Positions 1 through 64,000 of a DNA stretch of 64,000 nucleotides are shown here, piece after piece. Under the pieces are notes generated by a model, which saw only the letters and a program-made list of their open reading frames with translations, searched no databases and was not told the origin of the DNA. Position 1 is the stretch's first letter. The number at the start of each line of letters is the position of its first letter. Position numbers and translations under genes: made by a program. The DNA is from Gracilaria domingensis (Eukaryota; Rhodophyta; Florideophyceae; Gracilariales; Gracilariaceae), in the NCBI GenBank assembly GCA_022539475.1, contig VCMS01000125.1:62001-126000 (forward strand), read 5' to 3'.

Positions 1-3000
1 GCGACCACGACCGGTCCCGCGACCGCGCCCACGGCCACGAGAGGTAACAGGAGACGACGCTGAACCTCCACGACCAGAGGACACCGACATAGGACCGGCG
101 AAGCTTCCGCCTCCGCCGCTAGCTGCGCTCGCTGGCGCACCACCACTTGGTAATGGAGTAGAGGGAGAAGGCCCTACCGGGGTGCCGCTGCTAATTACCA
201 GCATGGTATTCGCAGAACCAGTGGGTGGATAGAAGGAAGGCGGCAAGCTAGTCTGAGGGATACCGCCAGAGGTTGGAGGAAGAGCAAGACCGCTGGACGG
301 CCCTGCACCAGGGGTCACACCAGGAGATGCCTCAACTTCAGAAGGCCCAGGACCAGCAGGCGGCATCGGAGCGCTGGACGACGACGGAAGCGGAGCCGAG
401 CGGAAACCAGTTTGGAAACCACTTGGCGCTCCCACCCCAGTACTGGCTGGAGGGAGAGGAACGTTATGAGGACCAAGCGGTGTGTGGAAGGGAGCCGAAG
501 GATCTGCACCAGGGGGTCCACCGCGCGGTTGATAGGTTCTGAGGCCGCCAAAGCCCACAATTTGGGTCACAGGCGTCTGAGACGCAGCCTGCGAAAAGTT
601 TCAACCCGTATGCCCCTGAGGGACATACGGGTTGAAACTTTCCACAGGGGGTCGATGCAGGGGCGCATGGCCTTCCACGAGGTTGCTCAACTGACCGACA
701 TAGGCAGTCACCTCAGGGTAGATATTGCGCTGGAAGTAGTCGCGGAACTGCCGCAACTCGTTAGTGCACCGCTCATGGTGAGCGACCACTGGGAGCAAGT
801 TTGTCAAGGTACCCACCGCGGTGAGGATGTCGTTCGGACCAGGACGGTTGAAGTGCACCATCGAGGCGTGGTTGAGACGCGCCAGAGCGCTTCTAATCGC
901 ACCGCTGTCACCACCTGGAGGTACCGGGTTCACCGGGAGAGACTGAAAACCAATGCGGAGAGGCCCATGGGTCTCCCGGCCGGGGGGATGCGCCGCTGCG
1001 TGAGCATTGGGAGGACCACTAGGGGTGGGAGCCGCCACACTGGTAGGAGGAGTGGCCTGTACGGGAGCCGACGGAGGTAATGCAGGGCACTCATAGTTCT
1101 CGGCGGCCACCATCATGGCATCGTCGTTGCGAAAAGGGTCCTCGCCAGCCACATGCTGGTTCTGCAAGGGCACTATGCTCTGTACCTCAGGGTCATAGAC
1201 GTCCCAACCTTGATGGCCGCCCCAATTGTGGTTACTCACAGCCGTGAAGTAGTTGTCCAGCTGCTGAGCAGTATACTTCGTACCTTCCACAATGGCGGCA
1301 AGTCTCATCGCACGAATGTCTCCAATGTCATCAGCCGGAATGTAGAAAATACGACCAATTGGTTGAGTACGGCTGATGCCGACGCCCTTGTCAGGACAGC
1401 GGGTGTCCCAGGTCAAACCCTCCGCAGAGGTCTGAAGGGCGAGAATCGCCACCATAACGGCCCATTCGCTGCGCGCAACCTATCAAACGGCGTACGCATT
1501 GTTCCTTTCGAGGACGATGCTAGTTCCAAAGTACGCTAGAACCGGAGGGGTCAGCACCTTCAACCACTGGCAAACTTCGTAGTGATCCAACCAAGACGGT
1601 CTGCTCACATACCACGACGGGCGGTTCTGGTCGCTCTGCGAACAGTGTTCAACGTTGTGGAAGAGGTGCATCGTACGCGTACGACTGTGACGGTGACGGA
1701 CACGGCTCTCGGCCATCGCATCGGTCGCCCACCTGCCACGGTCTTTCCAGTAGTTGGTGTCTAGAGGGCGTTTGAGCGCCACGTAATCGAGATTAACCTC
1801 GAAGTTACCAGTTGGTTCGTCCAGAAAGTGAAGAATGTCGACCACGCGGCGGAAGTAATGGACCTCCCCGTCGCATCGGATGAACGGGAGGTCCGACGGA
1901 ATGGCCATTGGAATGTAGTAGAGGAACTTCGTGTGCCTCTGCCGTGCGTGGAAGCACTGAGGACGACTAAATTGGTGTTGCTTCTCACCCTGGCGGGGTG
2001 GCGGAGGAGCCATCGGCACCGCCTCCAACCGGCGACAATCCCAGCGGGGAATGGCGCTGTACTGCGAGAGTGCCATGTGGCGGAAACGCAAAGGACAGAA
2101 CGAGGTGCTTATAGGAAACGGTCAGTTCCCAAGAGCGACCATTTCGGCGGAGATGTCGGACAACCGAGCGCCATAATGGGCGTGCGGCTGCCCGTGCGTC
2201 CTGTTAAGGTCGTGCGGGGTGAGCCTCTGAGACTCCACCGTTCCGGCGCTCGCCAAAGGGTTGATGTTGCTGGGACCAGCAGCGGCGGCATAAGGATCGT
2301 AGCCGCCGCCGCGACCATATGGATCCTGACGCGCACGCGTGCTAGCCCGAGTGGTAGGCTTGAAGATACCGCGGCCACGGCCGCGGGCTACCCCAGGGGT
2401 CTTCCCGGACATCCTCGACGTGGCGAGAACCTCTCGAACCGAGCGGACAGCCTGTGGGGACGGAGGTATCTCAGATGTGGAGCCGCCCCTTATAGGGTCG
2501 TAATGCGGCTCTTCGCGCACCACGAGGATCTCGGCTTCCGGAGCGTCGGCGCCCGATGGAAGCGAAACCGAGGTACCGGTTTGGGATTGGCCACGGCGAC
2601 GGGGGGACTCCACCAACCGGTAATCGGGCGCATAAGGAGCGCCTGCATCGGAACGGCGCCCCGCAGCGGTCAGGACGGGGGACACGCAGGCGTCATCCTC
2701 GTCCACGCAACGCTCGAAGGTCATAGACCACCCCGTAGGGGAGGTCGACCGTTCACCCATGAGGTTAGAAGTTGTGCAGCGGAAACGCCACGAAGGACGG
2801 AAACCAAGACGGTGAGATACGCCAAGCGCACGACCTCAACGGGGCGAACCGACACCGAGGAGCGCTCACCGAACCAGGAGGGTCAGTGAAAGCCGGCGCC
2901 AGGCGAAATTCAGCCGTGAGGCACCACTTGGAATTAACAACCCCGGGCGTTGGGGCGACGTCGACAACGCCGGTCGCGGAAGATCACGGCAACCAAGAGG

Positions 3001-3300
3001 AAAGAGGCACAGCTGCGCAACCCGCTGAGGGAGGTACCACTGAGGGGTGGAGGTGCAGCCAGGAACCGACGACGGGAAGAAGAGGCGGACGACCAATGGG
3101 TACACTCGGCGCCGAATCGAAGGCCGCGAAAGGGGGTGAGGAGCCGATAGTTCACCCGGAGAAGCCACTGTGGGCGAAGGCACCAATAGGTGACGGAGCG
3201 ATGCGAAGACGCCGATCACTACAAGATGGCTCAGGTCGCACATTCGTTGCGCAGAGCACGCCGACCGATTATGGATGTCCCGGGCGCAGAGCGCGACCAC
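1..3300 (-). pseudogene. Retroelement ORF, decayed copy 1 (homologue of the 58.3-60.4 kb ORF)
   Basis: One minus-strand reading frame runs from about 3300 to the window edge, broken by in-frame stops at 2866, 2122-2124, tandem TGA TAG at 1480-1485, and TGA at 632-634. The part from 2091 to about 1080 aligns with the plus-strand ORF at 58268-60358: shared marks are a GE[VI].Y segment, an R-P-L about 30 residues later, an EVC...PP.L.Y.G block, then EWA just after the stop, and a Y.YDP-like block. The frame stays open from 631 down to base 1 and encodes a Gly/Pro/Ser-rich tract ending in RG repeats, which suggests RNA binding. If it matches the second copy, it is the antisense ORF of a Ty3/gypsy element whose pol lies left of the window on the plus strand. 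A gag identity cannot be excluded. I know no named family for it. Confidence 0.6.
595..641. repeat. Perfect 18-bp inverted repeat with 11-nt loop
   Basis: Arms 595-612 and 624-641 are exact reverse complements around the loop at 613-623. On the minus strand the second arm supplies the in-frame TGA (632-634) that interrupts the retroelement ORF. Beyond it the same frame is open to the window edge. Confidence 0.85.
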
Positions 3301-3305
3301 GAGGG

Positions 3306-5060
3306 TGTGCAGTCAACGCACTCGAGACCCCCACGCCTGGGGGGTACACCGCGACAAGCGCCGTGTCGCGCCATGACAGGCGCTACGCGCCAGGCGACGC
3401 TAGACCCTGACCGTTTGGTGAAAGAGCGGCAGACGCCGCCGGATCTGTACAGGCACAGGGCGTGCCTGTTGGTAGGATTGGGGGGGGTCTCTAGTATAGT
3501 ACGCCCGATCGGTGGGAGCTCTACTCGACCAACTGGTGACGTCAGCTGCTTCTGAGCACGGGTGTCTGCTGTACCAAGTGGGACGCGTATGTACACGTAC
3601 GAAAAGGATTAATTAGTTTATTTTCAGTAATTTAGAGTTAATATTGGCTAGGAAGTATGGATAAGTGTGGGGCAAACTCGGAAGAGTGAAACCCACCAGA
3701 CTGTCCGAAGGTCCGCTCTCGTGAGAGATGGCAGACCAGTGACAGAGCCCTCTGTACCACCGTAACTCGGTTGTAAGGCCGAAGTAGCAACTGGCTATAC
3801 CTACAGAGGTGCTAGGCCACGTCGTGAGGAAACGATGAGAAACTCCAGAGATGGGGTGGTATCGGCAACGATGAAACACGACCAACGACAGGTGTAGTCC
3901 CGAGAGGGAAAGAAACAGAAAACAACAACCAAACAACGCCCACACGCGACGGGTAGGGCCTCCTCGGCACTGTGCCCGGAGCGGGGCGAGATCCTCCAAC
4001 GGTAATGCACGGGTTTCCGTAAACACGGCAAAACTCTATACAGAGTCGGATCACTTCGTAATCTAGTCCTATACCTCCTCGGTACGACCCTCAGGTCCCG
4101 ACATCAACGACAGATGTTCCTCAAAGGTACCGAGAGGGTAGGACCACCGTAACCAGACGTGGCTATACTCGCGAGAGTGATAACCCACGTAGGCGGTTGG
4201 CGCCAGAGCCTCACTCGTGTAGAGTCCACTCAGGAGAGCGCTACTCGACAAAGAGTTCACTTAGAAGTGCTCGGGTTGACTTTACAAAGGTGCTCGCGAC
4301 GACGAGGTCGAGCTCACCTAAGTAGGTCTAAACTAACTATGTACACGTGGTGCACACCCGCAGGGGTCCGTACACGTGGCTAGCCCAGTGTCAGGCACCT
4401 CAGGTGCACTACCTATTGTCCCGTAATATGCACACACACGGTGATGTAGTACACGCGTCCACCTAGCGGTATTGGCCAGCAATGGCAACCCTGATTACAG
4501 GTAACTGTGGGAAAGCCATTCCAAAAGTAACCGCCAAAATTGGGTCCAACTCATAACTCTTCGAGTGCATCCTCGTATCACTCCCCTGAGTATATGAGGC
4601 GCATCATCCTGATAACCACGCAAATTGCGTTGCTCTACAATAAGTGGCCGGGGGTGCGTACCACAAGTGCACCTCCCGGTGGCCCACGTGGCACTAGGCT
4701 CGTGAGAGCCGGAAGGGCGCTCGAGGGTACTAGATCCTCAAGACGCCACTCTCCCACACCAGATGGTAACGGCAAGCACCAACTAGGCTAAAGTGATACC
4801 AGTTCGGTTCTAAAGTCACCAAGTGGTAAGCTTAGTCGTCCTACTACTAGTTTTGCTGACCACGTGTGTAGTACGTGCCCGCTGCACACCAGTGCGGGCG
4901 CACTTACCACTTGATCACCGTGCAATATAGGCATAGGCGGGGTCTGCCGACATATCAAGCGTCACGCGTTTCAACCTCCTTAGAGTGGAGCCCGCACAAG
5001 GCTCTACATTGACAGCTCGCACCGATCGGGTACACCACGGTGATCTTCCCTGGCGCTCGT
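3306..5060 (+). repeat. Probable LTR region of the left retroelement (boundaries unresolved)
   Basis: No protein is recognisable here. A TG at 3306 (TGTGCAGTCAACGC) resembles the inner terminus of the 57435-58251 LTR read on the minus strand (TGTAGTGCAACGCG), and it lies at the matching distance from the homologous ORF. Base composition changes to AT-rich flank near 5060. CACGTG occurs at 4344, 4373, 4685 and 4861. No second copy is in the window, so length and right edge are guesses; an 0.8-kb LTR followed by other repeat DNA is equally possible. Confidence 0.3.
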
Positions 5061-7570
5061 GACGGGTTGTTACTCCAAGCAGTGCTGCAGATTTTTCATA
5101 ATATATTCTGCTTTCTTACTTCGGCCGGGCCCTTCCGTCTTTTTTACCACTATTAAGCCTCGTAGTCTTTCCACCGTTGCCGCTTATGCCATGGTCGCTT
5201 CCGAAGCTGGTGCTCTGCTGTCGAAGCAGATTATTATGGGGAGCCCTGCTCGATCAAATTCGTAGGGGAGCTCCGTGCTTTCCTTAGCGCGCAGCGTTTC
5301 GTTTAACCACTTTCCGTTGTGCAGTCTACAGTTCTGCCTCCTAGTTCTTTGTTAACGCTGCTGTTTGTTTCGCTCACAAGCGAGACTTTTTCAACCTCTG
5401 TATTCATTTCCTTATTTCTACGGGCTTTTTTGTCTGGGTAAAAGGGTGCGTACAGAGGCGGGAAGGAAACGTTAAACCGGTATCATTCCTGAAGAATCAC
5501 GTATGAGGTCTGCTTGCGAATCCTACGGACCATGCGCTGCTTTATGATAGCTATTGAGCCCCGTCTGTTGGACATGTGACCGTTACTGCCTCTCAAGTTA
5601 ATACATATATCCCTATTATCTTCTTTTCGTTTTTTTTCTGTCTCTCTTTCGCTCGGCACAAAATGTGTCGCAGATCTTTCGCGAGTGTGTAATAAAATAA
5701 AAGCCAAAAGCTCGTCCAGGAGATGAAATGCACCACATGCGTTGTAAAATCTACTTACAGCAGCTCAGAATTGTAGCTCAAAAATATGGCAGGTATCTTG
5801 GCGTTCTTTTTTGGTGTGTAATAATTTGCAAATGCATTGATAATTGTCTGAAATTTGCAATAGATAATCCTGTGTATAAATATATTTAGCCAATGTAATT
5901 GCTCTATTTTCAGTCTTTAGCAGTTTTACTTCTAATTGTGGTGCCAAGTCTTGAGCAGGACTTTCTCGTTGAGATAAAAAACGATGCCTTGCAATTTTGC
6001 TGGACTTTTGTTGTTGTTTGATGTATCCAATACGTCATGAAATTCTTTCCATAAAATAACAGATTCCTAATATAGCCGTTGGTCGCCAATTTCATCTGTC
6101 CACGGTGGAGATTTGATATTACAGCTGTATTTAGAACGTTGGGGCGGCGGCATAATTCGTATGAAATAAAAAACTTAAATAGAATACTGACATAAACGAC
6201 CTTAGTGGTAGGGGCAAGATGGAATAGAGGGGCAGCAAATCTTGCGATGAGGGCCCATAACTATGAAGATGGTGGTTGTAACTGGGCTTGGATGAACTCT
6301 GCTGGTAGAACAGAGCAAGTTCTATCCCTTTTATACTACTAATAAAAAGGAGGAGAGGACCGCATAATAATTTGGTAGCCACGTAATTGGCCATGTAATA
6401 GTCTAAGCATAATAATTAAATATATATAGAGAGAAGTTGGTTGCTCTGATAGTCATAATAATATTTCATACTTCCCATCGCGAGCAATCTATACAAGACT
6501 GGGTCGTACATAGATCGCTTGCTTTGGCGTTTGTGCAAGTAATGTACGACTCGATCGCTGTTATTGAGAACCCGCCCACACCACCCGGGAACAGTACGTC
6601 TTTTTTCGAGTGTGCTGAGTGCAGGAACTGCATGGTGATTTCGACATGTCCGTCGAAAACAACCCAGTCCCATCCTCTAAACAAGTAAAGATCTATGCCG
6701 CAGAGCGACAGCCTTGCTATGAATAATTCCTTTTGCTTGTAAAATCAAACGTCAGTTTTCTTCAACATCGTTAGTCAGAAATACGACTTCGGAGGAGGCA
6801 GGTTTTCTTAGAAGCTACAAGAGCCAGAGTCATGAAACCATGAAACGGTCTCTAAAGAGATATGATGACATCTATTTGCCATCAGCGCGTCGTTCACAGC
6901 AGGGAGAAAGCCGGCTGACTTTTCACTTTCTTGGTGCTGGATCATTGTTTTAAGGCTTGATGTGGCATAGGGCGCGAAAAAGCAGAGGCAGTGAGATTTC
7001 GCTACTTGCAACACGCGCTGAGCTTCTCCAGGACTCCTTTCGCACGGACGCGGACGCAGTGATTGCTTTTCGGCAATTGCTGAGTTGGCTTGCCAATTGA
7101 TATGAAGTTAGTACAGGAGGCAGTTTGGATTGGGAAGACGAGCACGTGCCGTGCAAGATTTGTTGTCAAGTAGTATATTGGGGATTCTGTTCGTTGAGAA
7201 GGAGTCGTTAGGAACAGAATTGCTTTTACTGGGAAAAATCGTTTCATTTGATTCGAAACATAAATGAACAGAGGTACACGAGGCCGCCAGAGGATTTGAA
7301 ATCACGCGGCAAAAAAACAACACGAGACACAGCGAAGGGTGAGGTGGGAGGTACCTGGTGGAAAAGGTGCAAAACAGCAATATATCCAGTGGTGGCCCAT
7401 GGCAGTTTAGAGTGCTTCAGACGCTCGGGACCGAGGCAGAAGGGTCTCGAGCCGCAGCTCGGCGCGCTTATCGAATGGAAGGCGCTTGGCGCGAACACGG
7501 GGGGTGTTGTGGATACCGACGGTACAACGGGAGGGAGCGCTGCGGTGAGGTGGCGGTGGCCTAACTTTAG
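5061..7570. other. Gene-free, AT-richer stretch
   Basis: Only short ORFs with no recognisable domains. Minus-strand reading between about 5765 and 6095 needs frame changes and matches no family I know. I see no RNA gene and no clear repeat. Confidence 0.6.
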
Positions 7571-7583
7571 CTTGTGAGGTGGG

Positions 7584-7783
7584 GAAGCACGTGAAGCACG
7601 TGAAGCACGTGACTGGGCGTCGCGCACACGGCTCTACGTGGCGGAGCCGAGCCGCCACGTGGGGGGAAATCAAGGAGGTCGCGGTGTCACGCGCCTCTTC
7701 CGGCGGCGGTTCGAGCCGCGGGCGGGCGCGCCCATTGGTTGTTTCAACGTGGATGGGCGGCGCGCACGTGCGGCGGTCACGTG
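7584..7783. promoter_or_regulatory. G-box (CACGTG) array upstream of the AA15-like gene
   Basis: Six CACGTG palindromes lie within 200 bp: 7588, 7597 and 7606 (a 9-bp GAAGCACGT tandem), then 7656, 7765 and 7778. The block sits in a sharp GC-rich island (about 7.4-8.05 kb) 480-680 bp upstream of the start codon at 8263. CACGTG is the classic binding site of bZIP and bHLH factors in plants and algae. Function here is inferred. Confidence 0.5.
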
Positions 7784-8262
7784 CGGGCGCGCCGAACGCG
7801 CCGCTGGTTGGCGCGCGCTGAGATGGGGCGGCCAGCGGCGCTCGACAGCTTGGGGCTCCCGCTCGCAGCTGCTGCTTGGCGCGAAGCGACGCGCCCTGCG
7901 ACGCGGCAGCGACGCCCAGCTTGTCTTCGCCGCGCATCTTCTCGCGCGAGCCTCGCGCCGCGCGCGACAGGCACAGTGCTGCTACCACCCGTCGCCAACC
8001 TTCTCCGCGCGCGTCGTCTCCGCCTCCCACACGCGTCGCAGCCGCTCGGTCGTGAGACTTGTGCTCGTTTGTTTCACGGTTTGCAACAACTTGTCACAGC
8101 GCCACGTAAACTATGCACCCCCACCTCATATCAGCACTGCCGCCTCACCGCTGCCATCAACTTAATCACTGCCACCCGAGCCCCACCTGAGCGGAGAACG
8201 TTCCCCCACCTTCGTCGTCACCACTTCCAGATGTTCTCAACTTGTGCAGTGCAATCTCCACC

Positions 8263-9531
8263 ATGAGTCCTCCTGCACTATCACTTTTGGTTTTCGCTGC
8301 CCTCTTCACGCTCGTCGTCGCACATGGTTGTATGAATCACCCCAATCAAAGAGGCGGTCTCGCTCTTCTTCCGTTCATGCCCTATTCCGTTGACGAACGT
8401 GCCCCGAAGGACTACTGGCTGCTCTTTCCCGCAGGGAACAAAGCCTCCCGTCCTGGGAGCGCTCTGAAGAGCCAGATTTATGCCGCCGGGCCGCGAGGGT
8501 GGACACCTTACAATCCATACAGCCCGTCCTTGCAGTGGAGATATGGCGTGTGCGGTGATCGCCTCGGCGGACCGCAGCATCATCTACGCGGTGGAATGTT
8601 TTACCACCGCGGGCGTATTGTTGCTTCATATACACAAGGTGACGTTCTTGGCGTTGGAATGTCCATAGTCACTCACCACAACGGTTTCGTTGAAATGCAT
8701 GTCTGTGACGTCTCCAGATGCGGCGGTGAGATAAGCCGAGAATGCTTTCTCAAGGGTGCGTGCGTGCAGCTCAAGCGAGCATACCACCCTGAATGTGAGA
8801 GTGGCAAAAGTCCGCATTGCGGGCCTACAGACCGACGTTATCCCGGCCGTTGGTATCTTCCCTGTCGCTCTGGTGCAAGCTGGGATGATTTTCGGCCGCA
8901 CTACGCTACTTTTCGTCTTCCGAAGCATTTTCACTGCCAGCATTGCGTTCTTCAATGGTATTGGGTCACAGCGAACACCTGCAACCCCCCAGGAATGTTG
9001 GATTACTTCGATGGACCTAACCGTCCTCACTGGGGCACATGTTCGGGACAGGGCGGAGCCCGAGGCGGAGTATCTCGAAACAAACCACCATGCGGTCGAT
9101 ACAACTTTCCTGAAGAATATGTTCAGTGCGCGGACATCAGGATAGATTCCGTATCCCGCGCACGGAGTGCGCAGCAAGGCGATGGAGGGCCCTCCCCATC
9201 TCCCACCCCGCTTCCTCGCAAGCACATTGCGAAACTTGTGCTATGGGCTGATGGATCACAGTCGCGCGAACTTGTTACTGGTTCGGAAATAAACATTGGT
9301 ATGTATAAACGGGTTGGCGTGGAAGCAATTCCAGTCGCTGGATCTACAGTTACTTCCGTCGTGTTCTACATGGACAACAGGAGAGTGAACAGGGACTACG
9401 CGGCGCCTTTCTTTTTAGAAGGGAGCAATCGTGGCACATGGTTGTACAATGTTCCAATCGGCAGATATATTCGCTTCGCTGCTAAAGCAAACGGCGAATG
9501 GGTGCACGCGGATGTCAAGTTCTTCAAATGA
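8263..9531 (+). CDS. Secreted AA15-like lytic polysaccharide monooxygenase
   Basis: A predicted copper-dependent oxidase that cleaves insoluble polysaccharide such as chitin or cellulose outside the cell. The start at 8263 sits in a CACCATGAG context and gives a clean 20-residue signal peptide ending VVA, so the mature protein begins with His21 (HGCM), the first histidine-brace ligand. Diagnostic features follow in order: YGVCGD, a second brace His in VTHHNGF, the Cys pair HCQHCVLQWYW typical of AA15, and EEYVQCADI near the catalytic domain's end. An in-frame ATG seven codons upstream is possible but spoils the signal peptide. After a Ser/Pro-rich linker, the last 100 residues look like a bacterial-Ig-type beta domain (VVFYMDN...), perhaps for wall binding. 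422 residues, no intron. Substrate unknown. Confidence 0.8.
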   Translation: MSPPALSLLVFAALFTLVVAHGCMNHPNQRGGLALLPFMPYSVDERAPKDYWLLFPAGNKASRPGSALKSQIYAAGPRGWTPYNPYSPSLQWRYGVCGDRLGGPQHHLRGGMFYHRGRIVASYTQGDVLGVGMSIVTHHNGFVEMHVCDVSRCGGEISRECFLKGACVQLKRAYHPECESGKSPHCGPTDRRYPGRWYLPCRSGASWDDFRPHYATFRLPKHFHCQHCVLQWYWVTANTCNPPGMLDYFDGPNRPHWGTCSGQGGARGGVSRNKPPCGRYNFPEEYVQCADIRIDSVSRARSAQQGDGGPSPSPTPLPRKHIAKLVLWADGSQSRELVTGSEINIGMYKRVGVEAIPVAGSTVTSVVFYMDNRRVNRDYAAPFFLEGSNRGTWLYNVPIGRYIRFAAKANGEWVHADVKFFK

Positions 9532-11546
9532 TTATCTTCACAGAAGGGAAAGATTCTGTGTTAGAATTATGGGCTCGCCTTCGACAGAGGGCTGAGGCGG
9601 TCCTGTCTCATGTACATACAAAGCTGCTGATTATGGCGTTGTTGTCGGCTTCTTCCAAATGGTTTCATTTGGTTGAAGCCGTTCGCCACCCCTTGACCTG
9701 CATCCTCCAAATAGGAAATGTTGGCCTGCAAACGTGTCCAATCTAGACCTACTTCCTACTCTTATTTTTTTCTCCGAACAGTTTGAATAAAGCGAGATAC
9801 AATTCATCACGCATCGAAGTGATGTGATGCACATCAAAAGTACGTCGTCTTCGGCAAGTGTCTCCACTGCGATATAAGTCTTCCCTTAGCACGTAGAAGA
9901 GGATAAACTCGCGAGCTACACAGGCACACACTCGAATCTCGAATCTTATCGAATGCATTATGGAGTAGCGGTTGGGCCATTTATGGCAATCAACGAGCAG
10001 GAGTGCCCCGAGAGCTGGCAGAGGGACTGGAGTAGTCCACATGCCCCGAAGTAGTGCGTTGTCTCTGATGGTGGAAGGACATTGACTTCGAGTCGCAGCA
10101 TAGTGACAGAGGTACACCACATTTTATTATGGTCACCCTTATGCGGTGCATGCGATTTTATTTCAAAGATGGAAGAGGCTGTTCTGGTGAACCTTGACGT
10201 TGATACTAGAAATGAAAGAAGAAGATAGGACAGGAAGAAGGTAAAATGCAGGGCGTGACAAAACTTTCGAAAAAGGATATGGGACATCGAAGACGCAAAT
10301 TATTTTGCCTCCTCAATCTCATTTGAACTTGGTATCGCGACAGAGGAAGCAGTCTGACCGAAGTCGCCCCCATCATATCGTTCTCATAGGTTGCTATACT
10401 ATCTACGTGTCACAGAATTGCATTCATCTCCCACGACCAATACTTTTCACCAACTCTCACGTCCGCCGCTTAGCATATTGAGACGATGCTGTGCTCAATG
10501 TGAGCCACGACCGTCCGCCGTCCGTCCCCAAACTCATGTTTGCATTTCCCGCACCCCGATTTCAGCCAATCATTCTTTGCAATGAGAAGCGAAGAGTTAG
10601 AAGTACTTTGCACGCAGTGGAGGCAATGCCATCTTCCATCTTCCATCTTCAGTGGCGTAGTTAGAATCTGCCTGACCTAGATTGAATTTGCAAGCTAGAT
10701 TGATTTGCTTTGAGAGCACATAATGACGGTCATTGGCCACCAGTGACGAGATCAGAGGAAGAGAAGTCATTTGACGCTCATATCATTGGTGCCGGAATAA
10801 GTCTTGTCCTAAGTTGGCGCACGTTTGTTATGACCATTTCATTACGTTTGAATAGATGCAAAGACTTCCTTATACGATTGCGATTGCGATTCTTCCTCTC
10901 AGTAGAACCCTCGTTCATCCCAGTCAAACCAAGTCTTCACAAGGGAAGAGGTACTGAGTAACAATGGGGTATAAGGAGGGAAATCGATCCTTAACTGATT
11001 CCCTTGCACCACGTGGTTGCAAGCAAGAAGTCGAATATATTCTCATCACATCCTCATCAGTTTGTCTCGTGACAAACAATATTTCTCTGGAGATGAAAAA
11101 GCTGAGGCTCAGGACAACACGATATTGCTCTAGAAAGACTGCACGTGTACGATTCAGGTACGATGGAAACGTGATGGTTAAGGGTTATCTCTGTCCCCCT
11201 TTAGGGTATCCTTACCCTAGCTTAATCATAACTCAGAGCGTTTCTGTTGAAGAAACAATGAGGGTTAACATTCCCTCGTCTTCACAAAACAAGCTTGCCC
11301 TCCTTTACATCCTTGTGTAGTTGTTGCTCTTCTGCGGCACACTTGTTGATAAGCGAACTAAAGTACATGACACCATCGAGATTTCTTGTTTAGAACATCT
11401 CAATCTGAACTGCCTCAAGCATGTAAATTAACCTTCATCTCAGTTGAAACAGAGGCTTGCGAGATAGTTTTCAAAAACTTTGGAAAAGAACTACTGTACC
11501 TTCCCATAATGTTTTGTGCAAAACAGGAAAAATCTGTGTATGATGA
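9532..11546. other. Gene-free intergenic stretch
   Basis: About 2 kb between two monooxygenase-like genes facing each other tail to tail. ORFs are short and unrecognised. No repeat or RNA gene was seen. Confidence 0.55.
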
Positions 11547-12875
11547 TCAGTATCTTTGGGACCTCAAGTTCTCTCTCATGTTCTCTCTCAAATGGTTGTA
11601 CCACGAGAAGTCAAACGAGTTTGAACGGTCTTGTTCGTCTCCTGACCTCTCTAGAAGCACTTCCCCTGACTCCTCGACAAACTCCTTACTTGCATCCTGT
11701 TGAATCGGTTCTTCCGGTGTCATTGAAGGTGCAATGGTTACGCCTTCAAATTCAGGTTCACTGCTGTATTCCGGATATGAATCGGTGGTGTCTGCAATAG
11801 CAGTTGGAGTGATGATCATGGAAGGAGTCACAGTCATTTCGTCAGCTGATACTGGAGATGGAGTTATGTCTGCAGGTGCGGGGGGGACTGATTCAGAAGA
11901 ATCAGAAACCAAGGGAGTGGGTAATGTCTCTCCTGAATCAAAGCTCTTATCAATAACTCCACCAAAATTCTCTGGAGTTAGTGGTTCTGGCCTGTTTCCA
12001 TTCTTGAATGATTTCGGTTTTTGATAAGTTCCGTCCACTTTGCATGGTTCGCTTGCACAAATCCCCGGCTCATCATTTGCAGACATACACCCTTCCTCGG
12101 AGAACTGTCCCATATCATTCACGAACACAGGATCGCATGATGAGGCAAGAGCAGCCCCACCCTCTATGCGAACGAACGAACAGGACCAGTAGTCGCCAAA
12201 GTATCCCCACGGCACAGGTTCCTGCGGATCGTTACCCTCGATTGATCCACCAGTCCCTCCATACCATACCCAACCCATTACATAATCCCCGTCTGGAACA
12301 CATGTAGGAATGGTAACTTCAGCGGCATAGTATCCTTTGGGTGAACTGTGCTGTTCTCCATCACTGCCGACCAAAGTGAACCCAAACTTATCCTTTTCGA
12401 GCTCATTAGACGCTGCTCGCACAGGCTTTGCACCCCAGCAGCTGTAGTGAAAAGCATTACGCTTGTGAGCGGCCTTACTCATAATCTGGCCTGGAGTCAC
12501 GAGGGTGAGACGAATGAAACCACCTGGACCGTGGTTGTTCCGTTGATACTTGATGGTTGTTTGTTCACCTCTTTTGAGAATCCGGGCAGGATTGTCCGGA
12601 GATCCATAGTTTGAGTAGCTGTAGGTAGCCTCTATCGCTCCAAGATCACACGGTCCTGGGCAATTGAGCACTCCAAACTGCGGTTCACCGCCAAGTCGGC
12701 ATGTCTGAAAGAGATTGGAGATATGTTAGAACTCGCGGGGTTACACGTCTCTGAGATATATTGAAAGAAAACTTACTCCTGGGGATATGGATTGCGGATC
12801 AGTCATGGCAGAATGAGCGAGTGCGATCCGCAAAATGGAGAGCATGAGCACGAATCTCGTAAGAGCGAACTTCAT
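11547..12875 (-). CDS. Secreted histidine-brace (LPMO-like) protein with one intron
   Basis: Two exons: 12875-12777 and 12704-11547, with a 72-nt intron (GTAAGT...TTTCAG, phase 0); 418 residues. Exon 1 encodes a signal peptide ending ALA, so the mature chain starts with His (HSAMTDP), as in copper monooxygenases. Exon 2 continues TCRLGG...NCPGPCDLG and has a likely second brace ligand in RNNHGPGGF, then a conserved block AFHYSCWGA, the PDGDYVMGWVWYGG stretch and GDYWSCSFVRI at the end of the domain. This beta-sandwich pattern occurs in algal and oomycete secreted proteins. I cannot assign an AA family number. The last 170 residues are acidic and Ser/Thr/Pro-rich, probably an extended glycosylated tail. 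It converges on the AA15-like gene 2 kb away, suggesting a polysaccharide-active pair. Oxidase activity is inferred from the brace only. Confidence 0.7.
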
Positions 12876-14047
12876 TTCGGGACCCGACACCTCGACTTAG
12901 AGCGTATCCATGGCGAAAAGGTATAATGGAAACAAAAGACTGTCTTGCTCTTATACCAATTGATGCCAAAGGATTTCGGAGACTACACGTATTCGCTATA
13001 AGTAGATTCCCCGATCACAGATATGAGAGAGGTAGGGATGAGCTTAAACGTTTGACGCTTCAATTCAAGTAAATGCATGCTATTACGTGGGATTCACATA
13101 TTCGTTTCGCAGATGCGTGTCGTTGCTTGTGTCGACAGCTGGTAAAAAATTTATCCCTCACCGAGCTTTATGACAAGAGCCCTAGTCTGGATTATGATCA
13201 GGAGAGCGGTATGAGAAGCTATGATAGTGACGTGGCGGCCTCAACAGGTTACGAACATGTCTCATTTCAGGACTCTTCAGCACAATCGCCACCTTTCTGG
13301 CTGTTTCCAACTAACCAGAAGTTACATGATACTGTTATCCCTTTTGCCCCTACCTTCCTATATCTTTGATACAGTAGTTGAGCCTCGTGGGGATGTTCAT
13401 ACGGTATATACTCATACAGTCAACAAATTCAACGCTTACGGTATACTTTTCCTTCAGTTGACAGTTTCTGGCATTGCTTCAAGTCACAGAGCAACAATAG
13501 AGAAACGAGGCAAGGTGTAATGTTGTATCTGTTCTCATTTTTAGGGCTAGAATGGAATTCATTGAGGCCCTCAACTCACATGATCAAGTTCAAGAGCACA
13601 GCGACAGCGAGTGAGAGCGCAGGAAACTGCCAAGTGTACCGTCGTCATTGCAGACCGGCATCCAGTAAGTCGATTCACGTTTAGGGTTTTCTTTGAAATG
13701 TATACAAAGCGCGCACAAAACAAACCCGACAATTGCACTCAAAGCAGCCAGTCCGCAAACGGGGAAAGTCTTTTGATAGAGAGTTTCAAAGTAACACCCG
13801 ATCTAGCCAGACACATTGACATTCGATACGAGATGGATATTGAATTGACATTGGACCCATTTTGGCATACTGCGTGAAGTGTGCACTGGTTCAGAACCAA
13901 CCTACCCCCTATGTGGGTCATGTGGAATCAAGTGTCAGCATATCCATCATGCATAGATTACAGAGGTTGTGTAGCAACTTGTTGTAATATTTCCCTCAAG
14001 TATACGAGGAAAAAGAATGACAAATTGGAAAACTAATTAAGGTCAAG

Positions 14048-14719
14048 GATTCTATTGATCCGACCCGGGTGGTCGTTAAACTCGTCCAGGTGATCGGTCT
14101 GCTTGCTGGTCCTCCTCATGGACCTGGGTGGTACGTCGCTAAAATGCTCCCGTCTAGCTGCGTGTAAGCAGTAGGTCACGAGCAGGTCATCGGAGTAAGA
14201 TCCTACCGCCCGTTTCCCTGAATTTTTCCCTCTGAAGGAAGAGCTCCGACGGGGCGCTGGAAGGGGGGGTTGTTCCAGGGTTTTCTCGGACGGACTACAC
14301 TAGGGTTGGATGACGGTGAAAGGCTACGGACTGGTTCTTGAACCTGGTTTCGCCGATGATACGAGGATTAGGTGCAAGAACGTCGCTCATGGTTTCTTGA
14401 GTGGCCAACGTGGTACATAGCGGAGCGCCTTGTCGTGGTGTGCCCCTCTGCCGCGGCCTCTAGAGGATGAATGAAGAGATGAATAGAAGAAGGCGATAAG
14501 CAGTATCGAAACGCCCGAAATCGGAAACACCTAAGATATCTAATACCTTCTCATCGTAGCCCAGTAAGTGTAGTACGACTACTTAGTTGTGGTCAGTGGT
14601 TGCGATGTAGAGGTATTATAGGTCGTTGAGTCTTGAGCAAACTCACGCGTAGAAGAGGAATTAGCTTCACCGTTTGCACAAAAGAGAGAGAGAGAGAGAG
14701 AGAGAGAGATTCTATTGAT
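14048..14719. repeat. Possible old insertion bounded by a 12-bp direct repeat
   Basis: The 12-mer GATTCTATTGAT occurs at 14048-14059 and again at 14708-14719. The enclosed DNA is GC-richer than its surroundings and carries no ORF. Terminal TG/CA ends are not clear, so it may be coincidence or a relic. Confidence 0.25.
14683..14709. repeat. (AG)n microsatellite
   Basis: Uninterrupted AG dinucleotides, about 13 units, at the right edge of the possible insertion. A shorter AG run occurs near 14895. Confidence 0.9.
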
Positions 14720-17693
14720 ATTCAAAGAGAGTGAAAGGCTTCGTCGTCAGTTCGGCAGCGTGCATCTTCGCGGATGCTCATTGCTTCGGATACATGAGAT
14801 CCACCTTCTCGTGGTGTGTCTAACTTCTCAGTAGGAAGCGAAACGGATATAAACTTCGGAATCCGAAGGAGACCCAAATCTGAAGTATCAGAAAGAGAGA
14901 GAGAGAGGGCACATGCTTCTCACAACCTCAATGTCCGCCATGAATTGGCGATATTACACTTTTGTTCCAAAACCGAACGACCAGTCAACAGCGCAGCAGA
15001 GCAGGAGCCGAGGATTGACCCATACCTCCTCTGCTTGCCAATCCTCGATGATCCGGGCCCTAAGTAGGTGAATATCAAGGTTCCACTTCGTCTGTGCTCA
15101 AAAAGTCATCATCGTCAATATCGGGGCTACTTTTGATATATGTAATGATTCGAACTATCCTTGAGGAAAGCGATCAGCGCATCAGTGTCGCGTCAAATCG
15201 TCAGCCAATCTTTCTTCATTGCCAAAAAAGTATCGATGACGGACTAGCATATCAGTAGGAGGCTTTGTAGTTTCACTCGAGCGCAGATGAAAATCGCTTG
15301 AATACCCTGTGGCAAATTAAACAGATGAGAGAATCTACTCGAGCGAAAATGTTCCTCGTGTCGAAATGGTATCCCTCTGTCTCACTGAGTTATCTTTCCC
15401 GTGAATAGATGACCATTACCTCCTTGTACGAGTGAACTTTGGCAGTAGATTTTATGGAACCCTCGAACGGATATATTGCAGCTATTCTGACGAGCTGGGA
15501 ATCAAAATGTCGACGTCAATGAATGTCCGGCATCGCTGTTTACCTCTTTCGCGCTACGTTTTCAGCTCTGTGCGACAGGCTGATCTTCTTCGGAAACCCA
15601 TCCCTCCCATTCCAGATATCACGGAAGAAGAAGAGGAAGAAGAACACTCCTGGCTGAAGTTTGCGCTTTTGAGTAATGAAATGCGTAGGAGCAGCATGTC
15701 TCACTTGGAGTGTGGGTAATGAAACCATCCAGTACAATGGATGGTGTCCATTTGCGGGATGGAATCGATGTGCGATCCCGTTTTCCGCCTTAGGGATGAA
15801 AAAATCTTGACCGAGAGCTCGCTTGGTGTGACGGTATCTCTGTTTTGCATGTCTGTCAGCATGGCCATTCGTTGATAATATTGCCAGAAGGGTAGGTCTT
15901 GCCCAAAGGTCAACAGAAGGCTATCTAGGAGGGCCAGCCCTCCTAACCATCTGATAACAAAAACAAATAGGTTTATGATACCTCGTCAGACGTGGACCGT
16001 CGTAAGCAATTGAACGCATCGATCAAGGCAATTTTCGGGCCCAAGTCAGATGCGTCCGAGGGAACCAAAGCCCCATCTGAGAACCTGACGAGCAAAGCAC
16101 GTACTCGCAAACCTATTCCGTTATAACAAGAGATAGCTTTAGCACTGGAATGCGGGTGCACCAGAAGTTGAGTATTTGTCTTTACACGAGATTCACTTCA
16201 TGCCCTCTATTTGCTTTACTTTTAGTGGCACTGAACATGCAATGGTAACAGTTTCGTACGAGCACAAGCATACAACCTGACATGCTGTTAGGCACATGCC
16301 TTGCGACTGTAACTTGCGTTATCATCCAGGTTTCTTCTTCTCCATGCCGCACGCACTCTTAGGAAATATTCGCTGTTATACTACTATAGCATGTCATAGC
16401 ATTGCTTATAGAGCTATTGGACCTTGAAATATCAAAGGTAATGTCAGCAATTTCGTGGGAGCCTATCAGCTGCGTGTACAATTGCGAAGGAGAAGATAAT
16501 TCTAGTTGGGCAAACGGAAATGCGTGATTGAAAGATTTTCGGGGCGCTTGAACACCGCCAACAAACGAGTTTTGGCTATTTAACGGCCTTGCTCTTGTTG
16601 TTTCCCCCCTCCGCAATTTGCTTTCTGTCATTGAGGAGACAGTATGGTTGTAGACAGAGTCGTTCCAAGCCCTTTACCAACAATTTTTGAATCTTCTCAA
16701 AGCAACAAGGTGTAACAAATAATTAACTAATCATTAGATCCACATCCTGTCATGAAAACTCGCGTGAGAAAAAGACCAACCAGGCGTTCGTCTCCGACAA
16801 ACGTTTGGGTTACTTCCCAGTTCTAAAACAGAAGACAATTGTCCTCACGTCTGGTTGTCACTCAAGACAATTGAGGGAGTTACTCGTTCAAATCGAAGAC
16901 ATCATCGGAATGATGCCGCCATTCTACGTTTAGAACCCCCAACAGATTCAGAAAATCACAACCGCTACGGTTCTAATAGGTTCGACACACCTGGGTTTTT
17001 ATAATAATGTTTATCTACGAGAAACTCAGAAAAGGGGTCAAATGAAAATTGCCTTGTTGGATGTTTGGGTCTGTTCTTCGGAGAACGACAGGTAAGGGAG
17101 GGTTATAACGTTTCCCTTGCAGCAAGCATGTATGTATGAATTTGATTCTAAATATGTAAGCTTTGTAGAAGCAATAGCTTGTATAATTAACAAGTAAAGG
17201 GCCAAGATTTCTTCGGCAACGAAATGTTGTTGAGTCCGAATCTCATGTGTGGTTGGCAAGGTAATGATCCAGACTCCACGGTGTTCCAAATAAGGGTTAT
17301 CAGTTATTCTTTAATCCTTTTGACGTTAAAACTTTACATACGTAACACCTGATTTTGGTTTCTTGAATAAATTTGATACAATCGTTGCTCTCGTGCTTTT
17401 TGGAAGGTCGTTCATCTAATCAAATGGGTCTAGCTAGTCGCGGCAGATACGCGCAGGGCACGCGAGACACGCAACAAAGCAAGCCCTCTAACATCACAAG
17501 CTGTACGATCCTCACAGCTGTCATCGTAAACTTGCACCTGCCGGAATGGTGGAACTTCAGCTGGGACATTTGATTGACATGAAGGGTTTTTATTCGTTCT
17601 AGGCAAGGAGGCGCTTTTTGGGCGGGATTGTCAGATTCAGCTAGGAATCCTGACGAAAAAAATGTGATGCAGCCAAAGAGCAAGGCGAGCGAG

Positions 17694-18670
17694 CTACAAC
17701 GAAGAGGAAGCACCCTTCTTTTCGTGAATTGTCTCAATATGCCTCTTTTGATGGAGAAAAGTGATGGTCAGATGCTGATTCTGCTTCTCAGCTCCCCAGA
17801 GCGAAAGAGTACTGTGGGTTCTAGGTACAACTTACCTTAACGTAGAAGTTCCGCGCAAATTTAGCACCACATATATAACAGGAGTACGGCTTCTCTCCAG
17901 AATGGGAAGCCATATGCTGTGGATGAGCAGTATAGAAGCGTTGCCGAGTTAGAGAAACGAGCCACTACTATGATCACTGACTATCGGTATAGAAAAAAAG
18001 ATCTGCAGCACTCACCTTTGCAAGGTCTGTTGGATCGCCGGGCCACGTGATGCGGGGAATTCGAGCCTCGCTCTTGTTAGTAAAAGATTATGAGACGATG
18101 CTTGTTGGCACTGGTGAACGTACCTCCCTTGTATCCGAACGATTTGGAACATATATCGCATTGATACGGCTTGAGTCCCATATGAGTGGCATTGACGTGC
18201 AACGTTCGTTTCGACGGTGAGGTGAACTTCTTTCCGCAATAAGCACACAAGAAATTAGCTTCCCTCTGGCGCGAAGGCACCTTTGAACGTGCATGGAACA
18301 CAGATATATGCTGATCGAATTGGCGGCGAGAAGAAAAGGTCCTCCAACATTTGTCGCAGGTCAGTACGCTTGCACTGGAGTTTCCTACGGCGTTGGGAGC
18401 AGCTTGAAGGGACGAGAGGTCCGAAAAGCATCGGGAGTTGGAGGCGGTTCGCCTGAGCTGGTTGTTGAGCGGTTGGACAGATGCGGAGCGAGCTTCAGCG
18501 GATCTATGATCAGAAGAAGACGCGGCGGGCTGCTGATGGTGCGATGCGGAAGCTTGGGAGCGATTGCTGTTGTTGCTGTTGTTGTTCTTGCTGATGCCTG
18601 AGGAGTTGCTGGCACGGCGCTCGCGCTCGCGTTTGGGCTTGAGTCCATGCACGATGTCTGAGAGGTCCAT
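17694..18670 (-). CDS. C2H2 zinc-finger protein, four exons including an 11-nt microexon
   Basis: Probable nucleic-acid-binding regulator, 229 residues. Exons: 18670-18124, 18026-18016 (11 nt), 17916-17836, 17744-17694. The Asn/Ser-rich N-terminal half is followed by four C2H2 fingers: CDKCWRTF...H....H, CAYCGKKF...H....H, CDICSKSFGYKGDLAKHMASH and CYICGAKFARNFYVKRHIETIH, with an SGEKPY linker. Splicing is supported by protein logic: the third finger is only completed by joining exon 1, the 11-nt exon (giving DLAK) and exon 3 (HMASH); the fourth is completed by exon 4, after which TAG follows. Donors are GTACGT, GTGAGT and GTAAGT. Intron 1 holds a perfect TACTAAC branch site. The first finger has four residues between its histidines. 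DNA target unknown. Promoter region is long and shared divergently with the DDT-domain gene. Confidence 0.85.
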
Positions 18671-20469
18671 TGTGTTTGGATTGTGGGTGGCAAATTGGCA
18701 CAGCTGTGTTGAATTGAAAAGAGGAGTCGGGTTCTTAAGTCAAAAAGAAAAGGTGAGGAAGAGCTCATTAACTGACTCATGCCAGTGAGGCACTGGGAAA
18801 GGAGCAGGATGACAGATATGGCGTCGGGGGGAGTGCGAGGGCCGGGGCGGCGTTTGGTGGACAGTGGCGGAGACGGTGCAGTGGGTAAGCGGCGCACTGA
18901 ACTGAGAAGGGCGGACTGTAGGTTGAGGGGGGAGCATGTGTAGGGGGAGTGAGAAGGCATGCGCACTGGAAGGACGGACGTGAGAGATCTGATTATGTGG
19001 GGGAGTACATAAGTCCAGACAGGCACACACCAATGATGGCTGAGATGGAAGGGATGGCGGGCCATTAACAGAGCGAGTATGTGTGCTGCATTTGTGAGAG
19101 AGAGTGTGTGTGTGTGCTTGTCTGTCTGCTTGTGTGCGCGTGTGAGTTTGAGTATGTATTTGAGGGTGTGTGTATGTGTATCTTGGGTTAGCCACGGCAG
19201 GAGAAAAGAGATTGCAGGGCAGGGTGGGGGGTGGAGGGACAAGGTGTTGCTGAGACAGAACTCACGCTGGGGAAGCGAAGCAAGAAGGGGACGAAAGCAC
19301 GTGACGTGGGGGCAATAGGAGTGGAAAAGCAGGGCGTATGAGGCGGCAATGGGTGGTGTTCGACGAGTAATGGAGAATTATAGCGACGAATGAACGTGAA
19401 TGGAAGGAAGAGTAAGACGCATGTTAGTTTAGTTTAGAATGCTACGGTCGCAGGGCAGCAAGGAAGGATGAAACGTCTCATTGGTATGATGAGAGGAGCG
19501 AGAAGTGACGCTGATACAGGTTGCCGGCGGGGTGGCGGCAGGGGGGAGGAGGAGGAGGGTTGGGGGGGGACAGTGCGGCCAGTTGTCTGTGGCGAAAAGA
19601 GCGTCTGGCTGTTATCTACTGGCGATGGAACTGGAGCGTGGAGCGGTCGGGGCGGTGGGAAGCAGTGTGTGTGGAATGCGGGGTGGCCACCCCGGTGTGA
19701 GGCGCGGAGATTGATACGAGGTTGCTGTGGGCAGATACTTTACGCCACCTTGCAGCGCGATGCGGACGCGGCGGATTGGATTGGACGGCGATCGCGGCGC
19801 GGCGGCGGGTGGCGCTTTAGGAAAAGTGGACAGCGCGCGGGACGTGGAGGGGGGGGGGGGGGGGGGCGGCGGGTGTAAGAGCGGGTAGCTGCGCGTTTGT
19901 AGTTTTCCGACACACGCGCACTGGCTGGCATTTGGGAAGGGAGGCGACATATGCGGCGGCGCGTTTTTAGAACGGCCAATGGGTGGCGGGGCCGGCGGGC
20001 GGCGCTTTTTGACACGCTTCGCGCGCGGCGCCCGAAATGACGCAAAGGCTGACGTCACGGCGCGCTGGAAAGTTGGGCGCGCCAGAGAAGAAGCGCTGGC
20101 GCGCTTGTGCGCGCGACGGCGGCGACGGCGCCGGCGGCGCCGGCGGCGCCGGCGCCGGCGCCAGTGGCGCGCGGCAACGGCGCGCGCAGCGCACGTGACG
20201 AGTAGAGAGCCGCTGCGCGCGGCTAACCCCCATTAACGGATGTCGCAACGGCGGCGCACGGGGCCCAGCGCGGCCGCGTGGCCACGCCGTGCGCGTGGCC
20301 ACGCGGCCACGCGCGCGCGCGTGGCGCGGCTGCGCGCAGCCGCGCGCAGCCGCGCGCAGCCGCCGTGCGTTGGCGGCGCGCGCTCGCCCAGGCAGCGAGG
20401 GAGGGCGGAGGCTTGTTCGCAACCGTCGGCGCCCAAGCGGGACACGGCCGCCTCGGAGGGAGCGACACA
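18671..20469. promoter_or_regulatory. Divergent intergenic region between zinc-finger and DDT-domain genes
   Basis: 1.8 kb without a supported gene. It holds a degenerate (TG)n stretch (about 19080-19185), a G18-type homopolymer near 19850-19868, and a GC-saturated segment (20050-20460) of CGG/GCC trinucleotides leading to the DDT gene. Many long ORFs appear here only because GC-rich DNA lacks stop codons. Confidence 0.5.
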
Positions 20470-21465
20470 ATGCGCCGCCATTCGCCTACGACGGCGGCGC
20501 CGACGACGGCGGCGCCGACGACGGCGGCGCCGACGACGGCGGCGCCGCGGCGCGACGACGACGTGCACCCGTTGGAACAGAGCGCGCGCGCGGCGCGCGC
20601 GGAGGCGCCGTCCGAGCTGCAGCGCGTGCAGCGCAAGTGGCAGATGGCGTCCGTGAACCACTTCCTGCACGCGTTCGCGGCGCACCTGCCGCTGGCGCAG
20701 GTGGCGCCCGACGCGGCCGAGGACCTGACGCCCGACGCGCTGGAGCGCGCGGTGGCGCAGCCCGAGCGCGCGGCGCACAGCGCGGCGCTGCTGCGCGACG
20801 TGGTGAAGGCGCTGCTGGTGGCGCTGGACGCGGTGTCGCTGCCGGCCGTGCACGCGGCGTGGTTCGCGGCGCTGCGCGTGCTGGTGGACTCGCAGCCGGG
20901 CTGGTTTGGCGACTGCTTCGACGCGGGGCGCAACGCGCTGCAGCCGTTCGACTGCGGCATGGACTTCCTGACGCACAGCGGCTGGCACGTGCGGCTGGCG
21001 CTGCTGCTGGCGCTGTGCGACCTGGCGGCCGAGCGCGCCAAGTGCGTGCGCGACGCGCTGCGCGACGCCGAGCTGGCGTGCACGCTGAGCCGCAGCGCGC
21101 TGGAGGAGGCGGGCTTCCGGCTGCGCCCGCTGGGGCGCTGCTCGCAGCGGCGCTTCCACTACCGCGTGGGCGCCACGCGCATCTACTCGGGCTACCGGCG
21201 CAAGGGCGCCGGCGCGCTGCTGGTGGAGTGCTCGGACGCGCGCTCCATGGCGCTGCTGGCCGACGCGCTGGCGCAGGGCCCCGCCGCGCGCGACGTGCAG
21301 CTGGCCGACCACATCCGCCACTCGCTGCTGGCGCCGCTGCGCGAGCGCGAGCTGCGCGCGCGCCGCAAGGCCGAGCGCCGCGCGCAGCTGCTGCTGCAGC
21401 GCGAGCAGTCGCGCCGCCGCAACGCGTCGCGCCCGCGCCGCCGCAACGCCGCCTACCTGTCGTGA
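20470..21465 (+). CDS. DDT/WHIM-type chromatin-remodelling subunit-like protein
   Basis: 331 residues, single exon, extremely GC3-rich. After an N-terminal PTTAA repeat (residues 5-25), the segment VNHFLHAFAAHLPLA with DLTPDALERAV and LLRDVVKALL fits a DDT helical domain as in ISWI-partner subunits and CECR2. Further on, a LRPLGRCSQRRFHYR...RIYSGYRR block resembles the WHIM motif, where a conserved LG..R..R.Y.. packs on DDT. The C-terminus is Arg/Ala-rich with a highly basic helix. I chose the ATG at 20470 because upstream codons are pure GC repeat. Known relatives position nucleosomes with an ISWI ATPase. That role is inferred from fold patterns and could be wrong. Confidence 0.55.
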   Translation: MRRHSPTTAAPTTAAPTTAAPTTAAPRRDDDVHPLEQSARAARAEAPSELQRVQRKWQMASVNHFLHAFAAHLPLAQVAPDAAEDLTPDALERAVAQPERAAHSAALLRDVVKALLVALDAVSLPAVHAAWFAALRVLVDSQPGWFGDCFDAGRNALQPFDCGMDFLTHSGWHVRLALLLALCDLAAERAKCVRDALRDAELACTLSRSALEEAGFRLRPLGRCSQRRFHYRVGATRIYSGYRRKGAGALLVECSDARSMALLADALAQGPAARDVQLADHIRHSLLAPLRERELRARRKAERRAQLLLQREQSRRRNASRPRRRNAAYLS

Positions 21466-21473
21466 CATCCGCA

Positions 21474-21532
21474 CACGTGGCAAGGCAGCTGCACACGTGG
21501 CAAGGCAGCTTCACACGTGTCCCCGCCACGTG
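21474..21532. promoter_or_regulatory. Tandem G-box repeat between DDT gene and USP14
   Basis: CACGTG at 21474, 21494, 21514 and 21527. The first three are spaced exactly 20 bp by a repeat unit containing GCACACGTGGCAAGGCAGCT. The block begins 8 bp after the DDT-gene stop and lies about 330 bp upstream of the USP14 start. Confidence 0.5.
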
Positions 21533-21856
21533 TCCACCGCCACCCCCTCTCCCCTCCCCCAATGCCTCCCGCCGAGGGCCGCCCCCCCGACAGCCCCGAG
21601 CCGCTCACTTTGCAGCCCGCGGCCCCGCTGGCGCCGCCGTGGCCCGCGCCTTCCGCTGGAGGCCTTCCTCCAAGGTCCTGGAATCAAGGAACGCTGTTCC
21701 TTGCGCGCACTGTTCAACTGACAGTCCACCCCCCCCCTTCCCTTGGCGCCCCGCAACCCCCCTCACCCCCTCCCCCTGCTCCCCACACCCGCCGTCCTTC
21801 CCCAATTCGCGCCGCAAGCTCGCCCTCCCCCCCCCCCCTCCTCTTCCGCGCGCGCC

Positions 21857-23257
21857 ATGAGCGGATCGCCCGTCTCCGTGTCCGTCAAGTGGAACAAGCA
21901 GACCTTTGCCGACGTGCAGGTCGACCCCGCCGAGGCGCCGCAGGTCTTCAAGTCGCAGCTGTGGACGCTCACGGGCGTGCCGCCCGATCGCCAGACCGTG
22001 CTCGGCTTCAAGGGCGGCAAGCTGCGCGATGACGCCGACTGGGCCGCCGTCGGGCTCAAGCCCAACATGAAGATCATGCTGCTGGGCACGCCGGACGAGT
22101 CGCGCCTCGCGCCGCCCTCCGAGCTGCCGCTCGTGCGCGACGACCTGGACGTGGACGCCGCCGACGACGCGTACCAGCCGCTGGTCGTCGCGCCGCCCGG
22201 CCTGACCAATCTGGGCAACACGTGCTACATGAACGCCACCATCCAGTGCCTCAACGCCATCCCGCCGCTCGTCACGTCCGTCGCGTCGTACGCCGGGCGC
22301 ACCGATGCGATGAACCCGGCCGAGAAGCTCACGGCGGGCTTGCGCGATGTCTTCACCCGCCTCAAGGCGTCCAACGTGCCGCGAGTCAACCCGCTGTCCT
22401 TTCTGGCCGTTTTGCGACAGGTCAACCCGCAGTTTGCGGAGCGCAACAACCGAGGCATGTTCATGCAGCAGGACGCGGAGGAGTGCTGGGGCGAGATTTT
22501 GTCCCACTTGTCCACATCGCTCAAACTGGAGGACAGCCACAATCAGATCGATAACCTGCTCGCCATCAAAATGCGCGGCGAGGATAAGTGCGATGAATCC
22601 GACGAGCGCGTCGAACGACTCGAGACGGTGCGCACTCTCAAGTGCCACATCTCAAAGAACGTCAACCATCTGCCGCAGGGCATCATGGAAGGGCTGGAGG
22701 AGAAGATTGAAAAGCGAAGCGAGGAGTTGGAGCGATCCGTCAATTGGACGCGGAAGAACCGCATGGACAGTTTACCTCCATTTCTCGTAGTGCAGTTCGT
22801 CAGATTCTTTTGGAAGCCGACCGAAGGCGTAAAGGCAAAGATTCTCCGCAATGTGTCCTTCCCCGTTGTTCTCGATGTGTTCGATTACTGCACGACCGAG
22901 CTGCAACAAAAATTGAATGTCAAGCGCGATGAGCTGCGCGCCAGTCAGGACGCTGCTGCTACCAGCGGCGGTTCAGAAGCGCCCGCAGATGCTGCGGCGA
23001 CGCCGCCCGCCGATGAGGAAGTGGTCGCTGCTGAAAGTGGAAACTACGAGCTTTGCGCCGTTCTAACCCATCAAGGTCGCGCAGCTGACGCTGGGCATTA
23101 CGTTGCGTGGGTGAAGGACGCAGGATCAAAGTGGTACAAGTTTGACGACGACAAGGTCTCCATTCAAACCGAAGAAGACGTCAAGAAACTTTCTGGGGGC
23201 GGCGACTGGCACATGGCATACATGTGTCTGTACCGAGCAAAGAATGTTCCTCCGTAA
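21857..23257 (+). CDS. USP14: Ubiquitin carboxyl-terminal hydrolase 14 / Ubp6 (proteasome-associated)
   Basis: Deubiquitinase that docks on the 26S proteasome and recycles ubiquitin. 466 residues, close to the family's usual 480-500. Residues 1-78 form the ubiquitin-like domain that binds the proteasome (ends with KIMLLGTP). The Cys box is GLTNLGNTCYMN with catalytic Cys123. The His box is THQGRAADAGHYVAWVK near residue 410, followed by the typical C-terminal block with KWYKFDDDKVS and DWHMAYMCLYR. The ATG at 21857 gives the canonical UBL start. The open frame upstream is C-rich leader (21730-21856). GC content falls steeply from the 5' to the 3' half. It ends 32 bp from the convergent rhodanese-methyltransferase gene. 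All catalytic motifs are present. Confidence 0.93.
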   Translation: MSGSPVSVSVKWNKQTFADVQVDPAEAPQVFKSQLWTLTGVPPDRQTVLGFKGGKLRDDADWAAVGLKPNMKIMLLGTPDESRLAPPSELPLVRDDLDVDAADDAYQPLVVAPPGLTNLGNTCYMNATIQCLNAIPPLVTSVASYAGRTDAMNPAEKLTAGLRDVFTRLKASNVPRVNPLSFLAVLRQVNPQFAERNNRGMFMQQDAEECWGEILSHLSTSLKLEDSHNQIDNLLAIKMRGEDKCDESDERVERLETVRTLKCHISKNVNHLPQGIMEGLEEKIEKRSEELERSVNWTRKNRMDSLPPFLVVQFVRFFWKPTEGVKAKILRNVSFPVVLDVFDYCTTELQQKLNVKRDELRASQDAAATSGGSEAPADAAATPPADEEVVAAESGNYELCAVLTHQGRAADAGHYVAWVKDAGSKWYKFDDDKVSIQTEEDVKKLSGGGDWHMAYMCLYRAKNVPP

Positions 23258-23289
23258 ACCCGCGCAACTCATGTCTTTCATTAAAAACA

Positions 23290-24360
23290 CTAAACACGCT
23301 TAACGGCAACGAATCTAACCACAGGCCGTCCATCCCCTAGGGTACACTCTTCGTCCCTCAGAATTGTAAACTTTTGAGCTGCACCGAATATCTCTCCAAG
23401 TTCGCCGCGACGCAGCATTTGGGAAGGCTTTGCAGGGGACCCAAAACGCTCACAACCTGTGAGAAAGTGTTCGTATACTACCAGTCCGCCAGGTTGCACA
23501 CCGTGACGCAAAAGCTCCAAAACTCCGCGACGCAAGAAACGAACGACAACGAGTACTCCGGCAGCATGTCTTCGTAGAAATTCACGGTCGTCAGCAAGGT
23601 TGGCCCCAAACGTGCGTGTCATTGTTCTCACGCTTCCCGTTGCTGAATTTGGTGATGGCACGAGCGGATGGTACTGATTTCTCTTCCAAAGCTTGGTTGC
23701 CTTTTCCGTCAGTTTCGAATCTCGATCAACCGCATTTACAGAGAACCCTATGCTTGCCAGAAAGGCTGCGTCTCGCCCACTGCCGCAGCCAATATCGAGA
23801 GCTGTCCGTATTGGGTGCGAAAGCAGTCGAGACATCTCTTCGGCTACAATCGTTGCTGGAGACCAAAGGGCTCGACTGGGCCCTTGTGCACGCGGAAAGT
23901 TGCTGATGTCATCCTTCGTGAGGAGAATTGGTTCAGGATAGCCTCTGCGATGCAATTGCTCTGCAACTTGATTGCATTGTTCCTGATCACCATAAATGGC
24001 GAGCTGAGGCTGACCAGACACTGCCGGAAGCTCGTTTGTCCTAAAACCCACACCCCCTTCTCCCGAAAATGGGAAGTTTGATGAATGGGCCACATGTCCC
24101 CTTTCAAAGTCAGTTTCACAGCGAATATCGATGAAGGGAGGTTTCTGATGAACTGGGAGATCAGAGAATGCAGATAACCATTGCGACTTGTCCGAAACAG
24201 GACCAGAAGACTTGTGAGAATTCGACAAACCCATATGATATTTGCAATCAAGAGAGCAAACAGGGAGCAGCGCTACCTCGGCTTTGTCTTTGACGAAAGG
24301 CTTGTGACAAGGTAAACTGGCTGCGAGTGATACTTTGCTTCTCTTGTATAATACGACCAA
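23290..24360 (-). CDS. Rhodanese-like domain fused to SAM-dependent methyltransferase
   Basis: 356 residues. Residues about 70-150 have the rhodanese pattern (FIDIRCETDFERGHVAHSSNFPF), but I see no loop Cys at the usual active-site position (the segment reads LAIYGDQEQCNQVAEQL), so sulfur transfer is doubtful. Residues about 165-350 are a class I methyltransferase: motif I ALDIGCGSGRDAAFLA, acidic VNAVDRDS, and a TehB-like late block VVVRFLRR...QPGGLVVYEHF. Two-domain proteins of this type occur in algae and bacteria. The substrate is unknown. The Met-Val-Val-Leu start could include an organelle presequence; a second Met at codon 43 (24234) is an alternative start. Confidence 0.7.
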   Translation of the reverse strand: MVVLYKRSKVSLAASLPCHKPFVKDKAEVALLPVCSLDCKYHMGLSNSHKSSGPVSDKSQWLSAFSDLPVHQKPPFIDIRCETDFERGHVAHSSNFPFSGEGGVGFRTNELPAVSGQPQLAIYGDQEQCNQVAEQLHRRGYPEPILLTKDDISNFPRAQGPSRALWSPATIVAEEMSRLLSHPIRTALDIGCGSGRDAAFLASIGFSVNAVDRDSKLTEKATKLWKRNQYHPLVPSPNSATGSVRTMTRTFGANLADDREFLRRHAAGVLVVVRFLRRGVLELLRHGVQPGGLVVYEHFLTGCERFGSPAKPSQMLRRGELGEIFGAAQKFTILRDEECTLGDGRPVVRFVAVKRV

Positions 24361-25327
24361 TTACCTCTTGTAACGAGTCAAGAGGAGAACGATGCGAGTG
24401 ATGATGACTTTATCTAGGACGGATTCGGTGATACGTTGTTTGTCAAAGAGTCACTCGTGCAGACATGTTACGAATCCTTGTACGAAACGCTTACGATAGA
24501 GATCGTCTCACGACAATGTCCTTCCAGGAAAATCAGAGAACAGATAGCAGGCTACTCCTCAGAATATCCTCAGCCACAAACTATGTAGAATGCAATCAAC
24601 GAACGAAATGTCCGAAGGGATCGAGTTGAACGAGTAGAGCTAACCATACGACGCAAAGTATTTTGGCAATTTCAAAGCCATCTCTCATATTGTGCCATGG
24701 TGGCGTCCAGATTGACGTCAGCTTGTTACCTAACAAGGATGAGTTTAGCCCCAAAACTTCGTTTCGTTTCACGCTCTACGAAGAAAGAAAAGCTACGAAG
24801 TTAGAAGGCTACCACTCTCTAGTCCAAGCCGGAAATCCTATTCTACGACACATCAGTGCTACTGACGTGTCTCAGATTACTTTGTACAAAATATTTTCGA
24901 GGTCGTTTGGACAAATCTAGCGCTTTTCGTTCTTCGTCATCAATCGCAGAGCTCGTACTCTTTAAGGCAGGGCACAACTCGAACAAAGTATGTTAGCACA
25001 ACCTTTGTGTAACTGCGTAGGACTCTGACAGGATTCTCTTTTCTCTTTCGCAACGGAGAGGGCCAGGAGTAGCCCAGTAATTCAGCTGCATAAACTGCGT
25101 TGCCAGTGTGAAGATTGGTGTTCCCACGCAAACCTCTGTTTGCTACTCCTTTGGGCTAGCCCACTTGACGCTCGTCTAAACGGTAAGTTACCCCATACCC
25201 AAGACTGCAAACGAGCTTTGGAGCAGATTTTTGTGGCCCCGTTGGGGTACGAGTTGTTAGTGGTTTTGCTCCGAACTGGTTTTCGTACCTGAAATTGAGC
25301 AGTTTGGGATATTGCGGTGTGCCCTGG
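24361..25327. other. Intergenic, no gene seen
   Basis: Divergent spacer between the methyltransferase and the lipid phosphatase. Short ORFs only, none recognisable. Confidence 0.55.
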
Positions 25328-26134
25328 ATGGCTTTTGTTACCAGTACCCTTGTACGCCCTCTGAATCGAACAGCGTCGGTTCTGCGAGATAACCGACGGC
25401 CTCCAACGATGAGCTCAAGCCAAACGCCGAAGAACAAGGTTCTTGCTGATGCTACCAAACTCGCGGTATCTGCTGCTGTAGCAGGTTTGGTTCTCTACAA
25501 GCATGACGCACCGACCATTCTTTATGTGTTGGCCTCCCTTGTCAACTCTGCTTCTGCGAAAGTCCTGAAATTTCTCATCAAGCAACCGCGGCCTGATGGG
25601 GCGCAAAAAGGGGATCCAGGGATGCCATCGTCTCATGCCACGTCGTTGTCTTTCTTGTCGTTGGCATTCCTTGGGTATATTAACTGGTACGCGCGCTCTG
25701 CTTTAAAAACAGCTGGTGCCGGCTTCATTGTTCTTCTAGCAGTGATGGCCTCATACTGGCGAGTGTCGGCTGGATACCACACGGTACCACAAGTTCTCGT
25801 TGGATGGCTCGTCGGTTCTTTCAATGCGGCTCTATATACTGTGACTCTTCCGTGGACAATACCGCGACTTGACCAGCTGATGAGGGGAAAGTCTTTGCTC
25901 GTCACGTTTGTGATGCTGCTGGTAAGTTGCCCATGCATGCGCTCGTTTTAGGCTGTTATACATGCGTTTTTGACTGACATCCTCTGTCATGTGTCTCCAT
26001 TCGAAACGAACAATTTTCTGCAGGTGGCAGCCATTTTTATCGTGGGCCCCGATCTTTTGGCTTTTGCTCGTCGATTTTCGACACCGCTGCAGACTCCGCG
26101 CTCTCATGAGACCAGACCGGGAGAGAGAAGTTGA
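25328..26134 (+). CDS. PAP2-family lipid phosphate phosphatase, LPP-epsilon-like, one intron
   Basis: Membrane phosphatase that dephosphorylates phosphatidic acid or a polyprenyl diphosphate. Exons 25328-25921 and 26024-26134, intron GTAAGT...CTGCAG, 234 residues. Signature motifs: KFLIKQPRPDG (KX6RP-like), GMPSSHATS (PSGH), and WRVSAGYHTVPQVLVGW (SRX5HX3D-like). The DPGMPSSHA context resembles plastid LPP-epsilon of plants more than dolichyl-diphosphatase. Four or more hydrophobic spans surround the motifs. The start at 25328 gives MAFVTSTLVRP..., acid-free and Ser/Thr/Arg-rich with Phe3, as in red algal transit peptides. ATGs at 25295 and 25409 are alternatives; the latter would remove the presequence. 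Without splicing the frame stops 30 bp into the intron. Confidence 0.75.
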
Positions 26135-26253
26135 GCTTGATGCCGCCCTTCCGAGCTGGAACTTTCGATATGTGCGCATCGATATAGGATCCCTGATATA
26201 CCAAAGCTGCCTCGAGACACAGAAATAGATACACACGCGTCATACACGACAAA

Positions 26254-26302
26254 TCTCGCTCTCTCGCTCTCTCTCGCTCTCTCTCGCTCTCTCTCGCTCT
26301 CT
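26254..26302. repeat. (CTCTCTCGCT)n pyrimidine minisatellite in 5' leader
   Basis: About five units of a 10-nt pyrimidine repeat ending 16 bp before the DoxX-like start codon. It belongs to the general pattern of pyrimidine tracts ahead of start codons in this window. Confidence 0.85.
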
Positions 26303-26318
26303 TCGCATTCCTGACACC

Positions 26319-26882
26319 ATGAGCTCGAAGCGACTGACGCCGGAGCTGGCTCCAGGGATGACGCCGTCAGCTGACTACTTTATCAAGTTGTTGGCTCCCT
26401 ACAAAGGAACCATCTCCTTACTGCCGTTCTTGTTTTTCTCGCTCGAATCCGTGCTTGCCGTTGTTTGCTCGCAGGTTTACGGGGATTCGGACTGGCTGCT
26501 CAAGTTTAGCTTCTCACAGCTGCTTGCCATCAACATGGTGTTTGCTGGGATCCTACATTTTCACAAGCCGCTGTATGAGTTTTACACATCGATGATATTC
26601 GTTCCGTTTAAAGACTTTTGGCTGTACTCGACAGGGATAGTTATGGTGTTTGCAGGGATTGGCCTCGTCGTTTCCAGCACGCAAGTTGTGTCTGCGTACG
26701 CGTTGATAGCTGTGTTAGTGATTATGTTTCCCGGAAACGTCGCTTGCGTGTTCTCTGCAAAGCCGCGAAAGTTGGTATGCAACGGATCCATGATAGGTGC
26801 AGTGCTACGTTTACCGATTCAGTTTCTGTTCATTGCGTGGGCGAAATGGTTCACATCGCCGCCACTGCCACCCCCATTCTAA
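26319..26882 (+). CDS. DoxX-like integral membrane protein
   Basis: 187 residues with about four hydrophobic spans. The order of motifs follows the DoxX superfamily: MVFAGILHFHKPLYEFY in the first half, FWLYSTGIVMVFAGIGLVVSS in the middle, then VLVIMFPGNVACVF and LRLPIQFLFIAWAKW near the end. Family members are small membrane proteins, some linked to redox reactions; no reaction can be assigned here. The start at 26319 follows a pyrimidine minisatellite. The stop (TAA, 26880-26882) shares two bases with the stop of the convergent dehydratase gene. Confidence 0.65.
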   Translation: MSSKRLTPELAPGMTPSADYFIKLLAPYKGTISLLPFLFFSLESVLAVVCSQVYGDSDWLLKFSFSQLLAINMVFAGILHFHKPLYEFYTSMIFVPFKDFWLYSTGIVMVFAGIGLVVSSTQVVSAYALIAVLVIMFPGNVACVFSAKPRKLVCNGSMIGAVLRLPIQFLFIAWAKWFTSPPLPPPF

Positions 26883-28021
26883 ACAGCAGCGACACTGGAT
26901 GCGCTTAGCTTTCGAATTGTGTCAAAACTGACGTTGCCGCCACACGCTATGACTACAGAGGCGACGCAGTTGTGCGCGTCGCGCCATTCCGCGTCTCGCT
27001 GCATGCCGGCAACGGCCACGCCCGCGGCGCCCTCCAGCAGCTTGTGCTCGTGTGCCAGAACGTTGCACATTGCGCGCCGGATGTCCTCCTCCGACACGAT
27101 TGCCCACGCGTCGACCAGGTGCGAGCACGCCTCATACGTGATGGTGTTCTGCTCGATCTGGCCGGCGCTTGCGTCCGAGAGCGTGTCCCTGCACGGCGCC
27201 TGCACGACGCGCCCGGCCTTGATGCACTCAAACATGACGGCAGAGTGCTGCGGTAGGCAGCCGACGATGCGCCACTGGCCCGGCTGGCTGGCCTTGAGCA
27301 CGGCGGCGACGCCGGCGATGAGCCCGCCTCCGCCGACGGTGACGTAGCAGCACTTTTGGCGGCCCGCAAACGACGGGCACGAGCGCGCAAGGTACTCGAT
27401 GATCTCCACGCCCACGGTGCCGTTGCCCGCGATGACGAGCTCGTCGTTGTACGGCGACACGTAGCGCGCGCCGTGCTCGGCGGCAAAGCGCGCGGCGGCC
27501 AGCTCGGCCTGCAGGCAGTCGGCGCCCAGCAGTCGAATCTCGCACTTGCCGCCCTCCGCAAAGCGGCGCAGCGCCAGCAGCTTGGAGCGCGCGGCGCTGT
27601 GCGGCAGGAACACGGAGGCGCGCACGTGCAGCAGCTTGGCGGCGTGCACGACGGCCAGCGCGTGGTTGCCGGTGGAGGCGGTGACGACGTGCGCGGCGCG
27701 CGAGCGCTCGACGCAGTGCACGGCGCCGCGCGCCTTGAACGAGTTGGTGACCTGCTCGCTCTCCAGCTTGAGGAACACGGCCGGGCCCAGCGACAGCGCG
27801 CGCAGCATGGGCGTGAGGTGCAGCGCGCCGGGGTTGCGCTTGCGCGCGGCCTGCAGCGTGCTGTGCGCCGACGCGCACAGCTCGCAAAAGTACGCGGCGC
27901 AGCTGCGCGGGTCGTTCCACGACAGCGTGGTCATGAAGTCCGATCCGCGCTCGCCGGGCGCGCCCAGGCAGAACACGCCGGTGTCGGGCAGCGCGGGCGC
28001 GGCGGGGCGCGTGCCGAGCAT
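26879..28021 (-). CDS. PLP-dependent serine/threonine dehydratase or serine racemase family enzyme
   Basis: Fold-type II PLP enzyme of 380 residues. Lys96 in TNSFKARGA is the Schiff-base lysine. STGNHALAVVHAA is the substrate loop, AGNGTVGVEI follows, VGGGGLIAGVAAVL binds the PLP phosphate, and VIACGGNVSF near the end provides the ring-nitrogen contact. No regulatory ACT domain, so it is the catabolic/racemase type and not biosynthetic IlvA. The start at 28021 gives a short N-terminal extension without a clear targeting signal. Upstream frame is low-complexity GC-rich DNA. It would deaminate L-serine or L-threonine to a 2-oxo acid, or racemise serine. Divergent from the Alba gene over a 599-bp GC island. 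Confidence 0.85.
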   Translation of the reverse strand: MLGTRPAAPALPDTGVFCLGAPGERGSDFMTTLSWNDPRSCAAYFCELCASAHSTLQAARKRNPGALHLTPMLRALSLGPAVFLKLESEQVTNSFKARGAVHCVERSRAAHVVTASTGNHALAVVHAAKLLHVRASVFLPHSAARSKLLALRRFAEGGKCEIRLLGADCLQAELAAARFAAEHGARYVSPYNDELVIAGNGTVGVEIIEYLARSCPSFAGRQKCCYVTVGGGGLIAGVAAVLKASQPGQWRIVGCLPQHSAVMFECIKAGRVVQAPCRDTLSDASAGQIEQNTITYEACSHLVDAWAIVSEEDIRRAMCNVLAHEHKLLEGAAGVAVAGMQRDAEWRDAHNCVASVVIACGGNVSFDTIRKLSASSVAAV

Positions 28022-28449
28022 GGTTGGCGCGCGGGGGATGGGCGGTGGGGGTTGGGCGGTTGGCGGTGCGGGGCAGGGGGCGGGGGGGAGGTGGCGCTTC
28101 ACTGGGGGCAGGGAAGGGCGCTGCTGCAGCGCGCCGGCACGGCGGGGGGTGGGGGAAGGGGAGGAGGGAGGGGGAGGAGGGAGGGGGAGGAGGGAGGGGG
28201 AGGAGGGGGGTGGGCAGCGGGAAGGCGGAGGCGGAGGGCGGGAGCGCGGGAGCGCGGGAGCGCGGGGAGCGCGAGCGGACGCGGAGATGGCGGCGCGCGC
28301 AACGCCGCACGCCGCACGCGAGCGCGCCTTAGGCGCGCGCTGGCGGCGCGCCAATTGGCGCGTTTCCAAACAGCGCGCGCGTGCCGCGCCGCCGCCGTGT
28401 CCGCTGCGTGTCCGCCGCGTGTCCGCCGCGTGTCCGCGCCACGCGCGCA

Positions 28450-28488
<39 letters not shown>

Positions 28489-28620
28489 GCAACAACGTGT
28501 GCACCTTCCAAGTTCACGCTTCCCGTGGCAACTCATTACGTCCCCAACTTCACTTTGCTGTCAAACTTGGCCGCTGCGCCGCCGCCGCCGCCCCCCCCTA
28601 CCCCCTTCGATCCGCGCGGC
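28022..28620. promoter_or_regulatory. Bidirectional GC-island promoter (dehydratase / Alba)
   Basis: Divergent spacer with a G-rich block on the plus strand (28128-28220, repeated GGGGGAGGAGGGA), capable of G-quadruplex, which is C-rich leader for the dehydratase. A (CCG)n run occupies 28450-28488, and a CCCCCC pyrimidine tract near 28588-28610 leads into the Alba start. Confidence 0.5.
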
Positions 28621-28890
28621 ATGCTGCCGGACGACGAGCGCGTCGTGCGCGTGCGGCCGTCCGGCCGGCTGCGCCACTACATGGACTACGCGCTGGCGCA
28701 GCTGGCGCGCCGCTCCGTCGACCGCGTCGAGCTCGTCGCCGAGGGCAACGCCATCGCCAAGGCCGTGTCGCTCGCCGAGCTGCTCAAGCGCCGCCACGCC
28801 GCGCTGCGCCAGCGCTGCGAGCTGCGCAGCGCGCCGGCGTCCGACACGCCGCGCGTGCGCATCGTGCTGGCCAAGCAGCGCACAAACTGA
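28621..28890 (+). CDS. Alba-domain nucleic-acid-binding protein
   Basis: 89-residue single-domain protein. The Alba fold pattern is visible: RVRPSGRLRHYMDYALAQL (helix 1), a strand VDRVELVAEGNAIAKAVSLAELLKRRH (Gly-Asn-Ala-Ile-Ala-Lys signature) and a C-terminal strand RVRIVLAKQ. Eukaryotic members bind RNA (Rpp20/Rpp25 subunits of RNase P/MRP, and plant and protist Alba proteins). The small size suits an Rpp20/Alba-like partner that dimerises. A Gly-rich tail is missing. It ends 58 bp before the convergent PMT gene. Confidence 0.8.
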   Translation: MLPDDERVVRVRPSGRLRHYMDYALAQLARRSVDRVELVAEGNAIAKAVSLAELLKRRHAALRQRCELRSAPASDTPRVRIVLAKQRTN

Positions 28891-28913
28891 CAACAAAAAG
28901 CTCTACTATCTCG

Positions 28914-28944
<31 letters not shown>
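28914..28944. repeat. (CAA)n microsatellite between convergent genes
   Basis: About ten CAA units in the 58-bp spacer between the Alba and PMT stop codons, so it lies in both 3' UTRs. Confidence 0.9.
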
Positions 28945-28945
<1 letters not shown>

Positions 28946-28948
28946 GCG

Positions 28949-30517
28949 TCACGTCCAGCGCGGCATCCACTGCAGCCGCCGGAACTGCGCCGCCGTGGTG
29001 GGCGTGGCGTACACCCACGGCGACCAGTGCACAAACGCGCCCACGGTGGTGGCCATGATGAGCGCCGCGGCCGCGAGGCGCGCGCGCGCGGGCAGCAGGT
29101 CCACCAGCAGCGCCAGCAGCAGCTGGCCGTACGTGAGCGCCGGCAGGTAGTGGTAAATAAAGTAGCAGCGCTCCACAAACATGAACGGCACCAGGTTGAG
29201 CACGTAGCCGGCGAGCAGGAAGCGCGCCGCCGGCGCCGCCTGCCACACGCGGTGCTGGCGCGGCAGCAGCGCGCGGTAGCGCTGCAGCAGCAGCAGCAGC
29301 AGCGCGCAGCTGCCCACGGCGGCCGACACCCACAGCGCGCCGGCCGGGTTCTGGATGAGGTACAGCGCGCGCAGGCGCGGAGCGTGCGCGCGCGCGGCGG
29401 CGGCGTCGCGGTTGACGTAGAAGAGCAGCCCGCGCGCGTTGAGCGGCCACTCGTACCAGCGGCTCTCCCACGGGTGGCGCGTCTTGATGAGGCGGTTGGC
29501 GCGAAACTGGCGCCAGTGCAGCTCGTACAGCGCGCGCCACGCGCTGACGTTGTGGTCGGCGCGGAACGGCAGCGACGCGTTGCCGCGCAGCGAGCGCCGA
29601 AACGCGTCGGACATGCGCGCGCTGGACGGCGAGCTGTACACGGACAGGCGCAGGTACGCCAGCCACGGCGCGGCGTACACCAGCGCGGCGACGGCGGCGG
29701 CGAGCGCGGCGTCGGCGGCGGGCAGCGGGCGCGGCAGGAAGCTGACGCCCAGCGCGCACACCGCCGCCACCAGCAGCGGCGTGACGGCGGCGGTCCACTT
29801 GACGGACACGGCGAGCGCGGCGCTGACGGCGGTGGCCAGCAGCATGCGGTAGTAGCGGCGCGAGCCGTAGCGCTCGCGCGCGTGGCGCCACAGGCGCAGC
29901 GCGCACAGCAGCGTGAGCTGCAGGTACAGCACCAGCTGCGAGTCGAGCAGGATGTAGCGGCTCTGCATCAGCAGCAGGTTGTCGCACAGCGGCAGCACGG
30001 CGGCCAGCACGCACGCCGGCGTGGCCAGCCGCAGCTCGCGCGCCGCCAGGAACGCCAGCGGCACGGGCGGCACGCCGAACAGCGCCGACGCGGCGCGCGA
30101 CAGCACAAAGTCGCGGTTGGCGTACGGCGCGCCGATGCGCACCTCGAAGGCGCGCTGCGGCTGCACGCCCGCCGCGCGCGCCACCGCGTAGTGCGTGAGC
30201 TTGCCCAGCCACGGGTGGATGTCGAACACGAACTGGCGCTGCAGCTGCGCGCGCAGGAAGGCGAAGAAGTGGAACTCGTCGAACACCACCGCCGCCGGCT
30301 GGTCGATGCGGTACAGCCGCGTGAGCAGCGCCGCCAGCGTGAGCGCCAGCAGCAGCGGCGCGTCGCCGCACCGCCGCGCGCCGCGCGCCGCCGGCAGCGC
30401 GCGCGCCTTGTGCGGCGGCGCGGCCAGCGGCAGCGGCGCCGCGGCGCTCACGGCGGCGGCGGCGGCGGCGCGCGGGCGCGCGGCGGCGGCGGAGGGGCGC
30501 TGGCGGAGGAGCGACAT
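28949..30517 (-). CDS. Protein O-mannosyltransferase (PMT family) lacking MIR domains
   Basis: 522-residue multi-span ER or plasma-membrane glycosyltransferase that would move mannose from dolichyl-phosphate mannose to Ser/Thr. PMT motifs: FDEFHFFAFL (the conserved DE/H loop), FDIHPWLGKL, LLDSQLVLYL, KWTAA, and HPWESRWYEWPL preceding the C-terminal spans with RCYFIYHYLPAL. The central loop after ADHNVSAW goes directly to HPWESRWYEWPL, with no room for the roughly 200-residue MIR repeats of fungal and animal PMTs. In size and layout it is like bacterial PMTs. The start at 30517 begins MSLLRQRPS; the open frame upstream is a GGCTGC repeat encoding poly-Ala and is probably leader. Very GC-rich. 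Confidence 0.82.
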   Translation of the reverse strand: MSLLRQRPSAAAARPRAAAAAAVSAAAPLPLAAPPHKARALPAARGARRCGDAPLLLALTLAALLTRLYRIDQPAAVVFDEFHFFAFLRAQLQRQFVFDIHPWLGKLTHYAVARAAGVQPQRAFEVRIGAPYANRDFVLSRAASALFGVPPVPLAFLAARELRLATPACVLAAVLPLCDNLLLMQSRYILLDSQLVLYLQLTLLCALRLWRHARERYGSRRYYRMLLATAVSAALAVSVKWTAAVTPLLVAAVCALGVSFLPRPLPAADAALAAAVAALVYAAPWLAYLRLSVYSSPSSARMSDAFRRSLRGNASLPFRADHNVSAWRALYELHWRQFRANRLIKTRHPWESRWYEWPLNARGLLFYVNRDAAAARAHAPRLRALYLIQNPAGALWVSAAVGSCALLLLLLQRYRALLPRQHRVWQAAPAARFLLAGYVLNLVPFMFVERCYFIYHYLPALTYGQLLLALLVDLLPARARLAAAALIMATTVGAFVHWSPWVYATPTTAAQFRRLQWMPRWT

Positions 30518-30529
30518 GGCGGCGTGCGG

Positions 30530-30592
30530 CGCGGCTGCGGCTGCGGCTGCGGCTGCGGCTGCGGCTGCGGCTGCGGCTGCGGCTGCGAGGGC
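30530..30592. repeat. (GGCTGC)n hexamer repeat upstream of PMT
   Basis: About nine units, immediately 5' of the PMT start codon on the minus strand. It keeps the upstream frame open as poly-Ala, making the true start uncertain. Confidence 0.8.
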
Positions 30593-31077
30593 GAGGGCGA
30601 CAACGGCGACGACGGCATGGCGACGGCGGGGGTGGGACGGGGGGGGGGGGGGGGGGAAGGGGGGGAAGGGGGGGTGAGGGGGGTGCGCGCGGCGCGGCGC
30701 AGAGCGCGTTGCCGCCCGCACCGGGGGGGGGGGGGGCCGCGGCGGCTCGCTCTCTCCCAGCCGGGGGGAGGTTGGCAGCACAAAAAGGGGCGCGGCGCGG
30801 CACGGCGCGCGCGCGCGACGTGGCCACGCGGCGCCGGCGCGCGCGCCGCGAGTGCGGGAATGGCGCGCGCATGGCGCCGCGGCGGCGCGCTTACCGTCGC
30901 GCGCGCGCCGGCTGTCAGTTGACGGCCGCGCGCGCAGATAGCGCACGCACAAGCGCGCTGGCTGCTGGCTGCTGCCATTGTCGTTGTTTGTTTGTCTGTT
31001 GGCGCTGCTTTCTACCGTAGCGTTTATCGAGTACAGCGCGCGAAAATGAAGATAAGCGGCGGCGCGCCGCGCGCCCG

Positions 31078-31530
31078 TCACCACAGGTCCGTGTCGAACA
31101 GCAGCGAGCCGTGCAGCGCGTGCAAGCGCGGCGCGTCGCGCGCCTGCTCGCGCTCGTACTGCTGCTGCTGCTGCTGCGCCTGCTGCTGCTGCTGCTGCTG
31201 CTGCTCCTCCTCCTCGTCGTCGTCGCTGCGCTCCGACTCGAGCTCCTCGTCGTGCGCGCGCTGCACCTCGAAAAAGCGCACCATGTCGGTGGCGGCAAAC
31301 TCAATGCTGGGCGTGCGCGAGCGCGCGGGCGGCGCGGCGGGCGCGCCGCGCAGCGGCTCGCGCAGCAGCATGTGCAGCCGCTGCTGCACCGAGCACGACG
31401 AGCGGTTGAGCACCGTGTTTGCCCACGTCTCGTCGTCGCACACCTCGCGGCTGGCCAGCCGCATCTCGCACGCCGCGGCGGCGGCGGCGGCGGCGCCGTC
31501 GTCGTCGGCGAGCGACCACACGGAGCCCAT
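31078..31530 (-). CDS. Small acidic polyQ protein with N-myristoylation-type start
   Basis: 150 residues, family not recognised. It begins MGSVWS, matching the MGxxxS consensus for N-myristoylation, followed by poly-Ala. A middle section contains VQQRLHMLLREPL and TPSIEFAATDMVRFFEVQRAH, which looks like a short folded or helical segment. Then an acidic run (about EDDDEEEE) merges into two polyQ tracts (encoded at 31152-31206). The C-terminus HALHGSLLFDTDLW ends in aromatic/acidic residues. Codon use matches its neighbours, and the start sits under a C-rich leader (31550-31690), supporting expression. Function unknown; membrane-anchored adaptor is a guess. Confidence 0.5.
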   Translation of the reverse strand: MGSVWSLADDDGAAAAAAAACEMRLASREVCDDETWANTVLNRSSCSVQQRLHMLLREPLRGAPAAPPARSRTPSIEFAATDMVRFFEVQRAHDEELESERSDDDEEEEQQQQQQQQAQQQQQQYEREQARDAPRLHALHGSLLFDTDLW

Positions 31531-32564
31531 GGGTCGCGGCGGGCGGCGGCGGCGGGTCTCCTCTCTCTCTCTCTCTCCCTGTCTCGCGTGCGCGCCGGAA
31601 GGAAGCGGCGGCGGCGGGGGGAGGGGGGGGGGCGTGCGGGCGGCGCGGGGGGGGGGGGGGGGGTGGAGGGGAGAGGGGGTGGGGGGAGGCGGCGGCAGTA
31701 CTGGCGGCGGGTGCGGAAGGAACAAGAACAAGACGTGAGCGCGGCGGGCAGCCGCCCTTGTATAGCGGCGGGCGCGGCGGGGCGCGCGCCGTTTACAGGC
31801 GCGGCTTGGCGTGTGTAAGCAACGGCAGCTTGTTGCCACATTGTTTGTCAGCCGCCTGCGCCGGCGCCCGCGCGCGGCGCGCCGTCTTGCGCGCCGCGTG
31901 CTGTAAACGGCGCGCTTGGCGTGCTTGGCGAAAAGCTTGGCGCGCTCGCGCGAGCGCGCGGCCACGGCGTGCGACGCGCGCCGCTGGTGGCTGTGCGTGG
32001 CCCGCGCGCGGGGCCGCCATTCAGCGCCGGCGGCACGGGGGGGGGGCGCCGTGAGCTGCGACGTTTGAACGGCGGCGCCGCGCTGAGGTCAGCGCTGCTG
32101 CTGCTGCGCGCAGATTGAGGCTTTTGGGCACCTAGGATATCACGCGCCGCAGGCATCGGCTGCCGCTTGCAAGCGCGCGCAGCGCGTGCAGGCGTGCAGC
32201 GCGTGCAGGCGTGCGCGGCTGACGGCGCGTGCTGACAGCCGCCACGCACGGCGCCTGCTCGGCGGCGCTTCAAAACTACAGTAGCTTCAAGAATGCACGT
32301 GCGCGCGCCGCCTCCACGTGCGCCACGCGCACAGCGCGCACAGCGCGCACAGCGCGCGTTGGACAGCCGCACGCCAAAGCGCGCGCGCGCACGCGCGCAA
32401 GCTCGCCCCCCCCCTTCTGCAACAAGCCGCGCGTTTTTACGAGAGCGCTCTCTAACACGATACGTCGCACGCACCAGCAAAACGCATCATCAGTGCCGCT
32501 CGCAGCAGCTCTGCGAGTGCGAGCACACAGCGCGCGCCTCTAGGCCACAGGCTGTGGCGCACAG
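31531..32564. other. GC-rich intergenic region
   Basis: Contains G-homopolymer runs (31616-31690), a CT run (31560-31575) and CG-rich palindromic DNA. No gene recognised; long ORFs here reflect stop-codon poverty. Confidence 0.5.
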
Positions 32565-33123
32565 CTAGAAGCCCACCTTGAGCAGCTCAATGTCAAAGTA
32601 CAGCGTCGAGTTGGGCGGGATCGCGCCGCCCGCGCCGCGCGCGCCGTACCCCAGCTCGGACGGGATCACCAGCCGGCGCCGCCCGCCCACCTTCATGCCC
32701 GTCACGCCCTGGTCCCAGCCCTTGATCACCGACCCCGTATCATACCTATACCTGCCCACAAGCACCAAAACAAAACAAAACAAAAAACACATACAACTGC
32801 GTCAGCGATCGTCGTCGTCGTCGGCGTCGCCCGCAAGCAACACGCGCGCACTTACTGGAACGGACGGCCGCGCTGGCGGGAGCTATCCACCACCCGCGCG
32901 CTGTCAAACCCGCCCAGCGTCAGCGTGTAGTGCACGTGCACCATGTCGCCCGACTTGAAGCCGGCGCCCGTGCCCACCACCACGTCCTCGCGCTGCACCT
33001 CGGCGCCCGCCGCCGCCATCGTCACGCGCCAAGCCGCGCACAGCCCCGCCGTCGATCGCACCAGCAACGCGCGCCGACTCACAGAGCGCCGCGCCTGCCG
33101 CTGCTGCTGCGTTGCGCCGCCGC

Positions 33124-33169
<46 letters not shown>

Positions 33170-33259
33170 GCACGACGCCGATCGTGCCGCTACGGATGCT
33201 GCTGCTGCTGCTGCTGCTGCTGGCGAGGCGGGCGACGCGCTGGGTGCTACGAACGCCAT
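32565..33259 (-). CDS. FKBP-type peptidyl-prolyl isomerase, plastid (thylakoid lumen) type, one intron
   Basis: Exons 33259-32856 and 32751-32565, 104-nt intron (GTAAGT...GGCAG), 196 residues. Splicing joins RGRPFQ to [15 protein letters not shown], restoring the FKBP core. Further FKBP marks are [28 protein letters not shown] and [14 protein letters not shown]. The N-terminus looks like a two-part plastid presequence: [10 protein letters not shown] (Phe3, acid-free), poly-Ala and poly-Ser, then [17 protein letters not shown] with a twin Arg, a short hydrophobic stretch and TMAAAGA as a plausible lumenal cleavage site. Lumenal FKBPs help assemble photosystem proteins. The hydrophobic stretch is short, so stromal location remains possible. 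Confidence 0.85.
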
Positions 33260-33592
33260 CTTTCGGCCCGATCGCGCAGCTTGCGCGCGCCGTCGTACGT
33301 GCTTTTTATACCCGTGGAAAAGGGTGTCGCTTGCGTCAGCGCCTCGGCTCTCGATATCTCGCAAATCTCAGCAAATGATCTCCTTCTGTAATGCTGTACG
33401 TTCACCAACCCTCGTCAGTCGCCTTCGTTATCCGCCTCGTCCTGTACAAACATAAAAAGTTACAAACGTAAACACATAAAGAAAAAAAACCTACAACTCG
33501 ACCCGACTGCTAGCTAGCCCACTTTGTGTGTGTCGACCACGTCGACGCTCGCGATTACCACACGCCGCACCAAGCAGCCGCTGCTATTGCTT

Positions 33593-35707
33593 CTACCAGT
33601 ACCGAAAACGTCTACGCTCCAGCGAAATGCCGTACCGCTCTACACGATCACTCTCTTCTAGCTCCAACGCGAGCAGCTCCTTCTCCATGTCCTGTTCGTC
33701 CACCGCGCCACAGGGCAGCCGGTACTGCGCACCGCCTCTTGCCGCCGCGCTCTCGTTGTCGCCGCCGCTCGTGCGCATCGCATCGCTGACGGCACGTGTT
33801 TCGTGGCTGCTGGCGTGTGTTTCGCCGTGTTGCGCTGCCTGATGACTATTCACGCCGGCTGACAGCTTGTTGTCGCGGCTGCTGTTGCGCAACTTGTCCG
33901 CCATTTCGCTGTGGTGGCAGCTGTCACTGCTCCCGTATGGGGAGCAAATGGCATTGTCTGACGTGTCGTTGATGTTGTTGTTGTTGTCGCCGTCGTTGTC
34001 GTCGGTGCTGCTGCTGCTGCTGCTGCTGGTAGTGGCGGTGTCCCACAAGCTGTCCGCACTGCTGTGGCTGCGCGATCGCCTCAGCAGCTCAGCGGCACGT
34101 TTGTCCGCGACGCTGCTCAGCGCCATCAAAGCGCTATCACTCGCTCTTGTATTACGCTCGTCACGCCACTTGTCCGCCGTGGTATGCGCAGATGGCTGCG
34201 TAACCTGCGACGCGAGCTCGCCCATCTCGTCGCGTATGCTGTGCAGCTCTTCCGGCGACAGGCGCATCGACTGCACCGGTTGGATCGTGTGTGCAGGCGG
34301 CGGCGAAAGCTCGGACGCGAGCTCGCTCATCTCGTCGCGGATGCTGTGCAGCTCTTCCGGCGACAAGCGCATCGACTGCACCGGTTGGATCGTGTGTGCA
34401 GACGGCTGCGAAACTTGGGACGCGAGCTCGCTCATCTCGTCGCGTATGCTGTGCAGCTCTTCCGGCGACAAGCGCATCGACCGCACCGGTTGGATGGTCG
34501 CAAGCGCAGCGTGCACGCCGAGCTGCTGCTGCTGCTGCTGCTGCTGCCGAGGAGGCGCACACGACTGGCGATCGCGCTCATTCCAGTGCTCCTGCACCTG
34601 AACGGCGCCAAACTCGGAGAGATCGTCCAGGCCGGCGGCGGGCGCGGCGCGCTCGCGCGGCAGGCGCTCGTACATGCGGCGCAGCTCGGCGCACACGTCG
34701 TGCGCGGCGGGGCGCAGCCGCGCGTCGTGGTGCCAGCAGCGCTCCACCAGGCGCACGTAGCCGGGCGGCAGCCGCGCGTGCGGCGGCCACGGCGGGCGGC
34801 GGCGCAGCTTGGCCACCAGGTGCAGCAGCTGCAGCGGCTGGAGGCGCGGCCACGGCGGCTGCAGCGTGGCCAGCTCCCACAGCACCACGCCCAGCGCGTA
34901 GACGTCGGCGGCCTTGGGCGCAAACGCGTCGCGCGCCGGCAGCCCGTCGAACGCCTCCGGCGCCAGGTACGCGTACGTGCCCGCCGGCGGCGCGCGCGGC
35001 TGCTCGCGGCGCGGCGGCGGCGGCGGCGGCGGCGGCGACGACTCGCGCGGGCGCAGGTGGCGCGACAGCCCAAAGTCGCACAGCTTTGCGCGCGCGGTGG
35101 GGGCGAAGGAGGCGGTGGCGGTGGCGGTGGCGGTGGCGGTGGCGGCGCACGGCTTCTCGGACAGCAGCACGTTCATGCTCTTGAGGTCGCCGAACGAGAA
35201 GTGGCTGGCGTGCAGGTACGCCAGCGCGTGCGCGACGTGCTGCGCCACGCGCAGCAGCGACTCGTGGCGCAGCGCGCGCGCGCCGGCGGCGCGCAGCTCG
35301 GCCAGCGCGTCGAACAGGCTGCCGCCGCGCATGAGCTCCGTGACGAGCAGCAGCTCGTCGGCGTCGGCGGCGGGCGCGCGGCGCGACACCAGCGCGAAGA
35401 ACTGCACGATGCACGGGTGGCGCAGGCGCTGGTAGCGCGCCAGCTCGCGGCGCAGGTGCTGCAGCGCCGCGCTGGGCGGCTCGGTGAGCGCGCAGCGCTT
35501 GACGGCCACCGCGCAGCCGCAGAAGGTGCCCAGCTGCACGGTGCCGAACGAGCCGCGCCCCAGCGTGGTGCGCGTGAGGCGGATCTGCGACGCGTGCACG
35601 CCCGGCGTGCAGCGCGGCGCGCGCGCGCGGCGCGGCGCGCGCGCGCGGCGCGGCGTGCGGCGCGGCGACGGCGGGGGGGAGTCGGCGCGCGGCGGCGGCG
35701 GCGGCAT
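33593..35707 (-). CDS. TKL-type protein kinase with three 35-residue repeats
   Basis: 704 residues. The kinase domain spans about residues 40-330: GRGSFGTV (P-loop), VAVKRC (lysine), a catalytic loop FGDLKSMNVLL, CDFGLSR, and a GTYAYLAPEAF activation-segment end. The His-Arg of HRD is Phe-Gly here; the catalytic Asp and Asn remain, so it is a non-RD kinase that may still be active. TKL assignment rests on DLKSxNVLL and the C-lobe PPWP...RCWHHDARLRPAAHDV. Residues about 404-508 are three near-identical repeats with SMRLSPEELHSIRDEM. The tail is Ser/Asp/Asn-rich. Low-complexity inserts interrupt the kinase between strand and activation loop. The start at 35707 (MPPPPPRADS) follows a pyrimidine leader. 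Confidence 0.8.
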   Translation of the reverse strand: MPPPPPRADSPPPSPRRTPRRARAPRRARAPRCTPGVHASQIRLTRTTLGRGSFGTVQLGTFCGCAVAVKRCALTEPPSAALQHLRRELARYQRLRHPCIVQFFALVSRRAPAADADELLLVTELMRGGSLFDALAELRAAGARALRHESLLRVAQHVAHALAYLHASHFSFGDLKSMNVLLSEKPCAATATATATATASFAPTARAKLCDFGLSRHLRPRESSPPPPPPPPRREQPRAPPAGTYAYLAPEAFDGLPARDAFAPKAADVYALGVVLWELATLQPPWPRLQPLQLLHLVAKLRRRPPWPPHARLPPGYVRLVERCWHHDARLRPAAHDVCAELRRMYERLPRERAAPAAGLDDLSEFGAVQVQEHWNERDRQSCAPPRQQQQQQQQLGVHAALATIQPVRSMRLSPEELHSIRDEMSELASQVSQPSAHTIQPVQSMRLSPEELHSIRDEMSELASELSPPPAHTIQPVQSMRLSPEELHSIRDEMGELASQVTQPSAHTTADKWRDERNTRASDSALMALSSVADKRAAELLRRSRSHSSADSLWDTATTSSSSSSSTDDNDGDNNNNINDTSDNAICSPYGSSDSCHHSEMADKLRNSSRDNKLSAGVNSHQAAQHGETHASSHETRAVSDAMRTSGGDNESAAARGGAQYRLPCGAVDEQDMEKELLALELEESDRVERYGISLERRRFRYW
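34184..34498 (-). repeat. Three in-frame 105-bp tandem repeats in the kinase gene
   Basis: Each unit encodes about 35 residues (TIQPV.SMRLSPEELHSI plus RDEM.ELAS). Differences between units are few and mostly third-position, indicating recent expansion or homogenisation. Confidence 0.9.
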
Positions 35708-36033
35708 GTTCCGGGTTTCGGGAGCGGCGGGCGCGCGCAGGGTGGGGGGGGGAAGGAGGTTCGTTGGTGGACGGAGGAGAGGAGCGACGACGCGCAGCGA
35801 TGCAGCCGTGACGCGCGTGCGAGCCGTCGCTGACAGCCGGCGGCGGCGCGCGCCGCTTTGAGGTGCGCGCGCGCCAATGGGCGCGCGCCGCGGCGCGCGC
35901 AGCAGCGCCGACGCGCGGCCGCGCATGGCTGGCGCGTCACGCGCGCGCCCTTTCTGCCAGCGCCGCTCCCCGCCGCGCCGCCCAACGCAAGCCGCGCTGC
36001 GCCCCTCCGCCAGCGCGCGCGCGCGCGCCCACC

Positions 36034-36078
<45 letters not shown>

Positions 36079-36443
36079 TGGTGCGCGGGCGGCGCGCGCC
36101 GCGGCGGCGATCACGGCGCAGCCGTGGCGCAGCCGTGGCGCAGCCGTGGCGCAGCCGTGGCGGTGCGTGTGCGCCAAAACGGCCGCGCGCCCCAAAGCTA
36201 ACGTGACGCGCACAGCAAGGACGCGCGCCTGCGCCGCGCTTTTCGGCGCGCCCGCGCCGCAGTCGCATATAATATCTCCGCCCGCGCGCGCGCGCGCCGG
36301 GAGAGCGCGCCGCCCGCCCTTCGCGCCGTCCGCCGCCGCGCCCGGTGGCGCACCCCCCCCCTCCCCCCCCCCTACCAGCCCCCCTAGCCCCCCACCAGCC
36401 CCCCTAGCCCCAGCCCCAGACCCCACCCCCTCCCCCGCGCACC
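35708..36443. promoter_or_regulatory. Bidirectional GC-island promoter (kinase / APRT)
   Basis: Divergent spacer. It holds a (CCG)n run (36036-36076), four copies of an 11-bp CGCAGCCGTGG repeat (36116-36160), and a C-homopolymer-rich leader (36352-36443) that runs into the APRT start. G-runs at 35743-35757 are the matching pyrimidine leader for the kinase. Confidence 0.5.
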
Positions 36444-37196
36444 ATGTCGTCGTCGGCGCCGCCGCCGCCCGTCCCGCCGCCGCTGGACGCGTCCGCGCCG
36501 CCGCCCGAGGCGTTCAGCGACACGGAGGAGAACGGGTCGCCGTCGCGGTCGCCGCCGCCGCCGGCCTTCCCGCCGCCGCCGCTGCCGCACCTGGGCTCGC
36601 TGGGCGTGCACGAGCCGTACGTGCGCTCGTTCGTGCAGCGCACGCCCGACTGGCCGCGCGCCGGCGTCACCTTCCTGGACGTGAGCGCGCTGCTGGCGGA
36701 CGCGCGCGCGCTGCGCCACTGCGTGGACAGCCTGGCGGAGCGCTACGGCGGCGGCCACCTCACGCACGTGGCCGGCATTGACGCGCGCGGCTTCACGCTG
36801 GGCTGCGCGCTGGCGTACAAGCTGGGCTGCGGCTTCATCATGGTGCGCAAGGCGGGCAAGCTGCCGCCGGGCGACGCCGACGGCGCGTGCGCGCTGCTGT
36901 CCGAGCCGTACGAGATGGAGTACGGCGCCGCGCAGCTGCAGGTGCCGCCCGATCTGTTCGAGTCCTCCAGCGTCGCGCCGCGCGTGCTGCTGCTGGACGA
37001 CCTGCTCGCCACGGGCGCCACCGCGCGCGCCGCGTGCAACCTGCTGCGCTCGGCGGACGCCACCATTGTCGAGGTTGCCGTGCTCATTGAGCTGTGCTCC
37101 GCCAAGCTGTGCGGCCGGAGACGGCTCAAGGAAGAGGGCTACATCGACCTGCATTCGCTGCTGTGCTTTTCGGAAGACGGCTCTCCGTGCGTGTGA
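36444..37196 (+). CDS. APRT: Adenine phosphoribosyltransferase
   Basis: Purine salvage: adenine + PRPP to AMP + pyrophosphate. 250 residues, longer than the usual 180 owing to a Pro/Ser-rich N-terminal extension of about 60 residues. Core motifs: FVQRTPDWPRAGVTFLDVS at the domain start, HVAGIDARGFTLGCALAYKL, the flexible loop MVRKAGKLPP, the PRPP-binding signature VLLLDDLLATGATARAA (about residues 180-196), and a C-terminal IELCSAKLCGRRRL. All catalytic elements are present. The start at 36444 follows the C-tract directly; the Pro-rich extension lacks targeting features, so a cytosolic enzyme is most likely. The extension may be disordered. Confidence 0.92.
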   Translation: MSSSAPPPPVPPPLDASAPPPEAFSDTEENGSPSRSPPPPAFPPPPLPHLGSLGVHEPYVRSFVQRTPDWPRAGVTFLDVSALLADARALRHCVDSLAERYGGGHLTHVAGIDARGFTLGCALAYKLGCGFIMVRKAGKLPPGDADGACALLSEPYEMEYGAAQLQVPPDLFESSSVAPRVLLLDDLLATGATARAACNLLRSADATIVEVAVLIELCSAKLCGRRRLKEEGYIDLHSLLCFSEDGSPCV

Positions 37197-38618
37197 ACCA
37201 CACGCTCTTCTCTCTCTCTCTTTCTCTCTCAGCCTGTCTTTGTTTTGCCAGGCGCCATCATCGCGTACTGCCTTGTATCCTTCAAGTGTGCACGCCTGCT
37301 TATTGCCCTCCACTTGCGTGCTCTTTTGGTTTTTGGGTTTTGGTTTTTGGTCTGCCCCGCGAGAGAGAGCGAGAGAGAGCGAGAGAGAGGCGACGTCGCT
37401 TCTTTCAAAACCTCCCACGAAACTGGCCGCCGTGTTTCGGCCGCTTTGCGCGCGCGCCTGTTTTCCTGTTTCTGCCTGCACGTTGCTGCAATCGAAGCGA
37501 GAGCGTCAACGCCTTGTACCACGTGAATTTGGCGCCGCAAGTTCCCCCGATTCGGCTCTCATCAACGGCAGAGTTGCATCCATCCATTTTTTTTTGCATG
37601 TCACGTCGTTTGTTTCATGGCACGCCTAGATTACGTCATATCCGTGGTACCGTCGTACATACTCTTGTATCTGCTCTCAATACACAAGCGTGACAGTGAA
37701 ACCAAACATAAAAAGCCACGCAGTCAGTCGCGCACATGTCTTGTGCTGGCCAACTGTTTGTTCTCTCAAAAACGTTTTAGTAGCGCTCTCATGACGCACC
37801 ACCATTGTGCTGCGGAACGGCAGACATGTCGTTCGGGGCAGCGAACTGTATCAATGCGGCAGCTCACCGTTACGCACCAACACCTTCGCTTCAGTGCGTG
37901 TCTCGGCAACAAGGTGCCACTTACGACAAAGCACAGCGCAAATTAAATAGTTTTACGAATGATGATCTTCTTGAGCAATGACTAGTCCACCAGTTGCGCG
38001 CATATCAACGTCAAGTATCTCTTCAACGTACAGAGTCGGTACTACCGACGTACCGACGGCACACTGCACGCAACAGAACAATGTAAACATCTCTAATGAA
38101 CACTTTTGCCTTCACCAATGTGCGTCTGGGGATGAGCATGATGCTTGATCAATTGGATCATGATCCCTCGTAAGATCGATGCTCATGCAAAAGCCCACCC
38201 GTCTACGATCGCAGCAACGTCTCAAAACTCCACAGGCCGTGGCACTAGGCAACCTTAGCTTTTCGCCATATACCAATGGCTCATTGCTGGCCACTCACAT
38301 ACCTTCGTGATGCCATGATTCATTCGTTGAAAACAATCGCGCAATAAAATCTGGAGCGACTTCGAGCGGCACTTTCGTAACCTCACCTCCCGCGCCCCTG
38401 CTCCCGAGTTTATCTGTTCCATGCGCATTGCTACGGCAAAGCCAAGGAATAGTAGAGAGCTACCTTCGTACTTGCCTGGTGGTTATGTTGTTCCAGTTGC
38501 GCAGCCGCACATGAAAATTGGATGGTGCATGCAAGGTTCAGCAACCAATATGCGCACCATGGTGAAAGTGAAACGCTTCTCAATGGTTTCTTGTTCCAGA
38601 TCCAAAACTGCCCACGAG
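37197..38618. other. Intergenic / 3' UTR and promoter region
   Basis: Holds CT-rich and (GAGAGAGC)n microsatellite sequence (37208-37230, 37364-37391) in the APRT 3' flank. From about 37600 composition is ordinary, with no recognisable gene. The last 200 bp are in frame with the aminopeptidase. Confidence 0.5.
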
Positions 38619-40655
38619 ATGCTCGCATTCGCAGCGCTGGGTCCCTTTCGGACACCAAATACTTCATGCGTGGGAACTTCCCTGTTTGTTTCCAAAGCCG
38701 CAAGCCCCGGCATTGCGAGCATGTCGAGGGTTCGACGTCACACGCCGTACGTGCCCTTGCGAGCCATGGCCTCTCAGAGTGCACCCGCGGCTTCATCACC
38801 CCGTTTAGCCGCCTTGAGAGAAGAGCTTAAAAGGTGCAATGTTGAGGCAATGGTAATCCCAACAGTTGACCCGCATTTCAGTGAGTATGCGCCTTCGTCT
38901 TATGCTTACCGCAACTTCATTTCTGGTTTCACTGGATCAGCCGGTATAGCATTGGTTACTCTCGACGAAGCCTACCTTTGGACCGATGGAAGATATTTCC
39001 TACAGGCCGAAAAGCAGTTGGACGCCAACTGGAAACTGATGAAGGCTGGCCTACCGGAAACTCCAACAATAACGGAATTCATCGCGGAGAGCTTGCCGAA
39101 AGGCAGTCGGCTTGGAATAGATCCTTTTTTGCATTCCACGCAGTTCCTTGAAAAACTGCGAGAGGCCTCTGGCGACGATGAAGGCGTACAAGTTAGGTTT
39201 TTGGATTCTAATCCTGTCGAAACCGTTTGGGGAACTGATAGACCTCCGCTCCCGGAGGGAGAAGTGCGGGTTCACGACATCCAGTACGCTGGCAAATCCG
39301 TGAAAGAAAAGCTTGAGTCGTTACGAGAGTCAATGACGAAGAAGGAATGCTCTCACATGATTTTGTCAATGCTTGATGAGGTGTGTTGGTTGTACAATAT
39401 TCGAGGAAGCGATATTCCTCACAATCCTGTTGTTCTAGCGTACGCACTCATCAGCAAGGATACGTCAAAGATATACGTTGGCTCGTCCAAACTCGGTCCG
39501 AATGAAGTTGAGTTCTTGCGTTCAAGTGGCGTGGAAATACTTCCATATGAGAACGTGCTGCAAGACTTGCGTGATATCGCCCAAAAGCGAGAAAAAGTAT
39601 GGTTAGATCCAAGCTCCACATCCGTTGCTCTCAAGGAAGCGCTTGGAGAATTCACATTTGTCGAAGAAACGCCCGTGAGAATGGCAAAAGCGTGTAAGAA
39701 TGAAGCGGAACTGCGAGGAATGCAGGAAGCGCATATTCGTGACGGTGTGGCCCTTTCGTCCTTCCTTTGTTGGCTCGAGGACTTTGTGAACACGAACGGC
39801 GGTTCTATTTCAGAACTCGAGGCGGCCACAAAACTTAGAGAGTTTCGGGCAGAACAGCATGGATTCTTGGAGGAATCCTTCCCCACGATTGCTGGTTTTG
39901 GCGCTCATGGGGCTATTATCCACTATAACCCCTCTGAAGGCTCTCCCGCGCAAATTAGCAACAAAGAAGTGTTTCTGTTGGACTCGGGTGGCCAGTATGT
40001 AGACGGAACAACCGACGTTACCCGAACAATGCACCTTGGAGGGAATGCCTCCGACCATGAGAAAGAGTGTTTTACTCGAGTTTTGCAAGGTCATATCAGA
40101 ATTGACTCCGTGGTGTTCCCAGACGATACCACAGGGCTCATGTTGGATGCCCTGGCCCGGGTCTCTCTTTGGAACGTCGGATTAGACTACCGACATGGCA
40201 CTGGTCACGGGGTGGGAGCATGCTTGAATGTTCACGAGGGCCCTCACAGCATATCGCCTCGTCCAAACTCGAACGTAGCGGCGCTGAAAGAAGGAATGAT
40301 TGTGAGCAACGAACCTGGATATTACGAAGACGGAGAATTTGGTATTCGCATCGAGAATTTGCTTTACGTTGTGAAACGCGAGACTGCGCACAGGTTTGGA
40401 GGAAAGAACTATCTCGGTTTCGAAAGGCTGACCTATGTACCGTTAGATACGTCTATGATCAAGTGGGAGATTTTGTCACAAACTGAAGTTGAATGGATAA
40501 ACAACTATCATCAGGCTGTGTGGGAAAAGCTATCACCAAGAATGGTGGATGGGAAATACAAAGAATGGCTGTGGAAAAAGACGCGCGCCATGCATGGAGT
40601 GAAACACCCAACAGGCGTCACAAGAGAACCATGGAAAACCATAGCTTCGGCATAA
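38619..40655 (+). CDS. Xaa-Pro aminopeptidase (aminopeptidase P, M24B)
   Basis: Removes an N-terminal residue next to proline, using two metal ions. Two creatinase N-domains are followed by the M24 catalytic domain, with metal ligands in VFLLDSGGQYVDGTTDVTRT (two Asp), GTGHGVG (His), SNEPGYYEDGEFGIRIE (two Glu). 678 residues from 38619; the family's usual length is 620-710. The frame is open back to 38421, but those 66 codons look unconserved. From 38619 the N-terminus MLAFAALGPFR...SKAASP resembles a plastid transit peptide (Phe4), and a later ATG (38766, MASQSAP) would give a cytosolic form. Dual targeting is therefore possible. The convergent PLC gene ends 173 bp away. Confidence 0.88.
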   Translation: MLAFAALGPFRTPNTSCVGTSLFVSKAASPGIASMSRVRRHTPYVPLRAMASQSAPAASSPRLAALREELKRCNVEAMVIPTVDPHFSEYAPSSYAYRNFISGFTGSAGIALVTLDEAYLWTDGRYFLQAEKQLDANWKLMKAGLPETPTITEFIAESLPKGSRLGIDPFLHSTQFLEKLREASGDDEGVQVRFLDSNPVETVWGTDRPPLPEGEVRVHDIQYAGKSVKEKLESLRESMTKKECSHMILSMLDEVCWLYNIRGSDIPHNPVVLAYALISKDTSKIYVGSSKLGPNEVEFLRSSGVEILPYENVLQDLRDIAQKREKVWLDPSSTSVALKEALGEFTFVEETPVRMAKACKNEAELRGMQEAHIRDGVALSSFLCWLEDFVNTNGGSISELEAATKLREFRAEQHGFLEESFPTIAGFGAHGAIIHYNPSEGSPAQISNKEVFLLDSGGQYVDGTTDVTRTMHLGGNASDHEKECFTRVLQGHIRIDSVVFPDDTTGLMLDALARVSLWNVGLDYRHGTGHGVGACLNVHEGPHSISPRPNSNVAALKEGMIVSNEPGYYEDGEFGIRIENLLYVVKRETAHRFGGKNYLGFERLTYVPLDTSMIKWEILSQTEVEWINNYHQAVWEKLSPRMVDGKYKEWLWKKTRAMHGVKHPTGVTREPWKTIASA

Positions 40656-40828
40656 ACGTAGGTGCAGGCCATGGTTTTGGACGTCAGAGCCTCGAAGCCC
40701 CTCTAGAAGATGACGTCTTAGGGTGTCTCAGAGGACGTGAGAACACATTTTTGAGATCAGTCTCGACCGTGCTCTACTTTAAAGGGAAGTTGCTTGGATG
40801 AAGTTAGGCGTAACTGTCTACGAGGGAG

Positions 40829-43099
40829 TTAAGTCCATTTGACGTTGCAAAGCACTGAGGGGCGAATGTCTGTACTAGGTAATGTTACCGGCTCGCCTTC
40901 CTTTGACATCAGCGGGAAGCATCTGTACCCTTCACGCAAAAGCGATGTCGGTACTGCGCAGTATCCCACCAAATCGTCGTCAGAAGTACGATCATGATCA
41001 TACACCTTGAGAACGATGACAGCAAGCGCACGATTCTTGACTTCCAGTAATGCTGTTTCTTTCCATACCGGCGAGAATCCATTCGAGCGACATGCTTGTG
41101 AGTCAATTTTTTCCGAGCAGTAGTCGTCCTCACCGGAGAAGTCTTCGTCGTAGAGTTTAATCACGCAGTAAGGATCAATCGTGTCCCGAGTGCTCGATAC
41201 CTTTGGTTTCGGAAGCATGAACGCTGAGAGGAGCTGCAGGTGTAGGGTCTGTGGCTGCGTATCAGGAGACTGACGAACAGTTTCGGAAAGAACATATCCA
41301 CATCCATTATTAGCCAAGAATCGTGCTTCATTGACAGCCATGCCGTTGTCATGTTTTTGCCAGTTGAGAGCAACGATTTGGCACCCCAAATGGTGAGCTA
41401 GGGTGGGCGTATAATTGGACGAATCCACTCTCGTGCCTTTTGGATAGACTCTTGTCAGTCCATGTGAATTGTACTCGCGGATGGCGTTGACCGTCTGGGT
41501 TCCACTCTCCCACACTTCGGCGACTTTTTTCTCGTTCACTGAGACACACGACGATGCAATGAACTTGTCTTTGCCAGACACGCCACTGATCCACATTGGC
41601 ATTAATATCTTGCGACTGCCACCCGCAAGAAAGACTAACTGTGACATTTCCTCGGCTATCTTACTGGTTGGCTTCGACTTGGACAACTTCTCGGACCCAG
41701 AGGATGACGAAGAGTTTGATTCTTCCTCCCTCGACTTGACTGTTCGCGGAGATTCTTCAACTTCATCTGAGTCTTCGTCCTCTATGTTCGAAAACTCGGA
41801 TGGCTTGGATTGAATGAGTATAGAATGACCAGTCTTCGCCTTCAGTAATACGCGCCCTCTAAGCTTCTCGGGGCTTGGAAGTACATCAACATGCGTACCA
41901 GCACAGTCCGGCCTGTAGAGGTAGTCTCCCAGTATCTCACATATGAGCGATGCCGCCTTGATTTGTTGGCGATGGCTGAGATGGTTTTCCAGGCTAAGAA
42001 TGAGAGGATAGTCGGTACCGTGTGAGAAAGCATGTTCCCTGATGATGTTGAGGACGTCTTCGAGTGATACCTCCGATGTCATGGTATGGCCATGCGTGAC
42101 GACAGGTCTGTCGTCATCGCCATCCCACATGTCAATCTCCACACAGCGGCAGCCTCTCTGCAGCACGATGCGATACATGTGATCAGTGCTGTCGCCCCGG
42201 AGTTGATCCGATTCTAGGTACGTGTTGTGAGAGGACGAAATGAGATACTCGTTCAGAGGACGAGTCATGTCGTGCTTTTGTGAGACGAGGTTTGGGTCAA
42301 CAATGGAGTTGACAGGATGATGCAGCATGGCGACCAACAGCTGTGGCGGACATTTGTGGATGGCGTGCTGCTGAAACAGCTCGACGGCCTGAGAAGGGGA
42401 GCATTGCAGCAACGATGCTAGCGCACTGGGCGCCACCGGCTCGCCGTCGGGCGAGATGGTCTGAAAGATTGAAGTCATGACCTGGGTGTTAGCTAAGTTA
42501 GAAATGACATTGGCAAAGTCAGAAAAGGAAACGGAATGGCCGGTGATGGGGCTGCCAGCCCGACGCGCAGTGTTCTGGAACTCCTCGACGGTGAGCTTGA
42601 GACAGATCGCCCTGGCCACCTGCGGAATGTGCGACAGCGGAAGACGCGGCACGTGTCCCCACGCGGCGAGCAGCGGCGCGTTGAGCGGCGTGAGATGGGC
42701 GTGCGTGGCGGCGACGCGGAGCGCGGCCACCGTGTCGGCAACGGAGATCCAGTCGGCTGCGCTGCTGGCGTGCGGCGCGGCAAAGTAGAAGATGTGGCGG
42801 TCGGCGTTGAGACTGGCGACCTGCGACAGCGGCACGGCCGTGAGCACGAACATGTGCGAGCGGCGGTTGTCGATGTTCTCCTGCGTGGTGGCGGGGCGTG
42901 CGGAGGCGGGCAGCAGCACGAAGGACTTGGGGTGCGTGGCGGAGGGCTCGCGGTAGTGCAGCACGGCGTCGGCGGTGAGAGTGAGCTCCTTGCGCTTCCA
43001 GCGGCGCTTCTTGGCCATGCGACCAAGCCAGTAGCGCGAGCCGGTGAGCTTCTCTACGTCGCACGGCAGCGCTGCCACGAGCGCGTGGGCGTCCGTCAT
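40829..43099 (-). CDS. Phosphoinositide-specific phospholipase C, delta-like
   Basis: Hydrolyses PI(4,5)P2 to IP3 and diacylglycerol. 756 residues, domains in order: PH (about 15-130, ending W in the last helix), degenerate EF-hand region (150-265), X domain with catalytic histidines in SSSHNTYLESDQLRG and VTHGHTMTSEVS and metal ligand EIDMWDGD, an acidic Ser/Glu-rich X-Y linker (about 430-480), Y domain (SSNYTP...GCQIVALNWQ...NGGCGYVL-like NNGCGYVL), and C2 (about 630-756, TIDPYCVIKLYD...VYDHD). A PH domain is unusual for plant PLCs, which usually lack it. Start at 43099; the 5' part is very GC-rich and GC falls along the gene. Intron-free. Confidence 0.92.
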   Translation of the reverse strand: MTDAHALVAALPCDVEKLTGSRYWLGRMAKKRRWKRKELTLTADAVLHYREPSATHPKSFVLLPASARPATTQENIDNRRSHMFVLTAVPLSQVASLNADRHIFYFAAPHASSAADWISVADTVAALRVAATHAHLTPLNAPLLAAWGHVPRLPLSHIPQVARAICLKLTVEEFQNTARRAGSPITGHSVSFSDFANVISNLANTQVMTSIFQTISPDGEPVAPSALASLLQCSPSQAVELFQQHAIHKCPPQLLVAMLHHPVNSIVDPNLVSQKHDMTRPLNEYLISSSHNTYLESDQLRGDSTDHMYRIVLQRGCRCVEIDMWDGDDDRPVVTHGHTMTSEVSLEDVLNIIREHAFSHGTDYPLILSLENHLSHRQQIKAASLICEILGDYLYRPDCAGTHVDVLPSPEKLRGRVLLKAKTGHSILIQSKPSEFSNIEDEDSDEVEESPRTVKSREEESNSSSSSGSEKLSKSKPTSKIAEEMSQLVFLAGGSRKILMPMWISGVSGKDKFIASSCVSVNEKKVAEVWESGTQTVNAIREYNSHGLTRVYPKGTRVDSSNYTPTLAHHLGCQIVALNWQKHDNGMAVNEARFLANNGCGYVLSETVRQSPDTQPQTLHLQLLSAFMLPKPKVSSTRDTIDPYCVIKLYDEDFSGEDDYCSEKIDSQACRSNGFSPVWKETALLEVKNRALAVIVLKVYDHDRTSDDDLVGYCAVPTSLLREGYRCFPLMSKEGEPVTLPSTDIRPSVLCNVKWT

Positions 43100-44298
43100 G
43101 GCGGCGCGGCGCGGAGGGTGGCGATGGGAAGGGGAAGGGGAAGGGGGTGGGCAGGAGGGAAGGGGATATGGGGATATGGGGGAAGGGGACGGGGGAAGGG
43201 AAGGAGGGGGGGGGGGGGGGGTGGATTTGGGAGGGAGGAGGGGGAAGAGGGCGGGGAAGGATGTTGGTCACGCAATGGACGAATGGGATGAATAATGGGG
43301 GCGGCGGAGCGCGCGTGGAGCGTCCCGCTCCGTTTATGTGGCGCATGGCGCGTGTGGCGGTGGCGCGGTGTAAGCGGCGGTGCGTAGATCAGTTGCTCGC
43401 TCCGCCGTTTTTTTGTTGTTGCGCTCGCACGCGCTGCCCACGCGGCGCCGCCACGACTGACGCTGTCCGCCGAACGTGTCCTTCCCGCCTCTACCCTAAT
43501 TCATCAATGTCATACCCGTCGCCTTACAAGTCTGCGCGCCCACACAGCCCTCGTCCTCGCCGTCGGTGGCATCACATGGACACGCTTTCACACACGAGAG
43601 CTGCTTGGCGGCAGCAGCCTGTGGCAGAAGCCAACCGCGAACAGGATGACTCAGGACGGGTCACACGATGCCCACGGATGTGAGTGCGTTCTTGTTCAAC
43701 TGAGCAAAAGTTTACAGTTCGCAGTATGCAGCATCCTCCAACAGTCCGTGACACGGCGTACTCGAGCTGAGTACTGCAATTAATTCCCTAGTTCGCGAAT
43801 TGACTAACGGACACATATGAATTACTGTACCGTCATGTTTTTGAGCTACGTGTAGACGCGGTGACGAGGGCGAAGCGAGTGCAGTAATATAGCGCGCAAA
43901 ATAAGAAAAAATCCGAAATACCTAGACGTAAGTAAGGCACTGTGCGCAAATGTAGATAATAGTGAGCTTACGCCAATGGGAAATTTGATAAGTGTTTCAC
44001 AAATACAAGCTACCCTTTTTTCCTGATATTAGGCTGCGAGTACGTGCAAAACTCAACAGTGTGGTTCGCTCAAATTCTTCCCGTTACGACGCTTCGAAGC
44101 CCCTTCACGAAGGACACTTACTCTCAACAGCCTCATGACCGTCAGAGAACCTTTCGGCAACTGTCGGCATACCTACTTTTTCCAATTTCGATAAAAATAA
44201 GTCCAAAGAACCAAAACCATCACAGAAACGCTGCTTGTAGCCCAAGCACACAAACTGTCTGACACTGTGCCACTGCTCTTGTAGCACAGTGTATCAGC
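43100..44298. other. PLC promoter island and flank of the Harbinger element
   Basis: 43118-43260 is G-rich on the plus strand (including about 18 G at 43207-43224), i.e. a C-rich leader for PLC. From about 43690 the DNA is AT-rich and presumably includes the 5' part of the Harbinger element; I could not find convincing terminal inverted repeats. Confidence 0.5.
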
Positions 44299-45654
44299 GT
44301 GATGCGCAGTGATGGTACCACGGTATCGATGTCGCACTGCCAACTGATTCACAATCACAGTATAATATCAAGCAAAACGGTCTCTAACCAAATTGTGAGG
44401 TCAGCTTTTCTAATAAATTCTGAAATCACTTCCACGGCAACATCTTCATCTTCATCTTCAGAGGATGATGACATTGGACAATTCATGCACAGATTTGCCT
44501 TTCTACTAATACTTCTCATTCATCGCAGAAAGAAACAGCTACGAAAACGTAACGCAACTAAATTTCCGACAGACAAACCGACATTCGAATCGCTGACCTC
44601 GATGTATTCCGACTCTGATTTCTTCGGCGCATTTAGAATGAGCCATACTACGTTCAACAAACTCTACCACACTCTACTGCAAAGTTCATTTCTTACAGAG
44701 AGATCTCGTTTAGATTGTCGTTCAATTCAGGCCAAGGTAAGAGTGGCGATCGGAGTTCGTATTATGGCTGGTGCTAGCGTACATGATCTTATGCTCGCGT
44801 ATAAAATCAGCAAAAGCAATGTCCACAAGTACTTCAAGACATTTATTTCTGCTGTGACGGAAACAATGACACTACCCGGAATACCGGAAGATACTGCAGA
44901 ACTTGAAAAACTCAGCTTCGGCTTCAAAACGTCTCGAAAGTACTCTAACCCATTTTCAGGTTGCATTGGTGCCTTAGATGGCATTTGTATGAGAAGTCGA
45001 AAGCCACGTGCTTTTGAGAATCCTGCAAGTTTCTTCTGCAGAAAGGGCTTCTTTTCTATACCCGTACAAGCTGTTGTTGACTCCCGATATCGATTTTTGG
45101 ACTTTTCCGCTATGGCGGTTGGCTCGACAAATGACTCTTTAGCATATGAAATGTCCCCACTTGCCAGGTTTTTGGAGGCAGGAAAGCTTCTCTTGGGATA
45201 TTATCTTGTTGGGGACAATGCGTACATGCTTTCAAACTCTTTACTATCGCCTTTTCCAGGCAAAAACGTAAGTGGTTTTGAAAGTGCGACTAACTTTTTC
45301 TTGTCCTCGATGCGTATACATGTGGAGCAAGCGTTTGGTATCCTCAAGCGTCGGTGGCGGGTCTTTTATAACGCGGAACTGAACTACACAGTTCACGACT
45401 GTGTTCCTATTATTGCCACTGGAATGATACTGCACAATTTTTGTATCAATTGCGAAGGTATTCCTGAGTATGTTTATGATGACGCAGAGCTTGAACAGAT
45501 TAGAAAGGAGTCACGAGACTGGCATTCTCGTGTAAAACGCAGCGCAGGCCCTTTCTATCAGAACGCAACTAATCTGGATGTGAATTTCACTCGCGACCTT
45601 CTTCTGAACATTGCAAAGGAGGAAGGTCTCTTGCGTCCTACGCACAATCTTTAG
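44299..45654 (+). CDS. PIF/Harbinger transposase (DDE_Tnp_4, HARBI1-like), intact
   Basis: 451 residues, uninterrupted. DDE catalytic residues: GCIGALDGI (first Asp), YYLVGDNAY (second Asp) and RIHVEQAFGILKRRWRVF (Glu). An N-terminal helix-turn-helix-like region (VRIMAGASVHDLMLAYKISKSNVHKY) precedes the catalytic core. The layout matches PIF/Harbinger transposases and their domesticated HARBI1 relatives. No partner Myb/SANT ORF is evident nearby, and terminal inverted repeats were not found, so it could be a mobile or a domesticated copy. Its AT-rich codon use contrasts with the GC-rich gene island. It lies exactly where the neighbouring LSD1-like gene loses its C-terminal half. Confidence 0.85.
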   Translation: MMRSDGTTVSMSHCQLIHNHSIISSKTVSNQIVRSAFLINSEITSTATSSSSSSEDDDIGQFMHRFAFLLILLIHRRKKQLRKRNATKFPTDKPTFESLTSMYSDSDFFGAFRMSHTTFNKLYHTLLQSSFLTERSRLDCRSIQAKVRVAIGVRIMAGASVHDLMLAYKISKSNVHKYFKTFISAVTETMTLPGIPEDTAELEKLSFGFKTSRKYSNPFSGCIGALDGICMRSRKPRAFENPASFFCRKGFFSIPVQAVVDSRYRFLDFSAMAVGSTNDSLAYEMSPLARFLEAGKLLLGYYLVGDNAYMLSNSLLSPFPGKNVSGFESATNFFLSSMRIHVEQAFGILKRRWRVFYNAELNYTVHDCVPIIATGMILHNFCINCEGIPEYVYDDAELEQIRKESRDWHSRVKRSAGPFYQNATNLDVNFTRDLLLNIAKEEGLLRPTHNL

Positions 45655-47307
45655 ATGTTGACAAGAAACACACGACTGCTTTTCAGCTGGGTTCTTGACA
45701 GTCTGAACAGTCAAGCGGTACTTTTGGTCATTTTGCTCACAACCATTCTTCCGCTCGTGAATGGTGTGTGACATATTGATATTGTCGACGTGTTGGGGCT
45801 TCCGTTCCGGAGCAGCAACCGTGGGCATAACGACGGTGGACTGCGTACTGGTAAGAGAAGGTTGCAGCTTGTTCTCCAAGACGCCACGTCTCCTTATGAC
45901 TGTTTTGAGCGCCTCTCCCAAGGAGATACTGGAAGCGTTTTCCTCACCAAAGCGGCCTCGCATCTCATGCGCCTCGTCAAGGCAGGCATTAAAAAAGCGA
46001 AAAGCAACCGCATCCTTTTCCTTCGAAACCCACTTGCCATCCACATCAAAAATTGGACACTGCGTATCCACCACATGCAGTTCGGCGTCCGTCTGCTGCG
46101 CCAACGTGGCGGCCGGGTTGTTAATTAGGCCGGTTATTAACATGGCGCCCATGTCCACCCCAGTGGAGAACACCTTCTCCTCGGTACATATTCTGCCGCC
46201 CGGTCTCGATCTTGCCTCGTACACCGTCACTTGCACACCAAACGACAACAGCTGGCGGGCGGCTATGAGCCCCGAAATACCAGCGCCAATAATGGCTACG
46301 TGAGGGCGCGGAGTGAACTGCTCTCTCAGGCTGTGACAAATATCATTGGCGATGGGAATGGCGCCGAAATATATAGCACCCGTACACAGCAGGTATGTGA
46401 ACACACGTGCACCTAACTGATGATAACGAAAAGGTACATCGCCAAGCGCTTCCCGCAGCGTGAGTCGCTTTCGAGTATGACGATACCATATTCGAAGAAT
46501 ATGGTTGCGAAGATCCAGCAACACTAGGCGGGAGGAATTTCCGTCAAACAGGTAATGATGGATTTCATCGCTATCCACGACGTAGGGGTATTTCAAGGCG
46601 CGATAAGCGGCGCGAGTGGCCTCCGGCATGTTGGAGAAGGACGCGAGTTCATCTCGATGAGAAGATTCGGTATCCGGCGGGGCGGCACATCTGTGGCGAT
46701 GGGCGGCGTCGTGCGAGGTGTGGGCGTCGTGCATGGAGGACGTGGGTTGCATGCGATTGGTCTTGAAGTATTCGGTTCGCGACTCTACCCAGGCGTGGGC
46801 GGTACTGTACATGTTGCACTGGCGGTAGGCGGCGTCGACGGCGCTGAGCAGCAGTGAGTGGCACGGCACGCAGTGGCCCGAGTGGTAGTGGCGAAGGCTG
46901 AGACTGTAGAGCGTGCTCTTGGTGGTGAAGAGCATCATGTTTCGAATCACGACCAGCTGGCGATTATTGGCGGCGGCCTCGACGCCGCCGAGCGCGCGAA
47001 AAAGCTCGAACAAAAAGTAAAGATCGACTTAGTCATCATCGAGAAGCGGGTTGGAAGTGAAGGGCTTTCTGGAAGGGCTGGAGTTCCAGTAGGAAACTAG
47101 CGCGTCATAAAAGGCGGCGCGACCGACGAGGCGCGCGATGGGATCGTCTAGCGGTGGCTTATGGACGCGCGGCGGTGGGGGGGATGGACGGCGGCACGCA
47201 GGCGGCAAGACTTCATGGGCAGCAGAGTGCGCGACGCGCCGGACGGCGGCGGTGGCGGTGGCGGCGGCGGCGGCGACGCGTGCGCGCGCCAGCGACGCGG
47301 CCGACAC
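45655..47307 (-). pseudogene. Broken ARID-SWIRM-amine oxidase (LSD1-like) gene
   Basis: Minus-strand frame from 47307. An ARID-type segment (FYDALVSYWN...VDLYFLFELFRALGGVEAA) is interrupted by an in-frame TAA at 47029-47031. A SWIRM domain follows (MPEATRAAYRALKYP...GARVFTYLLCTGAIYFGAI), then the FAD-binding start of an amine oxidase (VAIIGAGISGLIAARQL...YEARSRPGGRI, VDMGAMLITGL, CPIFDVDGKWVSKEKD) closely matching KDM1/LSD1 histone demethylases. The catalytic C-terminal half (substrate domain and final FAD contact) is missing: the frame runs into the antisense of the Harbinger transposase. So it is broken at both ends. ARID fused to an LSD1-type enzyme is an unusual architecture. An intact copy may exist elsewhere. 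Confidence 0.75.
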
Positions 47308-47669
47308 GCTTCGCTCGCGCGTATCGCACTAGTAGCCGCGGGGAGAGAGGGCGCAGCGCCGCTGGCGCGGCCGCACGGCGCGTATTTTCGATTTGCGCCG
47401 CAGCAGCGCGCGGCGCGCAGTGCCGCGGCGCGCAGTGCCGCGCCCCGTGCGGCGCCGCGCGCGCGTGCACCTCTGGTGCGCGATGGAGAGCTCGGGCTCT
47501 CCGCCGCAGCCGCCGCCCCCGCCGCGTCCGCCCCGCCCGCCGCGTCCAGCGCTTCGTCCCGCGCCACTTGCCCGCGCCTGCGCGCCGCGGGCCGGCGGAC
47601 AGTCTCTCCGTCCCATCGCCCGTCGCGCTGCTTCCCCCCCCCCCCCTCAGAGCACCAGCCCGCTCAGTC

Positions 47670-49477
47670 ATGTCGCGCTTCTTCCGCAATGAGGACGACT
47701 TCTCGTCGTCGAGCGAGTCCGAGTCGTCGTCGTCCGACGAGGAGCTCGGAGTGCAGGCGGCGCGAACCACCGTCGGCGGCGTGGGAAGATCGCGCTTCCT
47801 GCTCAGCGATTCCGACGAGGAGGATGAGAAGAGGGTCATCCGCTCCGCCAAGGATCGCCGCTACGACGCTCTGGTCGCCACCGCGAACAACGTCAAGAGT
47901 CACATCAAGAACATGGACTGGTCCAAGCTGCAAGAGGATTTCGATCAGCTCAACGACGCCCTCAAGAAGATCATGAAGACTGACATGGTCAGCGGCAAGA
48001 AACCGCCCGTTCCGGAGCTCTACGTGCGCGCCATTATTACCATAGAGGACTTCATTGCCGACACCCTCAAGGACAAGCCCAAGCTCAGCAAGACCAACTC
48101 CAAGAGTTTGAATCGCATGAATTTGAAGGTCCCGAAGAACAACCGCCTCTATAAGACTGAGATTGACCAGTTGCGAGCCACCGGAGCCCCATCACTCTAT
48201 GACATGCCCGAGGACGACTCCGATTCTGACTTCTCCTCCTCCGACGATGATGATGATAACTTAAAGGACGATCTGTCGGACACAGATGAATCCACCTCCA
48301 CCTCCACCGGTTCAGAAGATGATAACAGAGGCGGCAGGGCCTCCATGTGGCTTAAGAAGGACAAAGGCGAAGCCACCACCAGCGCCGCTAAGATACGCAA
48401 GGAAAAGAAGGCCAGGGACGTTGACGCCGGTGCGGAAGCGGATCTTGATGATGACGACGGTTTCACAACCGTCACGCGCGCCAAAACCGTCATACGCGAG
48501 ACATTCAAACCGGATGAAATGAATGAAGAAGCTGTTGATACCAAAATGTTGGAAGTCTTGAGGGCTCGTGGTAGAAAGGGAACAAACCGCACAGAGCAAA
48601 TCTCTCTCATAGAATCTTTAATCCCTTGTACAAAGAGTCCAAGACAACGCATAGAGGTTGTGCTGCACCTCATTTCTGCCAAGTTTGATGGCATTCCGGC
48701 CGCCAAGCTGTTCATGCCCGCAGAACTCTGGCGCTCTGCTGTTGGAGATGCGCAGAAAGTAATTGCATTAGCGCGTGAGCATTTCCCGGGTATTCGCTTT
48801 TCAGATGAAGCTGATGTTCGCGGTGAAGATCCCAGTATCATTTTAAAGGGAACTGGCACTGCTGAAATTGTTGATCCTTCAGGTGAGACCTTGGTTAGAA
48901 TGGCAGTTCCAACTGCGGCTGAGGAACAAGTGAAGAAGACTGAGGTGGACGCCGAAGGGCAGATAAATCTTTGACGGAGCTTGCTGCACTAGTCTACCGG
49001 TATGGGGATGACCGCGCCAAGTCAATGGTGATGCTTGCTCATATCTACAAGCACGCTCTTGAAAACCGCTTCTACGCTGCGCGAGATATGCTACTAATGT
49101 CCCATCTACAAGAAACGATTGCAGAATCGGACATTCCTTTGCAAGTTATGTTTAATCGCGCGATGACTCAACTTGGTTTGTGTGCATTCAGAACCGGCAA
49201 GGCGTGGGAAGCACATGCGTGCCTACAAGAGCTTTGCTCTCCAAGCTATGGTGGTGGTGGTGGCGGACTATCAAGGATGAAAGAGTTGCTTGCCCAAGGC
49301 ATAACTCAACAGCGTGGGTATGAGAAGACCCCAGAGCAAGAGAAAGCTGAGGCAAGGCGGCAGATACCGTATCACATGCACATCAACTTGGACTTCATCA
49401 GGGAGCGGAACTGCGGTGGCGGCGATGGAGCTCGACCGTCACGACGTTCAGTCCACTGTACTCAGTGCAGTGCCTGA
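47670..49477 (+). pseudogene. eIF3 subunit c, frameshifted and C-terminally truncated
   Basis: Starts MSRFFRNEDD, the canonical eIF3c N-terminus, with the acidic Ser-rich region, NIP1-type N-terminal domain (SHIKNMDWSKLQEDFDQL) and the middle block ending DAEGQINL. A stop follows at 48972-48974, and the continuation LTELAALVYRYGDDRAKSMV...RDMLLMSHLQ lies in another frame from 48971, as after loss of one base (or -1 slippage). That frame continues to HMHINLDF and then departs from the family. The PCI domain (roughly the last 300 residues) is absent before the stop at 49477. eIF3c is essential, so this is probably a decaying or assembly-broken copy. It shares a 362-bp divergent spacer with the broken LSD1-like gene. 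Confidence 0.75.
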
Positions 49478-49809
49478 AAAGGCTGTACCGTCGGTATCCT
49501 AGACGGATCCATATTTGTTCTACCTTCCAAGAGCGCCTCTTTTGAGCGTTGCTGCCCGTCTCTTTGTCAGCACGCACTTGGACATGATTGTCCTTAGCAG
49601 TTAACCTATGAAAGGAACTCTATAGGGTGTGGTGAAGCGAGGCTGATAGGAAGGAGCGGGTAAGAGGCAGGTACGTATTTCATAAGCGCTGTCGTTCGTA
49701 CTACGACACAGAGACAAATATCTAAGGGAGATCGTGAAAAGCCTCTATCGAAGTAAAAGTAAACCCATAAACAAATCGCAAGAACTACAAGGAATAACGC
49801 CACAGGATA

Positions 49810-51372
49810 CTAATCTTCGCCACTACTCTTTCCAGCGGCTTTCATGATGTCGCTCTGCATGTTGTAGGAAAACAACTTGATACTTTCGCATTGCCGTTTC
49901 AGGTGAGCGATATAATCAGGGTCAAGGCTTCGCGCAACCGCGTCACGATATTTTGCGTGAGCCTCTTCAAACGCAGCACATACCTTCATAGAAGACATTA
50001 TCCTTTCCACACTTTCTTCCATCGTCTCGCTTTGGGCTGCAGCTTTCAACGCAGCCTGAGCTTCAGCCTCCTTTTGCTTTCTTTCAGCACGATCTTCTTT
50101 CTTCATATCAACCTTCTCCTTATAACTGCCCGCAAACATATTCATAGACGAAGTCATCTCGGTGACCGCCCCATCAAAAACCGGATCACTGCTACTACGA
50201 GCAGATTTTGTTCTCTTGGAAGCAGTAGATGGCTCACCACCACTTGAATGCCTTCGACGCTTTCCACTGAAAGCATTCAAATCCCTACGCACGCCCAGGC
50301 TCCCATCCGCATTATCAGGTAACTTTCGAGTCAAAAATTGCCCGACAAGGCGATCAACGTCTTCGTAATCCAAGCGAAAGACGCAGTACGTTAAAAAAAC
50401 CCTGCGTCCTACAGCAGAGAGAACTTTTGACCGAGAGGTTCTGTGGCAAAAATCCATGAACGGCAGCTCTCCGTTATTTCCAGAGACTTCATAATTTGCA
50501 ACTGTTCTTGTCCATACAGTTTTGTTTTCTCGCCACACCTCCGCAAGTTTTTGCCCACTTCGTTTAGCTAATGGCGCTAAACTTGGCACAACCTCAGATA
50601 CCGGTGGAGGAAAATCTTCTATCGGGGCGAAATCTGTACAGTTAAAACGCTTCGTAATACGCTCCCACAGATCACCTTGCCTTATTCCAGAATCCTGTTG
50701 CGCCCTAGTAAGCGTAGAAGAAAGAGCATATATCTGCCTCTTCGTTTCCTCATCGTCTCTCACCAACAGCAAAAGTCTTGCGAATTCATTCTCGGAAAAT
50801 TCCGGAGGCTTCTGTTTAGTTTGCTGCTCTTTTGAACCACGCTGAAAATCCAAAGTAGCTCCCGCTCCTAGCTCCTCGGCTTCGTCGCATTCCGAGAGAG
50901 ACAGTTCACGAGTGAACAACTTACGCTCGTTATTACTTGGCAGAAGTTTTAAAAGCGTACTTTTGTCGGGTACAGTAGCCATCGATAGTCCTTTTTTCAT
51001 ATGAAGATGAGCACTCACATTTTTGCCGTCAATGCTGGTCATCAGCGAGTAGGGGAGAATGTTTCGCGCTAGCTCAGCGTGAACGTGAAGCATAACACGC
51101 GAACGGAGCACCTCTTTGGACCCAGTTGTAGGCCGACGCATAAGGCGAAGGAGAGAAGCGAGTTCAGGACCACTCTTTGCGCAGATGTAGTCCCAAGCAA
51201 AATTGAGTTCTTCCTGGACTGTGTTTAGACACAGAGTCTGGAATCTTGATTTGTGGGGCGTAGTCTTTGAGCTGGATGGCGGTGAGTCGGTTGATAGGTG
51301 CGGAAGCTCATTATACAATGTAGCGCGGTCCATCGCACGATCTACGGACTCCATTTCGTCTTCGCTGTTCAT
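49810..51372 (-). CDS. Uncharacterised 520-residue protein
   Basis: Not recognised. Start chosen at MNSEDEMESVD (51372); the frame is open 74 codons further but looks like leader. Visible parts: an acidic N-terminus, a helical segment (ELNFAWDYICAKSGPELAS...), a block with QDSGIRQGDLWERITKRFN that recalls the Trp/Phe spacing of SANT-like DNA-binding helices, a basic stretch rich in Lys/Arg/Ser (about 370-400, possible nuclear signal), and a C-terminal coiled-coil-like region (KKEDRAERKQKEAEAQAALKAA). Ordinary GC content, no introns. It may be host or transposon-borne: Harbinger-type elements carry a second, SANT-like protein, and both its neighbours on this side are broken genes or transposase relics. 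Confidence 0.5.
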   Translation of the reverse strand: MNSEDEMESVDRAMDRATLYNELPHLSTDSPPSSSKTTPHKSRFQTLCLNTVQEELNFAWDYICAKSGPELASLLRLMRRPTTGSKEVLRSRVMLHVHAELARNILPYSLMTSIDGKNVSAHLHMKKGLSMATVPDKSTLLKLLPSNNERKLFTRELSLSECDEAEELGAGATLDFQRGSKEQQTKQKPPEFSENEFARLLLLVRDDEETKRQIYALSSTLTRAQQDSGIRQGDLWERITKRFNCTDFAPIEDFPPPVSEVVPSLAPLAKRSGQKLAEVWRENKTVWTRTVANYEVSGNNGELPFMDFCHRTSRSKVLSAVGRRVFLTYCVFRLDYEDVDRLVGQFLTRKLPDNADGSLGVRRDLNAFSGKRRRHSSGGEPSTASKRTKSARSSSDPVFDGAVTEMTSSMNMFAGSYKEKVDMKKEDRAERKQKEAEAQAALKAAAQSETMEESVERIMSSMKVCAAFEEAHAKYRDAVARSLDPDYIAHLKRQCESIKLFSYNMQSDIMKAAGKSSGED

Positions 51373-52117
51373 TGTATGCGCAAGACTGTAGAAGGTTGTA
51401 AATAACACAAAGGAGAAAGAGTGTGATCGAGAGTTCTGAGCGGTAGGTGGGAAGACGCAGTGTGTTTTTTTGGGTTGGAGTGGTGCGCTCAAATGGTGCG
51501 CACCAGCTCTTGCAACATAATTTGAAACGTATGCCCCTAGAGAATACAGCGTACGGCAGCAATGAACATCGGCGGCTCTTCTCCCACAGAACAACCAGCC
51601 GCGTTTAAACGACAGGCGGGTTTGTACTCAGACGGTGTCATATATATCTGCCAGTGCAGTTTGCTGTACAAGTAGCCCACTGGGCTACGTTAGAGTGCTG
51701 TGCACGTGGTTGTCCGCGGGCTACTGAAGTAAGACATTTGAGCCTAGATCAAAGGCTAAGAACTGGTTTATCCGAGTTTTCATAACGGGAAGAAGCCGAG
51801 AATTTGCTCGCGCGATCTTCGTACACAGCCTCTTATCTCCTAACATTTTGGGAGCCTTGTACGCTATGCAGAACTTCATAAATTAAAAACAGACCTTTAT
51901 AAAATCGCTCCCTTCCACACCATGTGACGTCTCTGCTCTCAATCAAGCCGATCCCTCTTGTATCTGGTAAAACATACTCCCCATGCGACAAAAAAACTTT
52001 ACTATGCAAAGATAACACCGTCGTCGTTAAAACACATTGGTAAAGCTGCAATGTATTTCAAAGTAATATTTTTTCTACAAAAAGAAATTCTCTTCTTTCA
52101 GTTCTGCAACGTCTCTG
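51373..52117. other. AT-rich intergenic stretch
   Basis: No gene or repeat recognised. Composition becomes AT-rich towards the transposon cluster. Confidence 0.5.
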
Positions 52118-52680
52118 TTGTTCTTGGATTTGCTTCCAATTGAAAACAAACGTCAGACTACAATTCTACTTAAACAATCTCCGCAAAATGTTGCTAACGA
52201 CTCTTCCATTAACTTTCTTCGTTTTTGCAATTATAACACGCTTGACTTATTTCGTTTTTTCCTTTTTTATGTCATCCATATTTTTCAAGTAATTGGATGG
52301 TCACCAAACCAAACACAAACTGCAAAAAACCGCTACAAGTATGACGCAATTTTTGAAACATCTATAACCTTGTGTTGTCTTGCTTTGCCGGATAGATGGT
52401 GGGATTTAGAGCTTTCTTTTGCAACCCATGTGTCACATCTATCAGAAATTTTTTGGAAGGGCCTAGACATGGTTGCAAAAAGAAAATCACACCTTACACT
52501 GAGCACAATACAGCAACACTACGTGCAAAAACGTACTCAAATGTTGGCGGCTTCGGTTCCAGACAAATAAAATACATTAGACCATTTCATTGGCTTCATC
52601 GACAGAACTGTAGTCGGTGTCGCGTGTTGGACTGTTCATATGTTGCAACCTGTCGTCCAGCGGTCTGGAGCGTAATTTGA
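52118..52680 (+). pseudogene. DDE_Tnp_4-like transposase fragment
   Basis: Plus-strand frame with LPDRWWDLELSFATHVSHLSEIFW, a pattern from the N-terminal half of DDE_Tnp_4 transposases (P.RW.DLE..F......LSEIFW). An in-frame TAA at 52568-52570 is followed by FIGFIDRTVVGVAC, matching the first-Asp motif GFIDGT with Gly changed to Arg. Nothing after about 52680 resembles the rest of the enzyme. Distinct from the intact Harbinger copy at 44.3 kb. Confidence 0.55.
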
Positions 52681-54386
52681 GTGAGCTCGTAGATGTGAAT
52701 GAAAATAAGTATGAACTGCACGGCGACTTAGGGTATGACTGGCATCCGGTTTCCAAACTGCACCAAGCGGCGAATATCAGAGAGAGAATTATCCAAATGG
52801 GTTTTGGCCTTCTTCTCCTTTCACCGCTTTGATGCAAACTTCTCATTTTTTCGCTTCTTCCTCTTGGCCAAAGCATCCAGCACCTGATCGCTCTTCAGAT
52901 TAGCACCCGTTTTGGTATCAATTCGAATATTATCACTCCCAACAACGTTAGCATCGCAGAAGAAAGACCCAGTCGAGTTTTTATAACATGAAAACACCTC
53001 ATGTAGTGATGGAGAGTTTTCCTTGTCAGCACAGGAACTCTATTCCTGCGTTTCAACAACTGCCGTTCGCTATCGGTCCACGTACGTACTGATCTCTTCA
53101 AACCGGACATAATGTTACTTCTTGTAGCAGCTCTGTCGTAGGCGTCTGTGAAGCAGGGTGCTTCATCGAAACTATCTAAATTTGACTTCAGCTGCGCAGC
53201 ACGCTAAACTGTTTCGTGTAAGTGGGATTTAAATGAGGAGAAGACACCCACATCTAGTGGTTGGAGGCGGTTTGGTGTATGGGCAGGGACTCCAATCACC
53301 GCTACGTTTGATTCTCGAAGAAGAGATAAAGCTTCAAACAGTACGTATGCACTATAACCATCAAGCGCTTTTTCTTCAGGTTTCCTGAATATCGCAACCT
53401 CTTGAACGAATTTAACAACCCAATCCGCAAATATTGTGCAGCGTGCTCCAGCCAGATCTCGTTGACATGGATGACAACGCATGAGATCAGAGTTCAACGA
53501 CAGGTATTCTTGATTAACCTTTCGGTACTTTGCCAATTTCCTTAGTAGACCACAACGAACGTCATGGTGTCCCCGGCTGCAGACACAACAGGCATCAATG
53601 TAACATGCTCCAGTGCCTCCTTGTTTTTCACCATGTTCTTTACCAGCCTTGCAGAAGATGGACCAATAGCCTTCCGGATGCTTCTGTTCACAATTTTTTT
53701 AAAACTTATTCCTGTCTGGTCGATGTTCCGATGAGGGTTATCGATGTTGCGGGGATCCATTGCGGCTTTGAGGCGAGCAATATGTTTCAACAAGTTCTCC
53801 TTGCTCATTGCGCGTACTCGTCGTTCGTTAATGAATTGCACAGATTTACATGTAAGGACCGAGTGCTCTCGCGGAAAGTACAGCATCCACCTTGGTCCCG
53901 GCCTTACTGTGGTGCAGAACCCAGCGACGAAAATTACAGGCAAAGACAGTTTAGACCTCCCTCTTGTTTGGCTGCACAGCAGTAGAGCGCCCTTACAAAA
54001 TAACACAGATAGGCCCGGCGTAACTCCGGTGTCAACCCTTCCCAATGTTAGAAAGTGCAAAGCGGCAAAAAGAACACGTCCAGCGGTAGAACAAACACGA
54101 CACTGTTGAAAATGACGTCCTATTAGTGAGAAAAGTACGCTAAAGATGACGGCGACGACACTCAATAGCGGTGAAGATCCATGCGAGTGGTCAAACTAAA
54201 TCAAAGTAAACACTGGCACTCTCACACGCTCTATCTGTCCGATAAAACCACAAATGAAAAACCCACTCACAAAAAGAAACATTCAATAGCGGTGGTTCAG
54301 TTTGAGTTGTCGCAAGGAGGATAGTGCTCACTACACAAGTTGCGAGCTCTCCCGATAGAGTTTACTACACACCAAAGGTAGATGAT

Positions 54387-54654
54387 TGTTGAGAGACTGA
54401 AACGCATGCATGGAACACTGTGGTGCCGGACGTTGTGCTGCACTCTGAGCAGCACGGACAGTCACGAAAGTGGATACTTGCGTTCCAAACGGACTGCGAG
54501 CAAGCACACAAATTACAAGCAAGTTGATATTTGTGTGACTTGCTTGCTGGAAGCTAGAGCTAGATAAGTACTAGTAGCTCGACTGAAAGTAAACTGTGAT
54601 CGAGCTACGAGCTTGACAACCCCTTGTGAGACCCACCGTTCTACCTTTTCTACA
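54387..54654 (+). repeat. Copia 5' LTR
   Basis: 268 bp, TGTTG...TACA. It differs from the 3' LTR at two positions only, both G/A, so the insertion is recent relative to its host LTR. Confidence 0.95.
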
Positions 54655-54753
54655 GGTTATGGAGCCCTTTATGCGCCACTGTAGCTGCGTGTGAACCGTC
54701 AGGCCGTCATTGAGGTGAAGCTGAGGTGAATCGGACATGCTTCGTTTGACGCC

Positions 54754-56202
54754 GTGAAGCTCGGAATGATCCTTCGAGGGCTTACGAGGGACTCTGTCGT
54801 CACAGCTGAAGTGATTTATCAGACTGAGACGAGTTTGGAGGATGCCATACAGCGCGTAATCAGGAAGGAAGGGCAGCTGTTGAAGAATAACAGGAGGTAC
54901 AGTAGTAGTTCTGGACACGTTGAAGCCCTGCAAGCGCGTACTGGGAGATCCTCGAGTGAAAGCAGATGCTTGTTCTGTAACAGGCAGGATCATGCTACGA
55001 AGAACTGTTGGAACAACCCGCGTATTACGAACGATTGGGGAAACAAGGACAGTTTGACCGAAGAGCAGTCACACTATAGCAGTGATGACCTGGCTGAAAG
55101 TATCGCAGGTTTTGCGGTTGTCGATTACGATGCGGACAGGACTCCGGAAAGAAAAATGATGCATGGTACTGGTAGATACCACACTGAGGAATACATCATC
55201 CCAAGAGAGACAGACAACGTCGCGACACACCGAGTATGCCCGAGGCAGGACAATTCTTGGTATATGGACTCCGGAGCGTTTAAGTGCATGGAGAACAGTA
55301 AGGTCTACTTCGTCAGTGGAGTAAACGCGTGTCACACAAGGAGTATTGCTGTCGGAGACGGCGATATGTTTCCCGGTCAAGGACAAGGGAAGGAATAGTG
55401 CTGGATTATGCAGTCGGAAGGAAAGCGCGAAGAGATGTGAACATGACATGCTTCATGTCCTAAAGCTGATGTGTAATCGATTGTTGGTCAGCGATACTCG
55501 CCGCACAGGGTACATGACGGTGTTCATGCCTGACGAAGATGGTTCTGGGATAACAGGTATCGTCAAGGAATGCAGCGAGAAGCTTTTAACGACAGGTAGG
55601 GAACTCGACGGAGGACCGCACGAGATCCAGATTACACCGACGAACAAATCAGGAGCGAATCTCTTGCTTTTTCGAGAGGGAGACAACGTCACGAGAATGT
55701 TGCAGAAGCGCTATGAAGATGACGGCCTGGAATACATCCGCAGGACATCGCGGTTGGGGACTGCAGTACGAGTAGATCCAGCACATGAAGGTGGGCGTCG
55801 TGAATTCCGTGCACACGAGAATGCTAAACAAGCGTCAAGCAAGCCGAGGTCCGAGCCTCGTGACGACTTGGAAGGAGTTGACCAAGGTGTGGTCAAACAG
55901 AATGAAGTTCATCATGAAGACTTGGAAGACATGGATATGGCGAAGAATGAAGCTGATAAAGTGGCAATGAAGAGACATGTATAGTCATAATCGTGTATCT
56001 TGACGATAGAATTGTTGTGAGTCAGATCAGCAATGCCTTGTTCGAGTTTGGGAAAAGGCTGAAAGTCTACGCTGCTATCAAAATTTACGTCCTACGCGGT
56101 TCGAGATGGAGTATATGTTTTGAAGGCTTTCAACGAACCGTTCGGACTCAGGAAGTGGCAGAGTGTGTGGACAAACTACAGCAAAATAAGAGGATGTTGT
56201 AG
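54754..56202 (+). pseudogene. Copia gag-protease-RT remnants
   Basis: The first frame (54754-55398) has the end of gag with a CCHC knuckle (CLFCNRQDHATKNC) and the protease region WYMDSGAFKC, where the usual Ser/Thr after DSGA is Phe. The second frame (55346-55984) has no clear domain. At 55993 the frame reads VYLDDRIVVSQ, the reverse-transcriptase active-site box (Y[VL]DD) of copia elements. The integrase and most of RT are deleted, with frames out of phase. Non-autonomous. Confidence 0.8.
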
Positions 56203-56330
56203 TTCAGGATGAACACTCAGACGAAATAGGACACAGCACTTCGCTTTGTTGTTTCATTCAAGATCAGGAATACACAGACGCCTCTGTGAGCTGTTTGGAA
56301 TACCCTTGGCCCGTTTGGATCGAGAGGGAG

Positions 56331-56598
56331 TGTTGAGAGACTGAAACGCATGCATGGAACACTGTGGTGCCGGACGTTGTGCTGCACTCTGAGCAGCACG
56401 GACAGTCACGAAAGTGAATACTTGCGTTCCAAACGGACTGCAAGCAAGCACACAAATTACAAGCAAGTTGATATTTGTGTGACTTGCTTGCTGGAAGCTA
56501 GAGCTAGATAAGTACTAGTAGCTCGACTGAAAGTAAACTGTGATCGAGCTACGAGCTTGACAACCCCTTGTGAGACCCACCGTTCTACCTTTTCTACA
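56331..56598 (+). repeat. Copia 3' LTR
   Basis: 268 bp, 266 identical to the 5' LTR, preceded by polypurine GAGAGGGAG and followed by ATGAT. Confidence 0.95.
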
Positions 56599-57434
56599 AT
56601 GATCAGAGTCGATCACTCGGTTGTTCTGTTCACTTCTCCAACTCTGGGTTGAGATCAACCGGCTCAGTAGTGTAGCCGGTCTACCCACTGTAAGTGAGGT
56701 GCATTAGATATTCTACAATAAATATCTAAATGCCCCCAAAGAATGGGTGCAAACCTTCCACGCGTGTGTGACTTACCGGCTATGCCGTGCACATCATAAC
56801 TTCTATTTTTAATACTTATTACACTCATGAAGGGGTCAACCTCACCTCTTATTCATACTGTGTGTCACCATCGCCCGAGATGGCCGCGTATACTATGGAT
56901 CGCGATGGCGACTAAGTTCTGGAAAACGCGTTGCACTTCACTTTTATCTTTGCAACAGCGTTTGATCTCTTGATGGCGAAGATTGAAATATTTAGACACA
57001 TAATGTTCCATGAAATTGAAGAGCGTAATTCGTGTGAAAGGCATCTTCATTCGTGCGTAGCGTTTGACGGCTTTCGTTCTGAGCTCTTCTTCCTGGGATG
57101 TAGACACTGGCAGTCTCTCATGCTTTTGGAGGCTACTTTTCATATATACAAGCTTGTTGGGTTCTTCTTGTGAACAGTTGTTGCTTCATTGCTGCCTGTG
57201 GCGGTTAGACGAAGTAAAATGAATGTAACAGTTCTCCACGACCTCGGATAGCGATGAACCGTTCTCCCATAGACGTATCATATGGCATCTTTCAGAATCG
57301 GGAAAGTATACCGGCTTTGGGAGCTCTCTTCGTTGACTATGTCTACTGCTGTTGATTGAGACGTGTGGATGCGGTCGTCCGATGTTTGATGGGATATAAA
57401 GGCAGCCATGCTTGGCTGTGGTGTGATCAAAGGC

Positions 57435-58251
57435 TGTTGTGCAAAACCCAGTGATGGGAAAAGACACAAAAAGGCGGTTCAGACCCTCTCTCAAGAGGCG
57501 AGCACAGCAGTAGAGCGCTCCCCCAGGTACGGCACGGCAATGCCGGGTGTAAAACCAAGGTCGACCCTTCCCAAGTAATGGAGGGAGCGAAGCGGCGAAG
57601 AAGACGCGTCCAGCGGTAGAAAACACACGACACAAGTCGGCAGTAGCGTCACGTGCGTAGCACGCGGTACCCACGAATGTGACGATGACACGCGAGAGCG
57701 GTAATAGCCCACGCGAGTGTGTCGAGCCACGAACGGTATGCACCGGTACACCAAGTAGTGCTACCTGTATAACAGGGACAGAAATAAACAAAACACACAC
57801 AAAGTAAACACGCGAAAGCGGTAGTGGTGTTAATGATGCCGCGAGGCGGATGATGAACCCTGCACAAGGTGTCGACTCTCCGAGAGGAGGATATCGGTCA
57901 CCAAGGGTGAAACATCAGAGCCGAGCACTCGGTTGTTCTGTTTACTTCCCCAGCACTGGGTGCAGCTCAACCTACTAAGTACTGCAGTAGGTTGGCCCAC
58001 TGTCAGTGTGGTACAGCAGATATGCTACAAATATCTACTTCAAATACCCCAATGAATGGGTGCAAACCTCCCACACCTGTGTGACTCACCTGCTAGGCCG
58101 TGCACCTCATAACACTAACTCTAATATTAAGTATACCCAGGAATGGGCTGATCTTACCAGTTATTCATACTGTGTGCCAGCACCTCCCGGCATCGCCGTG
58201 CATATTATGAGTCGCATCAGCGAAGAAGTCCCGCAATCGCGTTGCACTACA
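57435..58251 (-). repeat. Ty3/gypsy 3' LTR of the right-hand chromovirus
   Basis: 817 bp TG...CA, same family as the solo LTR at 53908-56940. Read on the minus strand, its first TG is directly preceded by AAGGAGGGGGAAA (58252-58264), a textbook polypurine tract, so it is the 3' LTR of an element oriented leftwards. Read on the plus strand, no primer-binding site follows it. Confidence 0.8.
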
Positions 58252-58267
58252 TTTCCCCCTCCTTAGG

Positions 58268-60358
58268 GTGCGAGTCGACCCCGCGAGTGGTTTCGCTTTC
58301 CTCCTCTGGAGTGCATTTAAGCACATTGGCATGACGGTCTCCAATCCGGCCTCCCCGGTCTCTTCTAACGTCGACACCGGTCAATCCCTCTCCACGCGGA
58401 CTGCGGTCGTGTCTCCTCCGATACCTCGGCGCGCTCTCCCTTCTCTCTCGCTTCCAGCGCTTTTGTTTCTTCCTCGCGCGCTTCCTGCGATGCCGAACCC
58501 GAATCAGGGTAGCAACCAACCGCCTGGCGGGTCTCAGAACCAATACGTTGGTGGTTTCGCTGGGCCGCCACACCCTTCCTTCTCTGGAGTGTCTCCCTCA
58601 CAGCCGTCTTCCGCTGGCGTTCCGTTTCCGCAACCGATCAATCCTGGATTTCACACGGCGCCTCTTCCCCAGACGGGTGGTCAACTTCCGCCCCCGGCGT
58701 CTGTACCGCAGTGGAACTGGATCGCCCCTACCGTCCCGGTCCAACCGGTAATCAACCCGCATGCGGGCGCGTGGGCATCGTATGACGAACTCGACAACGT
58801 CGACCCTCGCAGAAATCCCACACCGTTCTTACGGGCTCGGTGGTTTCATCCGCAAGGCGTGACCAATCGTTCCCTCGTCGAGGCGTATGCCGATGGCAGT
58901 GTTCACCTCCCAGAAGACGTGCACGTCTGGATGACGATGACGTTCGACTGGCATTACCGGATTACCGTGCCTACCAACGCGCTCGTCCACCATCGTGGTC
59001 AGTCGCACAACTCCGCTCGGGCGGCCATGGTCCGCGTAGCGCCCATGCGAATGTTTCGCACGTACTCAGAGCGCCCGATTCCGGCGAACTTCCGTTTCGA
59101 CGTGGCCTTCTTCCGAACACTCGGCGAAATCCAATATGGAGAGAATCTTGCCCGGCTCGCCGGTGTGGTGGAGCGTTATCAGAACGTCCCCGTTCACCAG
59201 GATCTCCTGTGCTGGACCCGTCCGCTCCTGCGTGCAGAATTTCGGTATCTCCCACGCGTGCCGCGGTCCAACTACCTTCAAACAATGATCCGTCCCGAAC
59301 GACGTGCCCGCTCCCGATGGGGTTACCTTATCCCGTATCAAAACACGGAGTCAAACCGGATTCGTCCGCGCCACATGCGTGGGAGATATGTTCCTCTCCC
59401 CTTTGTGTGGGCGTCCGTGGAGGTCTGCCGTGGCTGTTACCTGGAACTCCCCCCCTGTCTCACGTATGGGGGTAGTAGGCTCGTGACAAACCCGTTTACG
59501 GGATGGTAGAGCGTTTTCCTCACGGAGTGGGCGGCGCGAACAGCGGTGTATCTCCTCAGCGAGGTGTATGACCAGTATCGACTGTGGTTCATTCCCCCGC
59601 GCTTGCGGCAACTCATCCGAGCCTTGGATCTCACTATCTCTTTTGGCGGTAATGGAAACTTCTCGGAAGTCATGTGCCTCTTGCGAGTGATTGATGGGGT
59701 CGACTGGAGTCAGGTTCCTCTTTCGCAGAGCGCGCGGGACGAAGGCGATTCCGCTATTGATCGGTCTCCGGGTCGCAGGTCCCCACTGTCGGGTGATTAC
59801 ATCTATTACGACCCCTGGACACGGGTGCCGATTACCAACGCCGAGGCGGAGCTCCTTCGGAACGCCGAGCGAGTCATCCCTCCGGGGCACCCTACGGGCT
59901 TCATCATAACTGATGAGTTCTTCCACCCTGTTTGGGACCAGAACATCATGGTTGGCGACGCTCCCGATGACGGTGACGAGTACGGCGACGACGACTTCAC
60001 GGCAGCTCCAGTGGAGGGGACAGTACCTGCTTCAGCAGTGCCAGGTACCCAAGCGGGTGCTAACGCGGCCTTGTCGAGCCCGGTGAATGTTCCTTCTGCG
60101 CCTCAAGCGGTTCCTGTACCCACACCAGTGGTTGTCTTGACTCCAGAGGAGAGTGCTGCCAATTCTGCGATGGCGGCGTCGGCTGCGGCGAACGAAGCCG
60201 CGAACGCGGGTATCTCTGACGAAGTACGGGCTGCCGTGATTGCTCAGTTCCTCAGCGAGGCTGGTGCTTCCGACGCGGCGTCGGGTGACGTTTCGCAAAT
60301 GCGCGATGCGCTCCTTGCGCAGCTCGCGAACGCGAACAATCAGCCTGGTTCCGAGTAA
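58268..60358 (+). CDS. Antisense ORF of the chromovirus, with one in-frame TAG (copy 2)
   Basis: 697 codons in one frame, interrupted only by TAG at 59507-59509. The N-terminal part is Pro/Ser/Gly-rich (likely ATG 58490, MPNPNQG; earlier ATGs at 58268 and 58331), the middle is a folded-looking region (residues about 170-560, with WFHPQGVTNRSLVEAY, FRTLGEIQYGENL, EVCRGCYLELPPCLTYGG before the stop and EWAARTAVYLL after it), and the tail is acidic then Ala/Pro-rich. It is homologous to the decayed frame at 1-3300, which has stops TGA TAG at the same aligned place. It might be a capsid-like or nucleic-acid-binding protein; no known family is recognised. It could be expressed as two proteins, by stop readthrough, or be a pseudogene. 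Confidence 0.6.
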
Positions 60359-60570
60359 CTCGTGCAACTTCTCCTCCATGGAGTTCCTCCTCGGTACTAC
60401 TCATTAGCTAGGCAGTTGCGGGCTCGTGTAGCGAGCCGCAACATAGTAACGATAACCAGTAAAACTGTGACTTCTCTTGACTTCAAGGCTTCTTTCCTTT
60501 CTCAAGGTACATACTTCATAACTTCTCCCTTTCGGGGTAATTTTCCTCTTACGATTTTCCATTTCTTCTT

Positions 60571-60688
60571 CATAGAGTTCTTCTTTCTCTTCTGAGCTTC
60601 ATTTCCTCTTCACAGAGTTCTCTTCCTCATTCGAGCTCCATTTCCGCTTCACAGAGTCTTCTTCCTCTTTCGAGTGTATCTATCGTCT
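60571..60688. repeat. About three 39-bp tandem repeats
   Basis: Units begin CA[TC]AGAG at 60571, 60611 and 60650 and are TTCCTCTT-rich. They lie between the end of the antisense ORF and the end of pol, so in both 3' regions. On the minus strand they are purine-rich. Confidence 0.7.
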
Positions 60689-60870
60689 CCTCTTCCTGAG
60701 GGCATTACTGTTCGAACTTCAACTGTCCTTTCCATAGAGTGTCTCCTCACCACGCGAGTAGCGGTACAGTACTCCTCTGGAGGTTGTCGCAGTGTTCCTC
60801 GATTGAGTGTTGCGTTCGTAGGACCGTTCGTGCGCGGTACGTGATAAGCCTCCGTCTCCAACGACGTGTG

Positions 60871-63800
60871 TTATCCGACCATCGCTTGATGTAGGTTAGC
60901 CGGCAATGCCGTCTTAGTTCGACGATGATACTGCACGATCTCCGATCGGGGTAAGTGCTCCACGGGTTCGTCCGAGTCTCGCGACGGCGGATAGCCATAC
61001 CAGCGTACCTGGTACTGAACGTACCCCTTCGGGTTCCAACTGTGTCTCACAATGTGGTCTACGACGAACTCTTTCGAGTATACGCCCCTCTCGAGCTCTT
61101 CCTGCGAAGGGTCGTCAGCGCGCTGCGGCGGTGCCGTAACTTCGTCACCAGCGGTGATGTGAGCCTCGACTGACGCCTTTGGCGGTGAACGTGTCCTCTG
61201 TTGAGTGTTCGCTTCCCGTTTCCGGGCTTCCTCAAGCAGCTTCGCCGCTTTGGCGGGTCCGCGAACGGCTAGTTCACGCGGTAGTTCCCGTTCTGACGGT
61301 GAAGGCGGACGCGGAGGCGGATTGTTCACCACGGCACGTGCCGGTTCAGGTGAGGACACGCGACGGTTCGCGGTTGTGGCACTGCCATGAGCTGTGATTG
61401 GCCCACTGTGTGGCGCGCGCTGCGCGCCCCAAGATTTGTGGTGCGCAAGCGCTCCTGCAGCTGCAGTGTGCGTTTTCCCTAAATCAGGGCTGTAATCCGT
61501 GTCTCCAACGAGCGGCGCGCCGTCATGACTTAGCGAAACGTCATGACGTGCGACTTGCGACTTCCCCACGGCTGAGTGCAACGGTACACTACCATTACCC
61601 GAACCGGTGTGTGTAATCTTTGCTTCAGCGAGCGTCTTCTCTTCTTCCTGCTCCGCAGTGTCTAAGGTACCGGGATCTGCCGTGACTTCCTTAGCGCGCG
61701 CCCGCGAAGGCAGTATGAGGCGGTCGTCAGCGACGGTTTGCGGCGACTGCGCATCCGGAATACTCCGTGATACAGTATCCAGCTTCGCTGTAGCCGTGCT
61801 CTGCCGAGAAGTCGTGTATTCAACGTCTACTTCCGGCCTTGCCGATGGAACTTCGCGAACGAGAAGATGCTCCGCGTCCTGCGTCCTCGTGACAGTGGGC
61901 GCGTGTTCCAGCGACAATTTCCCAAGCGGGTGAGCGATACTAGTATCCTGGGACAACCTCGAGTCCTTTCGTTGCGTGTTGTATCCTTCCGAAAGGTCGC
62001 GATCCTTCGTAGAAGGTTGTGCATCCTCCGCGGAGTTCTGCGCGACAGCGGCCGACTGCAGCTCGTCCTTCGCGGCCTCAACACGCGAAAGTGGGTGATC
62101 CTTCCCACTGACCGTGGTATCCGTAGCAACTACGTCTTCGACGGTGTCCTGAGGCGACTCCGCCTCCTTTTCATTCTCTTCCCGTGAATCACGGTGCTGG
62201 GACGGTAGCGACACCGGTAATTCACTCTCCGCGACGACGCGTGAATCCTCCTCCCCATCCTTAGGTGGAGCGTTACGGGGAGCAGTCATCACGTCTGTTG
62301 ACGGTGTAATAGACGCTGTGAAACGCGATTTCACCAGCGGTGTATGTTCCGATATCTCGGCTTGCGACGATATAATCGGTACCTCTGCGAGACCCCTTGC
62401 AGGGTGGCGAAGCCCCACAGTAGGTGTAGTGTTCTGCGACGAGAATTCTCGGTTCTGTGTCTGTCTAGCTTCCTGCTGTGAATCCGAAACTACTTCCGTG
62501 TGCACGGTTGGGTCCTGCACAACGCGATCGCGGGAGAAACACTCATGAGCGTCGCCAACTTCCAGTACGACTGTGTCCGTATTCACGCTAATAACGCGGT
62601 ATGGCCCATCAGCGATGGGTGAGACAAAGGCGAGTTTTCTCACTTTCAGTGGCGGTAGTGGTCTCCGTACCCGGGCATCAAAGTTCCGCTTGTAAGCGTG
62701 TTGTGCTTTCGTCATTGACGACCTGGCGACAGGTACCATTGCGGATAACCACTGCTTCCATTGCAAGTAGTAATCCCGTATCGACGGTGACGTATCCAGC
62801 TTTGCTGATGGTTCAACCGCAACTGTCGGTGGTGTCCGTGAGAGCACAAGCTCAAAGGGCGATAAACCAGTTACTCTGTGAACTTGCGTATTATACGCAT
62901 ACGTCACCGTATCCGTGTAGAGATCCCAAGCTTTCGGGTGTTCAACAGTATAAGCCCGCAACGCGGAGAGCATTGTCGGGTTAAACCGTTGGCCTTGCCC
63001 ATTGCATTGGGGATGATACATCGTCGTGAAGAGATTCTTCACGTCGAGTATCCGACAGACATCCTGGAAGAAACGCGCAGTAAATTGCGGACCATTATCC
63101 GAAAGGAGATTGACCGGGGGACCGTAGACCATAACCCAATGGCGAAAGAATGCCTCCGCAACACTGCGTGCTGTAATCGACTTCAACGGAACTGTCCGGA
63201 CTAGCTTACTGAATCTATCCGTAATAACGAGTAAGAACCGATTTCCTCGGGAAGTACGCAAGAACTCACCGAGTATACCGATGGCAATAAACTCCAACGG
63301 CGCCCTTGCGGGGAAAAGTGTTAGTTTCTTCGCATGGCGACGCTGTTTAACTCGCTCGCGAGCACAATGTGTACACGCCTTCACGGTGGTGTAGCAGTCC
63401 AACGCTAACGCGGGCCAGTAGAAATCCCGACGCAGTGTCTTGTATAACCGCTTAGCACCCGGATGGGAAGCCATCCGCGAGTGATGCGAGAGATGCAATA
63501 CCCTTGTTTGTAAGGAGTGAGGAACCACAATCTGTAGGGTAGAACGAACCACTCTGACGATGTGATCTTGTGTGTTGACTCCGAACGGGATGTTAGCACC
63601 ACCATTAATTTGGGCACGTATCTTCGTACAGAACGGGTTTGCCTGCTGCTCCCGCACCATTTCCTCTGGGGTGATTGAGACAAACGTTCCGGATTCCGGT
63701 TCTTCACCGTCTGCGACGAGCAAATCATCACAGATGTCGTCCGACACGATGTCGTAGTCCTCATCACCTTCCTCCATGAGGAAACAGGGGATATCTTCAT

Positions 63801-63999
63801 CCTCGTCATCGACGGGTAAAGCTTCACCTTCCGTTCCTAAACGTGAAAGAGCATCCGCTTGCGCGTTCAAACAACCCTTCTTATAGGTGACCTCGTAGTC
63901 AAACTCGGCAAGCCGAAGACGCCAACGCATTAAACCTCCGGAAGGCTCCGTGACTGACATTAACCAACGCAATGCGGAATGATCCGTATTGACAATCAA
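60871..63999 (-). CDS. Chromovirus pol C-terminal part: RNase H, integrase, chromodomain (partial)
   Basis: At least 1,042 residues, open at the right edge. It begins in RNase H (TDHSALRWLMS, YKKGCLNAQADALSR). Integrase: HHCC zinc finger (LSHHSRMASHPGAKR...CTHCARER), core Asp in VITDRFSKLV (about 260) and Asp in LLSDNGPQF (about 302). The third catalytic position, normally Glu in NGQ.ER.N, is Gln here (NGQGQRFN, about 338). A GPY/F module (GPYRVI, about 464) follows, then about 490 residues of low-complexity charged sequence, and a C-terminal chromodomain (about 975-1025; EFVVDHI, VRWYGY) that keeps the three aromatic cage positions F, W, Y. Chromodomains direct integration to modified histones. 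The E-to-Q change suggests this copy cannot integrate. Confidence 0.9.
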   Translation of the reverse strand: MIVNTDHSALRWLMSVTEPSGGLMRWRLRLAEFDYEVTYKKGCLNAQADALSRLGTEGEALPVDDEDEDIPCFLMEEGDEDYDIVSDDICDDLLVADGEEPESGTFVSITPEEMVREQQANPFCTKIRAQINGGANIPFGVNTQDHIVRVVRSTLQIVVPHSLQTRVLHLSHHSRMASHPGAKRLYKTLRRDFYWPALALDCYTTVKACTHCARERVKQRRHAKKLTLFPARAPLEFIAIGILGEFLRTSRGNRFLLVITDRFSKLVRTVPLKSITARSVAEAFFRHWVMVYGPPVNLLSDNGPQFTARFFQDVCRILDVKNLFTTMYHPQCNGQGQRFNPTMLSALRAYTVEHPKAWDLYTDTVTYAYNTQVHRVTGLSPFELVLSRTPPTVAVEPSAKLDTSPSIRDYYLQWKQWLSAMVPVARSSMTKAQHAYKRNFDARVRRPLPPLKVRKLAFVSPIADGPYRVISVNTDTVVLEVGDAHECFSRDRVVQDPTVHTEVVSDSQQEARQTQNREFSSQNTTPTVGLRHPARGLAEVPIISSQAEISEHTPLVKSRFTASITPSTDVMTAPRNAPPKDGEEDSRVVAESELPVSLPSQHRDSREENEKEAESPQDTVEDVVATDTTVSGKDHPLSRVEAAKDELQSAAVAQNSAEDAQPSTKDRDLSEGYNTQRKDSRLSQDTSIAHPLGKLSLEHAPTVTRTQDAEHLLVREVPSARPEVDVEYTTSRQSTATAKLDTVSRSIPDAQSPQTVADDRLILPSRARAKEVTADPGTLDTAEQEEEKTLAEAKITHTGSGNGSVPLHSAVGKSQVARHDVSLSHDGAPLVGDTDYSPDLGKTHTAAAGALAHHKSWGAQRAPHSGPITAHGSATTANRRVSSPEPARAVVNNPPPRPPSPSERELPRELAVRGPAKAAKLLEEARKREANTQQRTRSPPKASVEAHITAGDEVTAPPQRADDPSQEELERGVYSKEFVVDHIVRHSWNPKGYVQYQVRWYGYPPSRDSDEPVEHLPRSEIVQYHRRTKTALPANLHQAMVG

Positions 64000-64000
64000 G

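What the first reader, a model, noticed from the sequence alone, without database searches (positions are those of the whole stretch)
58268..60358. A 2.1-kb antisense ORF sits between pol and the 3' LTR of a chromovirus
The minus-strand LTR at 57435-58251 has a perfect polypurine tract (AAGGAGGGGGAAA) on its inner side, so it belongs to the same leftward element as the pol ORF. The plus-strand ORF between them is therefore encoded antisense inside the element. Antisense ORFs in this place are known from some plant Tat-lineage elements, but here the element has a chromodomain and the protein matches no family I recognise. A homologue at 1-3300 shows it is a recurrent component and not chance.
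Basis: partly seen in the sequence, partly recalled or inferred. Interest (0 to 1): 0.8.

Follow-up and report, generated by a model that had tools for sequence, protein, structure and literature searches.

The report
Antisense gene in red-algal chromoviruses
Several families of chromodomain-bearing retrotransposons in what is probably a red-algal genome carry, back to front between pol and the 3' LTR, a conserved gene for a protein of unknown family; this arrangement is known from other elements, but the protein family looks new.

Summary
The ORF lies antisense between pol and the 3' LTR of a Ty3/gypsy chromovirus: all 11 same-strand LTR pairs found enclose it so. The window copy is damaged: an in-frame TAG at 59507-59509 splits the ORF, and its own 5' LTR is missing. 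In 19 of the 30 best-scoring copies the frame is open for 710-725 codons. Substitutions avoid amino-acid change. Homologues form at least five groups (A-E) down to about 25% identity, including window 1-2760; in D/E 111 of 112 linked cases are antisense. The ATG lies 79-80 nt from the LTR edge in A, B and C. Pfam, PHROGs and PDB gave no significant match. A subfamily (A', 22 of 41 hits at least 99% identical) has similar pol but an unrelated, ORF-less region after it, so the ORF seems not needed in cis. Best reading: a trans-acting accessory gene, probably read from an antisense start at the 3' LTR; transcription is untested. Antisense ORFs here are a known kind (Grande, Retand, Boty, REM1); the protein family and host look new.

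The parts
57435..58251 (-). 3' LTR (817 bp, TG...CA) of the leftward element
   Evidence: 26 of 30 fetched LTR loci match end to end; solo LTRs C330, C107, C169 carry 5-bp target duplications
58252..58264 (-). polypurine tract AAGGAGGGGGAAA
   Evidence: 70 genome copies against 6 for the reversed control; similar tracts in groups B and C
58252..58330 (+). 79-nt stretch between LTR edge and the antisense ATG, overlapping the PPT; presumed leader of an antisense transcript
   Evidence: 79-80 nt in groups A, B and C, the B and C edges being read from the shared edge motif; transcription not tested
58331..59506 (+). antisense ORF, first part (392 codons from ATG: Pro-rich N-terminus, then conserved core)
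   Evidence: ended in this copy by TAG at 59507-59509
59510..60358 (+). antisense ORF, second part, same frame (rest of core with EWA motif, acidic patch, Pro-rich hinge, C-terminal tail)
60558..60674 (.). tandem repeat, 39-bp unit x 3, in the spacer between pol and the ORF
60871..63999 (-). 3' part of pol: RNase H end, integrase H2C2 and rve, chromodomain at the C-terminus (frame continues beyond the window)
1..2760 (-). broken group D homologue of the ORF, antisense to a plus-strand pol (RT, INT, weak chromodomain) that ends about 120 bp left of the window
   Evidence: open frames of 935-946 codons in many other copies

Best explanation
The ORF is a genuine accessory gene (an antisense additional ORF) of a group of red-algal Ty3/gypsy chromoviruses. 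Shown: its place and orientation inside the LTR pair, an intact frame in many copies, protein-level constraint, homologues in at least five groups, and a homogeneous sister subfamily without it in the 2 kb after pol. Inferred: an antisense mRNA starts in or just beside the 3' LTR and runs towards pol, with a leader of about 80 nt. The protein (617 aa in C, 681 aa in A) then acts in trans, so that ORF-less sister elements can be served by others. Its most likely role is regulation of the element's own expression or of its nuclear pre-integration steps, as proposed in print for antisense ORFs such as Grande gene23 and compared there with HTLV antisense genes. The basis for that role is analogy plus the architecture: no membrane segment in A and C, Pro-rich and acidic tails, RG-rich stretches in group D only.
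For: 11 of 11 LTR pairs enclose it antisense (for C188 the piece beside the LTR is a row). 58 of 70 PPTs have it. 72 antisense and 0 same-strand among 109 pol ends; D/E 111 antisense and 1 same-strand among 145 chromodomain ends. 19 of the 30 best-scoring copies are open for 710-725 codons. Selection: L013 to L027, 27 synonymous, 13 non-synonymous, 0 stop, against 11.9/27.3/0.8 expected, 0 of 2000 trials; pN/pS 0.41-0.48 for the window copy against 8 of 16 open copies. A-C 41% identity; A/B/C against D/E E 5.6e-9. ATG 79-80 nt from the LTR edge in A, B and C. No window above KD 1.6 in A or C. ORF-less A' subfamily, 22 of 41 hits at 99% or more.
Against: No transcript data are on hand. No domain or fold was found: models have mean pLDDT 38 and 29. 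A, C and E proteins are net acidic without RG boxes, which gives no sequence support for nucleic-acid binding there. A' multiplied without the ORF seen in cis, so it may be dispensable altogether. 37 of 109 pol ends and 33 of 145 chromodomain ends have no ORF hit listed, though these searches are capped. Many ORF copies carry stops. pN/pS summed over pairs of open copies is 0.55, only moderately below 1, and the second window piece alone is not significant (p 0.066). One of five control frames also shows apparent constraint.
Confidence: 0.55

Rival explanations
1. The protein is a structural or transport factor (particle, envelope-like or movement-like protein) captured from an unknown virus, not a regulator.
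For: Large, modular, with a conserved core of about 360 aa rich in aromatic residues; no relative outside these elements in the libraries tried.
Against: No membrane segment or signal peptide by hydropathy in A or C, which argues against an envelope; E has one hydrophobic window of 1.81 at the EWA helix. No match to phage-virus families or, for the one protein tried, IMG/VR.
Confidence: 0.22
2. The antisense RNA, not the protein, is what matters (dsRNA or silencing control of gag-pol); the ORF is incidental.
For: Antisense transcripts of LTR elements can be non-coding or feed siRNAs (PMC7264820 part 2). A' keeps a region of at least 2 kb without long frames in the same place.
Against: Amino-acid constraint in the ORF frame; 41% protein identity between A and C where DNA matches only in two short pieces.
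Confidence: 0.1
3. A selfish or decaying passenger gene: once useful, now dispensable, kept only because copies are young.
For: ORF-less A' is a very homogeneous subfamily; many ORF copies carry stops.
Against: Constraint is visible between open copies (27 to 13), and groups as far apart as A and E keep long frames.
Confidence: 0.1
4. A separate plus-strand element nested in the chromovirus, or a chance ORF in GC-rich DNA.
For: The window has many long frames on both strands; one antisense control frame shows a shadow of constraint, 23/15/2.
Against: 11 of 11 LTR pairs; 58 of 70 PPTs; the shadow frame holds 22 stops in L013; the 226-aa frame opposite the ORF shows no constraint.
Confidence: 0.02

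Closest known systems
aORF-3R antisense additional ORFs of plant Ty3/gypsy elements (Grande gene23, RIRE2, Retand ORF with TRP28, PvRetro13)
   Same: [quoted passage not shown] about half of the recently active Retand elements have tandem repeats in this region (PMC11963269, abstract and two sections read) and one array is present here
   Different: Retand is a non-chromovirus lineage; here pol has a chromodomain. No PF04195/TRP28 or SMC match. Host has LHC and phycobilisome linker genes, so probably a red alga
REM1, Chlamydomonas Ty3/gypsy chromovirus
   Same: Algal chromovirus with part of its coding region in reverse frame (one passage in PMC2774666; original paper not held)
   Different: In REM1 the reverse part keeps the GPY/F module and chromodomain; here the chromodomain is on the sense pol and the antisense protein has none
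Boty-like elements of Botrytis with antisense gene brtn
   Same: Gypsy-type element with additional antisense gene (PMC7264820; passage and reference title in PMC8365987)
HTLV HBZ/APH-2
   Same: Antisense gene with a promoter in the 3' LTR (as cited in PMC7264820)
   Different: No bZIP match; no evidence of transcription here; homology not claimed

Membership tests
Ty3/gypsy chromovirus | pol order RT - RNase H - integrase in one frame | tested here: met
   RVT_1 291-420, RNase H 487-615, H2C2 741-798, rve 833-912 in L009:4875-9746
Ty3/gypsy chromovirus | chromodomain at the integrase C-terminus | tested here: met
   PF00385 25.7 bits against cut-off 25.1: a narrow pass; 26.7 bits on the window part. 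The broken D-group pol scores 24.2, just below the cut-off
Ty3/gypsy chromovirus | LTRs TG...CA, PBS, PPT, 5-bp target duplications | tested here: met
   solo LTRs C330, C107, C169 have 5-bp duplications. Pairs C59 and C85 show none and C200 has one mismatch. PBS-like 23-mer after the 5' LTR: 79 hits, 0 control
Ty3/gypsy chromovirus | place in an RT tree among chromoviruses | not tested
   no reference elements on hand
antisense additional ORF (aORF-3R) | antisense, between pol and 3' LTR, inside the LTR pair | tested here: met
   11 of 11 pairs
antisense additional ORF (aORF-3R) | present in most copies | tested here: met
   72 of 109 pol ends in A, 111 of 145 in D/E; not seen in A'
antisense additional ORF (aORF-3R) | transcribed antisense from its own promoter | not testable with these tools
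   no RNA data
Retand TRP28 protein | PF04195 domain | tested here: not met
   no Pfam family at E<=5 in A and E, only an unrelated 0.28 hit in C
REM1 reverse ORF | chromodomain (or PHD) in the reverse ORF | tested here: not met
   (PHD in REM1 is recalled, not from a call)
envelope-like protein | transmembrane segment or signal peptide, sense orientation | tested here: not met
   antisense; no hydrophobic window above 1.6 in A or C, one in E
Gag duplication | similarity to the element's gag | tested here: not met
   hhalign probability 0.3%

The most novel reading that the evidence does not exclude
An old superfamily of antisense-encoded proteins with no known fold, confined to red-algal chromoviruses, works in trans as a shared regulator of several element groups. 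A' is a parasite subfamily that swapped the gene for a non-coding region and multiplied on the protein supplied by its relatives. If so, an antisense gene is a public good among retrotransposons.
Probability: 0.25. Interest if true: 0.75.

Novelty: new variant of a known kind. Interest (0 to 1): 0.5.

Why it matters
The function of antisense ORFs in LTR elements is an open question (stated as such in PMC7264820 and PMC11963269). Here one genome holds many copies of several groups that carry the gene, plus a near-identical sister subfamily (A') in which it was not seen. The need for the gene, and cis against trans action, could therefore be tested by comparing expression and copy dynamics. It also extends the phenomenon to a probable red alga. 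None of the rows listed by my paper searches was such a report by title and start of abstract, but these lists were cut and cover open-licence papers only.

Tried and rejected
Nested plus-strand element, chance ORF and Gag duplication were rejected. An anticodon-arm (half-tRNA) reading of the primer site was considered and dropped: by eye the sequence fits an ordinary tRNA 3'-end site; no tRNA was searched. Structure prediction of the two window pieces, one with a single sequence and one with two, gave no usable model, so no fold search was run. Remote homology: Pfam, PHROGs, PDB by profile and sequence and IMG/VR with the group C protein gave nothing significant for the antisense protein. The A/B/C alignment was too diverse for a collection scan. 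The 3' LTR of A' was not reached, so A' is not proved full-length; its spacing from primer site to pol end matches A in C33 against C45 (8030 and 8028 bp, worked out by hand). The pattern scan of the spacer is a bacterial consensus and was not used. Bdelloid elements with captured ORF3s (PMC5408684, passages) were looked at as a case of modular extra ORFs; the passages shown do not describe antisense genes.

Full report
Setting. The window is C125:62001-126000 of a 77.9-Mb eukaryotic genome. The genome holds light-harvesting proteins (11 hits) and phycobilisome linkers on several contigs (14 hits). By established knowledge of these families this points to a red alga; the species was not identified.

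The element. On the minus strand the window shows pol (RNase H end, integrase, chromodomain), a spacer with a 39-bp tandem repeat, the plus-strand ORF, a polypurine tract and the 817-bp 3' LTR. Pooled LTR searches (40 places scored in each) give 62 places. Eleven same-strand pairs 9.0-12.4 kb long can be made from them, and all 11 enclose the ORF on the opposite strand. In ten the hit starts 18-22 bp from the 3' LTR. In C188 the ORF match is in two pieces, and the one beside the LTR is a row that I left out. Taken singly, 27 of the 62 LTRs have the ORF within 60 bp on the inner side; the rest would be 5' or solo LTRs, or lie by ORF rows not used. LTR identity within four pairs is 790/818, 806/817, 808/816 and 752/772. 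The first of these, C188, has a primer site after its right LTR as well, so it is not a simple single insertion. Five-bp target duplications are seen at solo LTRs C330, C107 and C169. Pairs C59 and C85 lack one and C200 has one mismatch, possibly from recombination.

The window copy is not intact. A TAG at 59507-59509 splits the ORF in frame. Gag similarity to copy C188 stops about 0.5 kb short of where the 5' LTR should be, and there a sequence ending in a second antisense ORF (group B, 39% identical over 317 aa) follows. The claim that ORF and pol share one element therefore rests on the other copies.

Is it a gene? Of the 30 best-scoring copies, 19 have an open frame of 710-725 codons; in 15 of them it is 721 codons, 681 from the ATG, and in L033 (725) the 3' end runs out of frame. 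Between open copies L013 and L027, 40 substitutions fall 27 synonymous, 13 non-synonymous and 0 stop, where random placement of the same changes gives 11.9, 27.3 and 0.8 (0 of 2000 trials). L030 gives 28/15/0. Window against L013 gives 20/24/0 for the first piece (p 0.0095) and 9/9/0 for 100 codons of the second (p 0.066) (all). Of five control frames, four show no constraint; the antisense frame with wobble on wobble shows a shadow (23/15/2, 0 of 500 trials) but has 22 stops. The 226-aa frame on the sense strand opposite the ORF shows none. pN/pS is 0.41-0.48 for the window copy against 8 of the 16 open copies and 0.55 summed over pairs of the 15 distinct ones.

How wide is it? The protein search gives 108 matches in group A (101 of 1095 candidates scored, so a lower bound), 124 with the group B query, which also brings in group C with many near-identical 660-codon frames, and 155 with the group D query, which brings in group E. 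A and C are 41% identical. A/B/C against D/E gives hhalign probability 95.9%, E 5.6e-9 over 202 columns around a shared EWA motif; these are small profiles, but tblastn alone also sees D. Orientation is antisense in A by LTR pairs, in B and C by the PPT/LTR edge, and in D/E by pol: 111 of 145 chromodomain ends have the ORF downstream antisense, 1 same-strand, 33 none listed. For A, 72 of 109 pol ends have it antisense, 0 same-strand, 37 none listed. The ATG lies 79-80 nt from the LTR edge in A, B and C, and the LTR end beside it shares short conserved words.

The protein. A Pro-rich N-terminus, a core of about 360 aa (identity A-C best at aa 301-480), an acidic patch, a Pro-rich hinge and a short C-terminal tail. 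There is no Pfam family for A or E at E<=5 and an unrelated 0.28 hit for C, no PHROG at E<=1, no PDB hit better than E 1.6, no IMG/VR relative of the group C protein, and no relation to gag. No membrane segment in A or C; one hydrophobic window in E. RG-rich stretches occur in D only, and A, C and E are net acidic. The AlphaFold models of the two window pieces (mean pLDDT 38 and 29) are not usable.

An ORF-less sister. Of the 37 A-type pol ends without the ORF, 24 are followed within 400 bp by one unrelated region of at least 2 kb, 50% GC, with no frame above 118 aa. It has 41 hits (40 of 69 candidates scored), 22 at 99% or more. The last 179 aa of pol are about 90% identical to the window's, and pol is open for 1851 codons in C33, C176 and C476. 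The 3' LTR of this subfamily was not reached, so an ORF further on is not excluded. I read A' as loss or replacement, because the ORF was seen with a same-strand pol in 0 of 109 A cases and 1 of 112 linked D/E cases, and with no LTR pair of its own orientation. If A' is complete, the ORF is not needed in cis for amplification. The other 13 of the 37 were not looked into.

Mechanism. Shown: gene, place, constraint, spread, and a homogeneous subfamily without it after pol. Inferred: antisense transcription from the LTR edge and action in trans. The regulatory role is by analogy with Grande gene23 (nuclear, own promoter) and HTLV antisense genes as reviewed in PMC7264820 (parts 1-2 of 3 read) and PMC11963269 (abstract, Background and Discussion read). 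A structural role is the main rival.

Known or new. Antisense ORFs between pol and the 3' LTR are known from plant elements (Grande, RIRE2, Retand, PvRetro13) and fungal Boty-like elements, and the algal chromovirus REM1 has a reverse-frame part. New here, as far as the searches went (open-licence papers, cut listings seen only): this protein family, its presence in a probable red alga, and the paired ORF-bearing and ORF-less subfamilies. A 2012 survey passage reported no retrotransposon chromodomains in three red algae (PMC3350952, passages), while a 2013 abstract names red algae among chromovirus hosts (PMC3605345, start of abstract in the listing).

Noticed in passing
L074:304-2301 (C176:15903-17900) and 40 further hits: A' subfamily: pol like the window element's but an unrelated region without long frames after it; 22 of 41 hits at least 99% identical
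   Followed up: partly
window 60558-60674: 39-bp tandem repeat x3 between pol and the antisense ORF, as described for the pol-3'LTR region of Retand elements
   Followed up: no
window 56602-56940 and 53908-54103: Diverged fragments (75% and 70%) related to the 57435-58251 LTR; perhaps an older related insertion beside the element
   Followed up: no
window 54384-54654 and 56328-56598: Two 271-bp direct repeats, 99% alike, 1.94 kb apart: perhaps LTRs of a short non-autonomous element
   Followed up: no
L010:6871-8637 (C125:134870-136636): Plavaka-type transposase frame (Pfam E 6e-17) just outside the window
   Followed up: partly
window 8242-9531: Protein with weak LPMO_10 similarity (E 7e-4, 20.7 bits, below the cut-off of 23)
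   Followed up: no
window 2122-2760 (minus) and L011:9469-9999: Group D antisense protein has RG-rich stretches (15 RG/GR against 3.9 expected in the C-terminal piece, 10 against 5.0 in the N-terminal one), unlike A, C and E
   Followed up: partly
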